A stretch of 64,000 nucleotides of DNA from Myxococcota bacterium (GTDB taxonomy: Bacteria > Myxococcota_A > UBA796 > JAJRTE01), in assembly GCA_024278455.1 (NCBI GenBank), contig JAJRTE010000218.1, positions 1 to 64,000 on the forward strand, written 5' to 3'. This document shows positions 1 through 64,000 of this stretch, in pieces; the first letter of the stretch is position 1; every line of letters begins with the position of its first letter. A program made the position numbers and the translations under genes. The notes under the pieces are model-generated. The model was not told where the DNA came from and ran no database searches. It was given only the letters and a program-made list of their open reading frames with translations.

Positions 1-2263
1 CAGGAAGCACCGGGCCAACGATGAATGGGATGACATCCGACGCATCTGCGTTGTCGTGCACCCACTGCACGTGATCAACGGCCTGCATCACGTTCTTCTT
101 CGAGTACTTCCCACCCGCAGCCTTCTCGGTCTTCAGCTCAAGAGACCACGCCGTCTTGCCTGGTATCCACCACAGGACATCCGGTCCGGTGCCGATGTCG
201 TTATCGGGTCGTCTCGCGGACAGTCCAAGATACCGCCCCAGACACCGGACAGCTTCCTCGATCTGCGGTACCGAACCCCCATCCAGCGCGCTGGTTTCTC
301 GGTCGAAGCGCTGCACGATTCCCTTGGCATCGTAAAGGTACTCGACAATCGACCGGACCTGCGTTGCGTCCGGGTGCACATCGACGTCTGCTTTCTTCTG
401 CACGGCCACAATCGGAGGAAACGCCTTCTCCGCGTGTCGAGCCCGCTGGTACAGCTGAACCGCCTCATCTGGTCTTCCGAGAAGTTCGAGAGCGTAGCCC
501 TCCCACAGCAAGTACCAGGCCCCCAGCCCGCTGCTCACTTCGAAAAGAGCATCGCTGCCGACATGAAGCGTCTTTGCCGCAGCTTCATAGTCGCGATGCC
601 AAAGATGCTGCCCAAATTCGGCCTCAATACGTGCCGCGTCTGCAAGAGCTTCATCTGCCGCGCCATCGTCGGACACGTCCCGTTGAGCCATGAAACGCCC
701 GTAGTATCCGAGCCAGCCCTCATCCCGAGTAAGGCAGTGGGACGCCACACCCGTAAGTTGAGCCGCATCGAGCTGCTTGGAGAGTTCGATACCAAGCTCG
801 ATCTGTGATCTGAGGAAGCTTGGAAGGGCCGCGCGGTTGCTCGGCTTCAGCAGCCATTCCACGATCTGCTTCCCGGTCACGATCACGACGCCGTGGTCTG
901 TCATTCCCCGGCTGATACGTCCGAAGCTCTGCACGATGCGAGACGCCACGGTGCTCCTGAACATGTTAGACACCTGTAATCGCTCCCACATGAAATGTTC
1001 GAGCGGCCCGAGCCCAGATGGAAGGCCGTGAATCACCATCATCCGGCACGTCTCGCCCGGCAGGTCGACGCAGTCATACCGAGCAACGAGACGCAGTTTT
1101 GCAGGAGCACTTGCCTTCTTGAACACTTCCACCTGTGCAGCGGCATCATCCTCAAGAGAATCGGAGGTCACGTCATCCCAGACCTTGCTCTCTCTGAATG
1201 ACGGAACAAGGATGAGGACCTTCTCCTGATCGATGATCGCCCTAGAAGCTGCAACATCATCACCCACACCTGGAACCGCCTTGGGGATGAGGATCATCCT
1301 TTCGCAACGCCCGGCAGGTGTTCCTGGAGAGATAACTCGCTCGGGAGCCTTGCCAAAGGTTCGAAGAAAAGCGTCCTCCGCAGCGAGAGTCGCGGACATG
1401 AACACTCGGCGGACGCCCTTTCTGAAGTACGGCAACGCCCGCACCGGTATGATTGGTGGCGTGAAGGACACGTCGTGGGTAGAGAGGAGAACCGCACAGA
1501 TGTCGGTCTTGTCTTTGAGATAGCCCCAGGCAAATCTCAAGGAATCGTCCTCATCCAGCCGAGCCTTCAGCAGGGCCTCGTTCAACTCCCCCACGTTCTT
1601 CCGCACGACGAACGGAGGCACGAACCAGCTCTTGCCTGGAACGCGGCGTTCTATCGCTTCACGGAGACCGAGGTCTGAACCTGTTGCCCTTAGGTGTTCG
1701 GAGAAGGCGCCTGCTACGACATCGAAGATCTGCCGGTGCTCGTCACGAGGCACGCGAAGCGTGAACTGAGAACGGATGATGTTGGTGGCTGCGTGTGCGT
1801 CGTCGAAGACAATTGCAGCGATGTCATCCCACTTGCGGGTTAGGCCGTTGAACAAGGCCTGGTAAGTCGTCACACAGGGACGTGTTCCTTCGAAGTAGCC
1901 ATCGTCACTGAAACTACCCTGGTGGTACGTAGTAACCGGCAATCCGTAGGAAGCACCCTTGAGCGCTGTTTGTTGCACGAGCTGGATGGATGCGCAGACA
2001 TAGACGACCGGCCCAATACGCTCGTGCACGAGGGACTGTGCTACCAGAAGGCCAACAAGGGTCTTCCCGGCCCCTGTGTTAAGGACAATCGCGACGTCTT
2101 CGCTGGCCCGAGCTTCATACCACTGGCGAAGTGCGTCTCCTTGGCCCATCCAAAGATCGTTGATGTTGGAATCCCGAACCTGAAGCGAACCAAAGAGGCG
2201 AATCGGATCCGTCTCACCAACAGGGCCGCCTGGTGCTCGCAGCTTTGAGAAATCGAAATTCAT
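1..2263 (-). CDS. DEAD/DEAH helicase (XPD/DinG-like) fused to PD-(D/E)xK nuclease domain, partial
   Basis: The frame stays open from ATG 2263 to the window edge (754 codons visible, 3' end missing). Near the N-terminus is Walker A NTGAGKT (residues 62-68), then a Walker B/motif II variant, FDDAH (about 153-157). Further on are MSATL (about 290), a DLPGETCRM segment and motif VI VQSFGRISRG (about 445), an arrangement typical of superfamily 2 helicases of the XPD/DinG type. After a helical TPR-like middle comes GPDV (D695) and, 14 residues later, ELK (E709, K711) with a following Gln-containing helix, which matches a PD-(D/E)xK nuclease core. Its ATG overlaps the stop of the AbiEii-like gene (ATGA), so the two are translationally coupled. 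Expected role: ATP-driven nucleic-acid translocation with cleavage in phage or plasmid defence (inference). GC is near 50-58%, lower than in the neighbours, and CTCGAG is absent, which suggests transfer. The helicase assignment is firm; the nuclease call rests on motif spacing. Confidence 0.85.
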   Translation of the reverse strand, partial: MNFDFSKLRAPGGPVGETDPIRLFGSLQVRDSNINDLWMGQGDALRQWYEARASEDVAIVLNTGAGKTLVGLLVAQSLVHERIGPVVYVCASIQLVQQTALKGASYGLPVTTYHQGSFSDDGYFEGTRPCVTTYQALFNGLTRKWDDIAAIVFDDAHAATNIIRSQFTLRVPRDEHRQIFDVVAGAFSEHLRATGSDLGLREAIERRVPGKSWFVPPFVVRKNVGELNEALLKARLDEDDSLRFAWGYLKDKTDICAVLLSTHDVSFTPPIIPVRALPYFRKGVRRVFMSATLAAEDAFLRTFGKAPERVISPGTPAGRCERMILIPKAVPGVGDDVAASRAIIDQEKVLILVPSFRESKVWDDVTSDSLEDDAAAQVEVFKKASAPAKLRLVARYDCVDLPGETCRMMVIHGLPSGLGPLEHFMWERLQVSNMFRSTVASRIVQSFGRISRGMTDHGVVIVTGKQIVEWLLKPSNRAALPSFLRSQIELGIELSKQLDAAQLTGVASHCLTRDEGWLGYYGRFMAQRDVSDDGAADEALADAARIEAEFGQHLWHRDYEAAAKTLHVGSDALFEVSSGLGAWYLLWEGYALELLGRPDEAVQLYQRARHAEKAFPPIVAVQKKADVDVHPDATQVRSIVEYLYDAKGIVQRFDRETSALDGGSVPQIEEAVRCLGRYLGLSARRPDNDIGTGPDVLWWIPGKTAWSLELKTEKAAGGKYSKKNVMQAVDHVQWVHDNADASDVIPFIVGPVLP

Positions 2264-3234
2264 CCCTTCTCCTCTCTGGTGCGCTCCAGTTGTCGAAGCC
2301 ACTCACGAATTGTGCCGCAGGCCTCATCCAACGGGATCCGCGGCCCCCAGAACATGGGGGCGATCGTGGCGTAGGCCCTCTCGATGGCGTCGCGCTTGTC
2401 GGGGTCGTCGAGCCGGAGCGCGGGCTCGTCCGGGCTCGGAAGCACGCGCATGTCTTTCTTGTCGACCATGTCCTGAGCCAACTCAGCGACGGTCATCTCG
2501 ATCGCCGGGAGCCTGTCGACGGACCGGATGACCTGGGCGGCGTCCTCGTAGTGGCGCACGAAGGTGTCGGCCTCAACGGGGTCGCGCTCGTAGCGGTGCG
2601 CCATGGCGTCGAGCTTTTCCAAGAGCGTCACGAGCGGGTGGACACAGCGCACCGCGGGCGGGCGGTTGTCCTCGTAGTCTCCAAGCATGTCTTGGGCGTC
2701 GAGGTAGTCGTGGACGAACGAGCTGAGCATCTTCTCGACATGGGGCACGACCCGGGCGTGACCCACCTCGAGGCGGACGAACGGGCTCATCGCTGGCGCG
2801 ACCTGGTTCAGTCGAACGCCAGGGTAGTGTCCGAAGTAGTCCGCCCCTCGCGCGCGCTTGTCGATGCGGTTCTTGTCCCTCTCGACGCGGACCGAAGGAA
2901 CCACGAGCGCATCTGCGAGCGCGTCGAAGAAGGCCTGGCGCTGCGCCACGGGCCCCTTGTTGGTGCTTGTCCAGCTCTTGACCTCGGGCAGGCTGGTCAC
3001 CGCTCCTGGCTGGATCATCAGGTCCAGGTCCTCGGAGAAGCGCTGGATGAGGCCGAAGCCCTTGGACAGCGAGGTTCCCCCCTTGAACCAGATGTCAAGG
3101 CCGGTCTCGTGGAGCGCCCAGAGGGTGTGCGTCACCCAGTAGTCCTTCTCGATGAGCGCCTCAGCGATCCCCGTGTCCCGAGCGACGATCGCCAGGAGCT
3201 GTTCGAACTGCGGATCCTCGTGCACGAAGCTCAT
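2260..3234 (-). CDS. AbiEii/AbiGii-type nucleotidyltransferase toxin
   Basis: A 324-residue protein with the nucleotidyltransferase signature of the AbiEii (type IV toxin-antitoxin) family. FKGGTSLSK (about residues 50-58) is the GS-type nucleotide-binding loop. RFSEDLDL (about 66-73) supplies the metal-binding Asp pair. A later TLLEKLDAMAHR segment corresponds to the family's C-terminal conserved Lys/Arg region. Members modify tRNA or other targets with nucleotides and stop growth on infection. The gene overlaps its partners on both sides by 4 bp (ATGA at 3231-3234 and 2260-2263), so all three proteins are probably made in fixed order from one mRNA. The usual AbiE pair is bicistronic, so a helicase-nuclease as third cistron is the unusual part. 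The family assignment is firm, but the target of this protein is unknown. Confidence 0.9.
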   Translation of the reverse strand: MSFVHEDPQFEQLLAIVARDTGIAEALIEKDYWVTHTLWALHETGLDIWFKGGTSLSKGFGLIQRFSEDLDLMIQPGAVTSLPEVKSWTSTNKGPVAQRQAFFDALADALVVPSVRVERDKNRIDKRARGADYFGHYPGVRLNQVAPAMSPFVRLEVGHARVVPHVEKMLSSFVHDYLDAQDMLGDYEDNRPPAVRCVHPLVTLLEKLDAMAHRYERDPVEADTFVRHYEDAAQVIRSVDRLPAIEMTVAELAQDMVDKKDMRVLPSPDEPALRLDDPDKRDAIERAYATIAPMFWGPRIPLDEACGTIREWLRQLERTREEKG

Positions 3235-3818
3235 GATGCCTCACCTGCCGCCGCGAGGCACCGCTCCACGAGCGCCAACGTGGCCTTGGTGCCGAAGCGT
3301 TCAGCCATCTCGTAAAGGAGTTCCCGGTTCCAGCGCCCCTGCTTCAAGGTGGCGACCAGGCGCTCTTCGAGATCAGAGAGCGAGACGCCGGCCATGTCGC
3401 GATGCTGGATCAAGTCGACCACGAAGTACTCGGGCGGTGGGTTTTCGGGAAAGAGGACACGCCGGAGCAGGTAGCGCCGCCCATCGAAGGTGAACTCACC
3501 GGTGCGCCTCGTGTTGTAGACGAGGGTCGCGGCGAACATCGCCGTCGCTCCCAGGCCCAGCGCGTTCCACCTCGGCGGCCCGCTGACAATGAAGGGGCTG
3601 CCCGCGAAAAAGGCTCGCAACAGCTCGCTCTCGTCGGGCGGCGCAGAGCCGAAGCGGCTCGGGATCGGGGCGTAGAAGAAACCGTGGGCGGCCTGACGCA
3701 GCTTGCCCTCGCGTACGAGCCTCTTGGCCAGGCGCGTGGGGTTGGCGCTCCACCTGCGCAGGTCCCGTGTGCGGTAGGCCCGACCGGGCCGAATGTCTGG
3801 TTGAACTGCCATGCTCAT
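3231..3818 (-). CDS. AbiEi-like antitoxin / DUF6088-type winged-helix regulator
   Basis: The start is ATG 3818, preceded by AGGGAGCGCC; an ATG six bases later and an open extension to 3905 are less likely because the promoter lies inside that extension. The 195-residue product begins with a winged-helix segment: RTRDLRRW (about residues 12-19), then RLAKRLVREGKLRQAAHGFFYAP. That order (helix-turn-helix, then a GxYxxP-like turn) is typical of DUF6088/AbiEi antitoxins. The C-terminal part (FDGRRYLLRRV, then HRDMAGVS) resembles the AbiEi antitoxin domain. AbiEi proteins neutralise AbiEii and repress their own promoter by binding paired repeats. Here two 13-bp repeats lie directly upstream. It is the first gene of the operon and its stop overlaps the toxin start. 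Function is inferred from family and context. Confidence 0.8.
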   Translation of the reverse strand: MSMAVQPDIRPGRAYRTRDLRRWSANPTRLAKRLVREGKLRQAAHGFFYAPIPSRFGSAPPDESELLRAFFAGSPFIVSGPPRWNALGLGATAMFAATLVYNTRRTGEFTFDGRRYLLRRVLFPENPPPEYFVVDLIQHRDMAGVSLSDLEERLVATLKQGRWNRELLYEMAERFGTKATLALVERCLAAAGEAS

Positions 3819-3828
3819 GGCGCTCCCT

Positions 3829-3877
3829 GTAAGAAAACTACCGTAGAAAACATACACCACAACGGGTTCTTGCGCAA
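3829..3877 (-). promoter_or_regulatory. Promoter and repeat operator of the AbiE-helicase operon
   Basis: On the minus strand TTGCGC (3877-3872) and TATGTT (3854-3849) are separated by 17 bp, a plausible -35/-10 pair. Two related 13-bp repeats, GTAAGAAAACTAC (3829-3841) and GTAGAAAACATAC (3843-3855), lie 14 bp apart. They cover the -10 and the start region, as expected for AbiEi-type autoregulation. Repeats and hexamers are read directly; operator function is inferred. Confidence 0.5.
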
Positions 3878-3891
3878 GACCTGGTCTTCTG

Positions 3892-4486
3892 CCCAAATCC
3901 GCCACCTGGCCGGCCCCGGTCCCCTACGCGGCCCCGCGGAGGAGCCTCCCGGGGCTGCGCGGGCTGTGCTGGCGCCCCATTCGTCCCTTGCGGGAGGTGC
4001 TCCGGGCGCTTCCGTCGGTGCCGGGATGAAGGCCTTGCCCTCTTCCCGCTTCGCTTCCTCCTCAAAACCATGGAACGCCGCCAGGAATCGCCACGTCGCC
4101 GTGGGCGATGGAACCGCTCGGCGTCTCTTCTTGCGCCAGCGCCGCACCAACGCCCGGCGCTCTCGACGCGCAAGCCCGAGCAGCTTCGTTTCGACTCCCC
4201 TGAGCACCTCACCAAACCCTTCGTCCCCATTCAGACTCTCCAGGTCGTCCACGCAGTCCCCCCCCTGCAAGGTTCAGCAGAATCACCGACATCACCACCT
4301 GCACCTCTGTCCGGCCCTGCCCCCCCCGACCCAACTTCACGTTCTGCTTCACCGACTCCGCTACCTCTGCCACACTCGCAAGCTCGAGGTGGGCTGGCAG
4401 ACCTCCAAGGGCAGTCAGCCCTCTGGAGTTCGTCTCAACATCGTACTGGAGAGGGTGGACCAAGGATCATCCCGATGGTTGACATA
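3892..4486 (-). pseudogene. IS1380-like transposase N-terminal remnant, frameshifted and truncated
   Basis: The minus strand encodes, in two frames, the N-terminus of a DDE transposase. The first frame reads VETNSRGLTALGG, then QVVMSVILLNLAGG. The second continues with DCVDDLESLNGDEGF, then VPSPTATWRFLAAFHGF and KAFIPAPTEA. This order resembles the N-terminal region of IS1380-family transposases as I remember them. The frames change at a run of eight G (8 C on the plus strand, 4258-4265), where seven would restore the reading frame. After about 180 residues the similarity ends, and the catalytic core is missing. The remnant stops next to the AbiE promoter, so it marks the boundary of the putative island. 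The family name is from memory; that this is a broken transposase is more certain than the family. Confidence 0.55.
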
Positions 4487-4603
4487 ACTCGAACGACATT
4501 CTAGGATCCCCGTTGTGGCATCAAGGATGCCACGCCAGGGATTTCCCGAGTCGACCGAGGTGGCGATCGAGAGGATCCCGCCGAAGAGACGGGAGGAGAA
4601 ACC

Positions 4604-5448
4604 ATGGCAGACGACCCACGGAACGGAGACGGCCGGTGCGCTTCAGGCGACCGGGCCCCGACTGCAACCCACCAAACAGCTCCGCTTCCCCCTGCCGGGC
4701 CGCGCTTCCCGGTACCGGCGAGAGGACGCCGCACCTTGCTCCCGGCGACCGTGGTGGCGGCTGCGCTGCTCTCCGAGGGGACCTGCGACTCGTCGGACGA
4801 CGACAGTTCCCCGGGCCCGGATACCTCGCCCTCGCCGGTCGAGACGCCGACCATGGCCACGTGCCAGGACTGGATCGCCTCCGCCTCGAACCTGGAGGTT
4901 CCAGGGCCCGAATGCGCGGGGGACTGGAGCTTCTTCCGGGACGCTCTACGCGCGGCCGGTGGCGCGGCGCTCCCGGTGGGGGACGGCAGATACTTCCTCC
5001 TCTGGTTCCCCGGTATCCCAGATTCGAGCCCACTGCCCCCTCGAGCACACCGACATCTTCTACCATGGCTTCTCGAGGGGATCGGCGCAAAGCTTCCCGG
5101 TGGGCGAACTCTGACGACAAGGCCCTGAGCGGGAGCCGCTTCTGGATGTGGTGCGGGGCCTACGACTGCTCCACCGTGGACCCCACGACCACGACTTGCG
5201 ACCGCATGGAGAGCGTGATGGCCCCGTTCGTGGACCAGCACGGAGGACATGTCGACGCCCTCGTCTCGGACGCCGCGGGGTGCCACGGCGTTTTCAACGA
5301 GTGCACCCACGGAGAGCTTCAGTGCCCGGACCTGGACTGCGACGGTGACGACGATCCGGACTGCAACTGCTACGACTGCCACAACCGCACCGCCGAAAAC
5401 ATCGGCACCTCGCTGCACACCCTCTTCGACTACATCGACAGCTTCTGA
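4604..5448 (+). pseudogene. Secreted lipoprotein-like gene with two apparent frameshifts
   Basis: ATG 4604 has an excellent ribosome-binding site (GGGAGGAG, 5-nt spacing). The first frame encodes a basic/Pro leader and a hydrophobic segment LLPATVVAAALLSEGTC. An acidic Ser/Pro/Thr linker (DSSDDDSSPGPDTSPSP) follows, like that of the MopE lipoprotein at 10603-12405, then QDWIASASNLEV and DGRYFLLWFPG. Around 5036-5042 (C5 run) the sensible reading moves by one base to EHTDIFYHGFSRG. Around 5110 it moves again to DDKALSGSRFWMWCG, and it ends in the Cys/Asp-rich CDGDDDPDCNCYDC before TGA 5448. Each frame alone stops early. Either this is a decaying gene or there are two base errors. I do not recognise the family; it is probably a cell-envelope protein. 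Confidence 0.45.
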
Positions 5449-5569
5449 CCCGGTTCCTGCCGTGGCCGCTGCTTCCGCCTCGGCAGACTTGCCGCAAGGG
5501 AAATCACCATGCAACGGTCCCCCCGCGGGTGGGTCGGGCAGCGAGACCATCTACCGGGAGAGTGGTCGT

Positions 5570-7204
5570 CTATCTCCCCGCCATCATGGCGGCGATGTCA
5601 CCCTGGACGTCTCCGATGGGCTTGATATCGAAGTTGTCGACCAGTACCTTGGCCACGTTGGGGGAGAGGAAACCGGGCAGCGTCGGGCCCAGTCGGATTC
5701 CCTTGACTCCCAGGTGGAGGAGGGCGAGGAGCACGGTCACGGCCTTCTGCTCGTACCAGGCGATGTCGAAGGAGATCGGCAGCTTGTTGATGTCATCCAG
5801 GGCGAAAATCTCCTTCAGCTTGAGGGCCACGACGGCCAAACTGTAGGAGTCGTTGCACTGACCTGCGTCAAGCACTCGAGGAATCCCGCCGATGTCCCCC
5901 AGGTCGAGCTTGTTGTAGCGATACTTGGCGCAGCCGGCGGTGAGGATCACCGTGTCGTCCGGGAGGTTCTCGGCCACCTCGGTGTAGTAGGAGCGTCCTT
6001 TCTGCCGTCCGTCGCACCCGGCCATGACGATGAAGCGCTTGATCGCCCCACTGTTGACGGCGTCGACGACCTTGTCGGCGAGTGCGACGACCTGGGCATG
6101 CGCGAACCCGCCGGTGATCTTGCCTGTTTCGAGCTGCGTTGGCGGCGGACACTTGCGCGCCGACTCGATGATGGCCGAGAAGTCCTTTCGTCCCCCGTTC
6201 TGGCGGTCCGGGATGTGATCGATGCCGGGAAACGCCACGCGGCCGGTGGTGAAGATCCGGTCCCGGTAGGCGTCCTTGACCGGGACGAGGCAGTTGGTGG
6301 TGAGGAGGATGGGGCCGTTGAAGGAGGCGAACTCCTTCTGCTGCTCCCACCAGGCCCCGCCGTAGTTGCCCACCAGGTGGTCGTATTTCTTGAACGCCGG
6401 GTAGTAGTGGGCAGGGAGCATTTCCCCGTGGGTGTAAACGTCCACCCCCGCGTCCTTGCTCTGCTCCAGCAGGTCCTCCAGGTCCCTGAGGTCGTGCCCG
6501 GAGATCAAGATGCCGGGACGGTTGCGCACACCCAGGTCCACCTCGGTGATCTCGGGATGCCCGTAGGCCGCCGTGTTGGCCTCGTCCAGGAGAGCCATGG
6601 TGGTCACCGCAACCTCGCCGGCCTTCAGTACCAGGCCAACCATGTCATCCACCGAGAGGTCTCGCGTGGTGGACGCCAGCGCCTCGTAGAAAAAAGCGTA
6701 GATGGCCGAGTTCTCGCGGCCCAGGACCGCTGCGTGGTCCGCGTAGGCGCCTATCCCCTTGAGCCCGTAGACCAGCAGCGCACGCAGGGAACGCACGTCC
6801 TCGTTTTCGGTCGTGAGCACGCCCACGGACACCGCCTTGCCGGCAAAGGTGTCGCGCGTTCCCGTCCAGGTCGCGGCGTCGTGGTCGGGGCCGGAGCCGC
6901 CGTGGAGAGCCTTCACCTGGTCGCGGACGAGCAGCGCCTGCTCGATCACGTCCGACACGTGCTCCGGATCGAAATCCACGTTGGTAATCGTGGTAAAAAG
7001 CGCCTCGGCCATGAACCGGCCCACCGAGTCGGGAACCTCCGCCCCCCCAGCCCGCGCCGCTTCTGCATGGAGCGCGATGCCCTTGAGGGTGTGGATCAAA
7101 AGATCCTGGAGGTTCGCCGTCGACTCGTCCTTGCCGCACACGCCGCGTTTCGTGCACCCGGCATTCCTCAGGGTTTCCTGGCACTGATAACAGAACATGG
7201 ACAT
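5570..7204 (-). CDS. hcp: Hybrid cluster protein (hydroxylamine reductase)
   Basis: From ATG 7204 (AAGGAG 9 nt upstream) the 544-residue protein starts [11 protein letters not shown] and carries the Cys pattern C-x2-C-x8-C-x5-C, the N-terminal Fe-S ligand set of hybrid cluster proteins. Length fits the full-size classes I/II (about 540-550). Later conserved pieces are [54 protein letters not shown] and GQCNDSYS. These contribute Cys and Glu ligands of the 4Fe-2O-2S hybrid cluster and match the family well. Hcp is a cytoplasmic enzyme that detoxifies nitric oxide or reduces hydroxylamine, and it may act as a protein S-nitrosylase. No partner reductase (hcr) is next to it, and I found no clear NsrR/FNR/HcpR site upstream. 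It holds only one CTCGAG, so it may share a foreign origin with the left edge (weak). Confidence 0.95.
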
Positions 7205-7902
7205 GACTCGATTCTCCTTCTCGAGGTCCACCGCGCTCGAGGCACGGCCCACCTCATCTTGTTACTTCGTTCTCCCGGCTCTCACACGGGCCCTGGACAA
7301 GCCCCACGCCGGTGCGCCCGCAAGAGGAACGCACCCCCCTGCCGGCCGACTCATCCGGTTGGAGACCCAGACCTCTCACCACCGTTCCCGGCTCCGGGTC
7401 ACGCCGTCCTTCCTACACTCCTCGCTCCCCGGCCCAGGCCGCCGAGCGCTCCGGGTTGCCCGACCAATAAGTATAGGGACGGCTCGCCGGTTGTATAGTC
7501 CCGCGGAGCCCGCCCCCACTCCTCCTTCGCCCTACTCGACAACCCCACACGCCGACACCGCTACAGCCTGGTCCTCCGCCCTGGGGAAAAAACCTCGCCC
7601 TCGCCTCCTGTTCGCGCGGCATGGTCGGCCATGCAAGGCGCCTGCGCGTCATCGGGACTGCACTGTCCGCCTCCCGTTCATCCCCCGCGGACGCTTCGAA
7701 CATGGAGTCGAGATTGCCCTCCCATGGTCCGAACGGGTCCGTAAACACCGCCAACGCACACGCCCATTGCGCTCCTTTCAAACCTGGGGGCGGATTTGGG
7801 GATCAGACCGCACGTTGACAGCCCGTGCTGCAGCATGCATTGTTGTCAGTTGAACGGCTGCCCGGTCTCCGGAACGAGCACGTGCGAACAGGAGAGGTGT
7901 CG
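7205..7902 (+). other. Intergenic region without a convincing gene
   Basis: About 700 bp lie between two divergent genes, hcp and the metallo-beta-lactamase-fold gene. Open frames here are Arg/Pro/Ser-rich and have no domain or start signal I can support. A copy of GGCGGATTTGGG at 7789-7800 is the inverted partner of one at 3892-3903. Promoters of both flanking genes must lie here, but I cannot place them with confidence. Confidence 0.5.
7789..7800 (+). repeat. 12-bp inverted repeat, partner at 3892-3903
   Basis: GGCGGATTTGGG is present here on the plus strand and at 3903-3892 on the minus strand. The similarity extends to roughly 23 of 30 positions (CC.GG.GGCGGATTTGGG, then .AGACC). The copies point outwards and enclose the transposase remnant, the broken lipoprotein gene and hcp. 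They could be old insertion-sequence ends. Confidence 0.4.
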
Positions 7903-8907
7903 ATGACGGATCGCCGGAGAAGAAACCTGCTATTGGGGATGGCTGCTGCCTCTGGAGCCGCACTGGGATCCGCGGCGACGGCCCGCGTGGGTTCGGGCGG
8001 CGTCGGACAGTTCCTGGATCCGGGCGAGGTCCCGCTGGGCCGCTCCTTCGGCGACGAATTGGCCTGCGTGCTGCTGGGCACTGGCATCCCGATGCCCTCG
8101 ATCCACCGCTCGAGGCCCGCGGTGGCCATCGCGGCAGGCGGCCGGCTGTTCCTCGTCGACTGCGGTGCCGGCACGGTCGAGCGCTTGCTCCGCGCACGGA
8201 TACCCCCCTGGCGGGTCATGGACGTGTTTTTTACCCATCACCACAATGACCACAATTCCGGGTTCTCGGATTTCCTCATTTCGAGCTGGGGAGGAGGGGC
8301 CAACCCCGAACGGTCCGACCCGCTCAGGGTATACGGCCCGACCAACACTCGAGACATCATCGGGAAGCTCATGGTCCACCTCGAGTGGGACATTTCCCTG
8401 CGCGTGCGACAGAACCGGTTCGACCCCCGTGGCGCGCAAGTCGTCTACGTCGAACAGGATGCTGGCACGATATACGAAAAGGACGGGGTGACGGTGACCG
8501 TGTTCCTGGTGGACCACGGTATCGCCAAACCGGCGGTCGGGTATCGGTTCGAGTACCGGGGAAGGCGCGTTGTGATATCCGGCGATACTCGGCCTTGCCA
8601 GGAGGTCGTGCGGCAGGCCCGCGGCGCCGACCTGCTCGTCCACGAAGCCTACTCCAAGCGCTGGCTCGAGGCGTTCGTGGCGGACCATCCCAACGCCAAG
8701 GATCTCGTGAAAGGCGTCATGGGCTACCACAGCTCGACGCTCGAAGCTGCAGAAGTCGCACGGTCCGCGGGCGTGGACCACCTGGTGTTCACCCACCTCA
8801 TGCCATCGCCTTCGCCGGTCTGGTACTTCGAACGCGACTGGGCCACGGGCGTCCGCGACGTGTTCCGGGGGCACGTGACCGTCGGACGGGACCTGATGGT
8901 GTTCTGA
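7903..8907 (+). CDS. Tat-exported metallo-beta-lactamase-fold hydrolase
   Basis: ATG 7903 follows AGGAGAGG. The 334-residue product starts MTDRRRRNLLLGMAAASGAA, a twin-arginine-type signal (RR followed by a hydrophobic stretch). The body has the metallo-beta-lactamase fold: LLGTGIPMP and FLVDCGAGT (about residues 60-90), the zinc motif THHHNDH (about 108-114), SGDTR (about 227-231) for the bridging Asp, HEAYS, and a late FTHLMPSP that supplies the last His. The arrangement with the C-terminal His resembles the RNase Z/arylsulfatase-like branch rather than class B beta-lactamases. Export as a folded metalloenzyme to the periplasm or outside is likely. The substrate cannot be told from sequence. 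It stands 125 bp upstream of the SGNH protein gene on the same strand. Confidence 0.9.
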   Translation: MTDRRRRNLLLGMAAASGAALGSAATARVGSGGVGQFLDPGEVPLGRSFGDELACVLLGTGIPMPSIHRSRPAVAIAAGGRLFLVDCGAGTVERLLRARIPPWRVMDVFFTHHHNDHNSGFSDFLISSWGGGANPERSDPLRVYGPTNTRDIIGKLMVHLEWDISLRVRQNRFDPRGAQVVYVEQDAGTIYEKDGVTVTVFLVDHGIAKPAVGYRFEYRGRRVVISGDTRPCQEVVRQARGADLLVHEAYSKRWLEAFVADHPNAKDLVKGVMGYHSSTLEAAEVARSAGVDHLVFTHLMPSPSPVWYFERDWATGVRDVFRGHVTVGRDLMVF

Positions 8908-9032
8908 GCGATCGCGTCCCGGGCGACACTCTGTGGTGGCGCTCGAGCACCGAAACGACGTACAGTGGCCGCAGTGAGGCGATCTCCTGGTCACCGTGTT
9001 CGAAAGTGCCAGCCCCCAGCACCCAGGTGCGT

Positions 9033-10559
9033 ATGTCGGTGCGGAAGCTGAAGTCGTCGCTGATTCAAGGCCTCCTGGCAGTGGGGTTCGGTCTCCTGCT
9101 CCTCGGCCTGGTGGAGGTTGCCCTTCGCCTTGCGGGATACCAGGACGTTCCGTTCTACGTGCCGCCCAAGCTCGCTTTCGTGGTGAAGAACGGCAAGATT
9201 GCAGCCGAACTCCCCATCTATCCCGGACCGTGGTTCGAGCCGGAGCCTCTGCCCGACGGGACTTCCGGATTTCGGACCGCCCCGAACAACCGCGGCAACC
9301 AGCGCTCGGGCGTTCCGGGCAGCATGCGAGACGTGCATTTCGCGGCCCATCCGCCGCCCGGTGTCACGCGGTATTTCCTTATCGGTGGATCAGCGGCGCT
9401 GGGGCTGGCGCCGGCGGCGAGCGGCGGGCAGCGGGACGACGAGGCTCGGACCCTTCCACAAGCGGTCATCCCGACGGAGAAGAACGCGGCCGGTCTCGGC
9501 ATGCTCCCGGAACAGATGGCCATTTCGGGTGCGTTGCGCAGCCGGCTCGGGCAGGCCGGACATCGCGCAGAGGTCATCAACGCCTCCATGGTGGCGGCGG
9601 ACTCCGGGCTCTTGGTCAACATCGCCCGGGCCACGTTGACGCACCATCCTCGAGGCCTGCTCCTCTACCTGGGAAACAACGAGGACATTCCGCTCCAGCA
9701 AGCGCTCGAGGACGAGGAGATTCCCCCGGTTTTCACCGCGGGCCGCCAGGCACTTCGGGGCTCGAGACTGTACCGGCTGCTGGCCGACATCATTTTCAGG
9801 GTGACCTCGGCGACGCTGCCCCCGCCCCCCCCACCTCCACCCGGTAGGGACATGCGCAAGCTCGGGGAAATCACCATGGCCCAGTGGAACACCGCTGGCC
9901 ACGCACTGATTTCCGGCGGCACGCCCGAGGACGATGTGTACCGCGCGCTCATCGCCCGGTTCCGGAGCAACCTCGCACGCATTGTCGGCATGGCCGAGGC
10001 CGCCGGGGTGGATGTCTATGTCATTCCAGCTCCGCCGAAGCTGACCGTTCCTCCCATGTTCAGCGCGTGCTCACCCCACAGCGAACACCTGGCGAAACGC
10101 CGCCACGGTCTCGCCAACCGCGCCAACGCAGCGAGAATGGCGGGAGACCTCGAACGCGCCGCCGCCCTTGCACGGGAATGCCTGGAGGTCGACCAGTTCT
10201 TCGCCCTGTGCCACCACGAACTCGGAATGGCCCTGACAGAGTCGGGAAGCACCGAAAGCGGGCTGAGAGAACTCGAGACCGCCCTCACGCTCGACCTGTC
10301 CCGGAGACGGTCCCTGCCGGGATTCGCCAGCGTGGCCGAGGCGTTGTGCAGGACACGGCGTTGCCAGGCCTTCGATGCCCACCACGCCCTGATGGAACAG
10401 GCCCGGGTGGAGGGGCTGGACATCTATTTCCAGCTCTTCGGCGACCACGAACACCTGACACCCGAGGGATGTGCCTGGGTCGCGCAACGCTTTGCACAGA
10501 TGATCGACCGCGACCACGCGCCACGGTCGCATACCCGGGAGCCGGCGCTGCATGAGTGA
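9033..10559 (+). CDS. Membrane-anchored SGNH/GDSL-type protein with helical repeat insert
   Basis: Starting at ATG 9033 (AGGTG just upstream) the product has 508 residues. An N-terminal membrane anchor (LLAVGFGLLLLGLVEVALRLAG) is followed by an SGNH-hydrolase core: FLIGGSAALG (block I with Ser, about residue 115), LYLGNNED (block III with Asn, about 210) and a C-terminal GDHEHLTPEG giving the Asp/His pair (about 480). Between blocks III and V lies a TPR-like stretch (LANRANAARMAGDLERAAALARECL) and a run of nine prolines (about 269). This layout resembles envelope SGNH proteins that modify glycans or lipids, but the substrate is unknown. The frame is open upstream to 8385; the shorter start was chosen because the extension is antisense-like and overlaps the previous gene. 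Confidence 0.75.
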   Translation: MSVRKLKSSLIQGLLAVGFGLLLLGLVEVALRLAGYQDVPFYVPPKLAFVVKNGKIAAELPIYPGPWFEPEPLPDGTSGFRTAPNNRGNQRSGVPGSMRDVHFAAHPPPGVTRYFLIGGSAALGLAPAASGGQRDDEARTLPQAVIPTEKNAAGLGMLPEQMAISGALRSRLGQAGHRAEVINASMVAADSGLLVNIARATLTHHPRGLLLYLGNNEDIPLQQALEDEEIPPVFTAGRQALRGSRLYRLLADIIFRVTSATLPPPPPPPPGRDMRKLGEITMAQWNTAGHALISGGTPEDDVYRALIARFRSNLARIVGMAEAAGVDVYVIPAPPKLTVPPMFSACSPHSEHLAKRRHGLANRANAARMAGDLERAAALARECLEVDQFFALCHHELGMALTESGSTESGLRELETALTLDLSRRRSLPGFASVAEALCRTRRCQAFDAHHALMEQARVEGLDIYFQLFGDHEHLTPEGCAWVAQRFAQMIDRDHAPRSHTREPALHE

Positions 10560-10602
10560 GAAGGTCCCGGCCACCCATCGCCCGGGTCGCCCCCGAAGAA
10601 CG

Positions 10603-12405
10603 TCAGGGCGAGAGTTCGTACCAGTCGAAATCCGCCAGGGAGTAGGTGGCCAGGTCCCCGTCCCACGCCTGGCGGATGGCGAAGACTCCGATTCGGCCGA
10701 CCGGCCCCGTGTTGCTCTTGGTGCCGTTCTGCGTCCAACTATCGCTCTCGGACGCCTTGAACCATCCCGTGTAGTCGTCGCCCCGCTTCTCCACCTTCAG
10801 GAACACCTCCGGTTCGCTGTATCGGACATAGTCTCCCACCACATGGACCACGCTCCCGCCTCCGGGCGGATAGTAGGATCGCTCGGCAACACGCCAGCAG
10901 TCGGTGTCGTCGCCATCGGCGAAGCAGATCAAGATGCCCGCCCCCTGGTAGTTCTGGGTGGGGTCGAAACGCAGTCTCACCGACACCGTCCAGTCACCCG
11001 CCGGAGCCGTGTGGAGCACACGTGGGGCGTCGTAGTTGGTCGTGTCGAAGTAGTCAGAACCCCCGTTCAACGGTGACGCCACCAGGGTGAGGACGCCTTC
11101 GCCGGAATCCTGCCACACCACCGAGTCCGGGTTCGGTGAGATGATCTCCCAACACGGATCGAGCGCCTGGGTGTCGAACTCATCCAGGAACCAGCTCTCG
11201 AAGTGGTCGCCGGTTCCGTCGCAGTCGTTGTCCAGGCCGTCGCAGGATTCCCGGGCACCGGGATAGGCAAGAGGTTCTTCGTCGTCGCAGTCCCCGTATT
11301 TGAGTGCATAGCCTTCAGGTGCCGCACAGTCCTCGACAGCCTCCCCGGCCCCGTATCCATCCACGTCACTGTCCAGGTAGTAGCTCGAAACCGGCAACCC
11401 TTCGTCCACCTGGCCGTCGCAGTCGTCGTCCTGGTGGTTGCACGTCTCGAGCGCTCCCGGGTGCACTTCTTGGTCCCCGTCGTCGCAGTCGCCGCCCACC
11501 TCGGCGTACCCTTCGGGCGCCTCGCACGCGCCGGCGGTTTCAGCGTCGACCCCGTATCCATCGCCGTCGGCGTCCAGGTAGAAGGTCGCCGTGACCCCCT
11601 CGTCCACGGCACCGTCGCAATCGTTGTCCAGACCGTCGCAGGCCTCGTCGGCGCCCGGATTGATGGTGGGATCGGTGTCGTCGCAGTCTTCGGCGACCGC
11701 CGCGTATCCTGGCGGAGGATCGCAGTCCAGCGTGGTGGACGCTTCGGTACCGTACCCGTCGCCGTCCGCATCGGCATAGAAGAGCACCTGGACATCCTCG
11801 TCCACATCCACGTCGCAATCATTGTCCAACCCGTCGCACAACTCCGGTGCGCCCGGGTAGACCGCTGCGTCGCCGTCGTCGCAATCCTCGAGCACGGAGT
11901 AGCCGTCACCATCCTGGTCAGGGAACGGCGTGGCCGTCGATGATGGAGGATAGGTGGGCGTACCGCCACCCCCGGGCGTCGCCGTGGCAACGATGGCGGG
12001 CGTCGATGTCGCGTATTCTTGCGGTGTCGGCGTTACCGACACCGGGAGCGTCGGTGTGGGCTCCCGCACCGGCGTGGGTGTCGGCTCCGCCCGTGGTGTT
12101 GGTGTGGGCTCCCGCACCGGCGTGGGTGTCGGCTCCGCCTGCGGTGTCGGTGTGGGTTCTCGCACCGGCGTCGGACTCGTCTCCACGACAGGGGTTGGCG
12201 CCGGCGTCGCCGCGCCCGGCGTGGGCGTCCGGGCTGGCCAGAGGGTCGGCGTCGGCCCGGGCGCTTCGCTCGGCGAAGGCGAAACGGGGGCGGGCGAGGA
12301 CCGTCCCGACGTCTGGTCATCGTCATCGCCCGAACAGCCTCCGGCCCACGCTGTCAAGCAAATCCCCAGGAGAATACCAACTGAAGCATTGGATCGAATC
12401 GACAT
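10603..12405 (-). CDS. Lipoprotein with Pro/Thr repeat linker, MopE-type metal-binding repeats and a beta-sandwich domain
   Basis: ATG 12405 is preceded by GGGAGG (8-nt spacing). The 600-residue product begins with a signal peptide ending in the lipobox AGGC (Cys about residue 24). A low-complexity linker of repeated EPTPTPVR/EPTPTPRA units follows. Next are five or more tandem units of the form DGDGYG, DCDDxDP, NPGADEACDGLDNDCDGxVDE. These are the putative metal-binding motifs named after MopE and are calcium/copper-ligand-like. The last 200 residues (FLDEFDTQALDPCWEI to DFDWYELSP) look like a DUF1349/concanavalin-like beta sandwich, which often binds glycans. It is probably surface displayed. 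It has no partner gene; the SGNH gene ends convergently 43 bp away. Confidence 0.8.
   Translation of the reverse strand: MSIRSNASVGILLGICLTAWAGGCSGDDDDQTSGRSSPAPVSPSPSEAPGPTPTLWPARTPTPGAATPAPTPVVETSPTPVREPTPTPQAEPTPTPVREPTPTPRAEPTPTPVREPTPTLPVSVTPTPQEYATSTPAIVATATPGGGGTPTYPPSSTATPFPDQDGDGYSVLEDCDDGDAAVYPGAPELCDGLDNDCDVDVDEDVQVLFYADADGDGYGTEASTTLDCDPPPGYAAVAEDCDDTDPTINPGADEACDGLDNDCDGAVDEGVTATFYLDADGDGYGVDAETAGACEAPEGYAEVGGDCDDGDQEVHPGALETCNHQDDDCDGQVDEGLPVSSYYLDSDVDGYGAGEAVEDCAAPEGYALKYGDCDDEEPLAYPGARESCDGLDNDCDGTGDHFESWFLDEFDTQALDPCWEIISPNPDSVVWQDSGEGVLTLVASPLNGGSDYFDTTNYDAPRVLHTAPAGDWTVSVRLRFDPTQNYQGAGILICFADGDDTDCWRVAERSYYPPGGGSVVHVVGDYVRYSEPEVFLKVEKRGDDYTGWFKASESDSWTQNGTKSNTGPVGRIGVFAIRQAWDGDLATYSLADFDWYELSP
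12048..12190 (-). repeat. 48-bp tandem repeat encoding a Pro/Thr linker
   Basis: About 2.7 copies of a 48-bp unit encode EPTPTPVREPTPTPRA inside the MopE lipoprotein. It is a spacer between the lipid anchor and the metal-binding repeats, and likely to vary in copy number between strains. Confidence 0.7.
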
Positions 12406-12537
12406 GATATCGGCCTCCCGCACGTTTCCTCCTGCGCAAGAGCCACGCCGCTGCCGAAGCGGGTCTTGCACCGGGAACAAAGGGGTGCAGCATCGTTTTC
12501 GTTAGTGTGCACGCGGCCCACGATGAGCCTACTGCAG

Positions 12538-12546
12538 AATATAGCA
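12538..12546 (-). promoter_or_regulatory. Possible extended -10 promoter of the MopE lipoprotein gene
   Basis: On the minus strand TGCTATATT (12546-12538) matches an extended -10 (TGnTATAAT, five of six in the hexamer). It lies about 133 bp upstream of the ATG at 12405, in an AT-richer patch. No good -35 is seen. Confidence 0.35.
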
Positions 12547-12649
12547 GAAAAGACTCGCTTGCACCGCCACAAGATGAGATGCGTGATGTGCATGAGCCAT
12601 GCCAGGGCGCACCACGGGGAACTGGACCGGGGACGCTGCGCGACGGCGG

Positions 12650-13285
12650 TCAGAAAAAGGGGTCCTCGAGAACACGCCCCGGCAGGGCCATCAGCCCCGC
12701 TCCGCCACAGTGGAAACAGGGAAACCACCCGTGGCGGCCTCTCCCACCGCACCAGGGACAGGCGATCACCACGAGTTCGTTCTCCGAGCGTCCAGACCCG
12801 CGGCACCGCCGGGAGCGCGCCGGAGACATGCACCGCCCGGAGACCCGCACGCGGAACGGGTGTGCGGCGCCGTGACAGGGATCCGACAAAAGTTCCGCGG
12901 GAATGCCGCTGTTTCCATACCTGGAGACCGGCTCCACGGCGTCGCCCCATCCCGGGGTGTGCCGCGCGGGCTCCTGAACGCCACCCATCCCCCGGAACCC
13001 CCGCGCCGGCCCGGCGTCCCTGACCGCCGCGCGCCGCGTAGTACCCCCCTCTACAGAACGCGCCACCGGCACGACGCCTCGCCGCTTCCGGTCGTAGGCC
13101 GCTCGAGCATCCCTGTCGGACAGGGTGCGATAGGCCTCCTGGATGTCCATGAACCGCTGCGAACCCTCGCAGCAGATGTCGGGATGGCACTGTCGCGCCA
13201 GTCGCTTGTATGCACGCTTGATCGTCTCCCCGTCCGCGTCGGGGGAGACCTCGAGAGTCTTGTAGTAGTCTTTCATCGCTTTCAC
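12650..13285 (-). CDS. J-domain protein with two CxxCxGxG zinc motifs
   Basis: The first start, GTG 13285, has GAGGAG nine bases upstream; ATG 13276 is an alternative. The 211-residue product has a full J domain at the N-terminus (DYYKTLEVSPDADGE, then QCHPDI with the essential HPD, then FMDIQEAYRTLSD and AAYDRKR), about residues 4-72. A poorly conserved Arg/Gly/Pro-rich middle follows, then CPWCGGRG and CFHCGGAG near the C-terminus. Class I DnaJ has four such Cys repeats and a C-terminal substrate domain; here only two repeats and no such domain remain. It probably recruits an Hsp70 (DnaK) to a specialised client. No dnaK or grpE is nearby. It lies upstream of the MopE lipoprotein on the same strand, 244 bp apart. 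Confidence 0.8.
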   Translation of the reverse strand: MKAMKDYYKTLEVSPDADGETIKRAYKRLARQCHPDICCEGSQRFMDIQEAYRTLSDRDARAAYDRKRRGVVPVARSVEGGTTRRAAVRDAGPARGFRGMGGVQEPARHTPGWGDAVEPVSRYGNSGIPAELLSDPCHGAAHPFRVRVSGRCMSPARSRRCRGSGRSENELVVIACPWCGGRGRHGWFPCFHCGGAGLMALPGRVLEDPFF

Positions 13286-13472
13286 CCGGCCATGCTCCTC
13301 GATGGCTCGAAAAGGTTTCCCCGGGCATCCGTGGCTATTCTAACCACTTCACATGCCGGCGACAACCGCGGAACGCCGGGCGCTCGCTGCGCGCGGCTCA
13401 CGTCCTGCGCGGCGCTGTCCCGCGGGTCGCTGTCCTGGGCGACAAGAAACGCGGACAGGGGGAAAATAGTTC

Positions 13473-13511
13473 TTGACAGACGGGAGTAATGTTATTAGCT
13501 TTGTCTAACAT
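13473..13511 (+). promoter_or_regulatory. Promoter and DtxR-type operator of the dtxR-feoA fusion gene
   Basis: TTGACA (13473-13478) is followed after 17 bp by TAGCTT (13496-13501). Overlapping that weak -10 is TTAG-CTTTGT-CTAACAT (13495-13511), which matches the element in front of feoB. The candidate start site would fall about on ATG 13510. Metal-loaded DtxR-family protein would be expected to bind here and repress its own gene. Confidence 0.55.
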
Positions 13512-14253
13512 GAGCGCAACCATGCAGGAGACGGTATTGACCGGGGCCCTCGAGGACTACCTCGAGACCGTGTATCAGCTCGTCCAGAGCCGGAAGCTGG
13601 CTCGAGTCAAGGACATCGCGCGGGCCCGGAGTGTTCGTGCGGGGTCCGTGTCGCCAGCCATGCGGCGCCTGGCGGACCTGGGCATGATTCGGTACGTCCA
13701 GCGGGAGTACATCGACCTGACGCCGCTCGGCGAGGAGCACGCTCGGCGTATCCTGGCACGCCACCGGATCCTCACGCGGTTCTTTCGGGAAATCCTCCAG
13801 GTCACGCCCGAGACGGCGGAGGCCGACGCCTGCGCCATGGAACACAGTCTTTCGGCCGAGGGAATGGACCACTTGACACGTCTTTTCGAGTTTCTGCGTG
13901 TTTGTCCCGACGGGCGGAAGTTCCTCTCGTCGTTCCATTCCTGTCCCCGGATCCAGCCCGCGAGCGCCGAATGCATGCTCCATCATCGCGACGGAACGGA
14001 GGCCATCGACGGCAAGGGCGGCACCACGAGGAGCGTCGCCGACCTCAAGCCCGGACAGAAGGGGCGGGTCACGCAGGTATCGGGCGAAGGCCCGATCCGG
14101 CGGCGTCTCCTGGACATGGGGATCCTCCCGGACACGACCATCGAGTTGGAGCGTGTCGCCCCGACCGGCGATCCTATCTGGATCAAGCTCGAGGGGATGC
14201 AACTGTCGTTGCGGCGCAAGGAGGCGAGCCTGGTGTCTGTGCTGGCAGCGTGA
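13510..14253 (+). CDS. DtxR/MntR-family metal-dependent repressor with C-terminal FeoA-like domain
   Basis: The 247-residue product (ATG 13510; ATG 13522 or 13489 also possible) starts with a DtxR winged helix: TGALEDYLETVYQLV, ARVKDIARARSVRAGSVSPAMRRLADLGMI, then YIDLTPLGEEHA. The metal-binding and dimer region follows (ILARHRILTRFFREIL, then EADACAMEHSLSAEGMDHL), supplying the expected Asp/Glu/Cys/His ligands. After about residue 170 comes an SH3-like FeoA domain: LKPGQKGRVTQVSG, RRRLLDMGILPDTTIELE and RKEASLVSVL. The gene precedes feoB by 62 bp and is the only FeoA-like sequence in the cluster, so the fusion may both sense metal and assist FeoB (inference). Predicted regulon: itself and feoB through the shared operator. 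No Shine-Dalgarno is visible, so leaderless translation is possible. Confidence 0.9.
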   Translation: MSATMQETVLTGALEDYLETVYQLVQSRKLARVKDIARARSVRAGSVSPAMRRLADLGMIRYVQREYIDLTPLGEEHARRILARHRILTRFFREILQVTPETAEADACAMEHSLSAEGMDHLTRLFEFLRVCPDGRKFLSSFHSCPRIQPASAECMLHHRDGTEAIDGKGGTTRSVADLKPGQKGRVTQVSGEGPIRRRLLDMGILPDTTIELERVAPTGDPIWIKLEGMQLSLRRKEASLVSVLAA

Positions 14254-14272
14254 ATCTTGGGGCGCTCTTTTT

Positions 14273-14301
14273 TTGTCGTGATTGTTAGAGTCGACTAACA
14301 T
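14273..14301 (+). promoter_or_regulatory. feoB promoter with overlapping DtxR-type operator
   Basis: TTGTCG (14273-14278), a 17-bp spacer and TAACAT (14296-14301) form a plausible promoter. The palindrome TGTTAG-AGTCGA-CTAACA (14283-14300) covers the spacer and -10 and shares TTAG-N6-CTAACAT with the site at 13495-13511. Binding here would block polymerase. Confidence 0.6.
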
Positions 14302-14315
14302 ACCGAGCAATACCT

Positions 14316-16538
14316 ATGGGAAACGGATCACACCATGCGCAGGAGGTCACGGTCGCCCTTGCGGGCAACCCCAACGCGGGCAAGACGTCGCTGTTCAACG
14401 CCCTGACCGGCGCGAGGCAGCACGTAGGGAACTACCCGGGTGTCACGGTCGAACGCCGCACGGGGCACTACGAGTTCGAGGGCCGGCGCTACAACGTTGT
14501 CGATTTGCCGGGCACCTACAGCCTCACGTCCTACTCCCCGGAAGAACGTATCGCGCAGTTGGAGCTACTCGAGCACGCTCCCGAAGTCGTGGTGGCGGTG
14601 GTGGACGAGACTGCCCTCAAGCGGAGCCTCGTCCTGGTGGCGCAGCTCATGCACCTGACCGGTCGGATGGTCCTGTGCCTCAACATGGCGGACGAGGCAC
14701 GGATGTCCGGGCAGAAGCTCGACATCGCCCTGCTCGAGCGGTTGTTGGGCATGCCCGTCGTGGAAACGGTGGGGCACAAGCAGCAGGGCATGGATGGCCT
14801 GGTGCGAGCCATTGCTCGAGCGGCGTCGCAAGAGCGGGTGGGGAACCGCCTGGTGCTCGGGGAACGGCTCGATGCAGCCCTGCGCCGAGTCCGTGAGGCG
14901 GTGGCCGGTGCCGGTATCCCCCCGGAACGGGCGGGATGGGACGCGGTCAAGCTCCTCGAGAACGACCCTGGCTACACCAGCCGCTACCGGGAGAAGGGTG
15001 GAGCGTTCGCGGCGGCCGTCGCTGCGGCGGCTCGCGAGCGGAAGCGGATCGAGGCGGCCACCGGGATGGACATCACTTTGTTCATGGCCGAGTGCTACTT
15101 TGGCTTCGTGGATGGCCTGCTGCGTGAAGTGGTCGTGCGCCAGCCCCGCGAGGATGCTCGAGCCGTGTCCGACCGTATCGATGACATTCTCGTCAACCGG
15201 GTGCTGGGCATCCCCTTCTTCCTTGCGGTCATGTACCTCGTGTTCTGGACCACGTTCACGGTCGGGGAGTACCCGATGGACTGGCTCGAGGCGGGGTTCG
15301 ACCTCCTGGGCAAAGCGGTAGGCGGGCTGTGGGCTCCTGGCTCGGACGCGATGCTCAGGTCGCTGATCGTGGATGGCGTCATCGGCGGGGTTGGCGGTGT
15401 GCTCGTGTTCTTGCCCAACATCGTGCTGCTGTTCTTGTCCCTGACGTTTCTCGAGGACACGGGCTACATGGCCAGGGCTGCGTTCCTGGTTGACCGGGTG
15501 ATGCACCGGTTCGGCCTGCACGGTCGGAGTTTCATCCCTCTCGTGACCGGGTTCGGCTGTTCGATTCCCGGTATCATGGCCACGCGCACGCTCGAGAACG
15601 AACGTGACCGTTTGACAACCATGCTGGTATTGCCGTTGATGTCCTGCGGAGCGCGCCTTCCCATCTGGATGTTGCTCATTCCGGCCTTCTTTCCCCCGGC
15701 GTGGCGCGCGCCGGCGCTGTGGCTCATCTACGCGGTGGGCATCGTGCTGGCCCTGTTGTTCGCCCTGCTGCTGCGGCGGTCGATTCTCAAGGGGGAGGAG
15801 GCGCCGTTCGTGATGGAGTTACCGCCCTACCGCCTTCCCACGCTTCGCTCGGTCATCGGGCGTGCGGTCCAGCGCGCGTGGATGTACCTGAAGAAGGCCG
15901 GGACGCTGATCCTCGCGATTTCGGTAGTGATGTGGTTTCTGCTCAACACGCCGGCAGACGTGTTCTCGGGCAAGACGGAAGCTGCTGCACTGGACCGGGC
16001 GCCGGATAGTTCTTCAGTCAACGAGCCGGGGCGAAGCACCCTCACGTCAGCCGAGCCGGGAGAGATCGTCGGCGGCGGCCAGCCTGCTGCTTCGGTGCCT
16101 GGCGGAGCCACCAGCGACGATGCTGAGCGAGCCCGTGCGGCGGAGGAGATGCGGCGGTCCCTGGCCGGACGCATCGGGCGCCTGATGGAGCCTGTCATCG
16201 CGCCGTTGGGGTTCGACTGGAAGCTCGGCACGGCGATGCTGGGCGCCTTTGCCGCCAAGGAGGGCTTCGTGGCCCAGTTGGGGGTCATCTACGCGATGGG
16301 CGAGGTGGACGAGACCTCGGACCAACTCCGGGATGCCCTCCACAGAGACTACTCGAGGCTGACCGCGGTATCGCTCATGCTGTTCTTGCTGATCGCCACC
16401 CCGTGCATGGCCACGGTGGCGGTCATGCGGCGCGAGACCGGGGGCTGGAAGTGGCCGCTGGTCCAGTTCTTCGGGCTCACCGCCACGGGCTACCTGGTGT
16501 CGCTCGTGGTCTACCAGGTGGGACGCACGCTGTTCTGA
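14316..16538 (+). CDS. feoB: Ferrous iron transporter FeoB
   Basis: A 740-residue inner-membrane protein that imports Fe(II), driven by its GTPase domain. The N-terminal G domain shows G1 AGNPNAGKTS (residues 16-25), the G2 Thr region NYPGVTVERRTG, G3 DLPGTYSL (about 68-75) and G4 NMAD (about 124-127). A helical guanine-dissociation-inhibitor-like spacer with LLENDPGY follows. The membrane part has the conserved GFGCSIPG and MSCGARLP with Cys residues of the translocation path, and ends with AMLGAFAAKEGFVAQLGVIYAMG and TPCMATVAVMRRETGGWKW. Length is normal for the family. An 80-residue acidic/Ala-rich loop after the third membrane pair (about residues 545-620) is variable in the family. The gene follows the DtxR-FeoA gene and has its own operator. 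There is no strong ribosome-binding site before ATG 14316. Confidence 0.97.
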   Translation: MGNGSHHAQEVTVALAGNPNAGKTSLFNALTGARQHVGNYPGVTVERRTGHYEFEGRRYNVVDLPGTYSLTSYSPEERIAQLELLEHAPEVVVAVVDETALKRSLVLVAQLMHLTGRMVLCLNMADEARMSGQKLDIALLERLLGMPVVETVGHKQQGMDGLVRAIARAASQERVGNRLVLGERLDAALRRVREAVAGAGIPPERAGWDAVKLLENDPGYTSRYREKGGAFAAAVAAAARERKRIEAATGMDITLFMAECYFGFVDGLLREVVVRQPREDARAVSDRIDDILVNRVLGIPFFLAVMYLVFWTTFTVGEYPMDWLEAGFDLLGKAVGGLWAPGSDAMLRSLIVDGVIGGVGGVLVFLPNIVLLFLSLTFLEDTGYMARAAFLVDRVMHRFGLHGRSFIPLVTGFGCSIPGIMATRTLENERDRLTTMLVLPLMSCGARLPIWMLLIPAFFPPAWRAPALWLIYAVGIVLALLFALLLRRSILKGEEAPFVMELPPYRLPTLRSVIGRAVQRAWMYLKKAGTLILAISVVMWFLLNTPADVFSGKTEAAALDRAPDSSSVNEPGRSTLTSAEPGEIVGGGQPAASVPGGATSDDAERARAAEEMRRSLAGRIGRLMEPVIAPLGFDWKLGTAMLGAFAAKEGFVAQLGVIYAMGEVDETSDQLRDALHRDYSRLTAVSLMLFLLIATPCMATVAVMRRETGGWKWPLVQFFGLTATGYLVSLVVYQVGRTLF

Positions 16539-16583
16539 CGGGATCCCCGCCAGCACTCGAGCAGCATGCTCGAGGAGGATGAC

Positions 16584-16784
16584 ATGGACTACATCGTGAC
16601 GGGCGTGATCGTGCTCGGTGCCCTGGCGCTGGTGACATGGCGCCTCGTGCGCTTCATCAGGGCGCTGGTATCGCCAGGCGCATCGGGGCCGGCCTGTGGG
16701 GGCGGGTGTTCGTCGTGCCCGGCACAAGGCGAGATGGGTACCGACGATGACACCAGCGCACCACCAGATTCGTGGCAAGTCTGA
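16584..16784 (+). CDS. FeoB-associated Cys-rich membrane protein
   Basis: ATG 16584 has the site GAGGAGGA. The 66-residue product starts MDYIVTGVIVLGALALVTW, a single membrane helix, and has a Cys cluster ACGGGCSSCPAQ at about residues 37-48. Small proteins of this type follow feoB in many bacteria and are annotated as FeoB-associated Cys-rich membrane proteins (FeoC-like in position, not in fold). They are thought to aid FeoB assembly or metal handling, but their biochemistry is not settled. The gene starts 45 bp after feoB and is surely in its operon. Confidence 0.8.
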   Translation: MDYIVTGVIVLGALALVTWRLVRFIRALVSPGASGPACGGGCSSCPAQGEMGTDDDTSAPPDSWQV

Positions 16785-16803
16785 CCTGGCGAGGCAAGGG
16801 GGC

Positions 16804-17619
16804 ATGATGTTGAAACGCATACGCTCTGAAAGGACGCGGGAACGACGTGTCGGCCGGCTTTCGGGCATGGTTGCGTCGTTCGTGGCTCTGTGCACCGCGC
16901 TGCCGGTCTTCGCGGCGGACACGATAGAACCCTTCGGGCCTGGCCTGAGCGATCTCGAGGCCTACGTGCACATCCTGGAGAATCCGGGGGGGGGAGAGAC
17001 GGGGCGGGCCGTTCTGGCAGAGACGATCTCCGGCTACGGGTTCACCCCCAGGTTGTCTGGCGCGTTCGGCGTGTCCTGGGAGGGCGTTCCGGGCCAGTCA
17101 TCGAGCACGACTGCGCTCGCCGGGACCTTGTTCGGCACCCTGGTCGACACGCCCCACGTGGACCTGGATGCCTACCTCGGGGCCGGTGCGCCCCTGGATG
17201 GTTCCCGAACGATCGAGGCGGTTCCCGGGCTGGAAATCAACCTGGACTTCGGGCCGGACCAGGCGGTGGCCGGAGCCTATCTCCGGGTCGAATGGCCGCT
17301 GGGCGTGCCGGTCTCGAGCGGCGACGCGCGGACCGCCAGGCCGGGGCGGATTCCCGCCGAAGTGACTTGCCTCGTCGGCGCCTACGTGACGCTGGGAGAG
17401 GGGCACCAGCTCCTGGTGGAATTGCCGGCCGGCGTCAGCCTCGAGCATGGCATCTTGCGAGCGGACGCCATTCCGGGCGAAATCGTGGTGGGCTACAATG
17501 CGCGGGTCGCCGGGGCGGTGGAGTTGATCACACAGGTCGCCGTGGAGTGGGCTTCGGTGGAAACGCAGGGACTCGCGGCATCGTCCGGCGTGATGTTGGG
17601 CGTAATCGTCACGCGCTGA
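16804..17619 (+). CDS. Exported protein of unknown function at the end of the feo operon
   Basis: ATG 16804 follows AAGGGGGC and lies 19 bp after the Cys-rich gene, so it is part of the feo transcript. The 271-residue product starts with a basic stretch and the signal peptide MVASFVALCTALPVFA, cut before ADTIEPFGPG. The mature part alternates Gly/Ala/Val-rich segments of 8-12 residues (EINLDFGPDQAVAGAYLRVEW, then AEVTCLVGAYVTLGEG, QLLVELPAGVSLEHG). Its final residues are GVMLGVIVTR. This looks like beta-strands and could be an outer-membrane or periplasmic beta protein. I do not recognise the family. The context suggests a role in ferrous iron entry through the outer membrane (inference only). 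Confidence 0.65.
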   Translation: MMLKRIRSERTRERRVGRLSGMVASFVALCTALPVFAADTIEPFGPGLSDLEAYVHILENPGGGETGRAVLAETISGYGFTPRLSGAFGVSWEGVPGQSSSTTALAGTLFGTLVDTPHVDLDAYLGAGAPLDGSRTIEAVPGLEINLDFGPDQAVAGAYLRVEWPLGVPVSSGDARTARPGRIPAEVTCLVGAYVTLGEGHQLLVELPAGVSLEHGILRADAIPGEIVVGYNARVAGAVELITQVAVEWASVETQGLAASSGVMLGVIVTR

Positions 17620-17687
17620 ACTGGGCAGACGAGCCCGGACACCCGGACGAGCGGCCTGTTGGACCCGCGGAGAGTAATAGCCAGGCG

Positions 17688-20483
17688 TCACCACGCTCCA
17701 CAAGGCCCGCCATAGGCCCCCATGTCGCTTCGAGACCCGTCCGGATCCTCGATGTCTGGATTTCCGGCATCGATGAGAGAAGAATTTGGGGAGAGGGAGA
17801 GGTCCCAGTCGGCCGGCGGAGCCGATTGGTCGTAGGAGACGAACGCCGGGTCGGCCGACACATTTCCTTCTTCGCCAAGCGGATAGCTCCACCCGCTGCC
17901 GTCGTCGGGGACGTTGCCGTGCAGATCGCAGTAGGTAATGGCGGGCGCCTGCCCGTTGTTGGACACGGAGACGCCCCCGCCACCCACTTCCGCACCGTTG
18001 AAGGCAATGACGACATTGTCCATGCGACTCTGGGAGGAGGTGTCGAGGTAGACACCGCCGCCATAAGTGCCCGCGGTGTTGCCGGCGATAGTGACGTTCG
18101 TCATGTCGATCGCCGAGGTGCTGGACACGGAGATGCCTCCACCGGTGGTGCCGGCCTGGTTTCCGGAGATGATCACCGCCTCGAACACCGGGCTGGAGCT
18201 GTTTGTGACGGCGATGCCTCCCGCTGTCCGAGGAGATACGTTCCCGGAGACGGTCACGTTGGTGAACGACGGGGAAGAGGAGGCGAGGCGCACGCCGCCA
18301 CCGAATGCGCCGTGGGAAGTATTTCCCGAGATCGTGACGAAGTGGAAGGTCGGGTTCGAGTTGCTGGCAGTGACGCCGCAGTAGTTGGTCGTGGCCTCGT
18401 TGTCCGAAATGTCCACTTCCTCGAAAAGGGCGTTCGACCCGCTCCAGAGATTCACGCCAGCATAGTTGGCCGCCGTGTTCCTCGAGACAGTGACGCGCCG
18501 GAACGTGGGCGCGGAACTGGTGAGGCTGATTCCCGACTGGGAGACGACCGCGGTGTTGCCGGTGATGTCCACATCGACGAACGTGGCGCTCGAGGTGTGC
18601 AGGTAGACACCGCCGTAGTTCTGGGTGGCGAGATTGTCCGCCACGATGACCCGGGTGAGCGTGGCGTTGGAGGCGACCAGTTCCAGGCCGCTCGTATAGT
18701 CCGCCGTGTTGTAGGACACATCGAGATCCTCGAGCAGCGGGGAGGAGTTCGAGAGGTAGAGGCCGCCGCCGTGGCCCGACGGGGCGCTGTTGAGCGTGAA
18801 CGAGCCCCCGGCGATACGGGCCGCGTCGCCGACGTCGATGAGATAGGCGCCGCCACCGTCGGTCCCGGCTTCGTTGGCAGTGACCTCGATGCCGTCGATG
18901 ACCGGCGAGCAGCTATCGAGGTACAGCCCTCCTCCCTTGCCGGCAGCCCCGTTCTGGAGCACGCGGAGGTCGGCGACCAGGGGCGCCGCCCGGTCCCCCA
19001 TGTAGACGCCGCCGCCGTCCCGGTCGGCACGGTTGCTGCTCACGACCAGATCGGCGAGAGTCGGAGAAGTGGCCTGCAAGAACAGCCCCCCGCCCTGGTA
19101 GGCATGGCCGTTGCGTATCGTGATGCCCTCGAGAACCGCCCCCGCGCCTTCGCCCGACTCGAGCGTGACGACCGGGCCCTCTCCGCCGCCATCGACGATG
19201 GTCCGCTCGGGGCCCTCCACGCCGACGACCGATACCTCCTTGCCCTTGAAGTCGATGGTTTCCATGTAGGTGCCGGGCTGGACACAAATCACGTCGCCGG
19301 ACACCGCGTCGTCGATGGCCTCCTGGATACTGGCCCGGTACCAGGTCGTATCGCCGTCTCCGCTGTCCGCCGACACCAGCCATTCCGTCGTTCCGTCGCA
19401 GTCCGAATCGGTGCCATCGCAAAACACGTCGCCCGCCTCCGGATAGACCTGCGGGTCGGTGTCGTCGCAATCGCCCCCGCAGGCGGACGTGTGACCGTCT
19501 CCATCGATGTCGGCGCGTTCATCTGTGGCCGGGTCGCAGTCGTCGTCGACGCCACCGTTGCACAGCTCGAGCGCCCCGGGGTACCGGCCGGGGTCGGTAT
19601 CGTCGCAGTCCCCGTCGCAGCTCGAGAACCCGTCGCCATCGGCGTCCGCGGCAGACAGAGCCGGGTCGGTGTCGTCGCAATCGGGCGCTGCACCTTCGTC
19701 CGGGCAGGTCGCGCTGCCGTCCCCGTCGTCGTCTCGAGGATTGCGTGCCGGGTCGGTGTCGTCACAGTCGCCGTCACAGGTCGACGAGCCGTCGCCATCG
19801 AGGTCATCCCGGTTCAGCGCCGGGTCGCTGTCGTCGCAGTCCGCGGGGGCCGATCCGATGGCGCAGGCGACAGCGCCGTCCAGGTCCGCGTCGAACCCCT
19901 CGTCCACGGATCCGTCACAGTCGTCGTCGATACCGTTGCACCGCTCCACCGCGCCCGGATTGGCTGATGCGTGCGCGTCATCGCAATCGTTGCGACGCGC
20001 AGCCGTGTACGGCGAGACGGCATCGCACAGGCAGGACCAGTCGTCGTCCCTGCCGTACCCATCACCATCCTGGTCCAGGTAGAAGACCGCGCAGCCGATG
20101 GAACCCGGGGGGTCTGCGCTGCCGTCGCAATCGTCGTCGACGCCGGAACACCGCTCCGGCGCCCCGGGATGGACCGCGGCGTCTGCATCGTTGCAGTCGT
20201 TCTGGCAGGCGAGGTATCCGTCGAGATCCGTGTCGGACTCGCCCTCCCCCAGTTCCTGGTCACAGTTGTCATCCTGCCCGTTGCAGATCTCGTCCGCGCC
20301 GGGATAGACCGAGGCATCGAAATCGTCGCAATCGCCATACGCGCTACCGTCCGCGCAGGGTACGCGCTCACAGAAGCCGTCGCCGTCGTTGTCGAGGTTG
20401 AGGGGGTGGTCCGGTCCGCACCCCGGCGCACTCGCCAAGGCGGCCAGGAGAAGCGTGGTGCACAGCGCGGGTCTGTTCGACAT
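17688..20483 (-). CDS. Lipoprotein with MopE-type metal-binding repeats and right-handed beta-helix
   Basis: ATG 20483 has AAGGAGG 11 nt upstream, and the signal peptide ends in the lipobox ASAPGC (931 residues). Residues about 25-330 are tandem DxDxDG, DCDDxDP, NPGA units, at least ten of them, with regular Cys and Asp (putative metal-binding motifs). Residues about 345-900 form a parallel beta-helix: an N-terminal pectate-lyase-like entry (ASIQEAIDDAVSGDVICVQPGTY) then repeated GNTAGxxGGGVYLDxSS and NNRADRDGGGVYM coils, as in PbH1-repeat adhesins and polysaccharide-binding proteins. The last motif SDMGAYGGPCGAW is common at such C-termini. It is presumably displayed outside the cell as an adhesin or glycan-binding protein; no catalytic residues are evident. 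Confidence 0.85.
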   Translation of the reverse strand: MSNRPALCTTLLLAALASAPGCGPDHPLNLDNDGDGFCERVPCADGSAYGDCDDFDASVYPGADEICNGQDDNCDQELGEGESDTDLDGYLACQNDCNDADAAVHPGAPERCSGVDDDCDGSADPPGSIGCAVFYLDQDGDGYGRDDDWSCLCDAVSPYTAARRNDCDDAHASANPGAVERCNGIDDDCDGSVDEGFDADLDGAVACAIGSAPADCDDSDPALNRDDLDGDGSSTCDGDCDDTDPARNPRDDDGDGSATCPDEGAAPDCDDTDPALSAADADGDGFSSCDGDCDDTDPGRYPGALELCNGGVDDDCDPATDERADIDGDGHTSACGGDCDDTDPQVYPEAGDVFCDGTDSDCDGTTEWLVSADSGDGDTTWYRASIQEAIDDAVSGDVICVQPGTYMETIDFKGKEVSVVGVEGPERTIVDGGGEGPVVTLESGEGAGAVLEGITIRNGHAYQGGGLFLQATSPTLADLVVSSNRADRDGGGVYMGDRAAPLVADLRVLQNGAAGKGGGLYLDSCSPVIDGIEVTANEAGTDGGGAYLIDVGDAARIAGGSFTLNSAPSGHGGGLYLSNSSPLLEDLDVSYNTADYTSGLELVASNATLTRVIVADNLATQNYGGVYLHTSSATFVDVDITGNTAVVSQSGISLTSSAPTFRRVTVSRNTAANYAGVNLWSGSNALFEEVDISDNEATTNYCGVTASNSNPTFHFVTISGNTSHGAFGGGVRLASSSPSFTNVTVSGNVSPRTAGGIAVTNSSSPVFEAVIISGNQAGTTGGGISVSSTSAIDMTNVTIAGNTAGTYGGGVYLDTSSQSRMDNVVIAFNGAEVGGGGVSVSNNGQAPAITYCDLHGNVPDDGSGWSYPLGEEGNVSADPAFVSYDQSAPPADWDLSLSPNSSLIDAGNPDIEDPDGSRSDMGAYGGPCGAW

Positions 20484-20646
20484 CTGCCTTTCGTCCTCCT
20501 TTCGGCCGTGTCCCGATATCGTGTCACAACGACGGCGCTCCCGCAACTGAATCCAGCCGCGGCATGCACTTTTCTGCACCATGCAAGCAACGTGATTTCG
20601 TGGCGTACGATACGTGATGGGATTCCAATGGAGCAAGCGGGGGGGG

Positions 20647-21279
20647 CTACTGCGCCTGGGGCTGGGTTTCCTTGTCCAGGGCATCATCGAGTTCTGCAAA
20701 CGCCTGTTTGGCCCGGGCCTCGAGCGCGGCCCGGACCTCTTCGTTGAGCGCGTCGAGCTTGCCGACCGCATCCTTGAACGAGGCCAGGTCGATTGCGATA
20801 AGCGAGTAGAACGTGCCGCTGGAACTGATCCACGTGTCGATGACCTCGGTGCCGGTCAGGCTCACGTCGGTCACCTGCCTCGAAATGTCTTCGACCCACT
20901 GGTCATCCGACGCCGCTTCGCCAAACTGACCGCCGCCGGTCGCCGTGGATTGGTAGTCGCGCAGCATGGCCTGGACCCGGGTGTTCAGGGTCCGGGCAAG
21001 CGCGGTCCGGGCGCGCCCCTCTGCCGTCGTCCGGGCCAATCCGATGTTGTTGGTGCCGCCCATGGAGCCGACACCGCAAAGCTTCTCAGTGGAGTCTTGC
21101 CCGCTCCAGAAAGCGCGACAACCTCGAGTTACCCAGTCAGGCGCGCCGGCGTACTCCGCGGCAATGGCGTTCCCCGCGGTCTCGGTCTCCTGGTGCCGAA
21201 CACAGCCCGATAGCCAGACTCCGCCAGCCAGGACAACGACAAGGCCGAAAGATGACAAAACAGAACAGGACGATTTCAT
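20647..21279 (-). CDS. LPP20-family lipoprotein
   Basis: ATG 21279 follows GAGGTGGTG. The 210-residue product begins MKSSCSVLSSFGLVVVLAGGVWLSGC, a lipoprotein signal. The mature part has the LPP20-like core PDWVTRGCRAFWSG, GVGSMGGTNNIGLARTTAEGRARTALA and FYSLIAIDLASFK, a fold used by Helicobacter LPP20 and Vibrio FlgP-type envelope proteins. A Glu/Ala-rich C-terminal helix ends the protein. It is transcribed away from a FlgO-like gene, so the two may share a regulatory region. No flagellar genes are in the window, so a flagellar role cannot be claimed. Confidence 0.75.
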   Translation of the reverse strand: MKSSCSVLSSFGLVVVLAGGVWLSGCVRHQETETAGNAIAAEYAGAPDWVTRGCRAFWSGQDSTEKLCGVGSMGGTNNIGLARTTAEGRARTALARTLNTRVQAMLRDYQSTATGGGQFGEAASDDQWVEDISRQVTDVSLTGTEVIDTWISSSGTFYSLIAIDLASFKDAVGKLDALNEEVRAALEARAKQAFAELDDALDKETQPQAQ

Positions 21280-21689
21280 GATCACCACCTCATCCTCTTG
21301 GAAGCGTGGAAGAACACGCTTCCCCGTTGTTTGACAACCTGCCCCACAGCACCCCGTGCGCCGCTTCGAATTCCGCTTATACCACTTGAACCAACCACGG
21401 CACAAGGGGTATTGATGGATTGCCGGCCGCTGCACCAGCCCGTGAACGTTCCTGCCATGCCGATCCGATGAACAGAAGTCATCACGTCCAGGGAAGCACG
21501 GCCACTCCTGCGCTCTCTGGCGCCCTGCCCCTGGTCACCCCCGACGCTTTGGGACGTCGACCCTCTTTCGCGCCCGAGAAAAACCCGGCAGTTTATCCTT
21601 GCTCTCCGACGCTGCGCGGTGGTAACGTGTGTCCCTCGCGACGGCTGTCCGAACGACACACTGATACGAAAAGAGGAAATTGACGAGCC
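21280..21689. other. Divergent intergenic region between LPP20-type and FlgO-type genes
   Basis: About 410 bp between two divergently transcribed envelope-lipoprotein genes. I see no coding frame with a start signal. It must contain both promoters; I could not fix -35/-10 pairs with confidence. Confidence 0.5.
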
Positions 21690-22877
21690 ATGTGGAGACC
21701 GCAGTACACCCTGGGATTGATCATCGCCTTGAGCGCGTCGGGGTTGGCGCCGGCCGAGGCGTCGAGTTTGGCAATGTCCGCAGCGCCTCCCGACCAATCA
21801 CTTCTCGTGGCGAGCGCCCCGGCCACTGACAACGGCGAGTGGCGGATTGCCACCGGAGAAGTGAGTATCGAAGCCTCGCTGGACTACCTCACACGCCAGA
21901 TCGTCGAGTCGTTGGACGAGTCACAACGGAAGGCCATCGCGGTAGTCGGCTTCACCGACGAAATGGGCGGGGAGTCGGCGTTCGGTCGCTTTCTGGCCGA
22001 GGAACTCACCACCCGGCTATTCCTGGTCAAGCGTTTCGCCGTGATCGAGCGCTCGATGCTGCGCAAGGTGCTCGAGGAGCAAAGGCTTCAGGTGGGCACC
22101 AACCTTATCGACCCGGACTCGGCCAAGGAGATCGGCAAGCTCCTGGGCGTGGACGCCATCGCAACCGGGACCTACACCAGCCTGGGTGACACCATCCGGG
22201 TCAACGCCAGATTGATCGATGCCCAAAGCGGCGCCGTGTTCGGGGCTGCCGGCGTCTCACTACCTCGAGACCCCGTCATCGACAACCTGATGGCGCGGAC
22301 AATCGCCCGCCCAGGACAGAAGCCTGCCCAGCCAGTTCCTCCCCCCCAGCCGACCACGAGAAAGGCCGCGAGACCTTCTTCCGCCGCACCCCGCGCCACC
22401 TTCCACGAGGACTTCAAGAACGTCGAAGAGGGTCTGATCCCCGATGGGTGGATCACCGACGACGGCGTGGGAGTCTCCGAGTCCGAGCGGTCCAGATGTC
22501 TGACATCCTTCCAGGCAGGCACGCACCGAGTCACCATTCCCAACGTCGACTTTCCGGCTGATTTCGACGTGGAAGTCCTCGTAGCATCGGACAATGGCTT
22601 CGTGTTGACGATCGGCTCCGCCAGGACGGGGTTGAATATGCGCGACAACACGTACTTCCTCACAAACGCCTCGAGCGTCCACGGAAGCAGGGGGCACCGG
22701 GACAAGCGGGTGCTGGTCACTCTCCGCAAGAGCGGGCCTGTCTTCAAGCTGCTGGTGAATGGGAACCAGAAGCTCATCAGCCGGATATCGAACTTCAACA
22801 CCCCCTCGAGTATCGTCTTCGAAAACATCGGTAGAACGTTCAAGCTCTACAGCGTTACGGTAAGAGCGGGTCAATAG
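21690..22877 (+). CDS. FlgO/CsgG-like envelope protein with C-terminal beta-sandwich
   Basis: Start ATG 21690, with GAGGAAA upstream; a signal peptide covers about residues 1-25. Residues 60-215 form the FlgO domain related to CsgG: QIVESLDESQRKAIAVVGF, FGRFLAEELTTRLFLVKRFAVIERSMLRKVLEEQ, and GVDAIATGTYTSLGDTIRVNARLID. A Pro-rich linker (about 215-235) leads to a 150-residue beta-rich domain (HEDFKNVEEGLIPDGWI to FKLYSVTVRAGQ) resembling LamG/DUF1080-type sandwiches. FlgO is an outer-membrane-associated protein of Vibrio flagella, but such domains also occur in non-flagellar envelope proteins. The extra sandwich domain is not part of usual FlgO. First gene of a three-gene operon. Confidence 0.8.
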   Translation: MWRPQYTLGLIIALSASGLAPAEASSLAMSAAPPDQSLLVASAPATDNGEWRIATGEVSIEASLDYLTRQIVESLDESQRKAIAVVGFTDEMGGESAFGRFLAEELTTRLFLVKRFAVIERSMLRKVLEEQRLQVGTNLIDPDSAKEIGKLLGVDAIATGTYTSLGDTIRVNARLIDAQSGAVFGAAGVSLPRDPVIDNLMARTIARPGQKPAQPVPPPQPTTRKAARPSSAAPRATFHEDFKNVEEGLIPDGWITDDGVGVSESERSRCLTSFQAGTHRVTIPNVDFPADFDVEVLVASDNGFVLTIGSARTGLNMRDNTYFLTNASSVHGSRGHRDKRVLVTLRKSGPVFKLLVNGNQKLISRISNFNTPSSIVFENIGRTFKLYSVTVRAGQ

Positions 22878-22906
22878 ACCGGCTAGACGCGGTTCCGGGA
22901 GGTTGA

Positions 22907-23971
22907 ATGCACACACTGGTAGCTTTCGCCCTTTTTTTCCTTGTCGGAGTTCCCGGTGTGTCCTGCGCCCGCGTACCCGACCATTTCCTGACCGGAAAGA
23001 ATGACAAGTACCCCACGGAACGCTACCTCACGGGAGTTGGTCAGGGGGCCGATCTGAGCGAGGCCCAAAGCAAGGCATTCGCCAGCATCGGGGCCCAGGT
23101 CTCCGCCAGCATCGAGGCGGTGCTGATTTCGGACGAGCAGACTGTCATCCGCAGCTCGAGCGATGAACGGCCGAGGGAAGAGATGCTGGTCAGGGTCAAG
23201 AACAGCGTAAGGCAGACCGTCCGCTTCGATCCGGAGGGACTGGTCCGAATCGCCGACTCCTACACGGATTCGGGCATCGTCTACGTGTTCGCCGTGCTGG
23301 AAAAGGCCGCTGCCGCTGCCCACTATCGGGCCCAGGCGGAACGGCTCCGGGCGCAGACCGCGCAATGCGTGGAACGTTTCGAGCAGGCGCTCTCCGAGCA
23401 GGACTTGCGTGGCGCCGCGGCAGCGGCTCGCGACGTCAGAGAGCCATCCACCGAGATCGCTCGTCTGCTGCTGATGAGCGAAGCCCTCGTCGGAGCACGA
23501 ACCACTCGGGCTGTTTGGGAGGAGGAGCTTGCCGTTTTCGAAATCCCCTCGAGGCTTCGCACTTTCAGGTCATCGCTCGAAGTACAAGTTTGTGTCACCC
23601 AGAAGCAGGCTCTTGGCGACGGGGAACTCATAAGGGCCGAACTCACCAACCACCTGGCCGGGGCGGGCTTCCGGGTCCAACGATGCGGGACGCCAAAATC
23701 ACCAGACGCCGCTGGACAGTTCCGAGTGGAAGCGACTCTTGACGCCCGCTTCGTGGAAGAACCGGCACTGGAGGGCATCGTCTTCTGTCTGCCTCGAGTC
23801 GCACTCAGAGTGAGCGACACTGCCAATCCGGCCCGGCAGCTTCTCGCTGCGGAGATCGGCGGGACGTCCGCGCGGGCGGCGGGAAGGGACGAGCGGATCG
23901 CGTCGCAGGCAGCAACCAAGAAGCTTGCCTCTCAGATATTGGCCAGGCTGGACGACTTGTTCGGCGAGTAA
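22907..23971 (+). CDS. LPP20/FlgP-like exported protein
   Basis: A 354-residue protein starting 29 bp after the FlgO-like gene (GGGAGGTTG before the ATG). Its signal peptide MHTLVAFALFFLVGVPGVSC ends with Cys and could be a lipobox (PGVSC). The LPP20-like core reads YLTGVGQGADLSEAQSKAFASIGAQVSASIEA, then RQTVRFDPEGLVRIADSYTDSGIVYVFAVLEK. A helical middle with AQAERLRAQTAQCVERFEQALSEQDLRGAAAAARD and a C-terminal beta part with LEVQVCVTQKQALGDG follow. It is likely an outer-membrane lipoprotein acting with its neighbours. Its C-terminal half is not recognised. Confidence 0.7.
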   Translation: MHTLVAFALFFLVGVPGVSCARVPDHFLTGKNDKYPTERYLTGVGQGADLSEAQSKAFASIGAQVSASIEAVLISDEQTVIRSSSDERPREEMLVRVKNSVRQTVRFDPEGLVRIADSYTDSGIVYVFAVLEKAAAAAHYRAQAERLRAQTAQCVERFEQALSEQDLRGAAAAARDVREPSTEIARLLLMSEALVGARTTRAVWEEELAVFEIPSRLRTFRSSLEVQVCVTQKQALGDGELIRAELTNHLAGAGFRVQRCGTPKSPDAAGQFRVEATLDARFVEEPALEGIVFCLPRVALRVSDTANPARQLLAAEIGGTSARAAGRDERIASQAATKKLASQILARLDDLFGE

Positions 23972-24041
23972 GCCCTGCGGAAGCGACGCGGACCATCATC
24001 TCGCTGGGTGCAACAAGAATAGAGCCGCACAAGGAGTTATG

Positions 24042-24827
24042 ATGATCAGGAAGAGCGGTGAAGCAGAGCAGAGCAGGGTGCAGCGCCCTGGCAAACGGAC
24101 CAGCCTGGTTGTCATCGCCTCCATGGTCCTCTCGTATGGCTGTGGACCGGTGGTGCAGACAAGCCTCGGCACGCAGAAGCGCACCATCTCTACCCAGGTG
24201 CTTTCGAGCAAGCCGCGTGACAAGGAGCTGATGGTCAGCTTCCGAATGGAAGGCGACTCTCTCGCTTTGAAGGCTACCTGGGTACAAATGTGCGACGTGC
24301 AGGTTCAGGAAACCTACGAGACGGTCGAGCGGGTCAGGCGGGTGTCCAAAGTGCCGCCGAGCAAGTGGCTCACCTATGTCCTGTCGGGCGTCGGACTCCT
24401 CGTGATCGGGGGGTACGCCTTCGTCGACGCGCCGAATCAGCCGACCACGGGCATCACCTCGGAGGGAGAGCCCTACAATCCTCGAGAGTCGTACTATCTA
24501 GCTTCTGGGATATGCATCACAATGGGAGCGCTCTCCATTGGCTTGTTCACACCGCTGACGGGCGAGAAGGAGATCGTCACAGGCAAAGGTGCGAGACCGC
24601 CGAAGACCGTTGTCAAGCCCTGCGGGGAAGAACCTTACTTGGAGCCGATAGAGTTGGCGTCCGGAATGCGCAGCGTCCGGCTCACCCCGGACAAGAAAGG
24701 CGTCGCCCGCTTCTCGCGATCCGACTTCGGCAGCCACGTCAACCCCAGCAACCTCGTTGTGGTCACACCCAGAGGTCACCTGCTGGCCGTGGAGCTGACC
24801 CAGGCCGAGATTGAAACCTGGAAGTAG
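24042..24827 (+). CDS. Lipoprotein of unknown function, third gene of FlgO operon
   Basis: The start is ATG 24042 (AAGGAG at 24031-24036; ATG 24039 lies three bases before). The 261-residue product begins with a lipoprotein signal ending SMVLSYGC (Cys about residue 34). The mature part is basic at first, then has a pair of membrane-like segments (WLTYVLSGVGLLVIGGYAFV and LASGICITMGALSIGLFTPL), and ends in a soluble beta-rich region with VVKPCGEEPY and VNPSNLVVVTPRGHLLAVEL. I do not recognise the family. It lies 70 bp after the LPP20-like gene on the same strand, so a shared envelope function is likely. The next gene converges from the right, 68 bp away. Confidence 0.65.
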   Translation: MIRKSGEAEQSRVQRPGKRTSLVVIASMVLSYGCGPVVQTSLGTQKRTISTQVLSSKPRDKELMVSFRMEGDSLALKATWVQMCDVQVQETYETVERVRRVSKVPPSKWLTYVLSGVGLLVIGGYAFVDAPNQPTTGITSEGEPYNPRESYYLASGICITMGALSIGLFTPLTGEKEIVTGKGARPPKTVVKPCGEEPYLEPIELASGMRSVRLTPDKKGVARFSRSDFGSHVNPSNLVVVTPRGHLLAVELTQAEIETWK

Positions 24828-24895
24828 GCGTTGCGATCGCCAGCCTTCCCATCGTCCACATTGACCTCGTTTGGTATCCCTTGAGGGCGGGGCGA

Positions 24896-25861
24896 CTACT
24901 CCCGTCCAAGCCGATCCCGGATGTGCGCGGCCTCGACGACCATGTCCTCGAGGATCCGGGCGACGGGCAAGACGTTGCGGACTCGGCCAATGGCCAGGCT
25001 ACAGGCCAGAACGCCGGCATCGATGTCGCCTTGTTCGTACATGCGGCGGGACGCGGTGCCCGAGGCCACGGCGAGAATCTCCCGGATGTCGCCGCCTCGA
25101 GCCTCGATTTCGGCGACCTGGGTCGCCGCAGCGTTTTTCCATGCGCGTAGGGAGTTGTGGAGCGAGCCCAGGATACGCAAGGTGTCCCCGCTGCCCGCTC
25201 GGACCAGTGCTGCCTTGACATTGTCGTGGACAGGGCACTCCTCGGAGACGAGCAGCCGCGTGCCGATAGTGACACCTTCGGCGCCAAGGGCGAGCGCGGC
25301 GAGGAGTCCTCGTCCGTCCACGATACCGCCTGCGGCGAGTACCGGGATATCGACCAGGTCCACGGTCTCCGGGACCAGGGTCATGGTGGTCAATCCCAGC
25401 TCCCCGATGTGGCCCCCTCCCTCGCTTCCGAACACCGTCACGGCGTCGGCCCCGGCCTTCTCAGCGCTCCTCGCGTGCTTCGGGCTCACGCACTTGTGCA
25501 TGGTCGTGACCCCCGCCGCTTTCAGTTCGCCAAGCAGTTCCGCCGGAGGCCTGTGCCCGCTCGTCTCCACCACCGGGACCTGCTCCTCGAGGATGACTGC
25601 CACATAAAGCGCGTTGTCGATCGGCCTCAGTGCCGGGAACAACGAGAGGTTGACGCCGAACGGCCTGTCCGTCAGCGCGCGCACGAGCTGGATTGCCCGC
25701 CGGAACTCCTCCTGGGACCCATACATGGCCGACGCGAGCATGCCGAGGCCGCCCGCGTTGGACACCGCAGCCACGAAGGACGGTGTGGACAGGTGCATCA
25801 TGCACCCGCCTACGATGGGATACTCGATACCGAACAGCTTGGTGATGCGCGTCTGGAACAT
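24896..25861 (-). CDS. Nitronate monooxygenase-like NAD(P)H-dependent flavin oxidoreductase
   Basis: A 321-residue TIM-barrel flavoprotein; AGGAGA precedes the ATG. FMN-binding family features are FGIEYPIVGGCMMHLSTPSFVAAVSNAGGLGMLAS at the N-terminus, PFGVNLSL, KAGADAVTVFGSEGGGHIGE (about residues 137-155), PVLAAGGIVDGRGLLAALALGAEGVTIGTRLL (about 175-207) and a late RMYEQGDIDAG. The HxGG-type loop SEGGGHIG fits the 2-nitropropane dioxygenase / nitronate monooxygenase group, whose members oxidise nitronates or reduce enoyl/quinone substrates. It starts 23 bp after an iron alcohol dehydrogenase gene, itself 61 bp after an aldehyde dehydrogenase gene, so all three form a redox operon. Exact substrate unknown. 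Confidence 0.9.
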   Translation of the reverse strand: MFQTRITKLFGIEYPIVGGCMMHLSTPSFVAAVSNAGGLGMLASAMYGSQEEFRRAIQLVRALTDRPFGVNLSLFPALRPIDNALYVAVILEEQVPVVETSGHRPPAELLGELKAAGVTTMHKCVSPKHARSAEKAGADAVTVFGSEGGGHIGELGLTTMTLVPETVDLVDIPVLAAGGIVDGRGLLAALALGAEGVTIGTRLLVSEECPVHDNVKAALVRAGSGDTLRILGSLHNSLRAWKNAAATQVAEIEARGGDIREILAVASGTASRRMYEQGDIDAGVLACSLAIGRVRNVLPVARILEDMVVEAAHIRDRLGRE

Positions 25862-25884
25862 GGTGTCTCCTGGTGGCCGGCCTG

Positions 25885-27057
25885 CTACGCACCGCGCAAC
25901 GCGGCAACGATGAGTGCACGCACGTTGTTCTCGGTCAGCGGGACCGGGTTCGTGGCTCCGCTCGGGTCGGCGAACGCCAGCGCGGTGAGATCGTCGAGAC
26001 GATCCTCCCGCACACCGATGTCCTCCAGGGTACGGGGGATGTCCAGGGCCTCGCGCAGCTCGAGGATCCAGGCAAGAAGGCCATCGAAGGAGGAGTCGGC
26101 CAATTCGAGGTATCGGGCGAGCCTGGCTGCTTTTTCCAGGATGGCTCCCCGGTTGAACTGGAGCACGTAGGGCATGACGACCGCGTTGGTGAGTCCGTGC
26201 TGGGTATCGAACAGGGCGCCGGCGGCATGGGCCACGGCGTGCATGGCGCCGAGGCCTTTCTGGAACGCCGTGGCACCCATGGTGGATGCTGCCATCATCG
26301 CCGCCCGGGCCTCGAGGTCGGTGGGTACACGGTAGGCAGTCACCAGGGCGCGGCGGATGAGCCGAATGCCCTCGAGAGCGATCCCCTCGGCCATCGGGTG
26401 GAAGAACGGGCTGAAAAAGGCCTCGAGGTTGTGGGAGAGGGCGTCCATGCCGGTGAAGGCGGTCAGGGCGGGCGGGAGGCCCACGGTGAGGGCCGGGTCA
26501 CAGATCACGTGTCCGGGAAGCATCCGGGGATGGAAAATGATCTTCTTCCGGTGCGCGGTCTCGTCGGTGATGACCGATGCCCTGCCCACCTCCGACCCGG
26601 TGCCCGACGTGGTGGGCACGGCCACGACCGGGGCCATGCCGGCCACGTCGACTCGAGTGTACCAATCAGCGACATCCTCGAAATCCCAGAGGGGGCGGGT
26701 CTGGCCAACCATCAGCGCGACGGCCTTGCCCGCGTCCAGGGCGCTGCCGCCGCCGACCGCGACAACGCCGTCGTGGCCCCCGGCCTTGTACGCCGCCACG
26801 CCTGCCTCCACGTTGGCCCCGGTGGGGTTGGGCTTGACACCGCTGAACACCGCCGTCTCCATGCCGGCGTCACGCAGCAATGCCGCGACTCTGGGTATGA
26901 TCTCGGTCTTCTCGAGTCCAGGATCGGTGACCACGAGCGGACGGCCGATGCCCAGGGCCGCGCAGGCGTCCGGCAGCTCCTCGATACGACCGACACCGAA
27001 GCGGATGTTTGCCGGGTAGTTCCAGTTGACCGTGAACCGCGAATGCTTTTCTGCCAT
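25885..27057 (-). CDS. Iron-containing alcohol dehydrogenase
   Basis: A 390-residue group III alcohol dehydrogenase (CAGGAGGAATCACC before the ATG). The NAD(P)-binding part carries IRFGVGRIEELPD, PLVVTDPGLEK and the GGGSALDAGKA loop (about residues 102-112). AVPTTSGTGSEV (about 144-155) follows. The metal site is made by the Asp/His of FTGMDALSHNLEAFFSP and the paired His residues of MHAVAHAAGALFDTQHG. The enzyme interconverts an alcohol and an aldehyde/ketone in the cytoplasm. The neighbouring aldehyde dehydrogenase would complete alcohol to acid oxidation. Substrate range cannot be told. The family is certain. Confidence 0.95.
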   Translation of the reverse strand: MAEKHSRFTVNWNYPANIRFGVGRIEELPDACAALGIGRPLVVTDPGLEKTEIIPRVAALLRDAGMETAVFSGVKPNPTGANVEAGVAAYKAGGHDGVVAVGGGSALDAGKAVALMVGQTRPLWDFEDVADWYTRVDVAGMAPVVAVPTTSGTGSEVGRASVITDETAHRKKIIFHPRMLPGHVICDPALTVGLPPALTAFTGMDALSHNLEAFFSPFFHPMAEGIALEGIRLIRRALVTAYRVPTDLEARAAMMAASTMGATAFQKGLGAMHAVAHAAGALFDTQHGLTNAVVMPYVLQFNRGAILEKAARLARYLELADSSFDGLLAWILELREALDIPRTLEDIGVREDRLDDLTALAFADPSGATNPVPLTENNVRALIVAALRGA

Positions 27058-27118
27058 GGTGATTCCTCCTGCCGGCCACTGCCGCCGGAAGCCGATTCGC
27101 GTCCGCGTTGGACCGAGC

Positions 27119-28513
27119 CTAGAGCGGCGACACCCTCAGATGGAACGACTTGGGCCGCGTCAGGTGCTCATAGCCGACTCGAGACAACGTGCACCCCCGG
27201 CCGGTGTCCTTGACTCCGACCCAGGCCAGGGCCGGGTCCAGGTAATCGCAACGATTCATGAAAATGGTACCGGTTTCGATCCGCAGGCCGATGGCCTGCG
27301 CTTCTTCCATGTCCATGGTGGCCACCACCGCCGTCAGTCCGTAGGGGCTGTCGTTCATCAACTCGATCGCCTGCTCGTCCGACTCCACCTTCATGATACC
27401 CACCACCGGGCCGAACGTCTCCTCGGTCATCACCCGCATCGAATGGTCCACGTCCACGAGCACCTGCGGAGCCAGGTAGGGGGTTCCGGGGCGCGCCTCG
27501 GGGAATCGTGATGGGTCGATGAGCGCTCGAGCACCCTGGGACACGGCTTCCTGGACCTGCCCGCGGATGAACTCGGCGGCGGACAGCCGGACCACGGGCC
27601 CGAGTGTCGTGTCGGGGTCGGTCGGGTCGCCCAGTTTGTAGGCGTTGGTGAGCGCAACGAACCCGTCCAGGAAGGTATCATACACGTCCTTGTGGACATA
27701 GATCCGCTCGATACCGCAGCATGACTGGCCCGCATTGAAGAACGCCCCGTCAACGAGCATCTCGATGGTGTGCTTCATCGGGGCGTCCGGACGGACGTAG
27801 GCGGGGTCCTTGCCGCCCAGCTCGAGGCCACAGGCGATGAACTTGTCGGCGGCTGCGCGGTGGACGTCCCGTCCGCCCTCCACCGATCCGGTGAACGCGA
27901 CGTGCGCCGTGACCGGATGAGCGATGGCCCGCGCAACGCCCTCGTGGCTCATGTGGATGTGCTGCAACACCCCCGGCGGAAGTCCGGCGTCCCTCCCCGC
28001 TTCCTCGAACCGCTCGGCGACGAGCGGGGTCTGGGCGGAATGCTTCAGCACCACCGTGTTCCCCGCGGCCAGCGCGGGGACGACCGCGTTGACCGCGGTC
28101 AGCATGGGGTAGTTCCAGGGTGCGACGACGAGCACGACCCCCAGCGCCTCGCGCTGGATGTAGCGCACGAAACCAGGCTTCTCCGGAACCTGGATGTCGG
28201 CAAGCGACGGCTCGGCGATGTCGAGCATGTGGCGGGCACGCTCCTCGAACCCGTCCACTTCCCCCGGACTGTGCGCGATGGGACGCCCCATCTGCCAGGT
28301 GAGTTCCTCGGCGAGCTGTGTCCTGCGTGCCACCATGGCATCCACGAATCGGTGCAACAGCGACACCCGATGCTCGAGAGGCAAGCGCTTCCAATACCGC
28401 TGTATGCTCGCCGACGTCTCCATTATCTTGTCGATTTCTTCTCCTGTCGCCAGCGGCCGCTCCACGTAGACACGCCCGTCGACGGGCGATAGGACTTTCA
28501 ATGTCTTACCCAT
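27119..28513 (-). CDS. NAD(P)-dependent aldehyde dehydrogenase
   Basis: A 464-residue aldehyde dehydrogenase, first gene of the operon (AGGAAGCGCATC before the ATG). Visible motifs are APWNYPMLTAVNAVVPALAAGNTVVLKHS (coenzyme-binding), VAFTGSVEGG, LELGGKDPAYV (general base Glu, about residue 230), FFNAGQSCCG with the catalytic Cys (about 264) and EETFGPVVG. The C-terminal NRCDYLDPALAWVGVKDTGRGCTLSRVGYEHLT resembles the semialdehyde-type subgroup. It oxidises an aldehyde to the acid, probably produced by the adjacent iron alcohol dehydrogenase. With the flavin oxidoreductase it makes up a small catabolic or detoxifying unit. Substrate not determinable. Confidence 0.95.
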   Translation of the reverse strand: MGKTLKVLSPVDGRVYVERPLATGEEIDKIMETSASIQRYWKRLPLEHRVSLLHRFVDAMVARRTQLAEELTWQMGRPIAHSPGEVDGFEERARHMLDIAEPSLADIQVPEKPGFVRYIQREALGVVLVVAPWNYPMLTAVNAVVPALAAGNTVVLKHSAQTPLVAERFEEAGRDAGLPPGVLQHIHMSHEGVARAIAHPVTAHVAFTGSVEGGRDVHRAAADKFIACGLELGGKDPAYVRPDAPMKHTIEMLVDGAFFNAGQSCCGIERIYVHKDVYDTFLDGFVALTNAYKLGDPTDPDTTLGPVVRLSAAEFIRGQVQEAVSQGARALIDPSRFPEARPGTPYLAPQVLVDVDHSMRVMTEETFGPVVGIMKVESDEQAIELMNDSPYGLTAVVATMDMEEAQAIGLRIETGTIFMNRCDYLDPALAWVGVKDTGRGCTLSRVGYEHLTRPKSFHLRVSPL

Positions 28514-28919
28514 GATGCGCTTCCTGTTCGATCACGTTGGATGGTCGTCGGTGCCCGATGTCTTGCCCCGTGCAACCCCGGGCGGCTCCTGCGGAGGCTA
28601 CACAATCCTGGAAGCTGCGTCAAGCACGAGACGCCGGGGGCATCCTCGAGATCGGATCGGTGCAGCTCACGTGAGCAGACGGCGCGTTCAAAGATCTCGA
28701 GATGGTAGTTTGCCCTTTCGAGCGCTGTCCAACTCTGGTACACTTCTCCCGGGATCTACTCCGAGGATGCCGGTTGCGGGGCACGGCGCGTCGCGGGCCC
28801 GGGACGCCGGGCAGCAGTGCCCCCCCCGGATCTTGGAGGCCGTATCGACCGTGCCTGCCGTTTCGCGGTTGGAGGAAACGCCCTCCCGGCAAGCACACGG
28901 ACAACTCGGGAGGCGTCTC
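28514..28919 (+). other. Divergent intergenic region upstream of exported cluster
   Basis: About 400 bp between the aldehyde dehydrogenase gene (minus) and the exported-protein gene (plus). The plus frame is open through here, but its translation is Arg/Pro/Ser-rich and ends just where a signal peptide with its own ribosome-binding site begins, so I treat it as non-coding. No clear promoter was fixed. Confidence 0.5.
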
Positions 28920-31538
28920 TTGCGAAGCTGCTGGACTGGACTCTGTGGTGCTGCTGCCGGCCTCGTGGCCACCTTCCTGCCGGTACTGGCCGCCCAGGCG
29001 GAATCCACCTCGAGCCAGGTCATCGACCTGGGTGAACCCTTTTCCGGGGAGGGTGTGGACTTCTCCAAGCCTTTCACGGTGACAACCCGGTCTGACGCCG
29101 AATCCGTGACGGCCGTTTTCATCCGCATGCACTGGGGACCGTGGGGTACCGGTATGCGGGAGAAACAGACCTCGTGCGAAGGACTGCGGCTCACGCTGGA
29201 GGACCATTTTTCCATCACCAGGCTCAGGGACAACGCTTTCGGCCAGGTCCCCCTCCACGACCTGGTCGACGAGACGCCCATGGCGCTCGGCCAGGGGGGG
29301 GAGCCCACGCCCCCGGTCACCTGTACGCTGTGCACGCAGCCCGACTACAGGCGGTTCGAGGACAAGCCGGTTTTCGTGAGCGGGCAGGGAGTCGCCGACC
29401 CCGGAAACCCGGGAGTGCTCACCGTTCCAGTCCATGCCCCTGACTTCTTCCGGCCCGGTGCCGACTACTGCCTCATCCTCGTGGAACAGAACATCACACA
29501 CGACGTCGATCTCGCCGTCCGAAAGCAGCTCGAGGCCACGTTCATCGGCTATGCGGACTGCGAATCCAAGGAGAGGACCCGCGAGAACTCGGGCCTGGAG
29601 GCCGGGCGCGTTTCCTCCCCCGAGGCCTGCCGGTCGGTGCACCTGGGCCAACTCTTCAAGACCGTCCGCGTGGCCGACGCCCAGCCCGGAGAGGCGGAGC
29701 GGGTCGAGGCGCTCATCTTCGACACCCTGTTCAAGCCCAGCTTGATGACCACCCGGAACGCCATCGCGGACCTGGCCGCAACCTGGCCCGACGCACTGCC
29801 CCGCCGCCGCGACGTGCTGTGGAGCCAGTGGACGGCGACAGGGGACTTCCACCGAAAGACACCCGCATGCCCCCTGTGCGAACTCACCGCGGTCGCCCTG
29901 GTGGGCAACGGCATCCTGGACCGGGAGTGCAAGGAGACGCGCCAGACCTCGGTGTGCCGGTATGCCGGCCCTTCCAAGCGGACCGTGACGGAGGTCGTCC
30001 CGCTTTTCGACCCGCTGAACGACGGCGTCCAAGGGTTCGACATCCTCCTCGAGGCGGACGGCAACCCCCGAACACCCGACAGCGTGAAGCTCGAAGCGAC
30101 AGCCGAAGAGCTGAAGCTGCCCGGCACCTCGATCACACTCGCGGACGTCTACGCCCGGTATGCCACCGATTTCGTCACGCGCGCAGAAGGGTTTCTCGAT
30201 GGCACCCTATCCGCTGACCTGGTGCCCAACACGTTCGACCGGTTCATCGCCCGGCTCCCCTTGGCATCCCCCCGGGACCCGGTGGTCCGGCTCCTCGCTG
30301 CCCTCGAGCTGGACAACCGTTCCCTCGCCCTCGGCGAACTCGCCGCCGAATTGCTGGCCGTCAGGGGCCACCTCGAAAGGGCCGGCAGGCGTGTCTACCG
30401 GGCCATCGACAGCCAGAGACGGGTCGCCAGCATCGGCGTCGTCGTTGCCACCGGAAGCCGCGGCGGCGGGATCGTGCTCTGGCTCGAGCCGGACGGCGAC
30501 CCCACCACGTCGGACCGTTCTGAACTGGACGTCCAGCCGGGCGCCCTGACGCTCCCGGGATCGGACGTGAGCCTCGAGGACTTGCTGCAGCTCGTGGCGG
30601 GCAAGATACGGGTGGCCGCGATCGATCCCGAAAGTTGGCAGCCGATAGAGGACCTCATGGATGAGGAGACCCCCCTCGGCCGGCCTTTCTACCCGGTATG
30701 GAAGGCCACCGCACCTCGCGACCTTCGACCGCAGCGCGAGGCGGTGCTGGATCGCTGGGAGGCGCTCGTCGCTGTCCTCGACAAGGCGTCCGCAGCCGTC
30801 CGGAGAAAGGGGCTCAACGACCTGGACGCCTACAAACTGGTCGGCCGCTGGCTCAATCCGCTCCTCGAGGGCCCCGACGGCTCCTCCCGCGGCTCCCTTC
30901 TCGAGCACGGCATGAAACTCCTCGAGAACATGCGTAGCTACCACAGAATGGCCGAGCCGTGGGACACGCGCTACGAGGAACTCGGCGTGAGGCTCAGCCT
31001 GGAGGACATCTCCACCCGTGCCGCGGTGATGGATGCCCAGGCCGCACTGACTCAGACATCGTTCTTCGATCAGTTCGTCACGCCGAGCCTGGGGTACGAG
31101 CAGATCACCTTCCCTGATGGCACGGTCGACGGCACGGTGGCGCTCAAGCTGAACGTCTACGCCTATCCGAACGCCGTCGACGAACCCATGTGGAGCAACG
31201 GGTTCAAGGCGGACTTGCGACGGCTCTTCTCGCTCCAGGTGGGTTTGCTGGGCACAGGCGGGCTCGTCCAAGACGCCGCGGAGACGGAATCGACACCCGG
31301 AATCGGCCCCGGTGGCCGCTACGAGGGCGTGATTTCCGGACTCCCGCCGCTGTCGTTCGGTATCGGCGCACAGGTGCTTCCCTACGTCACGTTGTCAGCG
31401 GGCGGGGTTTGGATGGCGGAGCACACCACCACGCTCCAGGGTGAACGCCCGCGCCCGGTGGTGTGCGCGGGGCGAGGCGTGTTCCTCGAGATCAACGCTT
31501 TCTCCTACTTCCGCAAGCTGTACCAGGGCAACGAGTGA
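28920..31538 (+). CDS. Large exported protein of unknown function, likely TTG start
   Basis: TTG 28920 has GGGAGG six bases upstream and is directly followed by a signal peptide, RSCWTGLCGAAAGLVATF then LPVLAAQAES. The frame is open further back (to 28512, with ATG 28767), but that part looks non-coding. The 872-residue mature protein is rich in short Cys motifs (CTLCTQPDY, CPLCELTAV), with VADPGNPGVLTVPVHAPDF and two similar units: VPLFDPLNDGVQGFDILLEADGNPRTPDSVKLEATAEELKLPGTSITLADVYARY, and later VLWLEPDGDPTTSDRSELDVQPGALTLPGSDVSLEDLLQL. The end (YEQITFPDGTVDGTVALKLN, GAQVLPYVTLSAGGVWMAE) may be a beta-structured tail. I do not recognise the family. It heads an operon with two further genes. 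Confidence 0.6.
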   Translation: MRSCWTGLCGAAAGLVATFLPVLAAQAESTSSQVIDLGEPFSGEGVDFSKPFTVTTRSDAESVTAVFIRMHWGPWGTGMREKQTSCEGLRLTLEDHFSITRLRDNAFGQVPLHDLVDETPMALGQGGEPTPPVTCTLCTQPDYRRFEDKPVFVSGQGVADPGNPGVLTVPVHAPDFFRPGADYCLILVEQNITHDVDLAVRKQLEATFIGYADCESKERTRENSGLEAGRVSSPEACRSVHLGQLFKTVRVADAQPGEAERVEALIFDTLFKPSLMTTRNAIADLAATWPDALPRRRDVLWSQWTATGDFHRKTPACPLCELTAVALVGNGILDRECKETRQTSVCRYAGPSKRTVTEVVPLFDPLNDGVQGFDILLEADGNPRTPDSVKLEATAEELKLPGTSITLADVYARYATDFVTRAEGFLDGTLSADLVPNTFDRFIARLPLASPRDPVVRLLAALELDNRSLALGELAAELLAVRGHLERAGRRVYRAIDSQRRVASIGVVVATGSRGGGIVLWLEPDGDPTTSDRSELDVQPGALTLPGSDVSLEDLLQLVAGKIRVAAIDPESWQPIEDLMDEETPLGRPFYPVWKATAPRDLRPQREAVLDRWEALVAVLDKASAAVRRKGLNDLDAYKLVGRWLNPLLEGPDGSSRGSLLEHGMKLLENMRSYHRMAEPWDTRYEELGVRLSLEDISTRAAVMDAQAALTQTSFFDQFVTPSLGYEQITFPDGTVDGTVALKLNVYAYPNAVDEPMWSNGFKADLRRLFSLQVGLLGTGGLVQDAAETESTPGIGPGGRYEGVISGLPPLSFGIGAQVLPYVTLSAGGVWMAEHTTTLQGERPRPVVCAGRGVFLEINAFSYFRKLYQGNE

Positions 31539-31605
31539 CCATGTGCCGACATGTCGGGATTCCAAGATTGTTCCAGCTCCAAGATCTTCGACGGGAGGAC
31601 GAATC

Positions 31606-31935
31606 ATGACCACGGGAAGCGAAATCCGGGAAGTCACGCTGCAACCCGTCCGGGCACGCCCCGGGGACTCGATCACCGCCACGGTACGGTACCGGGTGCG
31701 CGGTGCAGAGCCGGTGCTGCACCTCGAGGTTTCTTCCGGCTACGCCGTGTCTCCACCGGAGATCCCGGTTCCCAGGACTCGGACCGAAGCCCGCGTCACC
31801 TTCGTCGTGGAGCGGGACGAGGGGGAGAGAGCGCGCGGGTACGGACCGGCCGCAACCGGCCGCGACCTGTGCGTGGTCACCTTCCGCCTGGGCCACGGCG
31901 CGGTGATGGACGCCAATCTCTGGATCGAAGCGTGA
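31606..31935 (+). CDS. Small Ig-like beta protein
   Basis: ATG 31606 follows GGGAGG. The 109-residue product has no signal peptide and consists of alternating beta segments (IREVTLQPVRARPGDSITATVRYRV, then LHLEVSSGYAVSPPEIPVP and CVVTFRLGHGAVMDANLWIEA), like a single Ig-like or sulfur-oxidation SoxZ-like sandwich. I cannot name the family. It lies 67 bp after the large exported protein and 51 bp before the lipoprotein gene, so all three are likely co-transcribed. Confidence 0.5.
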   Translation: MTTGSEIREVTLQPVRARPGDSITATVRYRVRGAEPVLHLEVSSGYAVSPPEIPVPRTRTEARVTFVVERDEGERARGYGPAATGRDLCVVTFRLGHGAVMDANLWIEA

Positions 31936-31986
31936 CACGCGGGAGGAGCCGGCGTGCAGCGGAATTCGAGCAGCGAGGAGGACGGC

Positions 31987-33732
31987 ATGGTAGAAGAACG
32001 GACCGGCGAACGACACGGGGCGGGCTGGCACGTGCGAGGCCGGGCCGGTGCGGGTCTGGTCGCCATGGGCACGCTGCTCGCGACGTGCGGCGGCAACGAA
32101 AGCGCCTTGGAAGTGATCTACCAGGTCTGGGATGCGGACTCGAATTGCTACCAGACCTGCGGGACCATCGATCCGCCTGCCGACCTCGGCGTAACCGACA
32201 CCTGCGACACCGGCCCGGCCGCCTGCGAGATCGTACTCGGAGAGACGACCGTGCGGGTCATCGCCCTGTACGACAACGTGCGCTTCGATGAGCCGCTGAC
32301 TGCCCCGGCACCGGCGTTCATGGCATACATCGACGGCAACGAATGGGCCGGGGGAGGAGCCGATCCAGCCGACTGGATTCCCCACCGCCGTAACCCGCAC
32401 GAAGCCTGGTTCGAACTATACCGCAATCTGCCCTATGCCACCGGCGACTCGCTCTGGTTCCGCGTGCTGGCTGCCAACGACTTTTTCCAGGACTCGGTCC
32501 GGTTCAAGCTGCGGCCACCCGCGCTGTCCGTTACCATCGAATCATGTCCAGAAGACGGCGACTGTGAACTCCCCGCCGGACTTGGCCAGGCGACCGTGCT
32601 GGTCGAGGGTCCGGCCTACGTCGACGAACCCGTGACCGCCTGGGAGCGATCCAACGGCGTGAAGGTAGCTGGCACCGAGCAAGAGGTCGCGCTCTCGAGA
32701 ACGAGCAGCGAACGCGGGCAGGGCGAGTTGGCTTTCGCCGTGCCGGGGACAGCCTCCACGGTGTGGGAGATCGTCGTCCAGGTCGCCGACCTGAGTGCGA
32801 CCTCGCAGCCGGTCCATGTCCGCCGGCCCGAGGACATCGAACTCGCCGTCAGTGCCACCAAGCCGACTGCCGAAACCGCAGACTTCGGTGGAGAGCCGCA
32901 CATCGACCGTTCCGCCGGGGACCTCGAGACATGCCGGCAACTCTACATCGCCGTGGAGACACCGGACATGCCTCCGGCCGGCACCGTCGATGTGACGACA
33001 TCGTTCGGCGTCCTCGAGGGCAAGGCCGCGGGCAACCCGGTCACCTTGAGCCTTGACGGCACCGGATTCGCCACTGGCCTACTCACCTGGGATCCCCCGG
33101 ACGACGGCTCGACGACGATCCAGGTCCAGGCAGTCGCGGACGGGCTCGAGACCAGGACACTGTCTTTCGACCTCGAGCCGGTGTATTCCGATTCAGCGGT
33201 GCTTCTCCCGCCGCCGGCGCCGGTGCAGGTCAGCGCCGCGGGCAGCGAGGAAACACGGCTGTCTGGTTGGTTCGTCGCCCCCGAAGGCGCGGAGATCTCT
33301 CCAGACCTCGAAGCGTGGGTGGTCGTTGGCGCGACGGCGTCGAGCACTTCCGAGCCGCTCCCGTGCGGGACACCGATTCCAGCCGCCTACCTCCAGTGTG
33401 ATCCCGGGCGGCTCACCGGGTCCGACGCCGGTGGGTGCCTGCTCACCCCCGACGGCGTGACCCTGGATCCGGACGGCACATTCCACGTCACGCTCACCTC
33501 GGGCGTCTGCTTCGCCGGCGAGGTCACGGTGGCGGTTCATGGCTACCGGTATCTCGAGTCGGAAGGTTGCCTGGGGGAGCGGGCGGTTAGTTCCACGCCC
33601 GAAATGCTGGCCGAAGTCACCGCGACCTACGTGGCCTCCAGCGAATCGAGCACGCCGGCGCCTGGACCGGAGACCCTGCCCACCCCCACCCTCCCCCCTT
33701 CGGGCGTTGTGACGCCTACGCCTGGGCTGTAA
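31987..33732 (+). CDS. Lipoprotein with tandem beta-sandwich domains
   Basis: ATG 31987 has GAGGAGGA upstream; an in-frame ATG at 31954 lacks such a site. After a basic start, the hydrophobic stretch AGAGLVAMGTLLATC ends in a lipobox Cys (about residue 34). The 581-residue product is acidic and Cys-containing. Paired-beta modules read VIYQVWDADSNCYQTCGTID, FRVLAANDFFQDSVRF, VEGPAYVDEPVTAWERSNG, VTLSLDGTGFATGLLTWDPPDDGSTTIQVQAV and FHVTLTSGVCFAGEVTVAVHGYRY. A Pro/Thr tail follows (GPETLPTPTLPPSG). The modules look like fibronectin/Ig-like domains of a surface lipoprotein. No catalytic site is visible; family not recognised. Confidence 0.65.
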   Translation: MVEERTGERHGAGWHVRGRAGAGLVAMGTLLATCGGNESALEVIYQVWDADSNCYQTCGTIDPPADLGVTDTCDTGPAACEIVLGETTVRVIALYDNVRFDEPLTAPAPAFMAYIDGNEWAGGGADPADWIPHRRNPHEAWFELYRNLPYATGDSLWFRVLAANDFFQDSVRFKLRPPALSVTIESCPEDGDCELPAGLGQATVLVEGPAYVDEPVTAWERSNGVKVAGTEQEVALSRTSSERGQGELAFAVPGTASTVWEIVVQVADLSATSQPVHVRRPEDIELAVSATKPTAETADFGGEPHIDRSAGDLETCRQLYIAVETPDMPPAGTVDVTTSFGVLEGKAAGNPVTLSLDGTGFATGLLTWDPPDDGSTTIQVQAVADGLETRTLSFDLEPVYSDSAVLLPPPAPVQVSAAGSEETRLSGWFVAPEGAEISPDLEAWVVVGATASSTSEPLPCGTPIPAAYLQCDPGRLTGSDAGGCLLTPDGVTLDPDGTFHVTLTSGVCFAGEVTVAVHGYRYLESEGCLGERAVSSTPEMLAEVTATYVASSESSTPAPGPETLPTPTLPPSGVVTPTPGL

Positions 33733-33764
33733 CCTGTTTCGTGCTACCAGACGGACTGCCGCCT

Positions 33765-33785
33765 TTGACCCGTGCCACGGGTCAA
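33765..33785 (+). terminator. 21-bp perfect inverted repeat, possible terminator
   Basis: TTGACCCGTG-C-CACGGGTCAA lies 33 bp after the lipoprotein stop and is palindromic over 21 bp. As RNA it gives an eight-base-pair GC-rich stem with a five-base loop. No T-run follows, so it could equally be an operator for the diguanylate cyclase gene that starts at 33972. Confidence 0.45.
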
Positions 33786-33971
33786 GACCCTCGACGCACA
33801 CCCCACGACACGGTACGCTGGGGGAAGGGGGCGGGCGGCATGCGCTTCGGATGATTCACGCGCCGCACCGCGCGCATTCGTCCGGGAGAGCGGCCCTGGG
33901 AGCACCTGGCCTCTCGGCGGTACTCCCGGCCACCGCGGTCCTGGCGACAGCCCTGTCGGAGGAACGGAACG

Positions 33972-34871
33972 ATGACGAACAGCGACCGGCTGCTCCGGGA
34001 GATAGCAGACCATGTTTTCGAGGGCATGTTCGTCGTGGACAAAGACCGGCGCGTGCTGCTGTGGAACCGGGAAGCCGAACAGATCACGGGGTTCGAGCGT
34101 TCCGAAGTCGTGGGCGGCCTGTGTCACGACAACGGGCTTGAGCACGCCGATGACACGGGCTGCGTGCTTTGCCACGCGGACTGCCCCCTGCTGCGCACGC
34201 TCCAGGATGACCGGACGACCGAGGAGCGGGTCTACATCCACCACAAGAGCGGGCACCGGCTTCCCGTCCGGGTGAGAAACGTTCCCGTGCATGACAACGG
34301 TCGTGTTGTCGCCGCGGTGCAACTGTTTCATGACCTGACCGCGGAGGTGGAGAAAGAGAGACGCATTTCGGAACTCGAGGCGCTGTCCCGGACGGACGCC
34401 CTGACCCGCCTTCCTAATCGAATGGCGCTCGAGTCCATCGTTCGGCGCCGGCTCGATGAGCGTCGCCGGTACGGTACGCCGGTCGCACTGGCGATCATGG
34501 ACGTGGACCGCTTCAAGCAGATCAACGACACCCACGGACATGGAGCGGGAGACCTGGTCCTGCAATCGGTGGCGAGCACGCTCCGGCGCAACGTACGGCT
34601 CGCCGATACCGTGGGACGGTGGGGGGGAGACGAATTCGTCGCGATTCTACCCAACATCGACATGGAAGGATTGGCCCGGATACTCGATCGCCTGCGTGCC
34701 CTCGCGGCAGCCAGCCAGGTGAAGGTCGCGCACACCACGGTCGGTGTCTCGCTGTCGATGGGAGCCACGTTGGCGGAAGAGTCCGACACGTTCCAGACCA
34801 TCCTGACCCGGGCCGATAGACTGCTCTACGAAAGCAAGGATGGCGGACGAAACCGTGTTACGATCCGGTAG
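33972..34871 (+). CDS. PAS-GGDEF diguanylate cyclase
   Basis: ATG 33972 follows GGAGGAACGGAACG. The 299-residue cytoplasmic protein has an N-terminal PAS domain (about residues 8-120) with VFEGMFVVDKDRRVLLWNREAEQITGF, then the unusual Cys pair motif CVLCHADC (about 64-71) and a PAC segment HHKSGHRLPVRVRN. A short coiled linker EKERRISELEALSRTDALT leads to the GGDEF domain. The active-site motif is GRWGGDEFVAILP (GGDEF at about 217-221). The substrate-loop MDVDRFKQINDTHGH is intact, so it should synthesise c-di-GMP. An RxxD inhibitory site is not obvious before the motif. The Cys-rich PAS loop might bind a metal or redox cofactor (inference). It stands alone before an rRNA-methyltransferase-like gene. 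Confidence 0.95.
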   Translation: MTNSDRLLREIADHVFEGMFVVDKDRRVLLWNREAEQITGFERSEVVGGLCHDNGLEHADDTGCVLCHADCPLLRTLQDDRTTEERVYIHHKSGHRLPVRVRNVPVHDNGRVVAAVQLFHDLTAEVEKERRISELEALSRTDALTRLPNRMALESIVRRRLDERRRYGTPVALAIMDVDRFKQINDTHGHGAGDLVLQSVASTLRRNVRLADTVGRWGGDEFVAILPNIDMEGLARILDRLRALAAASQVKVAHTTVGVSLSMGATLAEESDTFQTILTRADRLLYESKDGGRNRVTIR

Positions 34872-34974
34872 GATTGGGTTCCGATCCCGGGGCACGGGAA
34901 ACCGTACTCGAACCGCTGGAGCAGCGGTCTTCCCCCCACCGACCGGGCATGCACTACGCCGAAACTGTCGAGGT

Positions 34975-36333
34975 ATCATGGGGAAACACCGATCGAATCC
35001 ACGGCCGGGCCGTCGAGGCGGTGCGCGAAGGCACGAGAAGCGCCAAGTACGGTCCCGGAAGCCAGGCGGGGGCGACATCCAGCACGCCCGCCACGCGAAC
35101 AGCGGAGCGCCGCGACGTGCCGTCTCCCCAAGACCTCGAGGCGGGCGTTCCCGGCATACCCCTTCCGCCGGAAGGTTGACGCTCAGTTCCCGGTCGGCGG
35201 CGTTCGTACAGGCGGGCCATGCGTGGGTCATCGCCGACCGGTCCCTTCGCGCACTAGAGGATGCCGGACCCGGAGATATCGTCTCGCTGCGCACCGAGGA
35301 CGGCGCCTGGCTGGCCAGCGCCCTCTACTGTCCCGGAGAGCGGATCCTGGCTCGAGTCGTGTCCCGGGACCCAGGAGAGGCATGCGACGCCGCGCTTTTT
35401 CGCAAACGTGCCATCTCGGCCATCGAACTCCGCGCTCGCATCGCGATCGACGCCACCCAGTACCGATTGATCAACGCCGAGGGCGACGGGCTTCCCGGTA
35501 TCACCGCCGACCGGTATGACGACTACCTCGTGGTGCAGCTTGCCACACCGGCAGCAGCACCGCTCGTCACACCCGTGGTCACGGCTGCCATGGAGACCGA
35601 ACGCTTCCGCGGTGTGTTCCTCAAGATGCTGCCACGGGACCGGCGCAGCGGATCGGGTCTGCCTCCGGGACGCTGGATCGACGGCGTTCCAGGCCCCGGG
35701 GAGATGGTGACGCGGGAGGGCGACATCCACTTCCTCGTGCGGCCGTTTTCCGGGCTTTCGACCGGTGTCTTCCTGGACCAGCGGGACAACCGCCGGACCG
35801 TGGGGCGACTGGCTCGAGGCCTTCGGGTCCTCAACACGTTCGCCTATACCGGGGGGTTTTCGGTGGCCTGTGCTCGAGCCGGGGCCACCGTGGACACGCT
35901 CGACATCAGCAAGCCGGCCCTCGAGTGGGCCAGGGAGAACTTCCGCCTGAACGATCTCGATGCCGACCCCGGCACATTCATCCGCGCGGACACGTTTGCG
36001 CACCTCGAGCGGCACGGGGGCGTGTACGACCTCATCATCCTGGACCCCCCTACCTTCTCCACCAGTCGCACCGGTGTATGGGATGCCCGGCGTGTCGTCG
36101 ATCTGCACGAACTGGCATTCGCCGCGGTCAAGCCGGGTGGTCTGGTCGTCACCTTCACGAACACGCGGAAAACCACCCGCTCGACCTTCCAGGACGACGT
36201 GCGCGGCGGCGCACGACGCGCCGGCCGCGCTATCAGGGTCCTCGCATTGCTCGAAGCGGGCATGGACTTCCCCTGGGACCTGGGCACACCGGAGACACGC
36301 CACCTCAAGGGCCTGGTCGTCCGGGTCGATTGA
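34975..36333 (+). CDS. Class I SAM-dependent rRNA methyltransferase, RlmI-like
   Basis: The conserved part starts near TTG 35176 with a PUA-like domain (HAWVIADRSLRALEDAGPGDIVSLRTEDGAWLASALY). This is followed by YRLINAEGDGLPGITADRYDDYLVVQ and FLVRPFSGLSTGVFLDQRDNR. The Rossmann methyltransferase core reads LNTFAYTGGFSVACARAGA (SAM site), DISKPALEWARENF, then IILDPPTFSTSR with the catalytic DPPT and the later VVTFTNTRK. This matches the RlmI (23S rRNA m5C1962) family, length about 386 from the domain start. The first ATG with a ribosome-binding site (GAGG) is 34975; the 67 residues it adds are Arg-rich and unlike the family, so the true start is uncertain. Confidence 0.85.
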   Translation: MMGKHRSNPRPGRRGGARRHEKRQVRSRKPGGGDIQHARHANSGAPRRAVSPRPRGGRSRHTPSAGRLTLSSRSAAFVQAGHAWVIADRSLRALEDAGPGDIVSLRTEDGAWLASALYCPGERILARVVSRDPGEACDAALFRKRAISAIELRARIAIDATQYRLINAEGDGLPGITADRYDDYLVVQLATPAAAPLVTPVVTAAMETERFRGVFLKMLPRDRRSGSGLPPGRWIDGVPGPGEMVTREGDIHFLVRPFSGLSTGVFLDQRDNRRTVGRLARGLRVLNTFAYTGGFSVACARAGATVDTLDISKPALEWARENFRLNDLDADPGTFIRADTFAHLERHGGVYDLIILDPPTFSTSRTGVWDARRVVDLHELAFAAVKPGGLVVTFTNTRKTTRSTFQDDVRGGARRAGRAIRVLALLEAGMDFPWDLGTPETRHLKGLVVRVD

Positions 36334-36410
36334 CCTCGAGTCCAGGCGTCATCTCACCAACGAATACTGGATCCACCACGGCCGGCGCACGCTGACCAGC
36401 ACGGTACAGC

Positions 36411-39041
36411 ATGGCAATTCCATGCCGCAAAGCAGGCATCCGGAGCACGATTGGGGGTTTTCGAGGCGGTGCAAAAGTGGTAAAACTCCCGAGACAGGAC
36501 GGCGAATCCACCTGGCTCAGCAAGACACGACCGGGGGTGACAGTGACGACGGGCAAGGAAAAACTCTGGTCCCTCATCGAGCGGACCTACCTGGCATGGG
36601 ACAAGGAAGCACTCCAACGGTCGTTCGCACGGCACCTCGAGTACTCCATGGCGAACACTCGGGACCAGGCCAACGACCGGGACAACTATCTCAGCGCGGT
36701 GCTGACGGTCCGAGACCGCCTGATGGAGCGTTGGAATGACACCCGCAGGACATGTTTCGATGTCAACGCGAAGCGGGCCTACTACCTGTCGATGGAGTTC
36801 CTGATGGGGAGGGCCCTGGGCAATGCCCTGATGAACTTGGACCTCTACGACGAATTCGCCAGTGCCCTCGAAGCGTTCGACATCGATCTCGAGGCATTGC
36901 GGGAGCAGGAGCCGGATGCCGGGCTGGGAAACGGCGGTCTCGGGCGTCTCGCCGCATGCTTCCTGGACTCCATGGCCACGTTGCAGCTTCCCGGGTACGG
37001 CTACGGCATCCGTTATGACTACGGCATCTTTCGCCAGGTCATCCGGGACGGGTTCCAGGTCGAGCAACCCGACAACTGGCTCCGGTACGGCCATCCCTGG
37101 GAGGTCATGCGACCGGAAAGGCAGTATGTCGTGCGGTTCAACGGTCGTGTCGTGATGGCGCGGGACTCCGGCGGCCGGCTCGAGTTTTCCTGGCAAGATA
37201 CGGATCGCGTCGTCGCCCTGGCCTTCGACGTACCCATTCCCGGCTACGGGAACCAGACGGTGAACACGTTGCGCCTCTGGTCGGCGAGGGCGGAGCAAGC
37301 ATTCGACCTCGAGGATTTCCAGCGCGGCGACTACATCAACGCGATGCACGACAAGGTGTTATCAGAAACCATCAGCAGTGTGTTGTATCCCAAGGACGAC
37401 ATCCCCCCGGGCAAGGCGTTGCGGCTGAAGCAGGAGTACTTCTTCGTGTCCGCGTCGATCCAGGACATCTTGCGCCGGCACAAGGCCTCGAACCCCTCGG
37501 TGCGCAACCTGCCGGACAAGGTGGCCATCCAGATGAACGATACCCACCCGGCGCTTGCCGTCGTGGAACTCCTGCGGCTCCTGCTCGATGAGGAGAACTT
37601 GGGCTGGGAGGAGGCATGGGAAATCGTGACGGCCACCTGTGCCTACACCAACCACACCATGCTCCCCGAGGCGCTCGAGACCTGGGGGATCGAGCTGTTC
37701 GGCACGCTCCTGCCTCGCCACATGCAGCTCGTCCACGAGATCAACCGCCGATTCCTGGCGGATGTCCGGCGCCGCTGGCCGCACGACGAGGAGCGGGTGG
37801 CCCGCATGTCCCTGGTCCAGGAGGGGCCCTACCACGCGGTTCGCATGAGCAACCTTGCCATCGTGGGGAGCCATTCGGTCAACGGAGTTTCGAGGCTGCA
37901 CAGCGAGTTGATCAAGAGCCAGTTGTTTCACGATTTCAACGCTATGTGGCCGGAGAAGTTCAACAGCAAGACCAATGGCATCACGCCTCGCCGATGGCTC
38001 AAGTTGTGCAATCCGCCGCTGTCCCGGCTCATCTCCGGACAGATCGGTGACGCCTGGACCACCCGCCTCGACGACCTCGAGAAGCTCGATCCTCTCGCGG
38101 ATGACCCCTCGTTTCGGCATGCGTGGCGGGAAGTGAAGGCGGCGAACAAGCGGTCACTTGCCGACTACATCCGGGCCGAGACCGGAGTCGTGGTCGATCC
38201 GGACTCTCTGTTCGATTGCCAGGTAAAGCGGATCCACGAGTACAAGCGGCAGTTGCTCAACGTGCTGCACATTCTCACCCTGTACGGCCGTCTGAAGCGG
38301 GACGACAGGTTCGACATGGTTCCCCGCACGTTCATCTTCGCCGGGAAGGCGGCTCCTGGATATGCAGCGGCGAAGCTCATCGTCAAGCTCATCAACTCGG
38401 TAGCGAGGCTGGTCAACGAGGACCCGGACATGCACGATCGCATCAAGGTCGTGTTCCTGCCCGACTACGGTGTCACCCTGGCGCAACGGATCATCCCGGC
38501 GGCGGACCTGTCCGAACAGATCTCCACGGCGGGCATGGAGGCGTCTGGGACCGGCAACATGAAGTTCGCGCTCAACGGGGCGCTGACCATCGGGACCCTC
38601 GACGGCGCGAACATCGAGATCCGGGACGCGGTGGGACAGGAGAACATCTTCACCTTCGGACTGACCGCGTCCGGCATTGCCGCCTTGAAGGCTCGAGGAT
38701 ACCGCCCCATGGACATCCTCGAGCGGGACGAGCGGTTGAACACGGTCGTCCATTTCGTGGGCGGGGGCGGTGTCTGTCCCGAGCGTCCCAATCTGTTCAT
38801 CCCGTTGCTCAACGCGATACTTCACGGGGGTGATCCTTTCTGCGTCCTGGCTGACTACGACGCCTATGTCGCCTGCCAGGCGCGCGTGGATGCGACCTAC
38901 CGGGATGCAGAGCGGTGGACCCGCATGTCGATACGGAACACCGCGCAGATGGGGCGGTTTTCGTCGGATCGCACGATCGAGGAATACGCGGCGGACATCT
39001 GGGGCGTGACCCCGGTGCGCCCGGTGAGCCGCCAGGCATAG
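36411..39041 (+). CDS. glgP: Glycogen/maltodextrin phosphorylase
   Basis: An 876-residue protein from ATG 36411. A GTG at 36537 would give 834 residues, nearer to the usual 820-850; the first 42 residues are not conserved. The family sequence is unmistakable: YYLSMEFLMGRALGNAL, GNGGLGRLAACFLDSMATL, GYGIRYDYGIFRQ, MNDTHPALAVVELLRLLLDE, TNHTMLPEALETW, SHSVNGVS, KTNGITPRRWL, RIHEYKRQLLN, IFAGKAAPGYAAAKLIVKLI, and ASGTGNMKFALNGALTIGTLDGAN, where the Lys binds pyridoxal phosphate. It removes glucose from glycogen or dextrins as glucose-1-phosphate. No glycogen synthase or branching enzyme is nearby. It is followed by an M16 peptidase pair 66 bp downstream. Confidence 0.97.
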   Translation: MAIPCRKAGIRSTIGGFRGGAKVVKLPRQDGESTWLSKTRPGVTVTTGKEKLWSLIERTYLAWDKEALQRSFARHLEYSMANTRDQANDRDNYLSAVLTVRDRLMERWNDTRRTCFDVNAKRAYYLSMEFLMGRALGNALMNLDLYDEFASALEAFDIDLEALREQEPDAGLGNGGLGRLAACFLDSMATLQLPGYGYGIRYDYGIFRQVIRDGFQVEQPDNWLRYGHPWEVMRPERQYVVRFNGRVVMARDSGGRLEFSWQDTDRVVALAFDVPIPGYGNQTVNTLRLWSARAEQAFDLEDFQRGDYINAMHDKVLSETISSVLYPKDDIPPGKALRLKQEYFFVSASIQDILRRHKASNPSVRNLPDKVAIQMNDTHPALAVVELLRLLLDEENLGWEEAWEIVTATCAYTNHTMLPEALETWGIELFGTLLPRHMQLVHEINRRFLADVRRRWPHDEERVARMSLVQEGPYHAVRMSNLAIVGSHSVNGVSRLHSELIKSQLFHDFNAMWPEKFNSKTNGITPRRWLKLCNPPLSRLISGQIGDAWTTRLDDLEKLDPLADDPSFRHAWREVKAANKRSLADYIRAETGVVVDPDSLFDCQVKRIHEYKRQLLNVLHILTLYGRLKRDDRFDMVPRTFIFAGKAAPGYAAAKLIVKLINSVARLVNEDPDMHDRIKVVFLPDYGVTLAQRIIPAADLSEQISTAGMEASGTGNMKFALNGALTIGTLDGANIEIRDAVGQENIFTFGLTASGIAALKARGYRPMDILERDERLNTVVHFVGGGGVCPERPNLFIPLLNAILHGGDPFCVLADYDAYVACQARVDATYRDAERWTRMSIRNTAQMGRFSSDRTIEEYAADIWGVTPVRPVSRQA

Positions 39042-39107
39042 GAACCGGTGTCACAAGCAACATCATTCGCGGCGTCCACTCCCGGGCGCCGTTAGAAGGA
39101 GGGCCTT

Positions 39108-40421
39108 ATGTTTGCAGTGCCATGGCTGCTCGTGGCCGGCACCCTGCTTTCGCCGCAGGAAGCGGCGGGCGAGGTGCAGACCTTTACCCTGCAGAACGAT
39201 ATGAAGGTATTGGTGCTCGAGGACCACTCGATCCCGAACGTGGTGACCTACTTTTTCTGGCGCGTGGGGTCGAGGAACGAGGTACCGGGTATCACCGGGC
39301 TGTCCCATTTTTTCGAGCACATGATGTTCAATGGTGCCGAGAAGTACGGGCCGAAGGAGTTCGACCGGGTCATGGAGGCGGCAGGAGGCGCCAACAACGC
39401 CTACACGACCAAGGACACCACGGTGTACACCGATTTTTTCCCCAGCTCCGCCCTGGAGACGGTCTTCGACCTGGAGGCGGACCGGATTGCCCACCTCGCG
39501 TTCGACGAGGAGATGATAGAGAGTGAGCGCGGGGTGGTTCTGTCCGAGTACACGACCGGGATGGAAAACAGCAACTTCCGGTACCTGAATACCTACCTCA
39601 CGTCGGTGGCGATGATCGCGCACCCCTATCGCTGGTCGGTTTTGGGGTGGGAGTCGGACATACGGAGCTGGCAGAAGGAAGATCTCGAGGCCTACTTCGC
39701 CACCTACTATGCCCCAAACAACGGGGTGCTCGTGGTGGTCGGGGACGTGAGCTTCGACGAGGTGAAGCGTCTGAGCGAGGCCTACCTTGGGCCGATTCCA
39801 GCTCACGAGCCACCCCGGCCGGTGCGGACTGTCGAGCCCGAGCAGAACGGGGAGAAGCGCATCGTTCTCTACAAGCAGGTGACTTCGCCCAACGTGATGC
39901 TGGCGTACCACGTCCCCGAGACCGGCTCCGAGGACTACTACCCCCTCGTCCTCCTCGATTCCATCCTCTCCGAGGGCAACTCCTCCCGGTTGTACCGGTC
40001 CCTCGTCGATGAGACTCAGCGCGCGACCGCAGTTTTCACCTATCTCCCTCCGGCGTTCGACCCGACCTTGTTCTACTTCTACGGAGTCTGCAGCAAGGAC
40101 GTGTCCGCACAGGAACTCGAAGAGGGCATGCTCGAGGTGGTGGACAGGATCGTGTCGGAAGGCGTCACGGACCGAGAGCTGCAGAAGGCCAAGAACATGA
40201 GGCGTATCGAACTCTACCAGGGCATGGAGACCTTGAAGGACAAGGCCAACAACCTGGGGCGCTACGAACTATTCTTCGGTGACTATCGCAAGCTATTCGA
40301 AGCGCCAGAGGCTTTTGAGCGTGTCACCGCGGCGGACGTGCAGCGTGTGGCCGCAAAGTACCTCACCGCGGACAATCGTACGGTCGGCTACCTGCTGCCG
40401 CCTGAAAAGGAGGGCGAGTGA
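39108..40421 (+). CDS. M16 family zinc peptidase, active subunit
   Basis: AAGGAGG precedes the ATG. The 437-residue product has a short signal-like N-terminus (MFAVPWLLVAGTLLSPQEAAG) and the inverted zinc motif HFFEH (about residues 66-70) followed by ESERGVVLSEYT, where the third ligand Glu lies about 75 residues later. AGGANNAYTTKDTTVYTDFFP, YYAPNNGVLVVVGDVSFDEVKR and LDSILSEGNSSRLYRSLVDE are family blocks of pitrilysin-like M16B peptidases. It should degrade small peptides in the periplasm. It pairs with the following gene, which overlaps its stop by one base (TGATG) and lacks the zinc motif, a known heterodimer arrangement. Confidence 0.92.
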   Translation: MFAVPWLLVAGTLLSPQEAAGEVQTFTLQNDMKVLVLEDHSIPNVVTYFFWRVGSRNEVPGITGLSHFFEHMMFNGAEKYGPKEFDRVMEAAGGANNAYTTKDTTVYTDFFPSSALETVFDLEADRIAHLAFDEEMIESERGVVLSEYTTGMENSNFRYLNTYLTSVAMIAHPYRWSVLGWESDIRSWQKEDLEAYFATYYAPNNGVLVVVGDVSFDEVKRLSEAYLGPIPAHEPPRPVRTVEPEQNGEKRIVLYKQVTSPNVMLAYHVPETGSEDYYPLVLLDSILSEGNSSRLYRSLVDETQRATAVFTYLPPAFDPTLFYFYGVCSKDVSAQELEEGMLEVVDRIVSEGVTDRELQKAKNMRRIELYQGMETLKDKANNLGRYELFFGDYRKLFEAPEAFERVTAADVQRVAAKYLTADNRTVGYLLPPEKEGE

Positions 40422-41839
40422 TGAAGACAGCCAACGCGGCGACTTCCCTGCGATTGTTGGTCACAGTCCTGGTCGCGGCAGCCTGTTGCTCCGGTACTGC
40501 CCTGGCCACGACCGGCCAGTTCAAGCTGCCGGAATATGAGAAGTTCACCCTGGACAACGGCCTGACCGTCTACCTGATGGAGCAGCACGAGGTGCCGATG
40601 GTCTACGTGTCGCTCCTGACACCCGGAGGTGCCATCCACGACGGCGACAAGTCGGGGCTGGCTTTTCTCACATCGGAAGGGCTCCTCTTTGGAACCGAGC
40701 ACTACACGAAATCAGAGATCGAGGAGGCGTTGGACTTCCTCGGTGCAAGCATCCAGACATCCGCCGGGCTGGAGGTCGCCCGCATCACCGCGTCGTTTGC
40801 AGCCAGGGACCGGGAGAAGGTGTTCGCCATCCTCAAGGAGGTAGTGACCGGCCCCACCTTCGACGGGGAGGAGTTCGAGAAGCGCAAGTCCCGGCTGCTC
40901 GTCGAACTGGCACAGGTCAAAGAGATGCCACGGGCGGTCGTGAGAGACTACTTCCACGGCTTCTTGTACGGCAACCACCCCTATGGGAACCCGGTTCGCG
41001 GTACGCCGCAGGGCGTCAAGACGGTGACCGTCGAAGACGTGGAGGCCTTCTACTCATCGGCGTACCAGCCCAGCGGGTCCGCCATCGCGGTGGTGGGCGA
41101 CTTCGAGACCGACGAGATGAAGCAGGCGGTCATCGACCTGCTCGGAGACTGGCAGGCGACGGGTGCGCCGCTCGAGACCATCGACCTGTCCAGGGGGATC
41201 CCCAGGCACAAGAAATCTCGCGTCCTCCTCGTCGACAAGGAAGACGCCCTCGAGACCACGTTCATCATCGGCACTCGAGGCATCCCCCGAAACAACCCGG
41301 ACTACATTCCGCTGCAGGTGGTCAACACCATCCTCGGCGGGCGGTTCACATCGTGGCTGAACGCCGAACTACGAATCAAGCGAGGACTGACGTACGGCGC
41401 CCACAGCGGTTTCATCACCAATCGCGTGACGGGATCTTTCATCGTGTCGTCGTTCACGCGCACCGAGACGACGTTCGAGGCCATCGACCTGGCCGTCGAA
41501 GTGCTGGGCTGGCTGCACGCGAAGGGTATCGACGAAGCCACCTTGGAATCGGCCCGGAACTACATCAAGGGCCAGTATCCCCCCCGGTTCGAGACGCCGG
41601 GGCAGCTTGCGGGCTTGCTCACGTCCATGTTCTTCTACGGCTACGACGAGTCGTTCATCAACGGGTTCCAGGAGACCGTGGACGGGATGACCGTGGAAGA
41701 GGCGAACCGGCTCATCAAGAAGTATTTCCCCAGGAAAGGATGGCAGTTCGTCCTCATCGGCCGCGCGTCTGAAATCCGGTCGAAGGCGTCCAGGTACGGG
41801 AAGCTGACCGAGAAGTCCATCACCGACGACGGCTATTGA
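40421..41839 (+). CDS. M16 family peptidase-like protein, inactive partner subunit
   Basis: ATG 40421 shares a base with the upstream stop, and AGGAGGGC supplies the ribosome-binding site. The 472-residue product has a signal peptide (LLVTVLVAAACCSGTALA). At the place of the HxxEH motif it reads FLTSEG, so zinc cannot be bound. It keeps the complementary R/Y motif LRIKRGLTYG (about residues 324-333), which in M16B dimers binds the substrate C-terminus across the interface. Family blocks FYSSAYQPSGSAIAVVGDF and VVNTILGGRFTSWLNAELR are intact. It therefore most likely forms a heterodimer with the preceding active subunit. Its stop region overlaps the convergent gene end by 7 bp. Confidence 0.92.
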   Translation: MKTANAATSLRLLVTVLVAAACCSGTALATTGQFKLPEYEKFTLDNGLTVYLMEQHEVPMVYVSLLTPGGAIHDGDKSGLAFLTSEGLLFGTEHYTKSEIEEALDFLGASIQTSAGLEVARITASFAARDREKVFAILKEVVTGPTFDGEEFEKRKSRLLVELAQVKEMPRAVVRDYFHGFLYGNHPYGNPVRGTPQGVKTVTVEDVEAFYSSAYQPSGSAIAVVGDFETDEMKQAVIDLLGDWQATGAPLETIDLSRGIPRHKKSRVLLVDKEDALETTFIIGTRGIPRNNPDYIPLQVVNTILGGRFTSWLNAELRIKRGLTYGAHSGFITNRVTGSFIVSSFTRTETTFEAIDLAVEVLGWLHAKGIDEATLESARNYIKGQYPPRFETPGQLAGLLTSMFFYGYDESFINGFQETVDGMTVEEANRLIKKYFPRKGWQFVLIGRASEIRSKASRYGKLTEKSITDDGY

Positions 41840-44800
41840 ATCCCACCTCGAGTCGAGCGGGAACGACGGCGGACGAGCACGACGGCCGGGAAGAGGGCGA
41901 ACACGGCCATGGTGCCCCCGCCGGTCCCGGTGCCCTCCGACGGCGTGCAGGCCGGCGTGGTCGGGTTGGGATCGCACACGTCCCCCATGCCGTCTTCGTC
42001 TCGATCCTCCTGCCCAGGGTTGGCATCCGCCACGCAGTTGTCGCACAGGTCGCCCACGCCGTCTCCGTCTTCGTCCGCCTGATCTGCGTTGGCGTCATCT
42101 GGGCAGTTGTCCACATCGGCGCACGACCCGTCGCCGTCCGCATCGTCGCCGGCATCCAGGGGGCAAGGGTCGCAGGCATCCCCGGTCCCGTCGCGGTCCG
42201 TATCGGCCTGGCTCGAGTTGGGCTGTGCCGGGCAGTTGTCGCAGTCATCTCCCACGCCGTCCGCATCCGTATCGGCTCCGAAGAACGGCTTGTCGGAGAG
42301 GGAGAACGTGGCGGACACGAGGGTGTTGTAGCCGAGCGAGGCCATGTTCGAGGCGAGGAACACCCAGTCGGTCACCGCTGGAGGTGACAGGGCGGTGTCA
42401 AGCGCCACGACATCCTCGTACTGCCCCACCACGTCGAAGCTCGAACCGGCCCCGAGCTGGTCGTACCCGGCCATGTCGGTGAGAAAGGCGTCCAGGGCCG
42501 TCGGCTCGGACAGTTCCACGAACGATTCTCCTGTGTAGTAGTTGGGCTTGCTCAACACGTCCGCCAGCACCTCGAGGTGGATCCCCAGGGATATGCCGCA
42601 GTCGGTCGGCCAGGGCAGGGGATAATCGGCGGTCCGGGGCTCCGGGGGCCGAAACGCGGTGTCGTAGGCGTGGGACCAGGAAAACGAGGCGCCGGGGAGG
42701 CAGTCTTCGACCGCAATCACCTGTGCGACAGAGCTGGGACCGGGGTAGACGCCCAGGGGAGAATCAATCTGCAGGTAGTAGTTCCGGTCCTCGCCGAGGT
42801 TGAACGAGACGTGCCCGTCCCGGCCGGTGAAGGTCCAGTAGGCCACGCACAGGGATTCTGGATCATAGAAGCACTCGGTGGCGACCAGCACTTGCGCGCC
42901 GTCGACCGGCGAACCATCGAGGTCGGTCACGGCCACGTCGAGCGTCACAAAGTTGGAGTAACGGTCGATAACGTCATAGACGTACCCATCTCCGCGCCAG
43001 GTGAACACCACCGAGCAGTCCTTGCTTCCACCGTTGTCCTGATCGTAGGCGATGCGAGGATCATCGATGTAGGTGTTCCCATCGCTCCAGTCCACCTGGT
43101 AGGGGCGCCAGTCGTCGCCATAGTAGAACTCGTTCCAGGCATGGTCCTCCACGCTGGTCGTGTTGAGTGTCGGCACGAGAGCTGCGCGAGCGCCTGCCCC
43201 GAGCACATCCTGGATCTCCCCGCAGTTGCCATAGTGGTTGTACACGATGCGCACCGGCTCGATGGCCCGTTCGTAGCCACCGTGCGTGTCGTAGTATTCG
43301 GACACGTTGTCGGGGAGGTTCTGGGACGCCCAGTTGGCTATCCGGTCGATGGCAAAGTCGTCCGGGCCGACGGGCCTGTCCCCCGAGAGGATGGCGGCCT
43401 GGCCATCCCAGAGATACCGTGTGCCGGCCAGGACGTCGGCGAGGAGGGGATATCCCCGGACCGTGACCGCGTTCGTGGCGTTGGCCTGCTGAGCCGCGCA
43501 GGTGAAACCTCCGGGCATCGTGAGACCGGCCCAGTCGTCGGCGGGTGTCGTGGCACCGTGCAGCTCGAGAACGCCGCCGGCCGCAACCCAACCTTCCAGG
43601 GTTTCTCCCATGCCATCGAGGGTCTCGAAAAGTGCCAGCGGCTGGCCGGAAGGCACGATGATCTTGCTGTATCCGGTCAAGTCCAGGGACGCCAGTTCCT
43701 GCGATGAGACCACGGCGTAGGGCCGCTCGAGGGATGCCAGCAGGGTGGTGACGGTGGGCAGGTTCCACGGGTCCCTGTCCTTGACGACCAGGATGGGGGC
43801 GTCGGCCGGGAGGGTGGCGTTGCCGTTGCCGTAGGTGACGAGGTTCTCCAGGAGGAGAGATTGCCCTTCCTCCCACGCTTGCTCCACCGGCATGACCGTG
43901 GCGAGCACCGTGCCGGCCCCGACGAAGAACTCCATCAAGACCGGTGCCTCGGACGACCCGTTGACCACGATCCTCAACGGGTCGACAGCCATGTCGGTGA
44001 AGTACCCGTAGGCCGAATCGTCCCAACGTTGGAGTTCCTCCGCGTCGATGATGTTGGGCGTCTTCATGAGATAGTGGTCTTCATAGCTGGCCGTCCTGTC
44101 CGACCCGAACAGGAGGTAGTCGCGCCAGAAAACCCCTTCTGGCGGGCGAGCCTTGAAACCGGTCGTGGGATCGATGTACCGCACCTTCTCCACGTCGAGC
44201 ACAGGGTGGACCACGTACCAGTAGTAGATGTCTCGAGGCAGCTCCCACGTGGCGGGCTCCCCGTCCTCGAGGATGGCGTAGGTGGTGGTGGAATAGTAGT
44301 CGTCGTCGACGCCCGGCGTGCCATGATCCACCACGGTCACGAAGTCGAGCACCTCGTCCGCTTCGTAGATGAACCGCGCGTTCGTGGCGAACACGGCGGG
44401 CTCGAATCCCGGGTCCTCGAGCGCATCGAGCGTGCTGTGGGAAATCATGAACGCGATCTCGTCCAGGTACCTCGAGTCCGCCACGTTGGTCATCAACCGT
44501 GCCAAGGTGTCCTGAAGGTCCGGCTCGAGCTGGACCAAGGTCATTCGAAGCCGAATGCGCAGCCAGGCGGGGGCGAGAGCCAGGGCTTGCCCGGCAGCCT
44601 CGGTCAGCGTCTGCGGGTAGTCATTGACCATGGAGACCGAGCCGGTCTCCGGATCGACGGCGAGGGCGAGCGCATCCAGGGGGAGGACGACCCCCTCGTA
44701 TGAGGCCGAGCCAGCCGTCTCTCCCTCCCTCGCCACCGCCGGACCGTGGGAGGTGCCTGATAGGGGCAAGGACAGGACGCGGGACGAATCGGAACGCTTT

Positions 44801-45057
44801 CGACCGTCCACCGGGACGGCCGGTTCCTGGATGACATGGAATTCGCCGGGACCACGAAAGGCCCGGATCGGGGTGCTCGTGCCGGGAATCGCGCCACGCT
44901 CCGCGGGGCCGGGTGCTGCCCGCTCCACGGCGGATGTGCCGCATCGAGGCGCTCCGAGTCGTGCGACCATCTGTCCGGACGCTTCCGCCTGCACCTCGAG
45001 ACAGGCACAAACCAGGCCGACCCCGGCCAACAGGGCGAACAGGTGTCGAGTCAGCAT
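41833..45057 (-). CDS. Surface protein with transglutaminase-like and thrombospondin type 3 domains
   Basis: ATG 45057 has an ideal AAGGAGG (5-nt spacing). The 1074-residue product starts with a signal peptide (HLFALLAGVGLVCACLEVQA). In the middle lies a transglutaminase-like core: YNHYGNCGEIQDVLG (Cys), EDHAWNEFYYGDDW (His) and YQVDWSDGNTYIDD (Asp), so the Cys-His-Asp triad is complete. A beta domain with VAVTDLDGSPVDGAQVLVATEC follows. About residues 930-1035 are thrombospondin type 3 calcium repeats (DTDADGVGDDCDNCP and similar, five or more). The tail GGGTMAVFALFPAVVLVRRR is a Gly-rich turn, a hydrophobic stretch and an Arg cluster, like C-terminal sorting signals. It is likely a cell-surface, perhaps protein-crosslinking or peptidase-like, protein. 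Substrate unknown. Confidence 0.85.
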   Translation of the reverse strand: MLTRHLFALLAGVGLVCACLEVQAEASGQMVARLGAPRCGTSAVERAAPGPAERGAIPGTSTPIRAFRGPGEFHVIQEPAVPVDGRKRSDSSRVLSLPLSGTSHGPAVAREGETAGSASYEGVVLPLDALALAVDPETGSVSMVNDYPQTLTEAAGQALALAPAWLRIRLRMTLVQLEPDLQDTLARLMTNVADSRYLDEIAFMISHSTLDALEDPGFEPAVFATNARFIYEADEVLDFVTVVDHGTPGVDDDYYSTTTYAILEDGEPATWELPRDIYYWYVVHPVLDVEKVRYIDPTTGFKARPPEGVFWRDYLLFGSDRTASYEDHYLMKTPNIIDAEELQRWDDSAYGYFTDMAVDPLRIVVNGSSEAPVLMEFFVGAGTVLATVMPVEQAWEEGQSLLLENLVTYGNGNATLPADAPILVVKDRDPWNLPTVTTLLASLERPYAVVSSQELASLDLTGYSKIIVPSGQPLALFETLDGMGETLEGWVAAGGVLELHGATTPADDWAGLTMPGGFTCAAQQANATNAVTVRGYPLLADVLAGTRYLWDGQAAILSGDRPVGPDDFAIDRIANWASQNLPDNVSEYYDTHGGYERAIEPVRIVYNHYGNCGEIQDVLGAGARAALVPTLNTTSVEDHAWNEFYYGDDWRPYQVDWSDGNTYIDDPRIAYDQDNGGSKDCSVVFTWRGDGYVYDVIDRYSNFVTLDVAVTDLDGSPVDGAQVLVATECFYDPESLCVAYWTFTGRDGHVSFNLGEDRNYYLQIDSPLGVYPGPSSVAQVIAVEDCLPGASFSWSHAYDTAFRPPEPRTADYPLPWPTDCGISLGIHLEVLADVLSKPNYYTGESFVELSEPTALDAFLTDMAGYDQLGAGSSFDVVGQYEDVVALDTALSPPAVTDWVFLASNMASLGYNTLVSATFSLSDKPFFGADTDADGVGDDCDNCPAQPNSSQADTDRDGTGDACDPCPLDAGDDADGDGSCADVDNCPDDANADQADEDGDGVGDLCDNCVADANPGQEDRDEDGMGDVCDPNPTTPACTPSEGTGTGGGTMAVFALFPAVVLVRRRSRSTRGGIQ

Positions 45058-45195
45058 GGTGACCTCCTTGTATGTGTACCGTCGACCGGGGGACGCCGCG
45101 AGCACACCTCCCCGCTCCCCCCGCACCGTAACGGCAATGACAGGATACGACAGGCTTGGGCGGTAACACAACCGCCGAATCGTCATCGTCAGAGG

Positions 45196-47463
45196 TCAAT
45201 CAACCCGTTCGCACAACAGCACCCAGTCGCCACTGTCCGGGGTCTGTATCGAGCTGTCCCCGGCTATCCTCCCCGCGTCCACCCAGAGACTCCCCCCGTC
45301 GGACGCTCGAGGATTGAACCACGTTGCGTCAAATGTCCCTGAGCCCAAGGTGACGCGAACCGTGCCGCCGTGCTCGAGGTATGCGACCGTGATGTCGCCG
45401 TTGGTGAGTCCGAATCCCGAGTCCACCACGCCGTTGTCGGGCCACATCGTCTCGAAAGGCACGGAACTGACCTCGAGGAACGTCCGCAACCTGGCCAGGT
45501 CGCTACCCGTGCCTGTACCGGCAGCCCCTCCACAGAAGGCTGCCCACAGGTTGCCACGAAGACGGGTGTCATAGTCGGTCTCGAGAATACCGAACTCCTC
45601 GACCAGCAGGGGCTTCGCTGCCAGTGCCCGATTCTGTACCGTGTGGCTGTTGTTGCCTCCCGGGTCGACAGAGTTGCCGGACTGGGTGGCCATGAAATCC
45701 GCCCAAGACTCGTTGGGAAACGAGAAATTGCCCGTGGTGCCGTGTACGCTCCAGGCGCGGTTCCAGGGATTGTGGCCCTGGGCGAAGCTCGAGTCGGCGG
45801 CGACGGTGCTGCTGGACCACCCCTCCTGCCACTCGAGACACAGGACGAACATGGTGTGGGGATAGGCACTCAGCCTGGCAAGCCCGTATTGAATCAGCCG
45901 TTGCCGGTCGGCCGTGGACATGGCGTCGCCGAATCCGCTGTCGTCGGCGAAGAACCAGAGTTCGGCCGCCATGCCCTCGTCCTCGAGTTGGGCGACGATC
46001 CGGTCGTACATCTGCCAGCGGGCCAGGTCGAACCGTGTCTTGTCGTTGGAGCTGGCGCTACCAACCCAGGGGGTGGTGGAGATGCTGCCATAGTCGCCCT
46101 TGTTGGCCAGGTAGATGTTCATCTTGTTCGCATGATGGAAATCGCGGTGGCGGGCGATCATGTCTTGCCTGTTGGTCTCGGAAATCAATTCGCTCAGCAA
46201 CGTGTGGCTGAACTCCTCGTAGGCCGGGGCCGCCCGGTCCAGGAAGTTGCCGATCAAGAAGACTGGATCACCGTTGGCGTACCGAAAGTAGTGTCCATCG
46301 GTGGTCACCGGACCATGACCGCTCGAACGGCTCACCTGTACCCGTCCGCTCTTCCCGTCGAGCCCGGAGTCGTTGGAATGGGTCACCCACGACCAGGTCC
46401 CTGGCTGATCCGGCGAGAGGCGCACCTTCCAGACATTGCCGTCTTGCCCCCCGTGACCATCACCGTCGTAGAAGCCGTCCACGAGCAGCGTCCTGCCGTC
46501 CGGTGCGGACACCTCGGCCTGTAGCGTCACGTCCGTGAACGGGTTGGCGGGCGAACTGGAGCCTTTCAGGGCTATCTCCACCATCTCCCACTGCATTGCG
46601 GACTGGCTCGTGGTATCCGTCACCTGGATCTGCCAGGATTCGACGTCGGAACCGTAGTCGTTTTGTGCCTGAACGCGGGCGGAGAAGGTCTTGCCCTCGT
46701 CGAACTGGGTCGGTGTCCATCCGCTCACCAGGCCAGAGCTGTTCACGGTCATGCCCGAGGGACCGCTGACCACGGTCCAGGTTATCGGTTCCGTCCCCTG
46801 CAACAGGGAGAGTTGCCTCTGGTACTCGGTGCCGACCGAGACGACATCAGGGTCTGGAGACACCTCCTGGATGGTCGGAGGATCTCCGGTCTCGCCACCG
46901 GACCCGACATCGATACGGGGCCCGTAGGCAGGGTCGTTGTCGTATCCGTACTCCGGCACGTCGGTGCCTTCCCGGTCCACGAAGATCGGCCCATCCCCGC
47001 TCCCCGACACCGCGCTCACGTAGAACGCAACCGTGCGACCCAGGTGGGCGTTGTAGAAATCGGTGATGTCGAGAGCATACCACTGGGCAGGGCCGCTGAC
47101 GTTGAACGGGCCGGCCACCAGCGGCCAACCCGAGGTATCGGGTGCATTGTCCCAGGTGAGGACCGTCTCGTCGAAATCGTATTCCCAGCCCCTGACCTCG
47201 AGATTCTGGTTCGGCTCGTTGTAGGTCCAGAAGTTGTACAGGTTGAGCGTGGCCGAGTCCACGCTGCCGTTGCCCAGCGTAAACTCGATGAAACTCGCAC
47301 CCACCGGGTTGTACTTGACAAGCAATCCCATCGACTCGTCCAGGTTGCCCTGTCCCGGCCTCACGGTGGTGTCGTCGTTGGGAGAAATCGAGGTCGTGCC
47401 ACATTCCTGCGGCGCGGCGATCCCAAGCATAAGCACTGTGGTCACAAACACGACTCGTTGCAC
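45196..47463 (-). CDS. Secreted glycoside hydrolase-like protein (DUF5060/DUF4038, apiosidase-like)
   Basis: GTG 47463 is preceded by AAGGAGGAGC, better than ATG 47511. The 755-residue product has a signal peptide and a DNRLRE-like beta domain (SISPNDDTTVRPGQGNLDES, then FIEFTLGNGSVDSATLNLYNF). An Ig-like He_PIG segment (ITWTVVSGPSGMTVNSSGLVSGWTP) follows, then a DUF5060-like domain (FTDVTLQAEVSAPDGRTLLVDGFYDGDGHGG). The C-terminal TIM barrel is of the DUF4038/apiosidase type: YFRYANGDPVFLIGNFLDRA, MFVLCLEWQEGWS and KPLLVEEFGILETDYDT, whose Glu residues fit acid/base and nucleophile of clan GH-A. It is predicted to cleave plant-type or extracellular polysaccharide outside the cell. It lies 138 bp upstream of the transglutaminase-like gene on the same strand. 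Confidence 0.8.
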   Translation of the reverse strand: MQRVVFVTTVLMLGIAAPQECGTTSISPNDDTTVRPGQGNLDESMGLLVKYNPVGASFIEFTLGNGSVDSATLNLYNFWTYNEPNQNLEVRGWEYDFDETVLTWDNAPDTSGWPLVAGPFNVSGPAQWYALDITDFYNAHLGRTVAFYVSAVSGSGDGPIFVDREGTDVPEYGYDNDPAYGPRIDVGSGGETGDPPTIQEVSPDPDVVSVGTEYQRQLSLLQGTEPITWTVVSGPSGMTVNSSGLVSGWTPTQFDEGKTFSARVQAQNDYGSDVESWQIQVTDTTSQSAMQWEMVEIALKGSSSPANPFTDVTLQAEVSAPDGRTLLVDGFYDGDGHGGQDGNVWKVRLSPDQPGTWSWVTHSNDSGLDGKSGRVQVSRSSGHGPVTTDGHYFRYANGDPVFLIGNFLDRAAPAYEEFSHTLLSELISETNRQDMIARHRDFHHANKMNIYLANKGDYGSISTTPWVGSASSNDKTRFDLARWQMYDRIVAQLEDEGMAAELWFFADDSGFGDAMSTADRQRLIQYGLARLSAYPHTMFVLCLEWQEGWSSSTVAADSSFAQGHNPWNRAWSVHGTTGNFSFPNESWADFMATQSGNSVDPGGNNSHTVQNRALAAKPLLVEEFGILETDYDTRLRGNLWAAFCGGAAGTGTGSDLARLRTFLEVSSVPFETMWPDNGVVDSGFGLTNGDITVAYLEHGGTVRVTLGSGTFDATWFNPRASDGGSLWVDAGRIAGDSSIQTPDSGDWVLLCERVD

Positions 47464-47899
47464 GGCGTTGCTCCTCCTTTGGTGGGTTCCGTCCGGCCGC
47501 GCTGTCACCATGCTGCCGGTGGAAACCGCTTACCCCCTTGCCCTCTCGGTGTGCGACTCCCGCTTCGCCTCGACCTGCCCGCCTGGACTGCTCGAGCACC
47601 TCGCGGAAGGCGAACGCTACCCGCCAAAACGTAGCATGGTTGTCGCGCGGCGTCTCTGCTGCCGAACACCATGGATCCCCACCGGGCCGAGCACGGCTGT
47701 CCGGCGTGGGACCGGGCCACCCGCGCGGTGAAGGAGAAGTATCTTTCGCGTCTCGCCACAATTGCCATTTGTCATTCCCTTCTTCCCAAGGTAGCATTCC
47801 TGTCGTTGTCTTTGCTTCTCGTGTGCTAGCATTCGTTGAACACGTTCCGCCGGTGGGCAAGGCGCGCTGCCGGTGCAAAACGCACGAGCGGGTGGTTTC
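47464..47899 (+). other. Divergent intergenic region upstream of the nucleotide cyclase
   Basis: About 435 bp between the glycoside hydrolase gene (minus) and the cyclase gene (plus). No coding frame is supported. The octamer TAGCATTC occurs twice, at 47792-47799 and 47827-47834, 35 bp apart, just upstream of the cyclase, and may be a regulator site. I looked for a c-di-GMP-type riboswitch core and saw none. Confidence 0.45.
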
Positions 47900-49168
47900 A
47901 TGAAACTGCACACGGGCCACATCAGGCGTCTTCTGACACCGTCTAGCAGGGAAATCAATCAAGTGCACTTCCGCACCTACATGCTGTTCAAGTTCGGAAC
48001 TGTTGCTGCCGTGATCATTCACCTCCTGCTGATCCCCTTGTTCTGGATCGTGGGTGTCTTCCCCATGGTGGTGGTCAACATGGGGAGCGTTGCGATCTAC
48101 GCGGCCGCCTACCTGTGCAATCAACGCGGACTGCACGTGACCACCATTCTTCTGGCCTTCGTCGAACTGCTCCTGCACCAGACTCTGTGTGTCTACTACC
48201 TGGGATGGGAATCGGGGTTCCAGTACTACATCATCACCCTGGCTATCCTCGTCTTTTTTCTGCCGTCAGGGAGGAATGTGCTCAAGCTGGCTCTTTTCGC
48301 CACGACCCTGGCAACGTTCCTGGGCTTGTTGACCTATTCTCAGCAGACGGCGCCCCTCTACATCGTGGCTCCATCCGTTCTTTCCGCGTTCAGGAACGTG
48401 AACATCGTCATCGTGTTCTGCTTGCTGGGCCTGTTGGCCCAAAGCTACACCAACGCGGCCGAGGCCGCGGAATCCCGGATAGAAGAGGAACGAGAGCGAG
48501 CGGAAACCCTGCTACAGAATATCCTCCCGGTCCCTATCGCGGCGAGACTGAAATCGAAGCCGCAGGTGATTGCGGACGGCTTCGACAGCGCCTCGATCCT
48601 GTTCTCGGATATCGTTGGCTTCACCCCATTGTCGGAGAGAATGCCCCCGGAACAGGTCGTGCAGCTTCTCAATGAAATCTTCTCCGAGTTCGATGACCTG
48701 GTAGCGGACTGTGGTCTCGAGAAGATCAAGACGATCGGGGATGCCTACATGGTGGCAGCCGGCATACCGAAGCACAGGGAGGACCATGCGGAGGCGGTGG
48801 CCGAACTTGCGCTGAAGATGATGGACGTTCTGAAAAAGAGAGTGGACACACCGACCGGACCTCTTCGGATGCGCATCGGGATCGGGTCGGGGCCGGTCGT
48901 GGCTGGCGTCATCGGGAAAAGGAAGTTCATCTACGACTTGTGGGGTGACAGCGTCAACACGGCGGCCCGGATGGAATCCCATGGGCTTCCCGGAGAGATA
49001 CAGGTCTCGAAAGCGACCTACGAAATCCTGAAAGACAAGTACGCCTTCAAGGAGCGGGGCACGATTCTTGTCAAAGGCAAGGGACCGATGCAGACATTTC
49101 TCCTCCGCGGGAAGAAGCCGGTTGGCGAAGCCATCGCCCCGCCATCGGGTTTTGACACGCCCACGTGA
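47900..49168 (+). CDS. Membrane-bound class III adenylate/guanylate cyclase
   Basis: From ATG 47900 (GGTGG upstream) the 422-residue protein starts with six predicted membrane helices (about residues 30-190, including VVVNMGSVAIYAAAYL and TLATFLGLLTYS). A coiled linker (AAEAAESRIEEERERAETLLQNILP) leads to the catalytic domain: FSDIVGFTPLSERM (metal Asp, about residue 231), KIKTIGDAYMVAAGIP (Lys and Asp select adenine), LRMRIGIGSGPVVAGVIG and WGDSVNTAARMES (Asn and Arg for transition state). All catalytic residues are present, so it should make cAMP as a homodimer. The Lys-Asp pair favours ATP over GTP. It is a single gene. Confidence 0.95.
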   Translation: MKLHTGHIRRLLTPSSREINQVHFRTYMLFKFGTVAAVIIHLLLIPLFWIVGVFPMVVVNMGSVAIYAAAYLCNQRGLHVTTILLAFVELLLHQTLCVYYLGWESGFQYYIITLAILVFFLPSGRNVLKLALFATTLATFLGLLTYSQQTAPLYIVAPSVLSAFRNVNIVIVFCLLGLLAQSYTNAAEAAESRIEEERERAETLLQNILPVPIAARLKSKPQVIADGFDSASILFSDIVGFTPLSERMPPEQVVQLLNEIFSEFDDLVADCGLEKIKTIGDAYMVAAGIPKHREDHAEAVAELALKMMDVLKKRVDTPTGPLRMRIGIGSGPVVAGVIGKRKFIYDLWGDSVNTAARMESHGLPGEIQVSKATYEILKDKYAFKERGTILVKGKGPMQTFLLRGKKPVGEAIAPPSGFDTPT

Positions 49169-49175
49169 TGAGAAA

Positions 49176-49234
49176 CGGGCTGTCAGGGACAGAAGCCCGA
49201 CTCGAGCCGGGTTGGTCTCCCGAGCGGGCTCGGG
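49176..49234. terminator. Two hairpins between convergent gene ends
   Basis: CGGGC-TGTC-AGG-GACA-GAA-GCCCG (49176-49199) folds with a small bulge. CCCGAG-CGGG-CTCGGG (49219-49234) is a perfect six-base-pair stem. They lie between the stops of the cyclase (49168) and the convergent beta-helix gene (49265). No T-run is present, so they are candidate bidirectional terminators only. Confidence 0.45.
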
Positions 49235-49264
49235 CTGCCGAGAGAGGGGACGGCGAGACGGCGA

Positions 49265-50539
49265 TCAATGCCAGAATCCCCAGCCCGGGACCTTGACTTC
49301 CACGGAAGACTCCGCCCGGTTGCCAGAGACATCTTCGGCAGACACCAGGATCGTGTAGACGCGCTCGGTGCCGCGCCGGCCTCGCCATCCACACAACAGC
49401 GGGTGGGGTCGTCGCCGGCAATGCCGCGAATTGTAGACCCGGCCGAGGCCCCACTTGTTCCGCTCCGCCCTCAGCCACACGGTGATGGTCCCGGTGGCCT
49501 GGTCGATCTCCGGCTCCGTCCAGTCAGGACTCCCGCTGAAACGCGAAGGGGGCTCGTTGGAGGTGACCGAAGCCTCGAGCGTGACTGGACCGCCGGCAGC
49601 GTCCATGGCGTAGGTATAGACGATAACCTCCCGCATCCTGCCGTTGGGCGGCCAGAGGATCGAGGGCTCGGCGACCGGGCTCAGCACGGGCGGCGTGTAA
49701 TCCACGATCTCGATATCGACCGTGGAATGGACCGGCTCGTTGTCGGGTCCGTCACTGACCTCGAGCGTGACCATGGTGTGTCCGAGAGGGAATGTGCCAG
49801 GAGGCACCACGAATTCGGGCAGGAGCACTGGCGTGCCTTCGGCGATGGTCTCCACCTCGCCGGATGCCAGGGGCTCCTCCCCTTGCCACCAGGTATAGGT
49901 CAGGATGTCGCCATCATAGTCGGCCACCTCCCCGCCGAGCGCCACCGGTTCGTCATAGGCATAGGTCCCGCTTCCGGAAGCCGTGGCCACGGGGGCGGCG
50001 TTGCCGATGGTGAGCACCATCTGGTCCCGCACGATCTCTCCAGTATCGTCCTCGACGACCTCGAGCGTCAGCGCGTGTTCGCCATACCCGAGATACTCCA
50101 CATAGGCAAGGTCGAGGGACACGTCGCCGGTTTCGGGGTCCACCGGTGCCGGCCCGAACAGCACGTAGTCGCCTTCGAGCCACTGATAGGTCAACAAGTC
50201 GCCGTCCGGGTCCACGGCCGTGGCCGGGATGATGAACGACTCCTGCTCGTCGCTTGCCACGTACAGATCCTCGCCGGCATCGACCTCGGGCAACCGGTTG
50301 GTCACCGCGATGGGGTCCACGTACACCCTGCCCCAGATCACATCGTCATCCGGATCGTCGTCATCCACGTCGATGATGAAGCTGTCGTAGATCTCGTCGA
50401 GGTCCTCGCTTCCCCAGATACAGTTCTGGGCCATGACATCGTTCGGTGTATGGTTGGCAAGCTTGAAGTATCCTTCGGCGAGGCTGAAGTCGTTCAGCCC
50501 GGGATTGTCGCCCTCGATCTCGCCAAAGTTGTTGATGCT
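49265..50539 (-). pseudogene. C-terminal part of beta-helix surface protein, cut off by in-frame TAG
   Basis: This frame continues without shift from the gene at 50540-52780 after a single TAG (50542-50540). It reads SINNFGEIEGDNPGLNDFSLAEGYFKL then MAQNCIWGSEDLDEIYDS, the expected continuation of a beta-helix. PKD/cadherin-like domains follow (PATAVDPDGDLLTYQWLEG, GGEVADYDGDILTYTWWQGE, PPVLSPVAEPSILWPPNGRMREV), then a final Ig-like unit ILVSAEDVSGNRAESSVEVKVPG. If ATG 50434 were used as a start, the product would have no signal peptide, so it is more likely a severed tail. Near 49360-49440 there is a 78-bp in-frame insert bounded by GTCTACA repeats. Either the gene is decaying, the stop is read through, or one base is wrong. 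Confidence 0.7.
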
Positions 50540-52780
50540 CTAGCCCTCGAGAGTCAAGGGATTGGTGAACACGCAGGAAGTAAAGGTGTTGGCGGAGGTT
50601 CCCCCGAATAGCACGGTCGCGCTTGCGAAGGTGGTTTCGACAAAGGTGTTCGTGGACCCCTGGGCATTGAACAGGCAGTCGATGGTGCTCCCGGCCACCT
50701 CGTTCACGCTGCCAGCCTGGAAGTAGGTATCGCCGAGGAACGCCGAATCCTGGTACGACGTGCGACCGCCCTCGTAGACGAAGTTGTAGCCGTCGATGAC
50801 CGAGTTCAGAACCGTCACGGTGCCTCGAGTCAACACGGAAGTGTGGTTGACGGTGGCAGCAGTCACGGTTGCGGACGGCCCGGCCGACGCAGGCCCGAAG
50901 GTGCCCGTCAACTCTCCCGGCGCAAGGCCGTCGATCACCATGTCCAGCCCGGGACCGATATCGAAAATCAACGTATCCACCGTGCCGCCGGACAGGACGA
51001 GGGTCCCGGTTTCCAGGGCCTTGACCGCCGACAACTCCCCTCCGGCGATCTCGGTCACGCTCGAGCCGCCGACCTCCACGCGGTTCGCGGGCGCGAAACA
51101 GTCGGTCAGCGTGGAAACGGCGTTCTCCGTGGTATAGACCAGCCCGTCTATCCACACACCGTTCCACGTGTTGACGCTGTCGCCCCGCAGGGCCGCGTAG
51201 TTACGGACGGTGCCCTGCTCGAACGTGACGTCGGCGTTGCCCTGGGCATAGAGGAAGGCGCCCGACGTACAATGGTCACAGATGACGGTGCCATTCTCGC
51301 GGAAAAAGGCGTCAGCCTCGAACGTCGTGTCCGCTATCCGGGCGACACCCTCCCGTTCCACGACGGTGTACCCGTTCACGCGGCTCCCGGTCACGTCGGC
51401 CTCTCCCTGGATCCAGAGTTCGATCGCGTCCACCTCGCCTTGGTCGAGCTGCAGGGACGGCCCTCCCAGGCTTCCAGGTCCAACGGGCTGGCCGGTCGCA
51501 AGGCCAGGTGCGAGACCGTCGATCACGGCCGAATACCCCTCGCTGGCATACAGCAGAAGGCGATCGAGCACGGCGTCACCGACGTTGAGCGTACCGGCGG
51601 CAGCCAGCTTCACCGTGGCATGATGCGCACCGTTCTCCAGGCTGACCACGCCGGTATCCATGGTGGTAACCATGCTCGTCGTGGCGGTCGTGGCGCTGAG
51701 AGTCAACTCGCCCCACACATCGATGTTCTGCTCGAGAAGCGTGCCGCTGAGCAGGGCCTGTCCGCCGGCCTGCACCCAGGTCACCTGGGAAAGGCTCCCC
51801 CCGTTCATGGTCAAGATACCGCCGGGACGGACGTAGGAGTAGAGTGTCACGCCGCCATCGTCGAACGTGAGTTCGCCCGACACGTCCAGGCCGACGGCTC
51901 CCACCGTGGTGTCCACGAACTCGAGGCTGAAACCACCGGTACTCCCGGTCCCTGTGGCCAGGGACACCAGGCCGGGGACCACGCCGGAGACCCCCGCCGC
52001 CATGCCTTCGGGTATCGCGAAGCGGACATTGGCCAGGTCCGCGCCAGCGGTCTCGACTCCCACTTCTCCCCCGATGGTCAGCGTGCCAGCGCTCGATCCG
52101 TGCAATACGAAAGACGACTCGCCGGCCGCGTTCAGCTCACCCGTCGCATCGGACTCGTCGAGCGTCACCGCGGCGGCGTCGCTGGCGAACACCGAACCCA
52201 ACGCGCAACGGGTGAACATGGTGGTGCTCGTCCCGCTGGCGAAGTAGAGGTCGCCGAGGGTGCTGTCCTCGTAGGCCATCACCGCCTGCTCCTGGGTGTA
52301 GGGTACATTGTTGGTCGTGATCCGGATCAACGCTACGGACGCCTGCCCCCTGCCGACCAGGTACCAGTCGCACCTCGAGTCGCTGACGGCGGCGGTTCCG
52401 GCGCCCTCGAAGGCGGCCGTCCCGCTAAAGGCCATGTCGGCAACCTCGAGGCCGACCCCGGCGGAGGTCAGTGCCTGGGCGGTGAAACCCCGGAGGGCGA
52501 CCCCGGCGGCGTCAGCCGGGACGGTAACGTTGCCGTTGAGTGCCGTGGCCCCGGTGCCGTCCCCCACGATCGCAATCCCGGGCCTGAGCGTGATACTCTC
52601 CTCGAACGTGCCGGGGGCGAGTTCGATCACGTCGCCCGGCGACGCGGCATCGATCGCTGCCTGAATGCCACCCGGGGGATAGACGGTCTCCGCGGACACG
52701 AACGGTGCCGGGGCCAGCGCGAGGAAACAGAGGCCCAGTACGGCAGAAACACCTGGATGGGTTCGGAACACACGTTGCAT
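50540..52780 (-). CDS. Exported right-handed beta-helix protein, N-terminal part
   Basis: ATG 52780 follows AAAGGAG; a signal peptide ends near PFVSAETVYPP. The entry motif GGIQAAIDAASPGDVIELAPGTF and the repeats (TLRPGIAIVGDGTGATAL, SGGTVDTLIFDIGPGLDMVIDGLAPGELTG, STNTFVETTFASATVLFGGTSANTFTSCVF) build long beta-helix coils over 746 residues, with a recurring unit of about 25 residues around SGxxVxxLxxxxG. It stops at TAG 50540-50542 after FTNPLTLEG, in mid-coil. The continuing frame beyond the stop (49265-50539) shows that the complete gene would be about 1170 codons long. It is probably a surface adhesin or glycan-binding protein. The truncated product would lack the PKD-like tail. Confidence 0.75.
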   Translation of the reverse strand: MQRVFRTHPGVSAVLGLCFLALAPAPFVSAETVYPPGGIQAAIDAASPGDVIELAPGTFEESITLRPGIAIVGDGTGATALNGNVTVPADAAGVALRGFTAQALTSAGVGLEVADMAFSGTAAFEGAGTAAVSDSRCDWYLVGRGQASVALIRITTNNVPYTQEQAVMAYEDSTLGDLYFASGTSTTMFTRCALGSVFASDAAAVTLDESDATGELNAAGESSFVLHGSSAGTLTIGGEVGVETAGADLANVRFAIPEGMAAGVSGVVPGLVSLATGTGSTGGFSLEFVDTTVGAVGLDVSGELTFDDGGVTLYSYVRPGGILTMNGGSLSQVTWVQAGGQALLSGTLLEQNIDVWGELTLSATTATTSMVTTMDTGVVSLENGAHHATVKLAAAGTLNVGDAVLDRLLLYASEGYSAVIDGLAPGLATGQPVGPGSLGGPSLQLDQGEVDAIELWIQGEADVTGSRVNGYTVVEREGVARIADTTFEADAFFRENGTVICDHCTSGAFLYAQGNADVTFEQGTVRNYAALRGDSVNTWNGVWIDGLVYTTENAVSTLTDCFAPANRVEVGGSSVTEIAGGELSAVKALETGTLVLSGGTVDTLIFDIGPGLDMVIDGLAPGELTGTFGPASAGPSATVTAATVNHTSVLTRGTVTVLNSVIDGYNFVYEGGRTSYQDSAFLGDTYFQAGSVNEVAGSTIDCLFNAQGSTNTFVETTFASATVLFGGTSANTFTSCVFTNPLTLEG

Positions 52781-53165
52781 AACCTTCTCCTTTGACGTCG
52801 ATGCCCAGCTTACCGACCCTGCCAAGAGAATGACATACGTTCTATCGATATCAACGGTCTTTAAACTCTAGGCTATCGATGTGTCGCACCTGGCGACCCT
52901 GACCCGTGCGCGATCGGTGCACGCGGGAACCGCCGCTCAGGCACGGCGTCAACGAGCGCAGGAGGAACAGCAGGGACGGGAGACCCGCGCAGCGAGACGA
53001 TACGACACGGCACCGGCAGCAGGAGCGACAGCGGGGGCAGGCGGACAGCGGAGAGACGCCGGCATGCAGCGCTCATCGAGCGCATGCGATGGCCGGACAA
53101 CGCCCCGATTCCCATATTGGACGAACCTGCCGGAAATGGCAACCGCCAACGTCACGTCACGACGC
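52781..53165 (-). other. Intergenic region with two CTATCGAT sites
   Basis: About 385 bp upstream of the beta-helix gene. Open frames here are Arg-rich and unsupported. CTATCGAT occurs at 52842-52849 and 52873-52880, 31 bp apart (three helical turns), in an AT-richer stretch about 60-100 bp before the start. This is where a promoter is expected. Confidence 0.45.
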
Positions 53166-54023
53166 TTATTCTTCCCCGAAAGGGTTACGAATGACCATCT
53201 TCTTGTAGGACGCGTCGACCAGCCGCGCGGCTCGAGGAAACAGGAGTTTCCGCTTTGGGAGGGAGGTATCGATCAGTTCCTGGAGCCGGGTCCGGGCGAA
53301 CTCGGCGAACTCCTTCAATTCGTCTCTTGACAGGTCCGGTTTTCGAAGGTGGAGCGGCGGCTCGAGGGGTTCGCCGACAAAGATGTGCACCCGGAAGGGA
53401 TACGGCACGGGGTTGGCGACCATGAGCGGGAACCCCTGCTTGCCCAGGCGCTGCGACGACCAGATGATGTTGTGGTGATCCTCGGCGCCGATGATGGCTG
53501 CGGGAATCAGGGGGCAGCCGGTCTGGCTCACCGACACCGCGACCCCGGTGCTGAATCTTTGCAGCTTGTACTTCTTGTCGCAGGTTTTCCAGGCCCCCAC
53601 GGTCCCTTCCGGCAGCCACCAAACCAGGTCTCCCTTGTCGACCAGGAAATTGGCGTTCTCGATCGTGGCCGGAAAGTACCCCATCTTGGCGTACCACTGG
53701 TCCATGATGGGCCAGTTGAACCAGTTGGGATGGGACACCATGCGCAAGATACGGTCCGGCCGCCCGAGCTTGCGGAAGTGGTCGTTGATGGCGTGCACGA
53801 TAGAGAGCACGTCCCACAGCCCTGCGCCGCTGTGGTTCGAGTAGATGATCGCGCCTCCATCCCGGGGCAGTCGTTCGGCGTCATGAATGACCGGCCGGAA
53901 CGGGGCGACCAGAAGGTGGGAGACCGTCCGGCCGTACTCCTCGATGAACCGGTGATCTATCCCGAAGTCGTTGTTCTTGTTGAAACGCTTGTACTTCTCA
54001 AGCCATTTCATCCTATTCACCAC
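53166..54023 (-). CDS. Lysophospholipid acyltransferase-like protein
   Basis: A 285-residue protein; start GTG 54023 or ATG 54011 (neither has a strong ribosome-binding site). The acyltransferase signature is IIYSNHSGAGLWDVLSIVHAI (His about residue 64, Asp about 71; the His-Asp spacing is wider than in the usual HxxxxD). LVDKGDLVWWLPEGTVGAWK supplies the xPEG motif and substrate Arg/Lys region (about 127-146), and PLIPAAIIGAEDHHNI is a third block. This fits the PlsC/1-acylglycerol-3-phosphate acyltransferase superfamily, acting at the inner membrane on lipid or glycolipid. The atypical first motif means the acceptor may differ. It follows the cusA-like gene by 128 bp on the same strand. Confidence 0.75.
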   Translation of the reverse strand: MVNRMKWLEKYKRFNKNNDFGIDHRFIEEYGRTVSHLLVAPFRPVIHDAERLPRDGGAIIYSNHSGAGLWDVLSIVHAINDHFRKLGRPDRILRMVSHPNWFNWPIMDQWYAKMGYFPATIENANFLVDKGDLVWWLPEGTVGAWKTCDKKYKLQRFSTGVAVSVSQTGCPLIPAAIIGAEDHHNIIWSSQRLGKQGFPLMVANPVPYPFRVHIFVGEPLEPPLHLRKPDLSRDELKEFAEFARTRLQELIDTSLPKRKLLFPRAARLVDASYKKMVIRNPFGEE

Positions 54024-54068
54024 GTTGAGAGCAAGCTCCCCGGGGGTGGGAGTGCAAGGGACGATTCT

Positions 54069-54090
54069 CGAGCCGGCGTCTGCCGGCTCG
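54069..54090 (-). terminator. Hairpin between the efflux operon and the acyltransferase gene
   Basis: CGAGCCGGC-GTCT-GCCGGCTCG is a perfect nine-base-pair GC stem with a four-base loop, 60-80 bp after the stop of the RND pump gene. There is no T-run, so Rho-dependent or attenuating action is as likely as intrinsic termination. Confidence 0.45.
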
Positions 54091-54151
54091 CGACGACATC
54101 TACGTTAGATACACGCTCCGGGGCCGGGCGGCAAGTGCTTTGAACGGCGGA

Positions 54152-57100
54152 CTAGCGGGAGGCCGCCGGGGATCCGCCTGCGGAAGGCGAACCAGGCGAC
54201 AGCCACTGGTAGATGGACGGCAACACGAAGAGCGTGAGAGCGGTGGCGGTGAACAGGCCTCCAATCACCACCACGGCGAGAGGACGCTGGACCTCGGATC
54301 CCGGGCCGACGGCGTAGACCATGGGCAACAGGCCGAGCACCGTCGTGGCCGCGGTCATCAACAGGGCACGAAACCGAAGACGGCAGGCCTCGGCCACGGC
54401 CTCCTCCACTGACCTGCCCCGCTCGCGAAGCTGGTTGATGAACGTGACCAGTACCGTGCCGTTCTGTACCGCGACACCGAAGAGGGCGATGAACCCCACC
54501 GTGGATGGCACGTTGAGCGTGATACCAAACAGCAGCATGGACGCGATGCCGCCGACCAGGGCGAACGGCAGGTTGACCAGCACCAGTCCGGCGGTCTTCA
54601 CCGATCCGAACGCCGAGACGAGCATGAAGAAGACGAGGAGCACCGACAAAGGGACCACGATGGAGAGTCTGGCCATGGCCCGCTGCTGGTTCTCGAAAGT
54701 TCCGCCGAACTCGATCCAGTAGCCCGCGGGCAACGTCGCGGTGATCCCTGCCAGCTCCCGTTGCGCATCCTTGACGAAGCCGCCCAGGTCGCGACCGCGG
54801 ATGTTCGCTTCGACCACCACCCTGCGCCTGTTGTTCTCACGACTTATCTGCGCCGGCCCCTCGACCCGTTCGATCGCGGCGATATCGCCCAACGGCACCC
54901 TGGCGCCGGAGGGCGCCGGAAGCAGGATCCGCTCCAGCGTCTCGATGCTTTCGCGGTAGGCCTTGGCGTAACGCACCTGGACCCCAAAGCGCATCTGGCC
55001 GTCGATCATGGTCGTGGCGACCTTGCCACCGACCGCTGTCTCGACGACATCATTGATATCCTGCATATTGAGCTTGTAACGCGCCATGGCCTTGCGGTCC
55101 GGAATGATGTCCAGTTGGGTGAATCCGGCGATCTGCTCCACCCGGACATCCTCGGCACCGTCGAGTCCGCCGACAATGGCGGCGATTCGGTCCGCGTTCT
55201 TCTTGAGGACCTCGAGATCTTCCCCGAACACCTTGACGGCAAGGTCGCTCTTGACCCCGGAAATGAGTTCGTTCACCCGCAAGGCGATGGGCTGGCTGAA
55301 CGACAACCGCAGGCCAGGGATCTTCGACAGCCGCTCTTGCATGGCGGAGATCAGCGCTTCCTTGGTTCGCCCCGTCTCCCATTCGGATTCCGGATGAAGC
55401 ATGATGAGAATGTCGTTCTGTTCGGGACCCATGGGGTCCTCGGATATCTCCGCCCGTCCCGTCTTGCTCACCACCGTGTCGACCTCCGGGAACGCCAGGA
55501 GTTCCTTCTCGATGAAACTCCCGACTTCCACCGATCCGGCCACCGACGCATTCGGGAGCCGCACCGCGTTGATGGCGATGGCCCCCTCCTCGAGCTGCGG
55601 CAGAAACTCTGTCCCGATCAACGGGGTCATGGCCATGGTACCGGCGAACAAGATCGCTGCCACGCCCACCGTGGTCCGTGGTCGCGCCAGGATCGGGCCG
55701 AGTACCCGCAGGTAGACGCCCTGGAGCCACGCGAACAGGCGCGGTTCCGCGGTATCCATCTCGTTGCCGACGAGAAAGGTCAGCAACACGGGGACGATGG
55801 CCACGGCGACGACCAGCGAGCCTAGCATGGCGAAGACCATGGTCATGGCGAGCGGGCGGAACATCCTGCCTTCCATCCCTTCCAGCGTGAGCAGGGGAAC
55901 GAAGACCAGTACGATGATCAGGATCGAAAACAGGATGGGCCGGGCCACCTCCCGCGTGGCGCCTATCGCAACGTCGATCCGGGACCTTCCCCGGCTCTCC
56001 TTCAGGTGACGGACGATGTTCTCGGTGACCACTATCGATCCGTCCACCACCATGCCGATGGCGATGGCCAGCCCGCCCAAGCTCATCAGGTTCGCCGTCA
56101 TCTCCGCGGCGTCCATGGCGATGAACGCGGCGAGCGCGGTGAGCGGCAGGCTGGTCGCCACGACGAGGGCGGACCGAAGGTTGCCTATCAACAAGAACAG
56201 GACCAGCACCACGAAAATCCCCCCCTGCGCCAGAGCGCCGGTCACGGTCCAGATGACCGCCTCGATCAGGTCCGTCCGATCGTAGTAGACATCGATCGAC
56301 ACCCCCTCCGGCAAGCTCTTCTCGATGGAGGGAATCGCCGCCTTCACCCGCTCGACGACCTCCTTGGAGTTCTCCCCCTTCAGCATGATGACCATCCCGG
56401 CGACCGCTTCTCCGCGCCCGTCCCTGGTCACCGCGCCCATCCGGGTCATGGCCCCCTCCTCGATCTCGGCCACGTCGGCGAGATATACCGGCGTCCCGTC
56501 GTCGGCGCGCAACACGACGTCGTGGATGTCCTCGATCGACTTGAACAACCCGACGCTGCGCACGTTCTCCTGCTCCCATCCCCTCGTGATGAAACTTCCC
56601 CCGGCGTTGGCGTTGTTGCGGGCGACAGCCTCCACGATCTCCGGCAATGTCAACCCGTACTCGAGAAGCCGCCGGGGGTCGACCTTCACCTGGATCTGCC
56701 GGACGAATCCTCCCATACTGTTGACTTCATTGACTCCTTGAAGCATCCGAAGCCGCGGCGCGACCAGCCAGTCCTGCATGGTTCTCAGTTCGGTGAGGCT
56801 GTGTCGATCACTCTTCAGCGTGTACTGGAATATCTCCCCCAATCCCGTGCTCGTCGGCCCCATTTCCGGCTCCACACCATCAGGAAGCTGCTCACGGGCA
56901 AGCTGCAAACGCTCGAACACCAGTTGGCGGGCGAAGTAGGTGTCCACGTCGTCCTCGAATATGATGACGACCTGTGACAGACCGGTCTTGGAGAGCGATC
57001 GCACCATCTTGACGTTCGGCAACCCTCCCATCACCCACTCGATGGGAAAAGTGAGCTGCTGCTCCACGTCGAGCGGACCCAGGCCTTGGGCTTCGGTGAG

Positions 57101-57244
57101 GATCATGACCTGTTGATTGGTCACATCCGGAAAGGCATCAATCGGCAGGCGCTTCCAGGATATCGCCCCCAGGAGGACCAGGATCAACGTCGCGATCCCG
57201 ACCAGCAGGCGCCGCCGCAAAAGAAAATCGATCAGGCCAACCAT
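54152..57244 (-). CDS. CusA/CzcA-type heavy-metal RND efflux pump
   Basis: 1030 residues, normal for heavy-metal RND pumps; GGGAGGAG lies before ATG 57244. The N-terminus MVGLIDFLLRRRLLVGIATL begins TM1, and LPIDAFPDVTNQQVMILTEAQGL is the conserved periplasmic entry. In TM4 GMVVDGSIVVTENIVRHL carries the proton-relay Asp of the family. VVSKTGRAEISEDPMGPEQND, LIGTEFLPQLEEGAIAINAVRLPN and the late FGVAVQNGTVLVTFINQLRERG are further family blocks. It exports a cation (Cu, Zn, Cd or Co group) from periplasm or cytoplasm through the tripartite complex with the adaptor and TolC-like channel encoded just upstream. The methionine relay specific to CusA is not clearly visible, so CzcA-like divalent export is possible. 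Confidence 0.95.
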   Translation of the reverse strand: MVGLIDFLLRRRLLVGIATLILVLLGAISWKRLPIDAFPDVTNQQVMILTEAQGLGPLDVEQQLTFPIEWVMGGLPNVKMVRSLSKTGLSQVVIIFEDDVDTYFARQLVFERLQLAREQLPDGVEPEMGPTSTGLGEIFQYTLKSDRHSLTELRTMQDWLVAPRLRMLQGVNEVNSMGGFVRQIQVKVDPRRLLEYGLTLPEIVEAVARNNANAGGSFITRGWEQENVRSVGLFKSIEDIHDVVLRADDGTPVYLADVAEIEEGAMTRMGAVTRDGRGEAVAGMVIMLKGENSKEVVERVKAAIPSIEKSLPEGVSIDVYYDRTDLIEAVIWTVTGALAQGGIFVVLVLFLLIGNLRSALVVATSLPLTALAAFIAMDAAEMTANLMSLGGLAIAIGMVVDGSIVVTENIVRHLKESRGRSRIDVAIGATREVARPILFSILIIVLVFVPLLTLEGMEGRMFRPLAMTMVFAMLGSLVVAVAIVPVLLTFLVGNEMDTAEPRLFAWLQGVYLRVLGPILARPRTTVGVAAILFAGTMAMTPLIGTEFLPQLEEGAIAINAVRLPNASVAGSVEVGSFIEKELLAFPEVDTVVSKTGRAEISEDPMGPEQNDILIMLHPESEWETGRTKEALISAMQERLSKIPGLRLSFSQPIALRVNELISGVKSDLAVKVFGEDLEVLKKNADRIAAIVGGLDGAEDVRVEQIAGFTQLDIIPDRKAMARYKLNMQDINDVVETAVGGKVATTMIDGQMRFGVQVRYAKAYRESIETLERILLPAPSGARVPLGDIAAIERVEGPAQISRENNRRRVVVEANIRGRDLGGFVKDAQRELAGITATLPAGYWIEFGGTFENQQRAMARLSIVVPLSVLLVFFMLVSAFGSVKTAGLVLVNLPFALVGGIASMLLFGITLNVPSTVGFIALFGVAVQNGTVLVTFINQLRERGRSVEEAVAEACRLRFRALLMTAATTVLGLLPMVYAVGPGSEVQRPLAVVVIGGLFTATALTLFVLPSIYQWLSPGSPSAGGSPAASR

Positions 57245-57259
57245 GCCACTCCTCCCTTC

Positions 57260-58690
57260 CTAGTCGGCGCACCCGGCTCCCATCTTGGAGCGCAGGACGT
57301 CGGACTTCATGAGGAAGGAGCCCCCGGCGACGAGCGTCTCGTCTCCGTCGAGTCCTTCGGTGATCTCGGTCCAATTCGCCGCGGTCCGACCCTTCGCGAC
57401 GGGCCGGCGCACGTAGTAGTCGCCATGGTGGTGCGCGAATACGAACGCCCGCCCCTCGTCCTCTAGAACCGCACCGGCAGGAACCATGAGCGCCTGGCGA
57501 TCCCCGGGCAGGAGAATGTCCACATCCGCAAACATGCCGGCCAGGAGCAATCCATCCGGGTTCGAAAGCGCCACGCGAACCTTGATTGTCCGGGAGCGCT
57601 CGTCCAGGGCTGGGGCGATGTAGTCAACAGTGCCGGTGAAAGACTCGTCCGGGTAGGCCTTCACCCTCACCTCGGCCTCGAGCCGAGTCCGGGCGTGGGC
57701 TCGAGACACCCGCGCCAGGTCCCGTTCGTAGAGGTTCGCCCACACCCAGACCGACTCGTTGTGACCCACCGTGGCCAACGACTCGTTCAACTCCGCGATT
57801 TCGCCCGCCACGGCATGCAGTTGGAGCACGACCCCTTCCGATGGCGCGCGCAGGACCAGCCTGCCCGTCGCCGTGTTTCGGGTCAGCCGGCGGGCCACCG
57901 GCGCGGGCATGCCAAGCCTCACGAGCTTGCCCAGGGCCGCCTCCGTCCGGATCGTGGCCGTGTCCACCGCCTGCTCCGCTACCAGGAACTCCTTCTCCGA
58001 CGCGATACCTTCCCGGCGCAGGGCACCGAGCCGCTCCAGATTCCGCCGCGCCAATTCCAGCAGGCTCTTGGCCTCGAGATAGGCAGCTTCGGCCTCACCG
58101 ACCAGGACCGAATCCAGCTCGACCAGGGGCTGGCCGCGCTCGACCCGGTCGCCCAACGCCACGTGCACCTTGCGCACAATCCCCTCGGCCTGGGTAGTCA
58201 CATGCACGACCAGGCGCTCGTCGAACTGCACCTCACCGGTCAAACGAAGGGGAGTCGTCACCGCTCGCCGCTGCGGCGAGATCGTCTCGATCAGCCCCCC
58301 TTCGACCAGCTCGGCCGGCGCCTTCACGACACCCACTTCGTACCGACACTCAGGACATTCGTAGGTCTTCAAGTCGTGCTCGCACCTCAAGGAGAACAGG
58401 ACCTCCGTGGATACATCCAGGTCGACAAGCTCCTCGTCCTCCTCGTGGCTCCCCGCCTCCGCCTCGTCGTGGCCGCCGTGGCCGGGACCGGTCTCCCCGG
58501 GCAAAGGCCCCTGCCCGAGCGTTGCTGCTGAGCCGGACAACCTCGGACCCGCCACTTCCTCGCGGCGCTGATCGCCCCTCCGGGAAACACCCTCCTCCAC
58601 ACACCCGAACAGCACAATCAACGACACCAGGCCCAGGACCACACCAAATGGACCCGTCGCCTTCAACATGTTTCTTCCTACAGTCGTCAT
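57260..58690 (-). CDS. Heavy-metal RND efflux periplasmic adaptor, CusB/CzcB-like
   Basis: ATG 58690 shares its A with the upstream TAA stop, with GGGGAGG seven bases before. The 476-residue product has a lipoprotein-like signal (VLGLVSLIVLFGC), a His/Glu-rich stretch (GHGGHDEAEAGSHEEDEE) and a Cys motif LRCEHDLKTYECPECRYEVG (about residues 100-120), likely metal-sensing. The adaptor core is typical: LTGEVQFDERLVVHVTTQAEGIVRKVHVALGDRVERGQPLVELDS, a helical hairpin, VLRAPSEGVVLQL, and IAPALDERSRTIKVRVALSNPDG. It bridges pump and outer-membrane channel and can hand metal to the pump. The start overlap shows translational coupling to the TolC-like gene. Confidence 0.95.
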   Translation of the reverse strand: MTTVGRNMLKATGPFGVVLGLVSLIVLFGCVEEGVSRRGDQRREEVAGPRLSGSAATLGQGPLPGETGPGHGGHDEAEAGSHEEDEELVDLDVSTEVLFSLRCEHDLKTYECPECRYEVGVVKAPAELVEGGLIETISPQRRAVTTPLRLTGEVQFDERLVVHVTTQAEGIVRKVHVALGDRVERGQPLVELDSVLVGEAEAAYLEAKSLLELARRNLERLGALRREGIASEKEFLVAEQAVDTATIRTEAALGKLVRLGMPAPVARRLTRNTATGRLVLRAPSEGVVLQLHAVAGEIAELNESLATVGHNESVWVWANLYERDLARVSRAHARTRLEAEVRVKAYPDESFTGTVDYIAPALDERSRTIKVRVALSNPDGLLLAGMFADVDILLPGDRQALMVPAGAVLEDEGRAFVFAHHHGDYYVRRPVAKGRTAANWTEITEGLDGDETLVAGGSFLMKSDVLRSKMGAGCAD

Positions 58691-59952
58691 TACCAATCCT
58701 CCCCGGTGAGTGCATCCAGACGGCTACAATCCGCCTGCGCGCCGACAAGTGCCTCGAGGTAGTCCCGCCGCGTGGCCAACAAGGTCCGGCGCGCGTCGAT
58801 TACATCCAGTATGTTCACCTCACCAAGCTCATAGGTTCGTTCAATAGTCTGCGCCGCACGGGTCGCGTTCGGCAGAATCCGCTCCCGGTAGTGTCGTGAT
58901 CGGGTCACGCCCCCCTCACAGGCTGCACGGAAGGCCACGGCCCGGGCCTCGAGGTCGCGCTGTCGCGCCTCGAGGGTTTCCCGGGACGCCGCCAGCCGGT
59001 TCCTGGCCTGCCGGATGTTGCCGAGATTCCAGTTCCAAAGGGGGATTTCCAACTGCACGCCCGCCCCGTAGCCGCGCCGATCGAGTTCGCTGTCCACGAA
59101 CGCGGCGAACCCGAACGACGGAAACCCGGCGCGCTTCGCCTCCGCGACCCTGGCCACGTCCGCGTCCACGCGAGCCGCGGCTGCCAGGAGAGACGGGTGC
59201 CCATGCGCCCGCGTCCGGGTCCCGGAGAGATCGATGGGTGGATCGAGATCTTCCAGGTCGGCCTCCACGGCGAGGGACCGGCCCGGCGGCACACCGACCC
59301 AGGCGGAGAGCCGGTCTCGCGCACTTGCCAACGCGGCCCGAGAAGCTTCCAACTCCGCGCCGATGGTCTCTGCCTCCACGACCACGCGCACCGCCTCGAC
59401 GGGCCTCGCCTCGCCCTTCTCCACCCTGAGACTGACCAGACGTACCAACTCCCGGGTCTGCCGATCGAGTTCCTCGAGAACTTCGACCCACCGTTGCTGG
59501 TACGCAAGCTCCCAGAACATCAAGCGCAACTGCAACAGGACATCCCGTCGCAACGCCTCGACTTCCGACGCCGCGGACCGCTCTTCGGCCCGCGCGGCAT
59601 CCACCCGGGGCCCGCGCTCGGCCAGCCATCCCAGCGGAATCGACAGGGTGACCCCCCATTCGTTGCGCGAACTCGTGCCATCAATCGCCGTGCCCCGCCC
59701 CGTGGTCGCCTCGACCCCAGGGTTCGGGACAGCCTTGGCCGCGGTCACCGCATCCCGGACCGCCGCCAACTCGAAACGCCCGGCCGCTAGCACCGGGTGC
59801 TCCTCGGCCAGCCGCCTCAACTCGTCCCAACTGAGACGAAGTGGGGTTTCCTCTTCGAAAGGTTCCGCACCCGCGCCGGGTGCAAGCATCATGAACGCCA
59901 GCAGAACCGCCGGCCCCAACACGCGGACCGACAGCCTCCGTCCTGTACGCAT
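58690..59952 (-). CDS. TolC-family outer-membrane channel of metal efflux
   Basis: 420 residues with a signal peptide (VLGPAVLLAFMMLAPGAGA) and two long alpha-helical repeats of the outer-membrane factor family. LSWDELRRLAEEHPVLAAGRFELAAVRDAVTAAKAVPNPGVE opens the first repeat, and GAGVQLEIPLWNWNLGNIRQARNRLAA opens the second, each with the Pro/Asn motif before the strand. IERTYELGEVNILDVIDARRTL is the typical last block. It forms the trimeric exit duct of the tripartite pump. It follows the small Cys-rich gene by 127 bp; ACGAGGAAACGACGAG is before the ATG. Confidence 0.93.
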   Translation of the reverse strand: MRTGRRLSVRVLGPAVLLAFMMLAPGAGAEPFEEETPLRLSWDELRRLAEEHPVLAAGRFELAAVRDAVTAAKAVPNPGVEATTGRGTAIDGTSSRNEWGVTLSIPLGWLAERGPRVDAARAEERSAASEVEALRRDVLLQLRLMFWELAYQQRWVEVLEELDRQTRELVRLVSLRVEKGEARPVEAVRVVVEAETIGAELEASRAALASARDRLSAWVGVPPGRSLAVEADLEDLDPPIDLSGTRTRAHGHPSLLAAAARVDADVARVAEAKRAGFPSFGFAAFVDSELDRRGYGAGVQLEIPLWNWNLGNIRQARNRLAASRETLEARQRDLEARAVAFRAACEGGVTRSRHYRERILPNATRAAQTIERTYELGEVNILDVIDARRTLLATRRDYLEALVGAQADCSRLDALTGEDW

Positions 59953-60079
59953 CTCGTCGTTTCCTCGTTGCTAGATTGTTTGCCGGTGGTGGGTGACAAC
60001 ACGCACCTCGCCACCTCGCGCCCCGTCACCAGGAGGCCGGGACGACGCCGAACGCGGAATCGGGTCGGGTATGGCGGGA

Positions 60080-60418
60080 TCAGCCGCGGGGAGGACGAAA
60101 AATCCGGTGAAAAACGTCGTCAAGATGGGGCGATTCGGACCAGGCGGGCCGGTGCAGCGTGGCCGGCACCACCGTCTCTGGCCATCCGGGCTCGGGGAAA
60201 TCCAGGATCGTGCCGTGGGAAGGGCAGCAGGAGCAGTCGCATTCGTCGCCGCACGGCTCCTGTCCGCCGGTCCGGTCCGTCCCGGGTATCTCAGCACCAC
60301 CCTGGGCCAGGGACAGCGGGGCTTGCACGATGTGCGACGCTCCAGCGGACCTGTGCCCGACCATGACGGACACAAAAGCGGACAAAACCACAACTAGCAA
60401 GGCCCGCCTCGCACTCAC
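60080..60418 (-). CDS. Small exported Cys-rich protein in metal-efflux operon
   Basis: GTG 60418 overlaps the stop of the ArsR-like gene (GTGA), with AAGGAG seven bases upstream, a strong case for this start. The 112-residue product begins with a signal peptide (ALLVVVLSAFVSVMVG). The mature part contains CGDECDCSCCPSHG (five Cys within about 11 residues), then ILDFPEPGWPETVVPATLHRPAWSESPHLDDVFHRIF. Its place between the regulator and the TolC-like gene suggests a periplasmic metal-binding partner of the pump. I recognise no named family. The upstream frame is open further, but it overlaps arsR in another frame. Confidence 0.6.
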   Translation of the reverse strand: MSARRALLVVVLSAFVSVMVGHRSAGASHIVQAPLSLAQGGAEIPGTDRTGGQEPCGDECDCSCCPSHGTILDFPEPGWPETVVPATLHRPAWSESPHLDDVFHRIFRPPRG

Positions 60419-60819
60419 TGCACATCTCCTTCGCTCAACCCGCGGGCCCAGGTAGCCAGGAACCGCAGCGTCGGATGGTCGCCAAGCGAATAGTGCACAA
60501 CCTTGCCTTCCGCACGGGAACGCACGAGTCGCTGTCGCCTCAGCAGGGCCAACTGATGAGAAACCGCCGAAATCGACACCCCGACGACTTCGGAGATTTC
60601 GCACACGCAAAGTTCGCCGGCAGAAAGCGCCATCAGGATCCTGACTCGCGTCGGATGAGAAAACGCTTTGAATGCCAAGGCGATATCGTCGGCCACCTCC
60701 GCCGGTGGCAGCACCATGCGGGCGCGACGCAGCCGTTCCGGGTCGGTCGAAAAAACGGCACATCTGCCGCCCGCCCGCTCCGTGTCGTCTGCTGGCACTT
60801 CTGTCAGCTTCTTGCTCAT
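60415..60819 (-). CDS. ArsR/SmtB-family metal sensor, CadC-like
   Basis: The 134-residue protein (GAAGGGG before the ATG) is a winged-helix repressor: IALAFKAFSHPTRVRILMAL, GELCVCEISEVVGVSISAVSHQLALLRRQRLVRSR and GKVVHYSLGDHPTL. ELCVC in the DNA-binding helix region plus an N-terminal Cys (GGRCAVFS, about residue 20) match the alpha3N-type site of CadC, which binds Cd(II), Pb(II) or Zn(II) with three or four Cys. It would leave DNA when metal binds and so open the efflux operon. It is the first gene, coupled to the Cys-rich protein. Metal selectivity is inferred from the Cys pattern. Confidence 0.92.
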   Translation of the reverse strand: MSKKLTEVPADDTERAGGRCAVFSTDPERLRRARMVLPPAEVADDIALAFKAFSHPTRVRILMALSAGELCVCEISEVVGVSISAVSHQLALLRRQRLVRSRAEGKVVHYSLGDHPTLRFLATWARGLSEGDVQ

Positions 60820-60851
60820 GCCGGCCCCTTCCGGTGTTGCTTCTCGTCACG

Positions 60852-60888
60852 CTTGAACAAGTATGCAACCGCCGTTGAAAATGTCAAG
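60852..60888 (-). promoter_or_regulatory. Promoter/operator of the metal-efflux operon
   Basis: On the minus strand TTGACA (60887-60882), a 16-bp spacer and CATACT (60865-60860) form a good promoter, about 40 bp before the ArsR start. Imperfect CTTGA/TCAAG arms (60852-60856 and 60884-60888) flank it, and TTGAA occurs twice inside, as in SmtB/CadC operators. Binding there would block the promoter. Confidence 0.55.
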
Positions 60889-60917
60889 GATAATGTTCGC
60901 GTCCTGCTCGCTGCCGG

Positions 60918-63900
60918 CTAGGCGCCATTTCGCGGCAGGGGGTCATCGGTGCGTTCAGGACAGGCGGCGGTGATGGTGGCGAGGATGCGGTCGCGCCGCT
61001 CGAGCCAGGTGGCGGGCGAGACCCTTTCGACGCGCCAGCCCATGCGTTTCCAGAAACCTGGAGTATAGACGTCGCGGTCGAGGTCGTCCTTGACGCGCAG
61101 GAATCGGCGGCAGTCGATCCCCAGGCACCAACGGTCGTGCCCCGGCATCCCCACGGCGAGGTCGAGCTTGAGGCCTCCGAGGCCGATGTTCTCCTGGACC
61201 CGGTACCCCTGGTGGCCAAGGGTCTGTGCGAGTTGCGCGGCGACGACGCCACCGGGGCCCTCGGCGGCTTCCCAGCGGGCGGTGGTCTTCGCGGTGATCC
61301 CTTTTGCCTGTCCGAGACTGCCGGCTTCGGCGAGGAGGGCGTCCGGCGCACCTCGTCGTTCCGCCACCTGCTTGACGAACTCGAGGTACAACCGGAAGAG
61401 CTTCGGGCCGGCCCGCCTGGCCGATGAGACATCGAGCGATGAGGGATCGAACGATACGATGACCCACACACCTTTCCGTGCTCGAGTCACGGCCACGTTG
61501 AGCCGTTTTTCGCCCCCCTCCTGGCCCAACGGTCCGAACCGGGCGTGGACTCGCCCGCCGGGTTCGGCCGGTCCATACCCGGTCGAGAACACGATCACAT
61601 CCCGTTCGTCGCCCTGGACATTCTCGAGGTTGCGCACGAAGAGTTGGTCCACGAGAGGACGCGAACGGTCCCTGGCCAGGGCGGCCTGGAATGCCTGGTC
61701 CTTGTCGGCGCGAAGGTCGATGAGGCTCTCGATCAGTGCTGCTTGCTTGCGGTTGAAGGTGACCACACCGACGGATGGGGGGTCTCCCCCATCGGATGGT
61801 GCCAGGAGTTCTCCGAGCAGGTTCACCACCTGGTCGGCCTCGACCTCGTTGACCTGTTCTTTCCAGAATCCGTCGACCTGGATCCAGTGGAGCCCCTCGA
61901 AGGGTCGCTCCACGCCGCCAGCGTGGGGTGCGGTGATGAGGCGTCCTCCATAGAACGCGGCATTGGAAAAGGCAACCAGCTCCTCGTGCATCGAGCGATA
62001 GTGCCACCGGAGCGTCGTGGCGTCCAGGGCGACTCGGGCCAGATTCAGAATGGAACGGCTGGCCAACACCATCTCGTCGTCCTCGCCGGCGTCCTCCTCG
62101 AGAGAGGTTCTGAAGAAGTGCGAGGGGGGCATCTGCTGGTCGTCCCCGGCGATGACCACGCGGCGAGCACGGACGAGTGCGGGCAGGCCCGACTCGACAG
62201 GACATTGCGAAGCCTCGTCGAAGATGACGAGGTCGAACAGCCCGGTGGTCAAGGGAAACAGTGCGGCGATGGATTCCGGGGAGCAGAACCAGGCGGGCCG
62301 CACCTGGCGCAACCCGGTGTCCCAGAACCGCTCGACGAGCTGCCGCAACGTCATGCGCCGACGACGCTTCCCGACCTCGGCCGCGAGCCTGCGGAGTGCC
62401 CGGTTTCTGCCCGGGTGAGTCGCGGTTTTCACGATTCGCCGCAGGTACCTGGCGAGCACGCCCCTGGCCGCGACCTCGCGCATGGCTTTCAATTCTCGGG
62501 ACAGCAGCCGGAGGTGTTCGGAGTCCACGAGCGGCGCCTCGAGCACGTGGGGATGGCGGCCGGCGAGCAGTGTGGTTCGCCAGGCCCTCTCCACCGCCGT
62601 CCGCGCGTCGGCGGCGACCCCCTCCCGGGAGCCTGCACGGCGGCTCCGCCATTTGAGGAGGAAGGTCCAGGCCCAGTCGGGCAGGTCGCGCAAGAGGCGG
62701 TCGACCTCGGCGGCGCCGGCGACCTCTCCCCGCACTTCGCGCAGGGCGTCCAGGCGGGAGAGCACCAAGCGCCACCTCGCTTTTTGTGCCCGTTCCCGCA
62801 GGTCTCCGGTGAAGGCCGTTGGGAAAGCCGGGGCGAGGGCCTCGAGTTCGTGTTCGAAGCGGCGCCACAGGCTTGCGCGCCGCCGATCTCCGATGGCGGC
62901 GTCGAACAGCGGGGCCTCCGACAACGGGTGCGACACATCGGCGATGTCCGGCCACTGGGCATAAGGCCCGCCGCGAGGGGACAGGTCCTGGTAGAGCACG
63001 TGAACCGATTCCACCAGGTCATGCCACCGCGTCAAACTATCTGTGAGGCGGGCGACGTCTTTCGGGTCGCCCTGCAACCCGATGTCCATGAACGGCATGT
63101 CCAGGGGGAGTTCCGCGATCAGGTCCATCCACTTCAATGCTTCCCGGCAGAGGGCCTCGAGCCCTGCTGCGTCCTGCCGCTGGTCCTCGGGCACGCCGTA
63201 TTCCGCCACCATGGTTTCGGGGAGCTTGCGGAGGCGCCACCATTCAGGGAGGAACACGCGGTACCAGGAGGCCTGGAGGTGCTGGAGGCGCGCGAGGCTA
63301 CCGGCCTCGGCCTCGACCTTGTCACGGGAAGCGCACACCATGTCCGGCGGTACCGGGGCGAGCTGGTGCCGGGCAGCGGAAAGCAGGCTCATCACCCGCT
63401 CCCACTCGCCGTGACGCAGGTCGCCTCCAGTCCAGACCCAGAAGAACCGGAACCGATTTCGGTCCTCCTCGGGTCCGGCCTCGAGGAGATCGAGTAGCGA
63501 TGCTGCCCGGGACCAGACGGATTCCTGAGCCGCGGCTTCGACCGGCGTCATCGCGCCAGGGGCGGCCTCGAGTTCGCGCCCGATGTCCGCCAGGCGGTCC
63601 ATGGCGTCGAACACCGCCTCGAGTTCCTCCTGGGTCAATCCGTGCCAGCGACGGCGCGCCGATAGGGGATGGGGGGCCGCGAACCGCTGCGATTCGACAC
63701 ACACTGCCTCGAGGCGGGGCAGTACTTCCTCGAACTGGGCTTCCGGGAGGTGGCCGGCCACGTCCAGGAGGTCCGGCAACGGTCGCCCATCGTCCTCGAG
63801 AGCCCGTTCCTGGAGTGCAGCGAGCGATGGACGACCGCCGGTGCGCTCCGTCAATGCCCGGTAGGCGTCATGGGCGAGCGCCAGGCGCGACTGGAGCCGG

Positions 63901-64000
63901 CGCAACGCCTGGTCGTGCTTCGCCTGGGCGGCAGACAGCGTATCCTCGAAGGCACGTGGATCGGCACTTCGAGCGAGCACCCTGGCGAGTGTCTGCGCCA
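60918..64000 (-). CDS. SF1 (Upf1-like) helicase with Vsr/MTES_1575-like C-terminal nuclease domain, partial
   Basis: The frame is open to the window end, so the N-terminus with Walker A lies outside; 1027 codons are visible. Helical N-terminal and middle parts precede LVIFDEASQCPVESGLPAL (Walker B, DEAS), VVIAGDDQQMPPSHFF (motif III), LRWHYRSMHEELVAFSNAAFYGG, GVVTFNRKQAALIESL, ENVQGDERDVIVFSTGYGP and KRLNVAVTRARKGVWVIVS (motif VI). These are superfamily 1 helicase motifs of the Upf1/COG1112 type. The last 110 residues, GYRVQENIGLGGLKLDLAV, then CLGIDCRRFLRVKDDLDRDVYTP and FWKRMGWRVERVSPATW, match the Vsr-like MTES_1575 endonuclease fold. Such helicase-nucleases are often found in defence islands. 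Here CTCGAG density is native-like, so recent transfer is not indicated. Confidence 0.88.
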   Translation of the reverse strand, partial: AQTLARVLARSADPRAFEDTLSAAQAKHDQALRRLQSRLALAHDAYRALTERTGGRPSLAALQERALEDDGRPLPDLLDVAGHLPEAQFEEVLPRLEAVCVESQRFAAPHPLSARRRWHGLTQEELEAVFDAMDRLADIGRELEAAPGAMTPVEAAAQESVWSRAASLLDLLEAGPEEDRNRFRFFWVWTGGDLRHGEWERVMSLLSAARHQLAPVPPDMVCASRDKVEAEAGSLARLQHLQASWYRVFLPEWWRLRKLPETMVAEYGVPEDQRQDAAGLEALCREALKWMDLIAELPLDMPFMDIGLQGDPKDVARLTDSLTRWHDLVESVHVLYQDLSPRGGPYAQWPDIADVSHPLSEAPLFDAAIGDRRRASLWRRFEHELEALAPAFPTAFTGDLRERAQKARWRLVLSRLDALREVRGEVAGAAEVDRLLRDLPDWAWTFLLKWRSRRAGSREGVAADARTAVERAWRTTLLAGRHPHVLEAPLVDSEHLRLLSRELKAMREVAARGVLARYLRRIVKTATHPGRNRALRRLAAEVGKRRRRMTLRQLVERFWDTGLRQVRPAWFCSPESIAALFPLTTGLFDLVIFDEASQCPVESGLPALVRARRVVIAGDDQQMPPSHFFRTSLEEDAGEDDEMVLASRSILNLARVALDATTLRWHYRSMHEELVAFSNAAFYGGRLITAPHAGGVERPFEGLHWIQVDGFWKEQVNEVEADQVVNLLGELLAPSDGGDPPSVGVVTFNRKQAALIESLIDLRADKDQAFQAALARDRSRPLVDQLFVRNLENVQGDERDVIVFSTGYGPAEPGGRVHARFGPLGQEGGEKRLNVAVTRARKGVWVIVSFDPSSLDVSSARRAGPKLFRLYLEFVKQVAERRGAPDALLAEAGSLGQAKGITAKTTARWEAAEGPGGVVAAQLAQTLGHQGYRVQENIGLGGLKLDLAVGMPGHDRWCLGIDCRRFLRVKDDLDRDVYTPGFWKRMGWRVERVSPATWLERRDRILATITAACPERTDDPLPRNGA

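Follow-up and report, generated by a model that had tools for sequence, protein, structure and literature searches.

Candidate half-box operators of a DtxR-FeoA repressor at its own gene and at feoB in a Myxococcota bacterium

Genes and promoters of the feo locus

The window analysed here, a stretch of 64,000 nucleotides from a Myxococcota bacterium (contig JAJRTE010000218.1, assembly GCA_024278455.1), contains a Feo locus, with a FeoB that carries both the GTPase and Gate domains and an adjacent FeoA domain that is fused to the regulator. The features of the locus are as follows.

13473..13478 (+), TTGACA, -35-like hexamer of the dtxR-feoA promoter (from sequence; its spacing to the site recurs in relatives)
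13493..13510 (+), operator 1, dtxR-feoA side, 18-bp palindrome TATTAG-CTTTGT-CTAACA (exact match and phylogenetic footprint; spans the putative -10)
13526..13530 (+), AGGAG, Shine-Dalgarno-like, 6 bp before TTG 13537 (putative, from sequence)
13537..14253 (+), DtxR-FeoA repressor gene, 238 aa from TTG (Pfam PF01325, PF02742 and PF04023; structure model)
13654..13656 (+), codon of Pro49 (numbered from ATG 13510) in the recognition helix, equivalent to IdeR Gln43 and, by alignment, MntR Lys41 (alignments)
14283..14300 (+), operator 2, feoB side, 18-bp palindrome TGTTAG-AGTCGA-CTAACA (exact match and recurrence at other feoB genes)
14316..16538 (+), feoB, ferrous iron transporter, 740 aa (TIGR00437 at 568 bits, PF02421, PF07670, PF07664)
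16566..16784 (+), small FeoB-associated Cys-rich membrane protein (PF12669, 24.5 bits, just under the cut-off of 27)
16804..17619 (+), secreted protein of unknown family downstream of feoB (no Pfam match; starts ...AADTIEPFGPGLSDLEAYV)

The repressor gene probably starts at TTG 13537, because AGGAG lies 6 bp before it. Alternative in-frame ATG codons occur at 13489, 13510 and 13522, and the readings from 13489 and 13510 have no ribosome site and overlap the operator. The locus is flanked by genes for two long proteins, 10603-12480 (-) and 17688-20771 (-), with repeated D-x-D-x-D / CDGxDNDCDG-type, calcium-binding-like repeats. A J-domain protein (PF00226; 12650-13285, -) with a Cys-rich C-terminal stretch is divergent from dtxR-feoA and starts about 200 bp from operator 1.

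The original prediction was that TTAG-N6-CTAACAT occurs in front of both dtxR-feoA and feoB, and the motif is indeed exact at 13495-13511 and 14285-14301, with no other exact match in the window and 5 matches when up to 2 mismatches are allowed (1.7 expected). Operator 1 follows a perfect TTGACA (13473-13478) after a 16-bp gap to TTAG, and the -10 paired with that hexamer at a 17-bp spacer, TAGCTT (13496-13501), matches at only 3 of 6 positions and lies inside the operator. The best hexamer pair for feoB is TTGTCG (14273-14278) and TAACAT (14296-14301). The further claim that each site overlaps a -10 thus holds in that the putative -10 hexamers lie at both sites, but these are weak and a strict sigma-70 scan called neither the dtxR-feoA nor the feoB promoter. 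A TTGACA-like hexamer separated from the site by 15-16 bp recurs at 19 related loci, and the operator therefore covers the -10 region, as operators do at IdeR-repressed promoters (PMC10317159).

The repressor and its metal site

The DtxR domains PF01325 and PF02742 score 38.5 and 67.8 bits against cut-offs of 26 and 27, respectively, and with its metal ligands the protein belongs to the DtxR/MntR family of metalloregulators and is predicted to bind DNA in a metal-dependent manner. The original prediction called the repressor FeoA-fused; DtxR-family proteins usually have an SH3-like/FeoA domain as their third, C-terminal domain, and the fusion does not set this protein apart. In an AlphaFold2 model (mean pLDDT 89) the first 135 residues match MntR (TM-score up to 0.92 when normalised by MntR), and the full chain resembles IdeR apart from the position of the C-terminal domain. 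The top Foldseek match is the three-domain DtxR protein IdeR of Thermoplasma acidophilum (4o5v), which is only 22% identical and differs in the placement of that domain. Bacillus subtilis MntR (1on1, 9c4c; PMC11275975) shares the fold of the first 135 residues and single 18-bp dimer sites, but it lacks a FeoA domain, its Glu99 corresponds to Cys108 of the window protein, and its residue at the aligned helix position is Lys41. The linker (residues 149-159 from TTG 13537) is disordered in the model. Within the wider linker, residues 132-159 from ATG 13510, also modelled as disordered, most close orthologues carry a recurrent Cys/His cluster (F-H-x-C ... C-x3-C/H), possibly an extra metal or Fe-S site.

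Metal ligands D16, E19, H85, C108, E111 and H112 are conserved, and C108, E111, H112 and H85 are invariant in A1. The site is a hybrid of those of DtxR (Met, Cys, Glu, His) and MntR (Asp, Glu, Glu, His). Relative to the iron-specific DtxR/IdeR branch (sulphur ligands Met10 and Cys102), the Cys is kept as C108 and D16 stands at the Met10 position; relative to the manganese-specific MntR branch (Asp8, Glu99), the Asp is kept and Cys replaces Glu99.

Half-box architecture and distribution of the operator

The 19-bp DtxR/IdeR iron box, TTAGGTTAGSCTAACCTAA (PMC8464063, PMC10317159), can be read as two TTAG-N6-CTAA sites 5 bp apart, TTAGGTTAGCCTAACCTAA is two overlapping TTAG-N6-CTAA sites, and one IdeR dimer binds the half box TTAGGNNNNCCTAA (PMC8464063). 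Both window sites have exactly the TTAG-N6-CTAA spacing of that half box, without its inner G/C on both sides (TTAGC...TCTAA and TTAGA...ACTAA), the inner G being the complement of C1 of CCTAA. The four CCTAA repeats of the classical two-dimer box are absent, as each site has two half-repeats and its flanks do not extend them. Read from their sequence, the window sites are not foreign to DtxR but half boxes in which the inner G is relaxed. The original view that they differ from the classical DtxR box is only partly right, as they have a single dimer site and no inner G but retain the same TTAG-N6-CTAA half. The window and the DtxR/IdeR system have in common this geometry, the location over the -10, the protein family and the three-domain layout; they differ in that the window has one dimer site per promoter, keeps the outer G-C (GTTAG...CTAAC) and not the inner G, and encodes Pro in place of Gln at recognition residue 43. 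Our search found no paper naming this operator or the residue-43 covariation described below; subscription papers on RegPrecise-type DtxR motifs lay outside the search, and an earlier description is possible.

TTAG-N6-CTAA is found exactly 5 times in the 7.03-Mb genome, where its reversed control pattern occurs 43 times, and GTTAG-N6-CTAAC is found twice. Two of the five are the dtxR-feoA and feoB operators, 790 bp apart. The other three were rejected as regulon members, having no recognised metal gene nearby: one is in apparent rRNA-type sequence (contig C67, judged by eye from spurious ORFs), one beside a PIN-toxin/sulfatase-modifying-type pair (C123) and one near a short ORF of unknown function (C168). 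The enrichment at metal genes that was proposed as a check is thus seen locally and does not extend to a wider metal regulon in this genome. Sites with one mismatch in 14 related genomes are mostly intragenic or beside unrelated genes, with clear exceptions at dtxR-feoA genes, at feoB (G001, contig C61), at a second FeoB-like gene (G001, C106) and at a secreted protein of the window family (G109, C222). We consider the family of the secreted protein at 16804-17619 a likely new member of the Feo regulon. The genome also has a second pair on contig C188 (L011, L140), in which a FeoB-like protein precedes a divergent DtxR-FeoA-like protein (31% identity) whose domains Pfam did not recognise; no operator with up to 2 mismatches was found within 7.5 kb of this pair. 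Fur-family (PF01475) and Nramp (PF01566) genes were not found in the genome (94% complete), and DtxR proteins may therefore handle iron control alone.

A homologue is present in 23 of 377 genomes of the phylum, and 13 of these with upstream DNA were used for a phylogenetic footprint that enumerated all gapped palindromes of three-base words with gaps of 0-16 (1088 patterns). TAG-N6-CTA ranked first, occurring at 9 of the 13 close orthologues (no pattern exceeded 5 in 60 shuffled sets), and at the other four a site that departs from the 18-mer by 1-3 mismatches lies 28-48 bp upstream. The motif is absent upstream of distant homologues in the same phylum (L025-L031, L033). A wider set comprised 76 loci from Deltaproteobacteria, Fermentibacteria, Acidobacteria, Elusimicrobia, Chloroflexi, Spirochaetes, Firmicutes and several archaea; here exact TTAG-N6-CTAA within 180 bp upstream was the top four-base gapped palindrome, found at 26 loci (coding control at most 5 for any word). 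Over all loci with enough upstream DNA the exact site is present at 72 of 179 (mean 0.8 and maximum 4 in shuffles). At most loci feoB adjoins the regulator gene; of 119 feoB matches, 19 have their own exact site within 150 bp of the start. In the close group, own sites occur at some feoB genes that are separate, divergent or further from dtxR (L010, L012, L017 and the window), and none was found where feoB lies closely downstream of the regulator (L016, L018, L021, L022).

Proposed regulation and the recognition residue

The assignment of these sites to this repressor, as originally proposed, is well supported by the footprint at orthologues in many phyla, by promoter placement and by the separate feoB copies. 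We predict that the two sites are conserved operators through which an ordinary three-domain DtxR repressor at a feo locus controls its own gene and feoB. From the computed sites, conservation, promoter placement, protein domains, metal ligands and residue-base covariation we infer binding, metal identity and repression as follows. A DtxR-FeoA dimer carrying a divalent metal, with Fe(II) the most likely, would bind one 18-bp palindrome (TGTTAG-N6-CTAACA) across its own -10 region and another across the feoB promoter, and would shut off both; when metal is scarce the dimer would release and the Feo iron importer would be made. We give metal-dependent repression of dtxR-feoA and feoB by a dimer on half-box palindromes a probability of about 0.85. 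It would make the operator readable from the genome for a large and little-studied group of DtxR-FeoA repressors found beside feoB in many phyla, and also in this genome, in which the search found no Fur gene.

The sensed metal is the part of this scheme with a serious rival. The same operator and repressor could respond to Mn(II), either alone or with Fe(II) as an antagonist, with FeoB moving Mn or both metals. The window residues D16, C108, E111 and H112 form the same hybrid site as D19, C108, E111 and H112 of Porphyromonas gingivalis PgMntR, a protein that binds DNA more strongly with Mn(II), loses stability with Fe(II) and controls the manganese transporter FeoB2 (PMC4805248), and the closest PDB sequence to the DtxR part is B. 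subtilis MntR. PgMntR is likewise a DtxR protein with C-terminal FeoA that regulates a FeoB-type transporter; it has two FeoA domains against one in the window protein and its target carries Mn, and no operator motif for it was found (PMC4805248). Against Mn(II), the window FeoB scores 568 bits with the ferrous iron transporter model, in DtxR/IdeR a Cys at this ligand position favours Fe(II) (PMC10317159), and the genome has no recognised Fur for the iron role. Fe(II) is most likely the sensed metal, and we rate the Mn(II) version unlikely, at a level that still deserves weight. Far less probable is that the palindromes belong to another regulator, either the C188 paralogue, which is after all a second DtxR-FeoA homologue in the genome, or an unrelated factor: across phyla the motif goes with the gene for this repressor, and the inner base varies with the recognition helix of this protein, whereas the paralogue has neither a nearby site nor domains that Pfam recognises. 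A+T-rich promoters and a short motif with 8 fixed core bases could in principle yield a chance likeness between two A+T-rich promoter regions, yet this is refuted by the phylogenetic footprint, the genome and multi-phylum counts also being far above their shuffled or reversed controls.

An alignment anchored on the IdeR Q43A entry (7b25) places window Pro49 and the Glu of L224 at the Gln43 position. In IdeR crystal structures the one direct hydrogen bond to a base comes from Gln43 and is made at C1 (PMC8464063), and in the MntR-DNA structure the Lys41 position lies close to base pairs 4-5 (PMC11275975). In a discovery set the inner G was present on both sides at 11 of 12 loci with Glu or Gln at residue 49 and at 1 of 14 with Pro, Ala or Ser. 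The prediction that Glu/Gln goes with inner G was written before validation loci from three phyla were fetched, and it held (10/10 for Glu/Gln, 1/20 for Ala, Asp, Asn, Ser or Val; p = 3.7e-7), with Gly intermediate (6/13). Over all loci the counts are 21 of 22 with Glu/Gln against 2 of 34 with other residues except Gly. A family-wide switch at IdeR position 43, in which Glu or Gln selects TTAGG/CCTAA and Pro, Ala, Ser or Asn selects TTAGN with the outer G-C favoured, seems to us somewhat the better reading of these data. In the scheme proposed above for this locus, the window sites lack the inner G because their repressor has Pro at the Gln43 position.

Shared ancestry alone, with no contact between residue and base, could produce the same association. 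Sixteen of the 22 Glu/Gln loci are in one clade, L039 and L152 appear to be two samples of one species, and in a scan of the validation set alone residue 49 had the highest raw mutual information but only the fourth z-score. The Q43A change, moreover, leaves the binding of IdeR to its consensus at wild-type level in vitro (PMC8464063). On the other side, outside the large clade 5 of 6 Glu/Gln loci keep the inner G against 2 of 34 (p=0.0002; 9 of 49 with Gly among the others, p=0.003), of 122 protein positions residue 49 predicts the inner G best (71 loci) and still ranks first with the clade removed, and trait simulations on a tree built without the recognition helix never reached the observed phi of 0.72 (0 of 1000, for either trait); Gln43 also touches this very base in crystals. 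We therefore regard ancestry alone as doubtful. Since Q43A IdeR is normal in vitro, the covariation may reflect discrimination between sites and not affinity for the consensus, for which residue 43 need not be essential. The residue-base switch, if true, would be a specificity switch used by evolution although Q43A does not weaken IdeR binding in vitro. Tying operator sequence to one recognition-helix residue makes the published dispute over direct versus indirect readout in the DtxR family testable by simple residue and base swaps, and would let regulons be predicted from protein sequence.

Two further observations concern the relatives. Homologues of the secreted protein at 16804-17619 (28-30% identity) adjoin dtxR-feoA in L014 and L032, and the homologue in G109 (L138; site at 6447-6464 of contig C222) has its own TTGACA-N14-TGTTAAACGCATCTAACA promoter; a plasmid search for the secreted protein gave no match. 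Tandem half boxes occur at fixed spacings in some relatives: 19 bp in L044, L058, L070 and L074, 17 bp in L050, L051, L055, L190 and L214, 15 bp in L224 and 14 bp in L228. MntR dimers occupy 18-bp sites 1 bp apart on the mneP promoter, the same spacing as the 19-bp tandems (PMC11275975).
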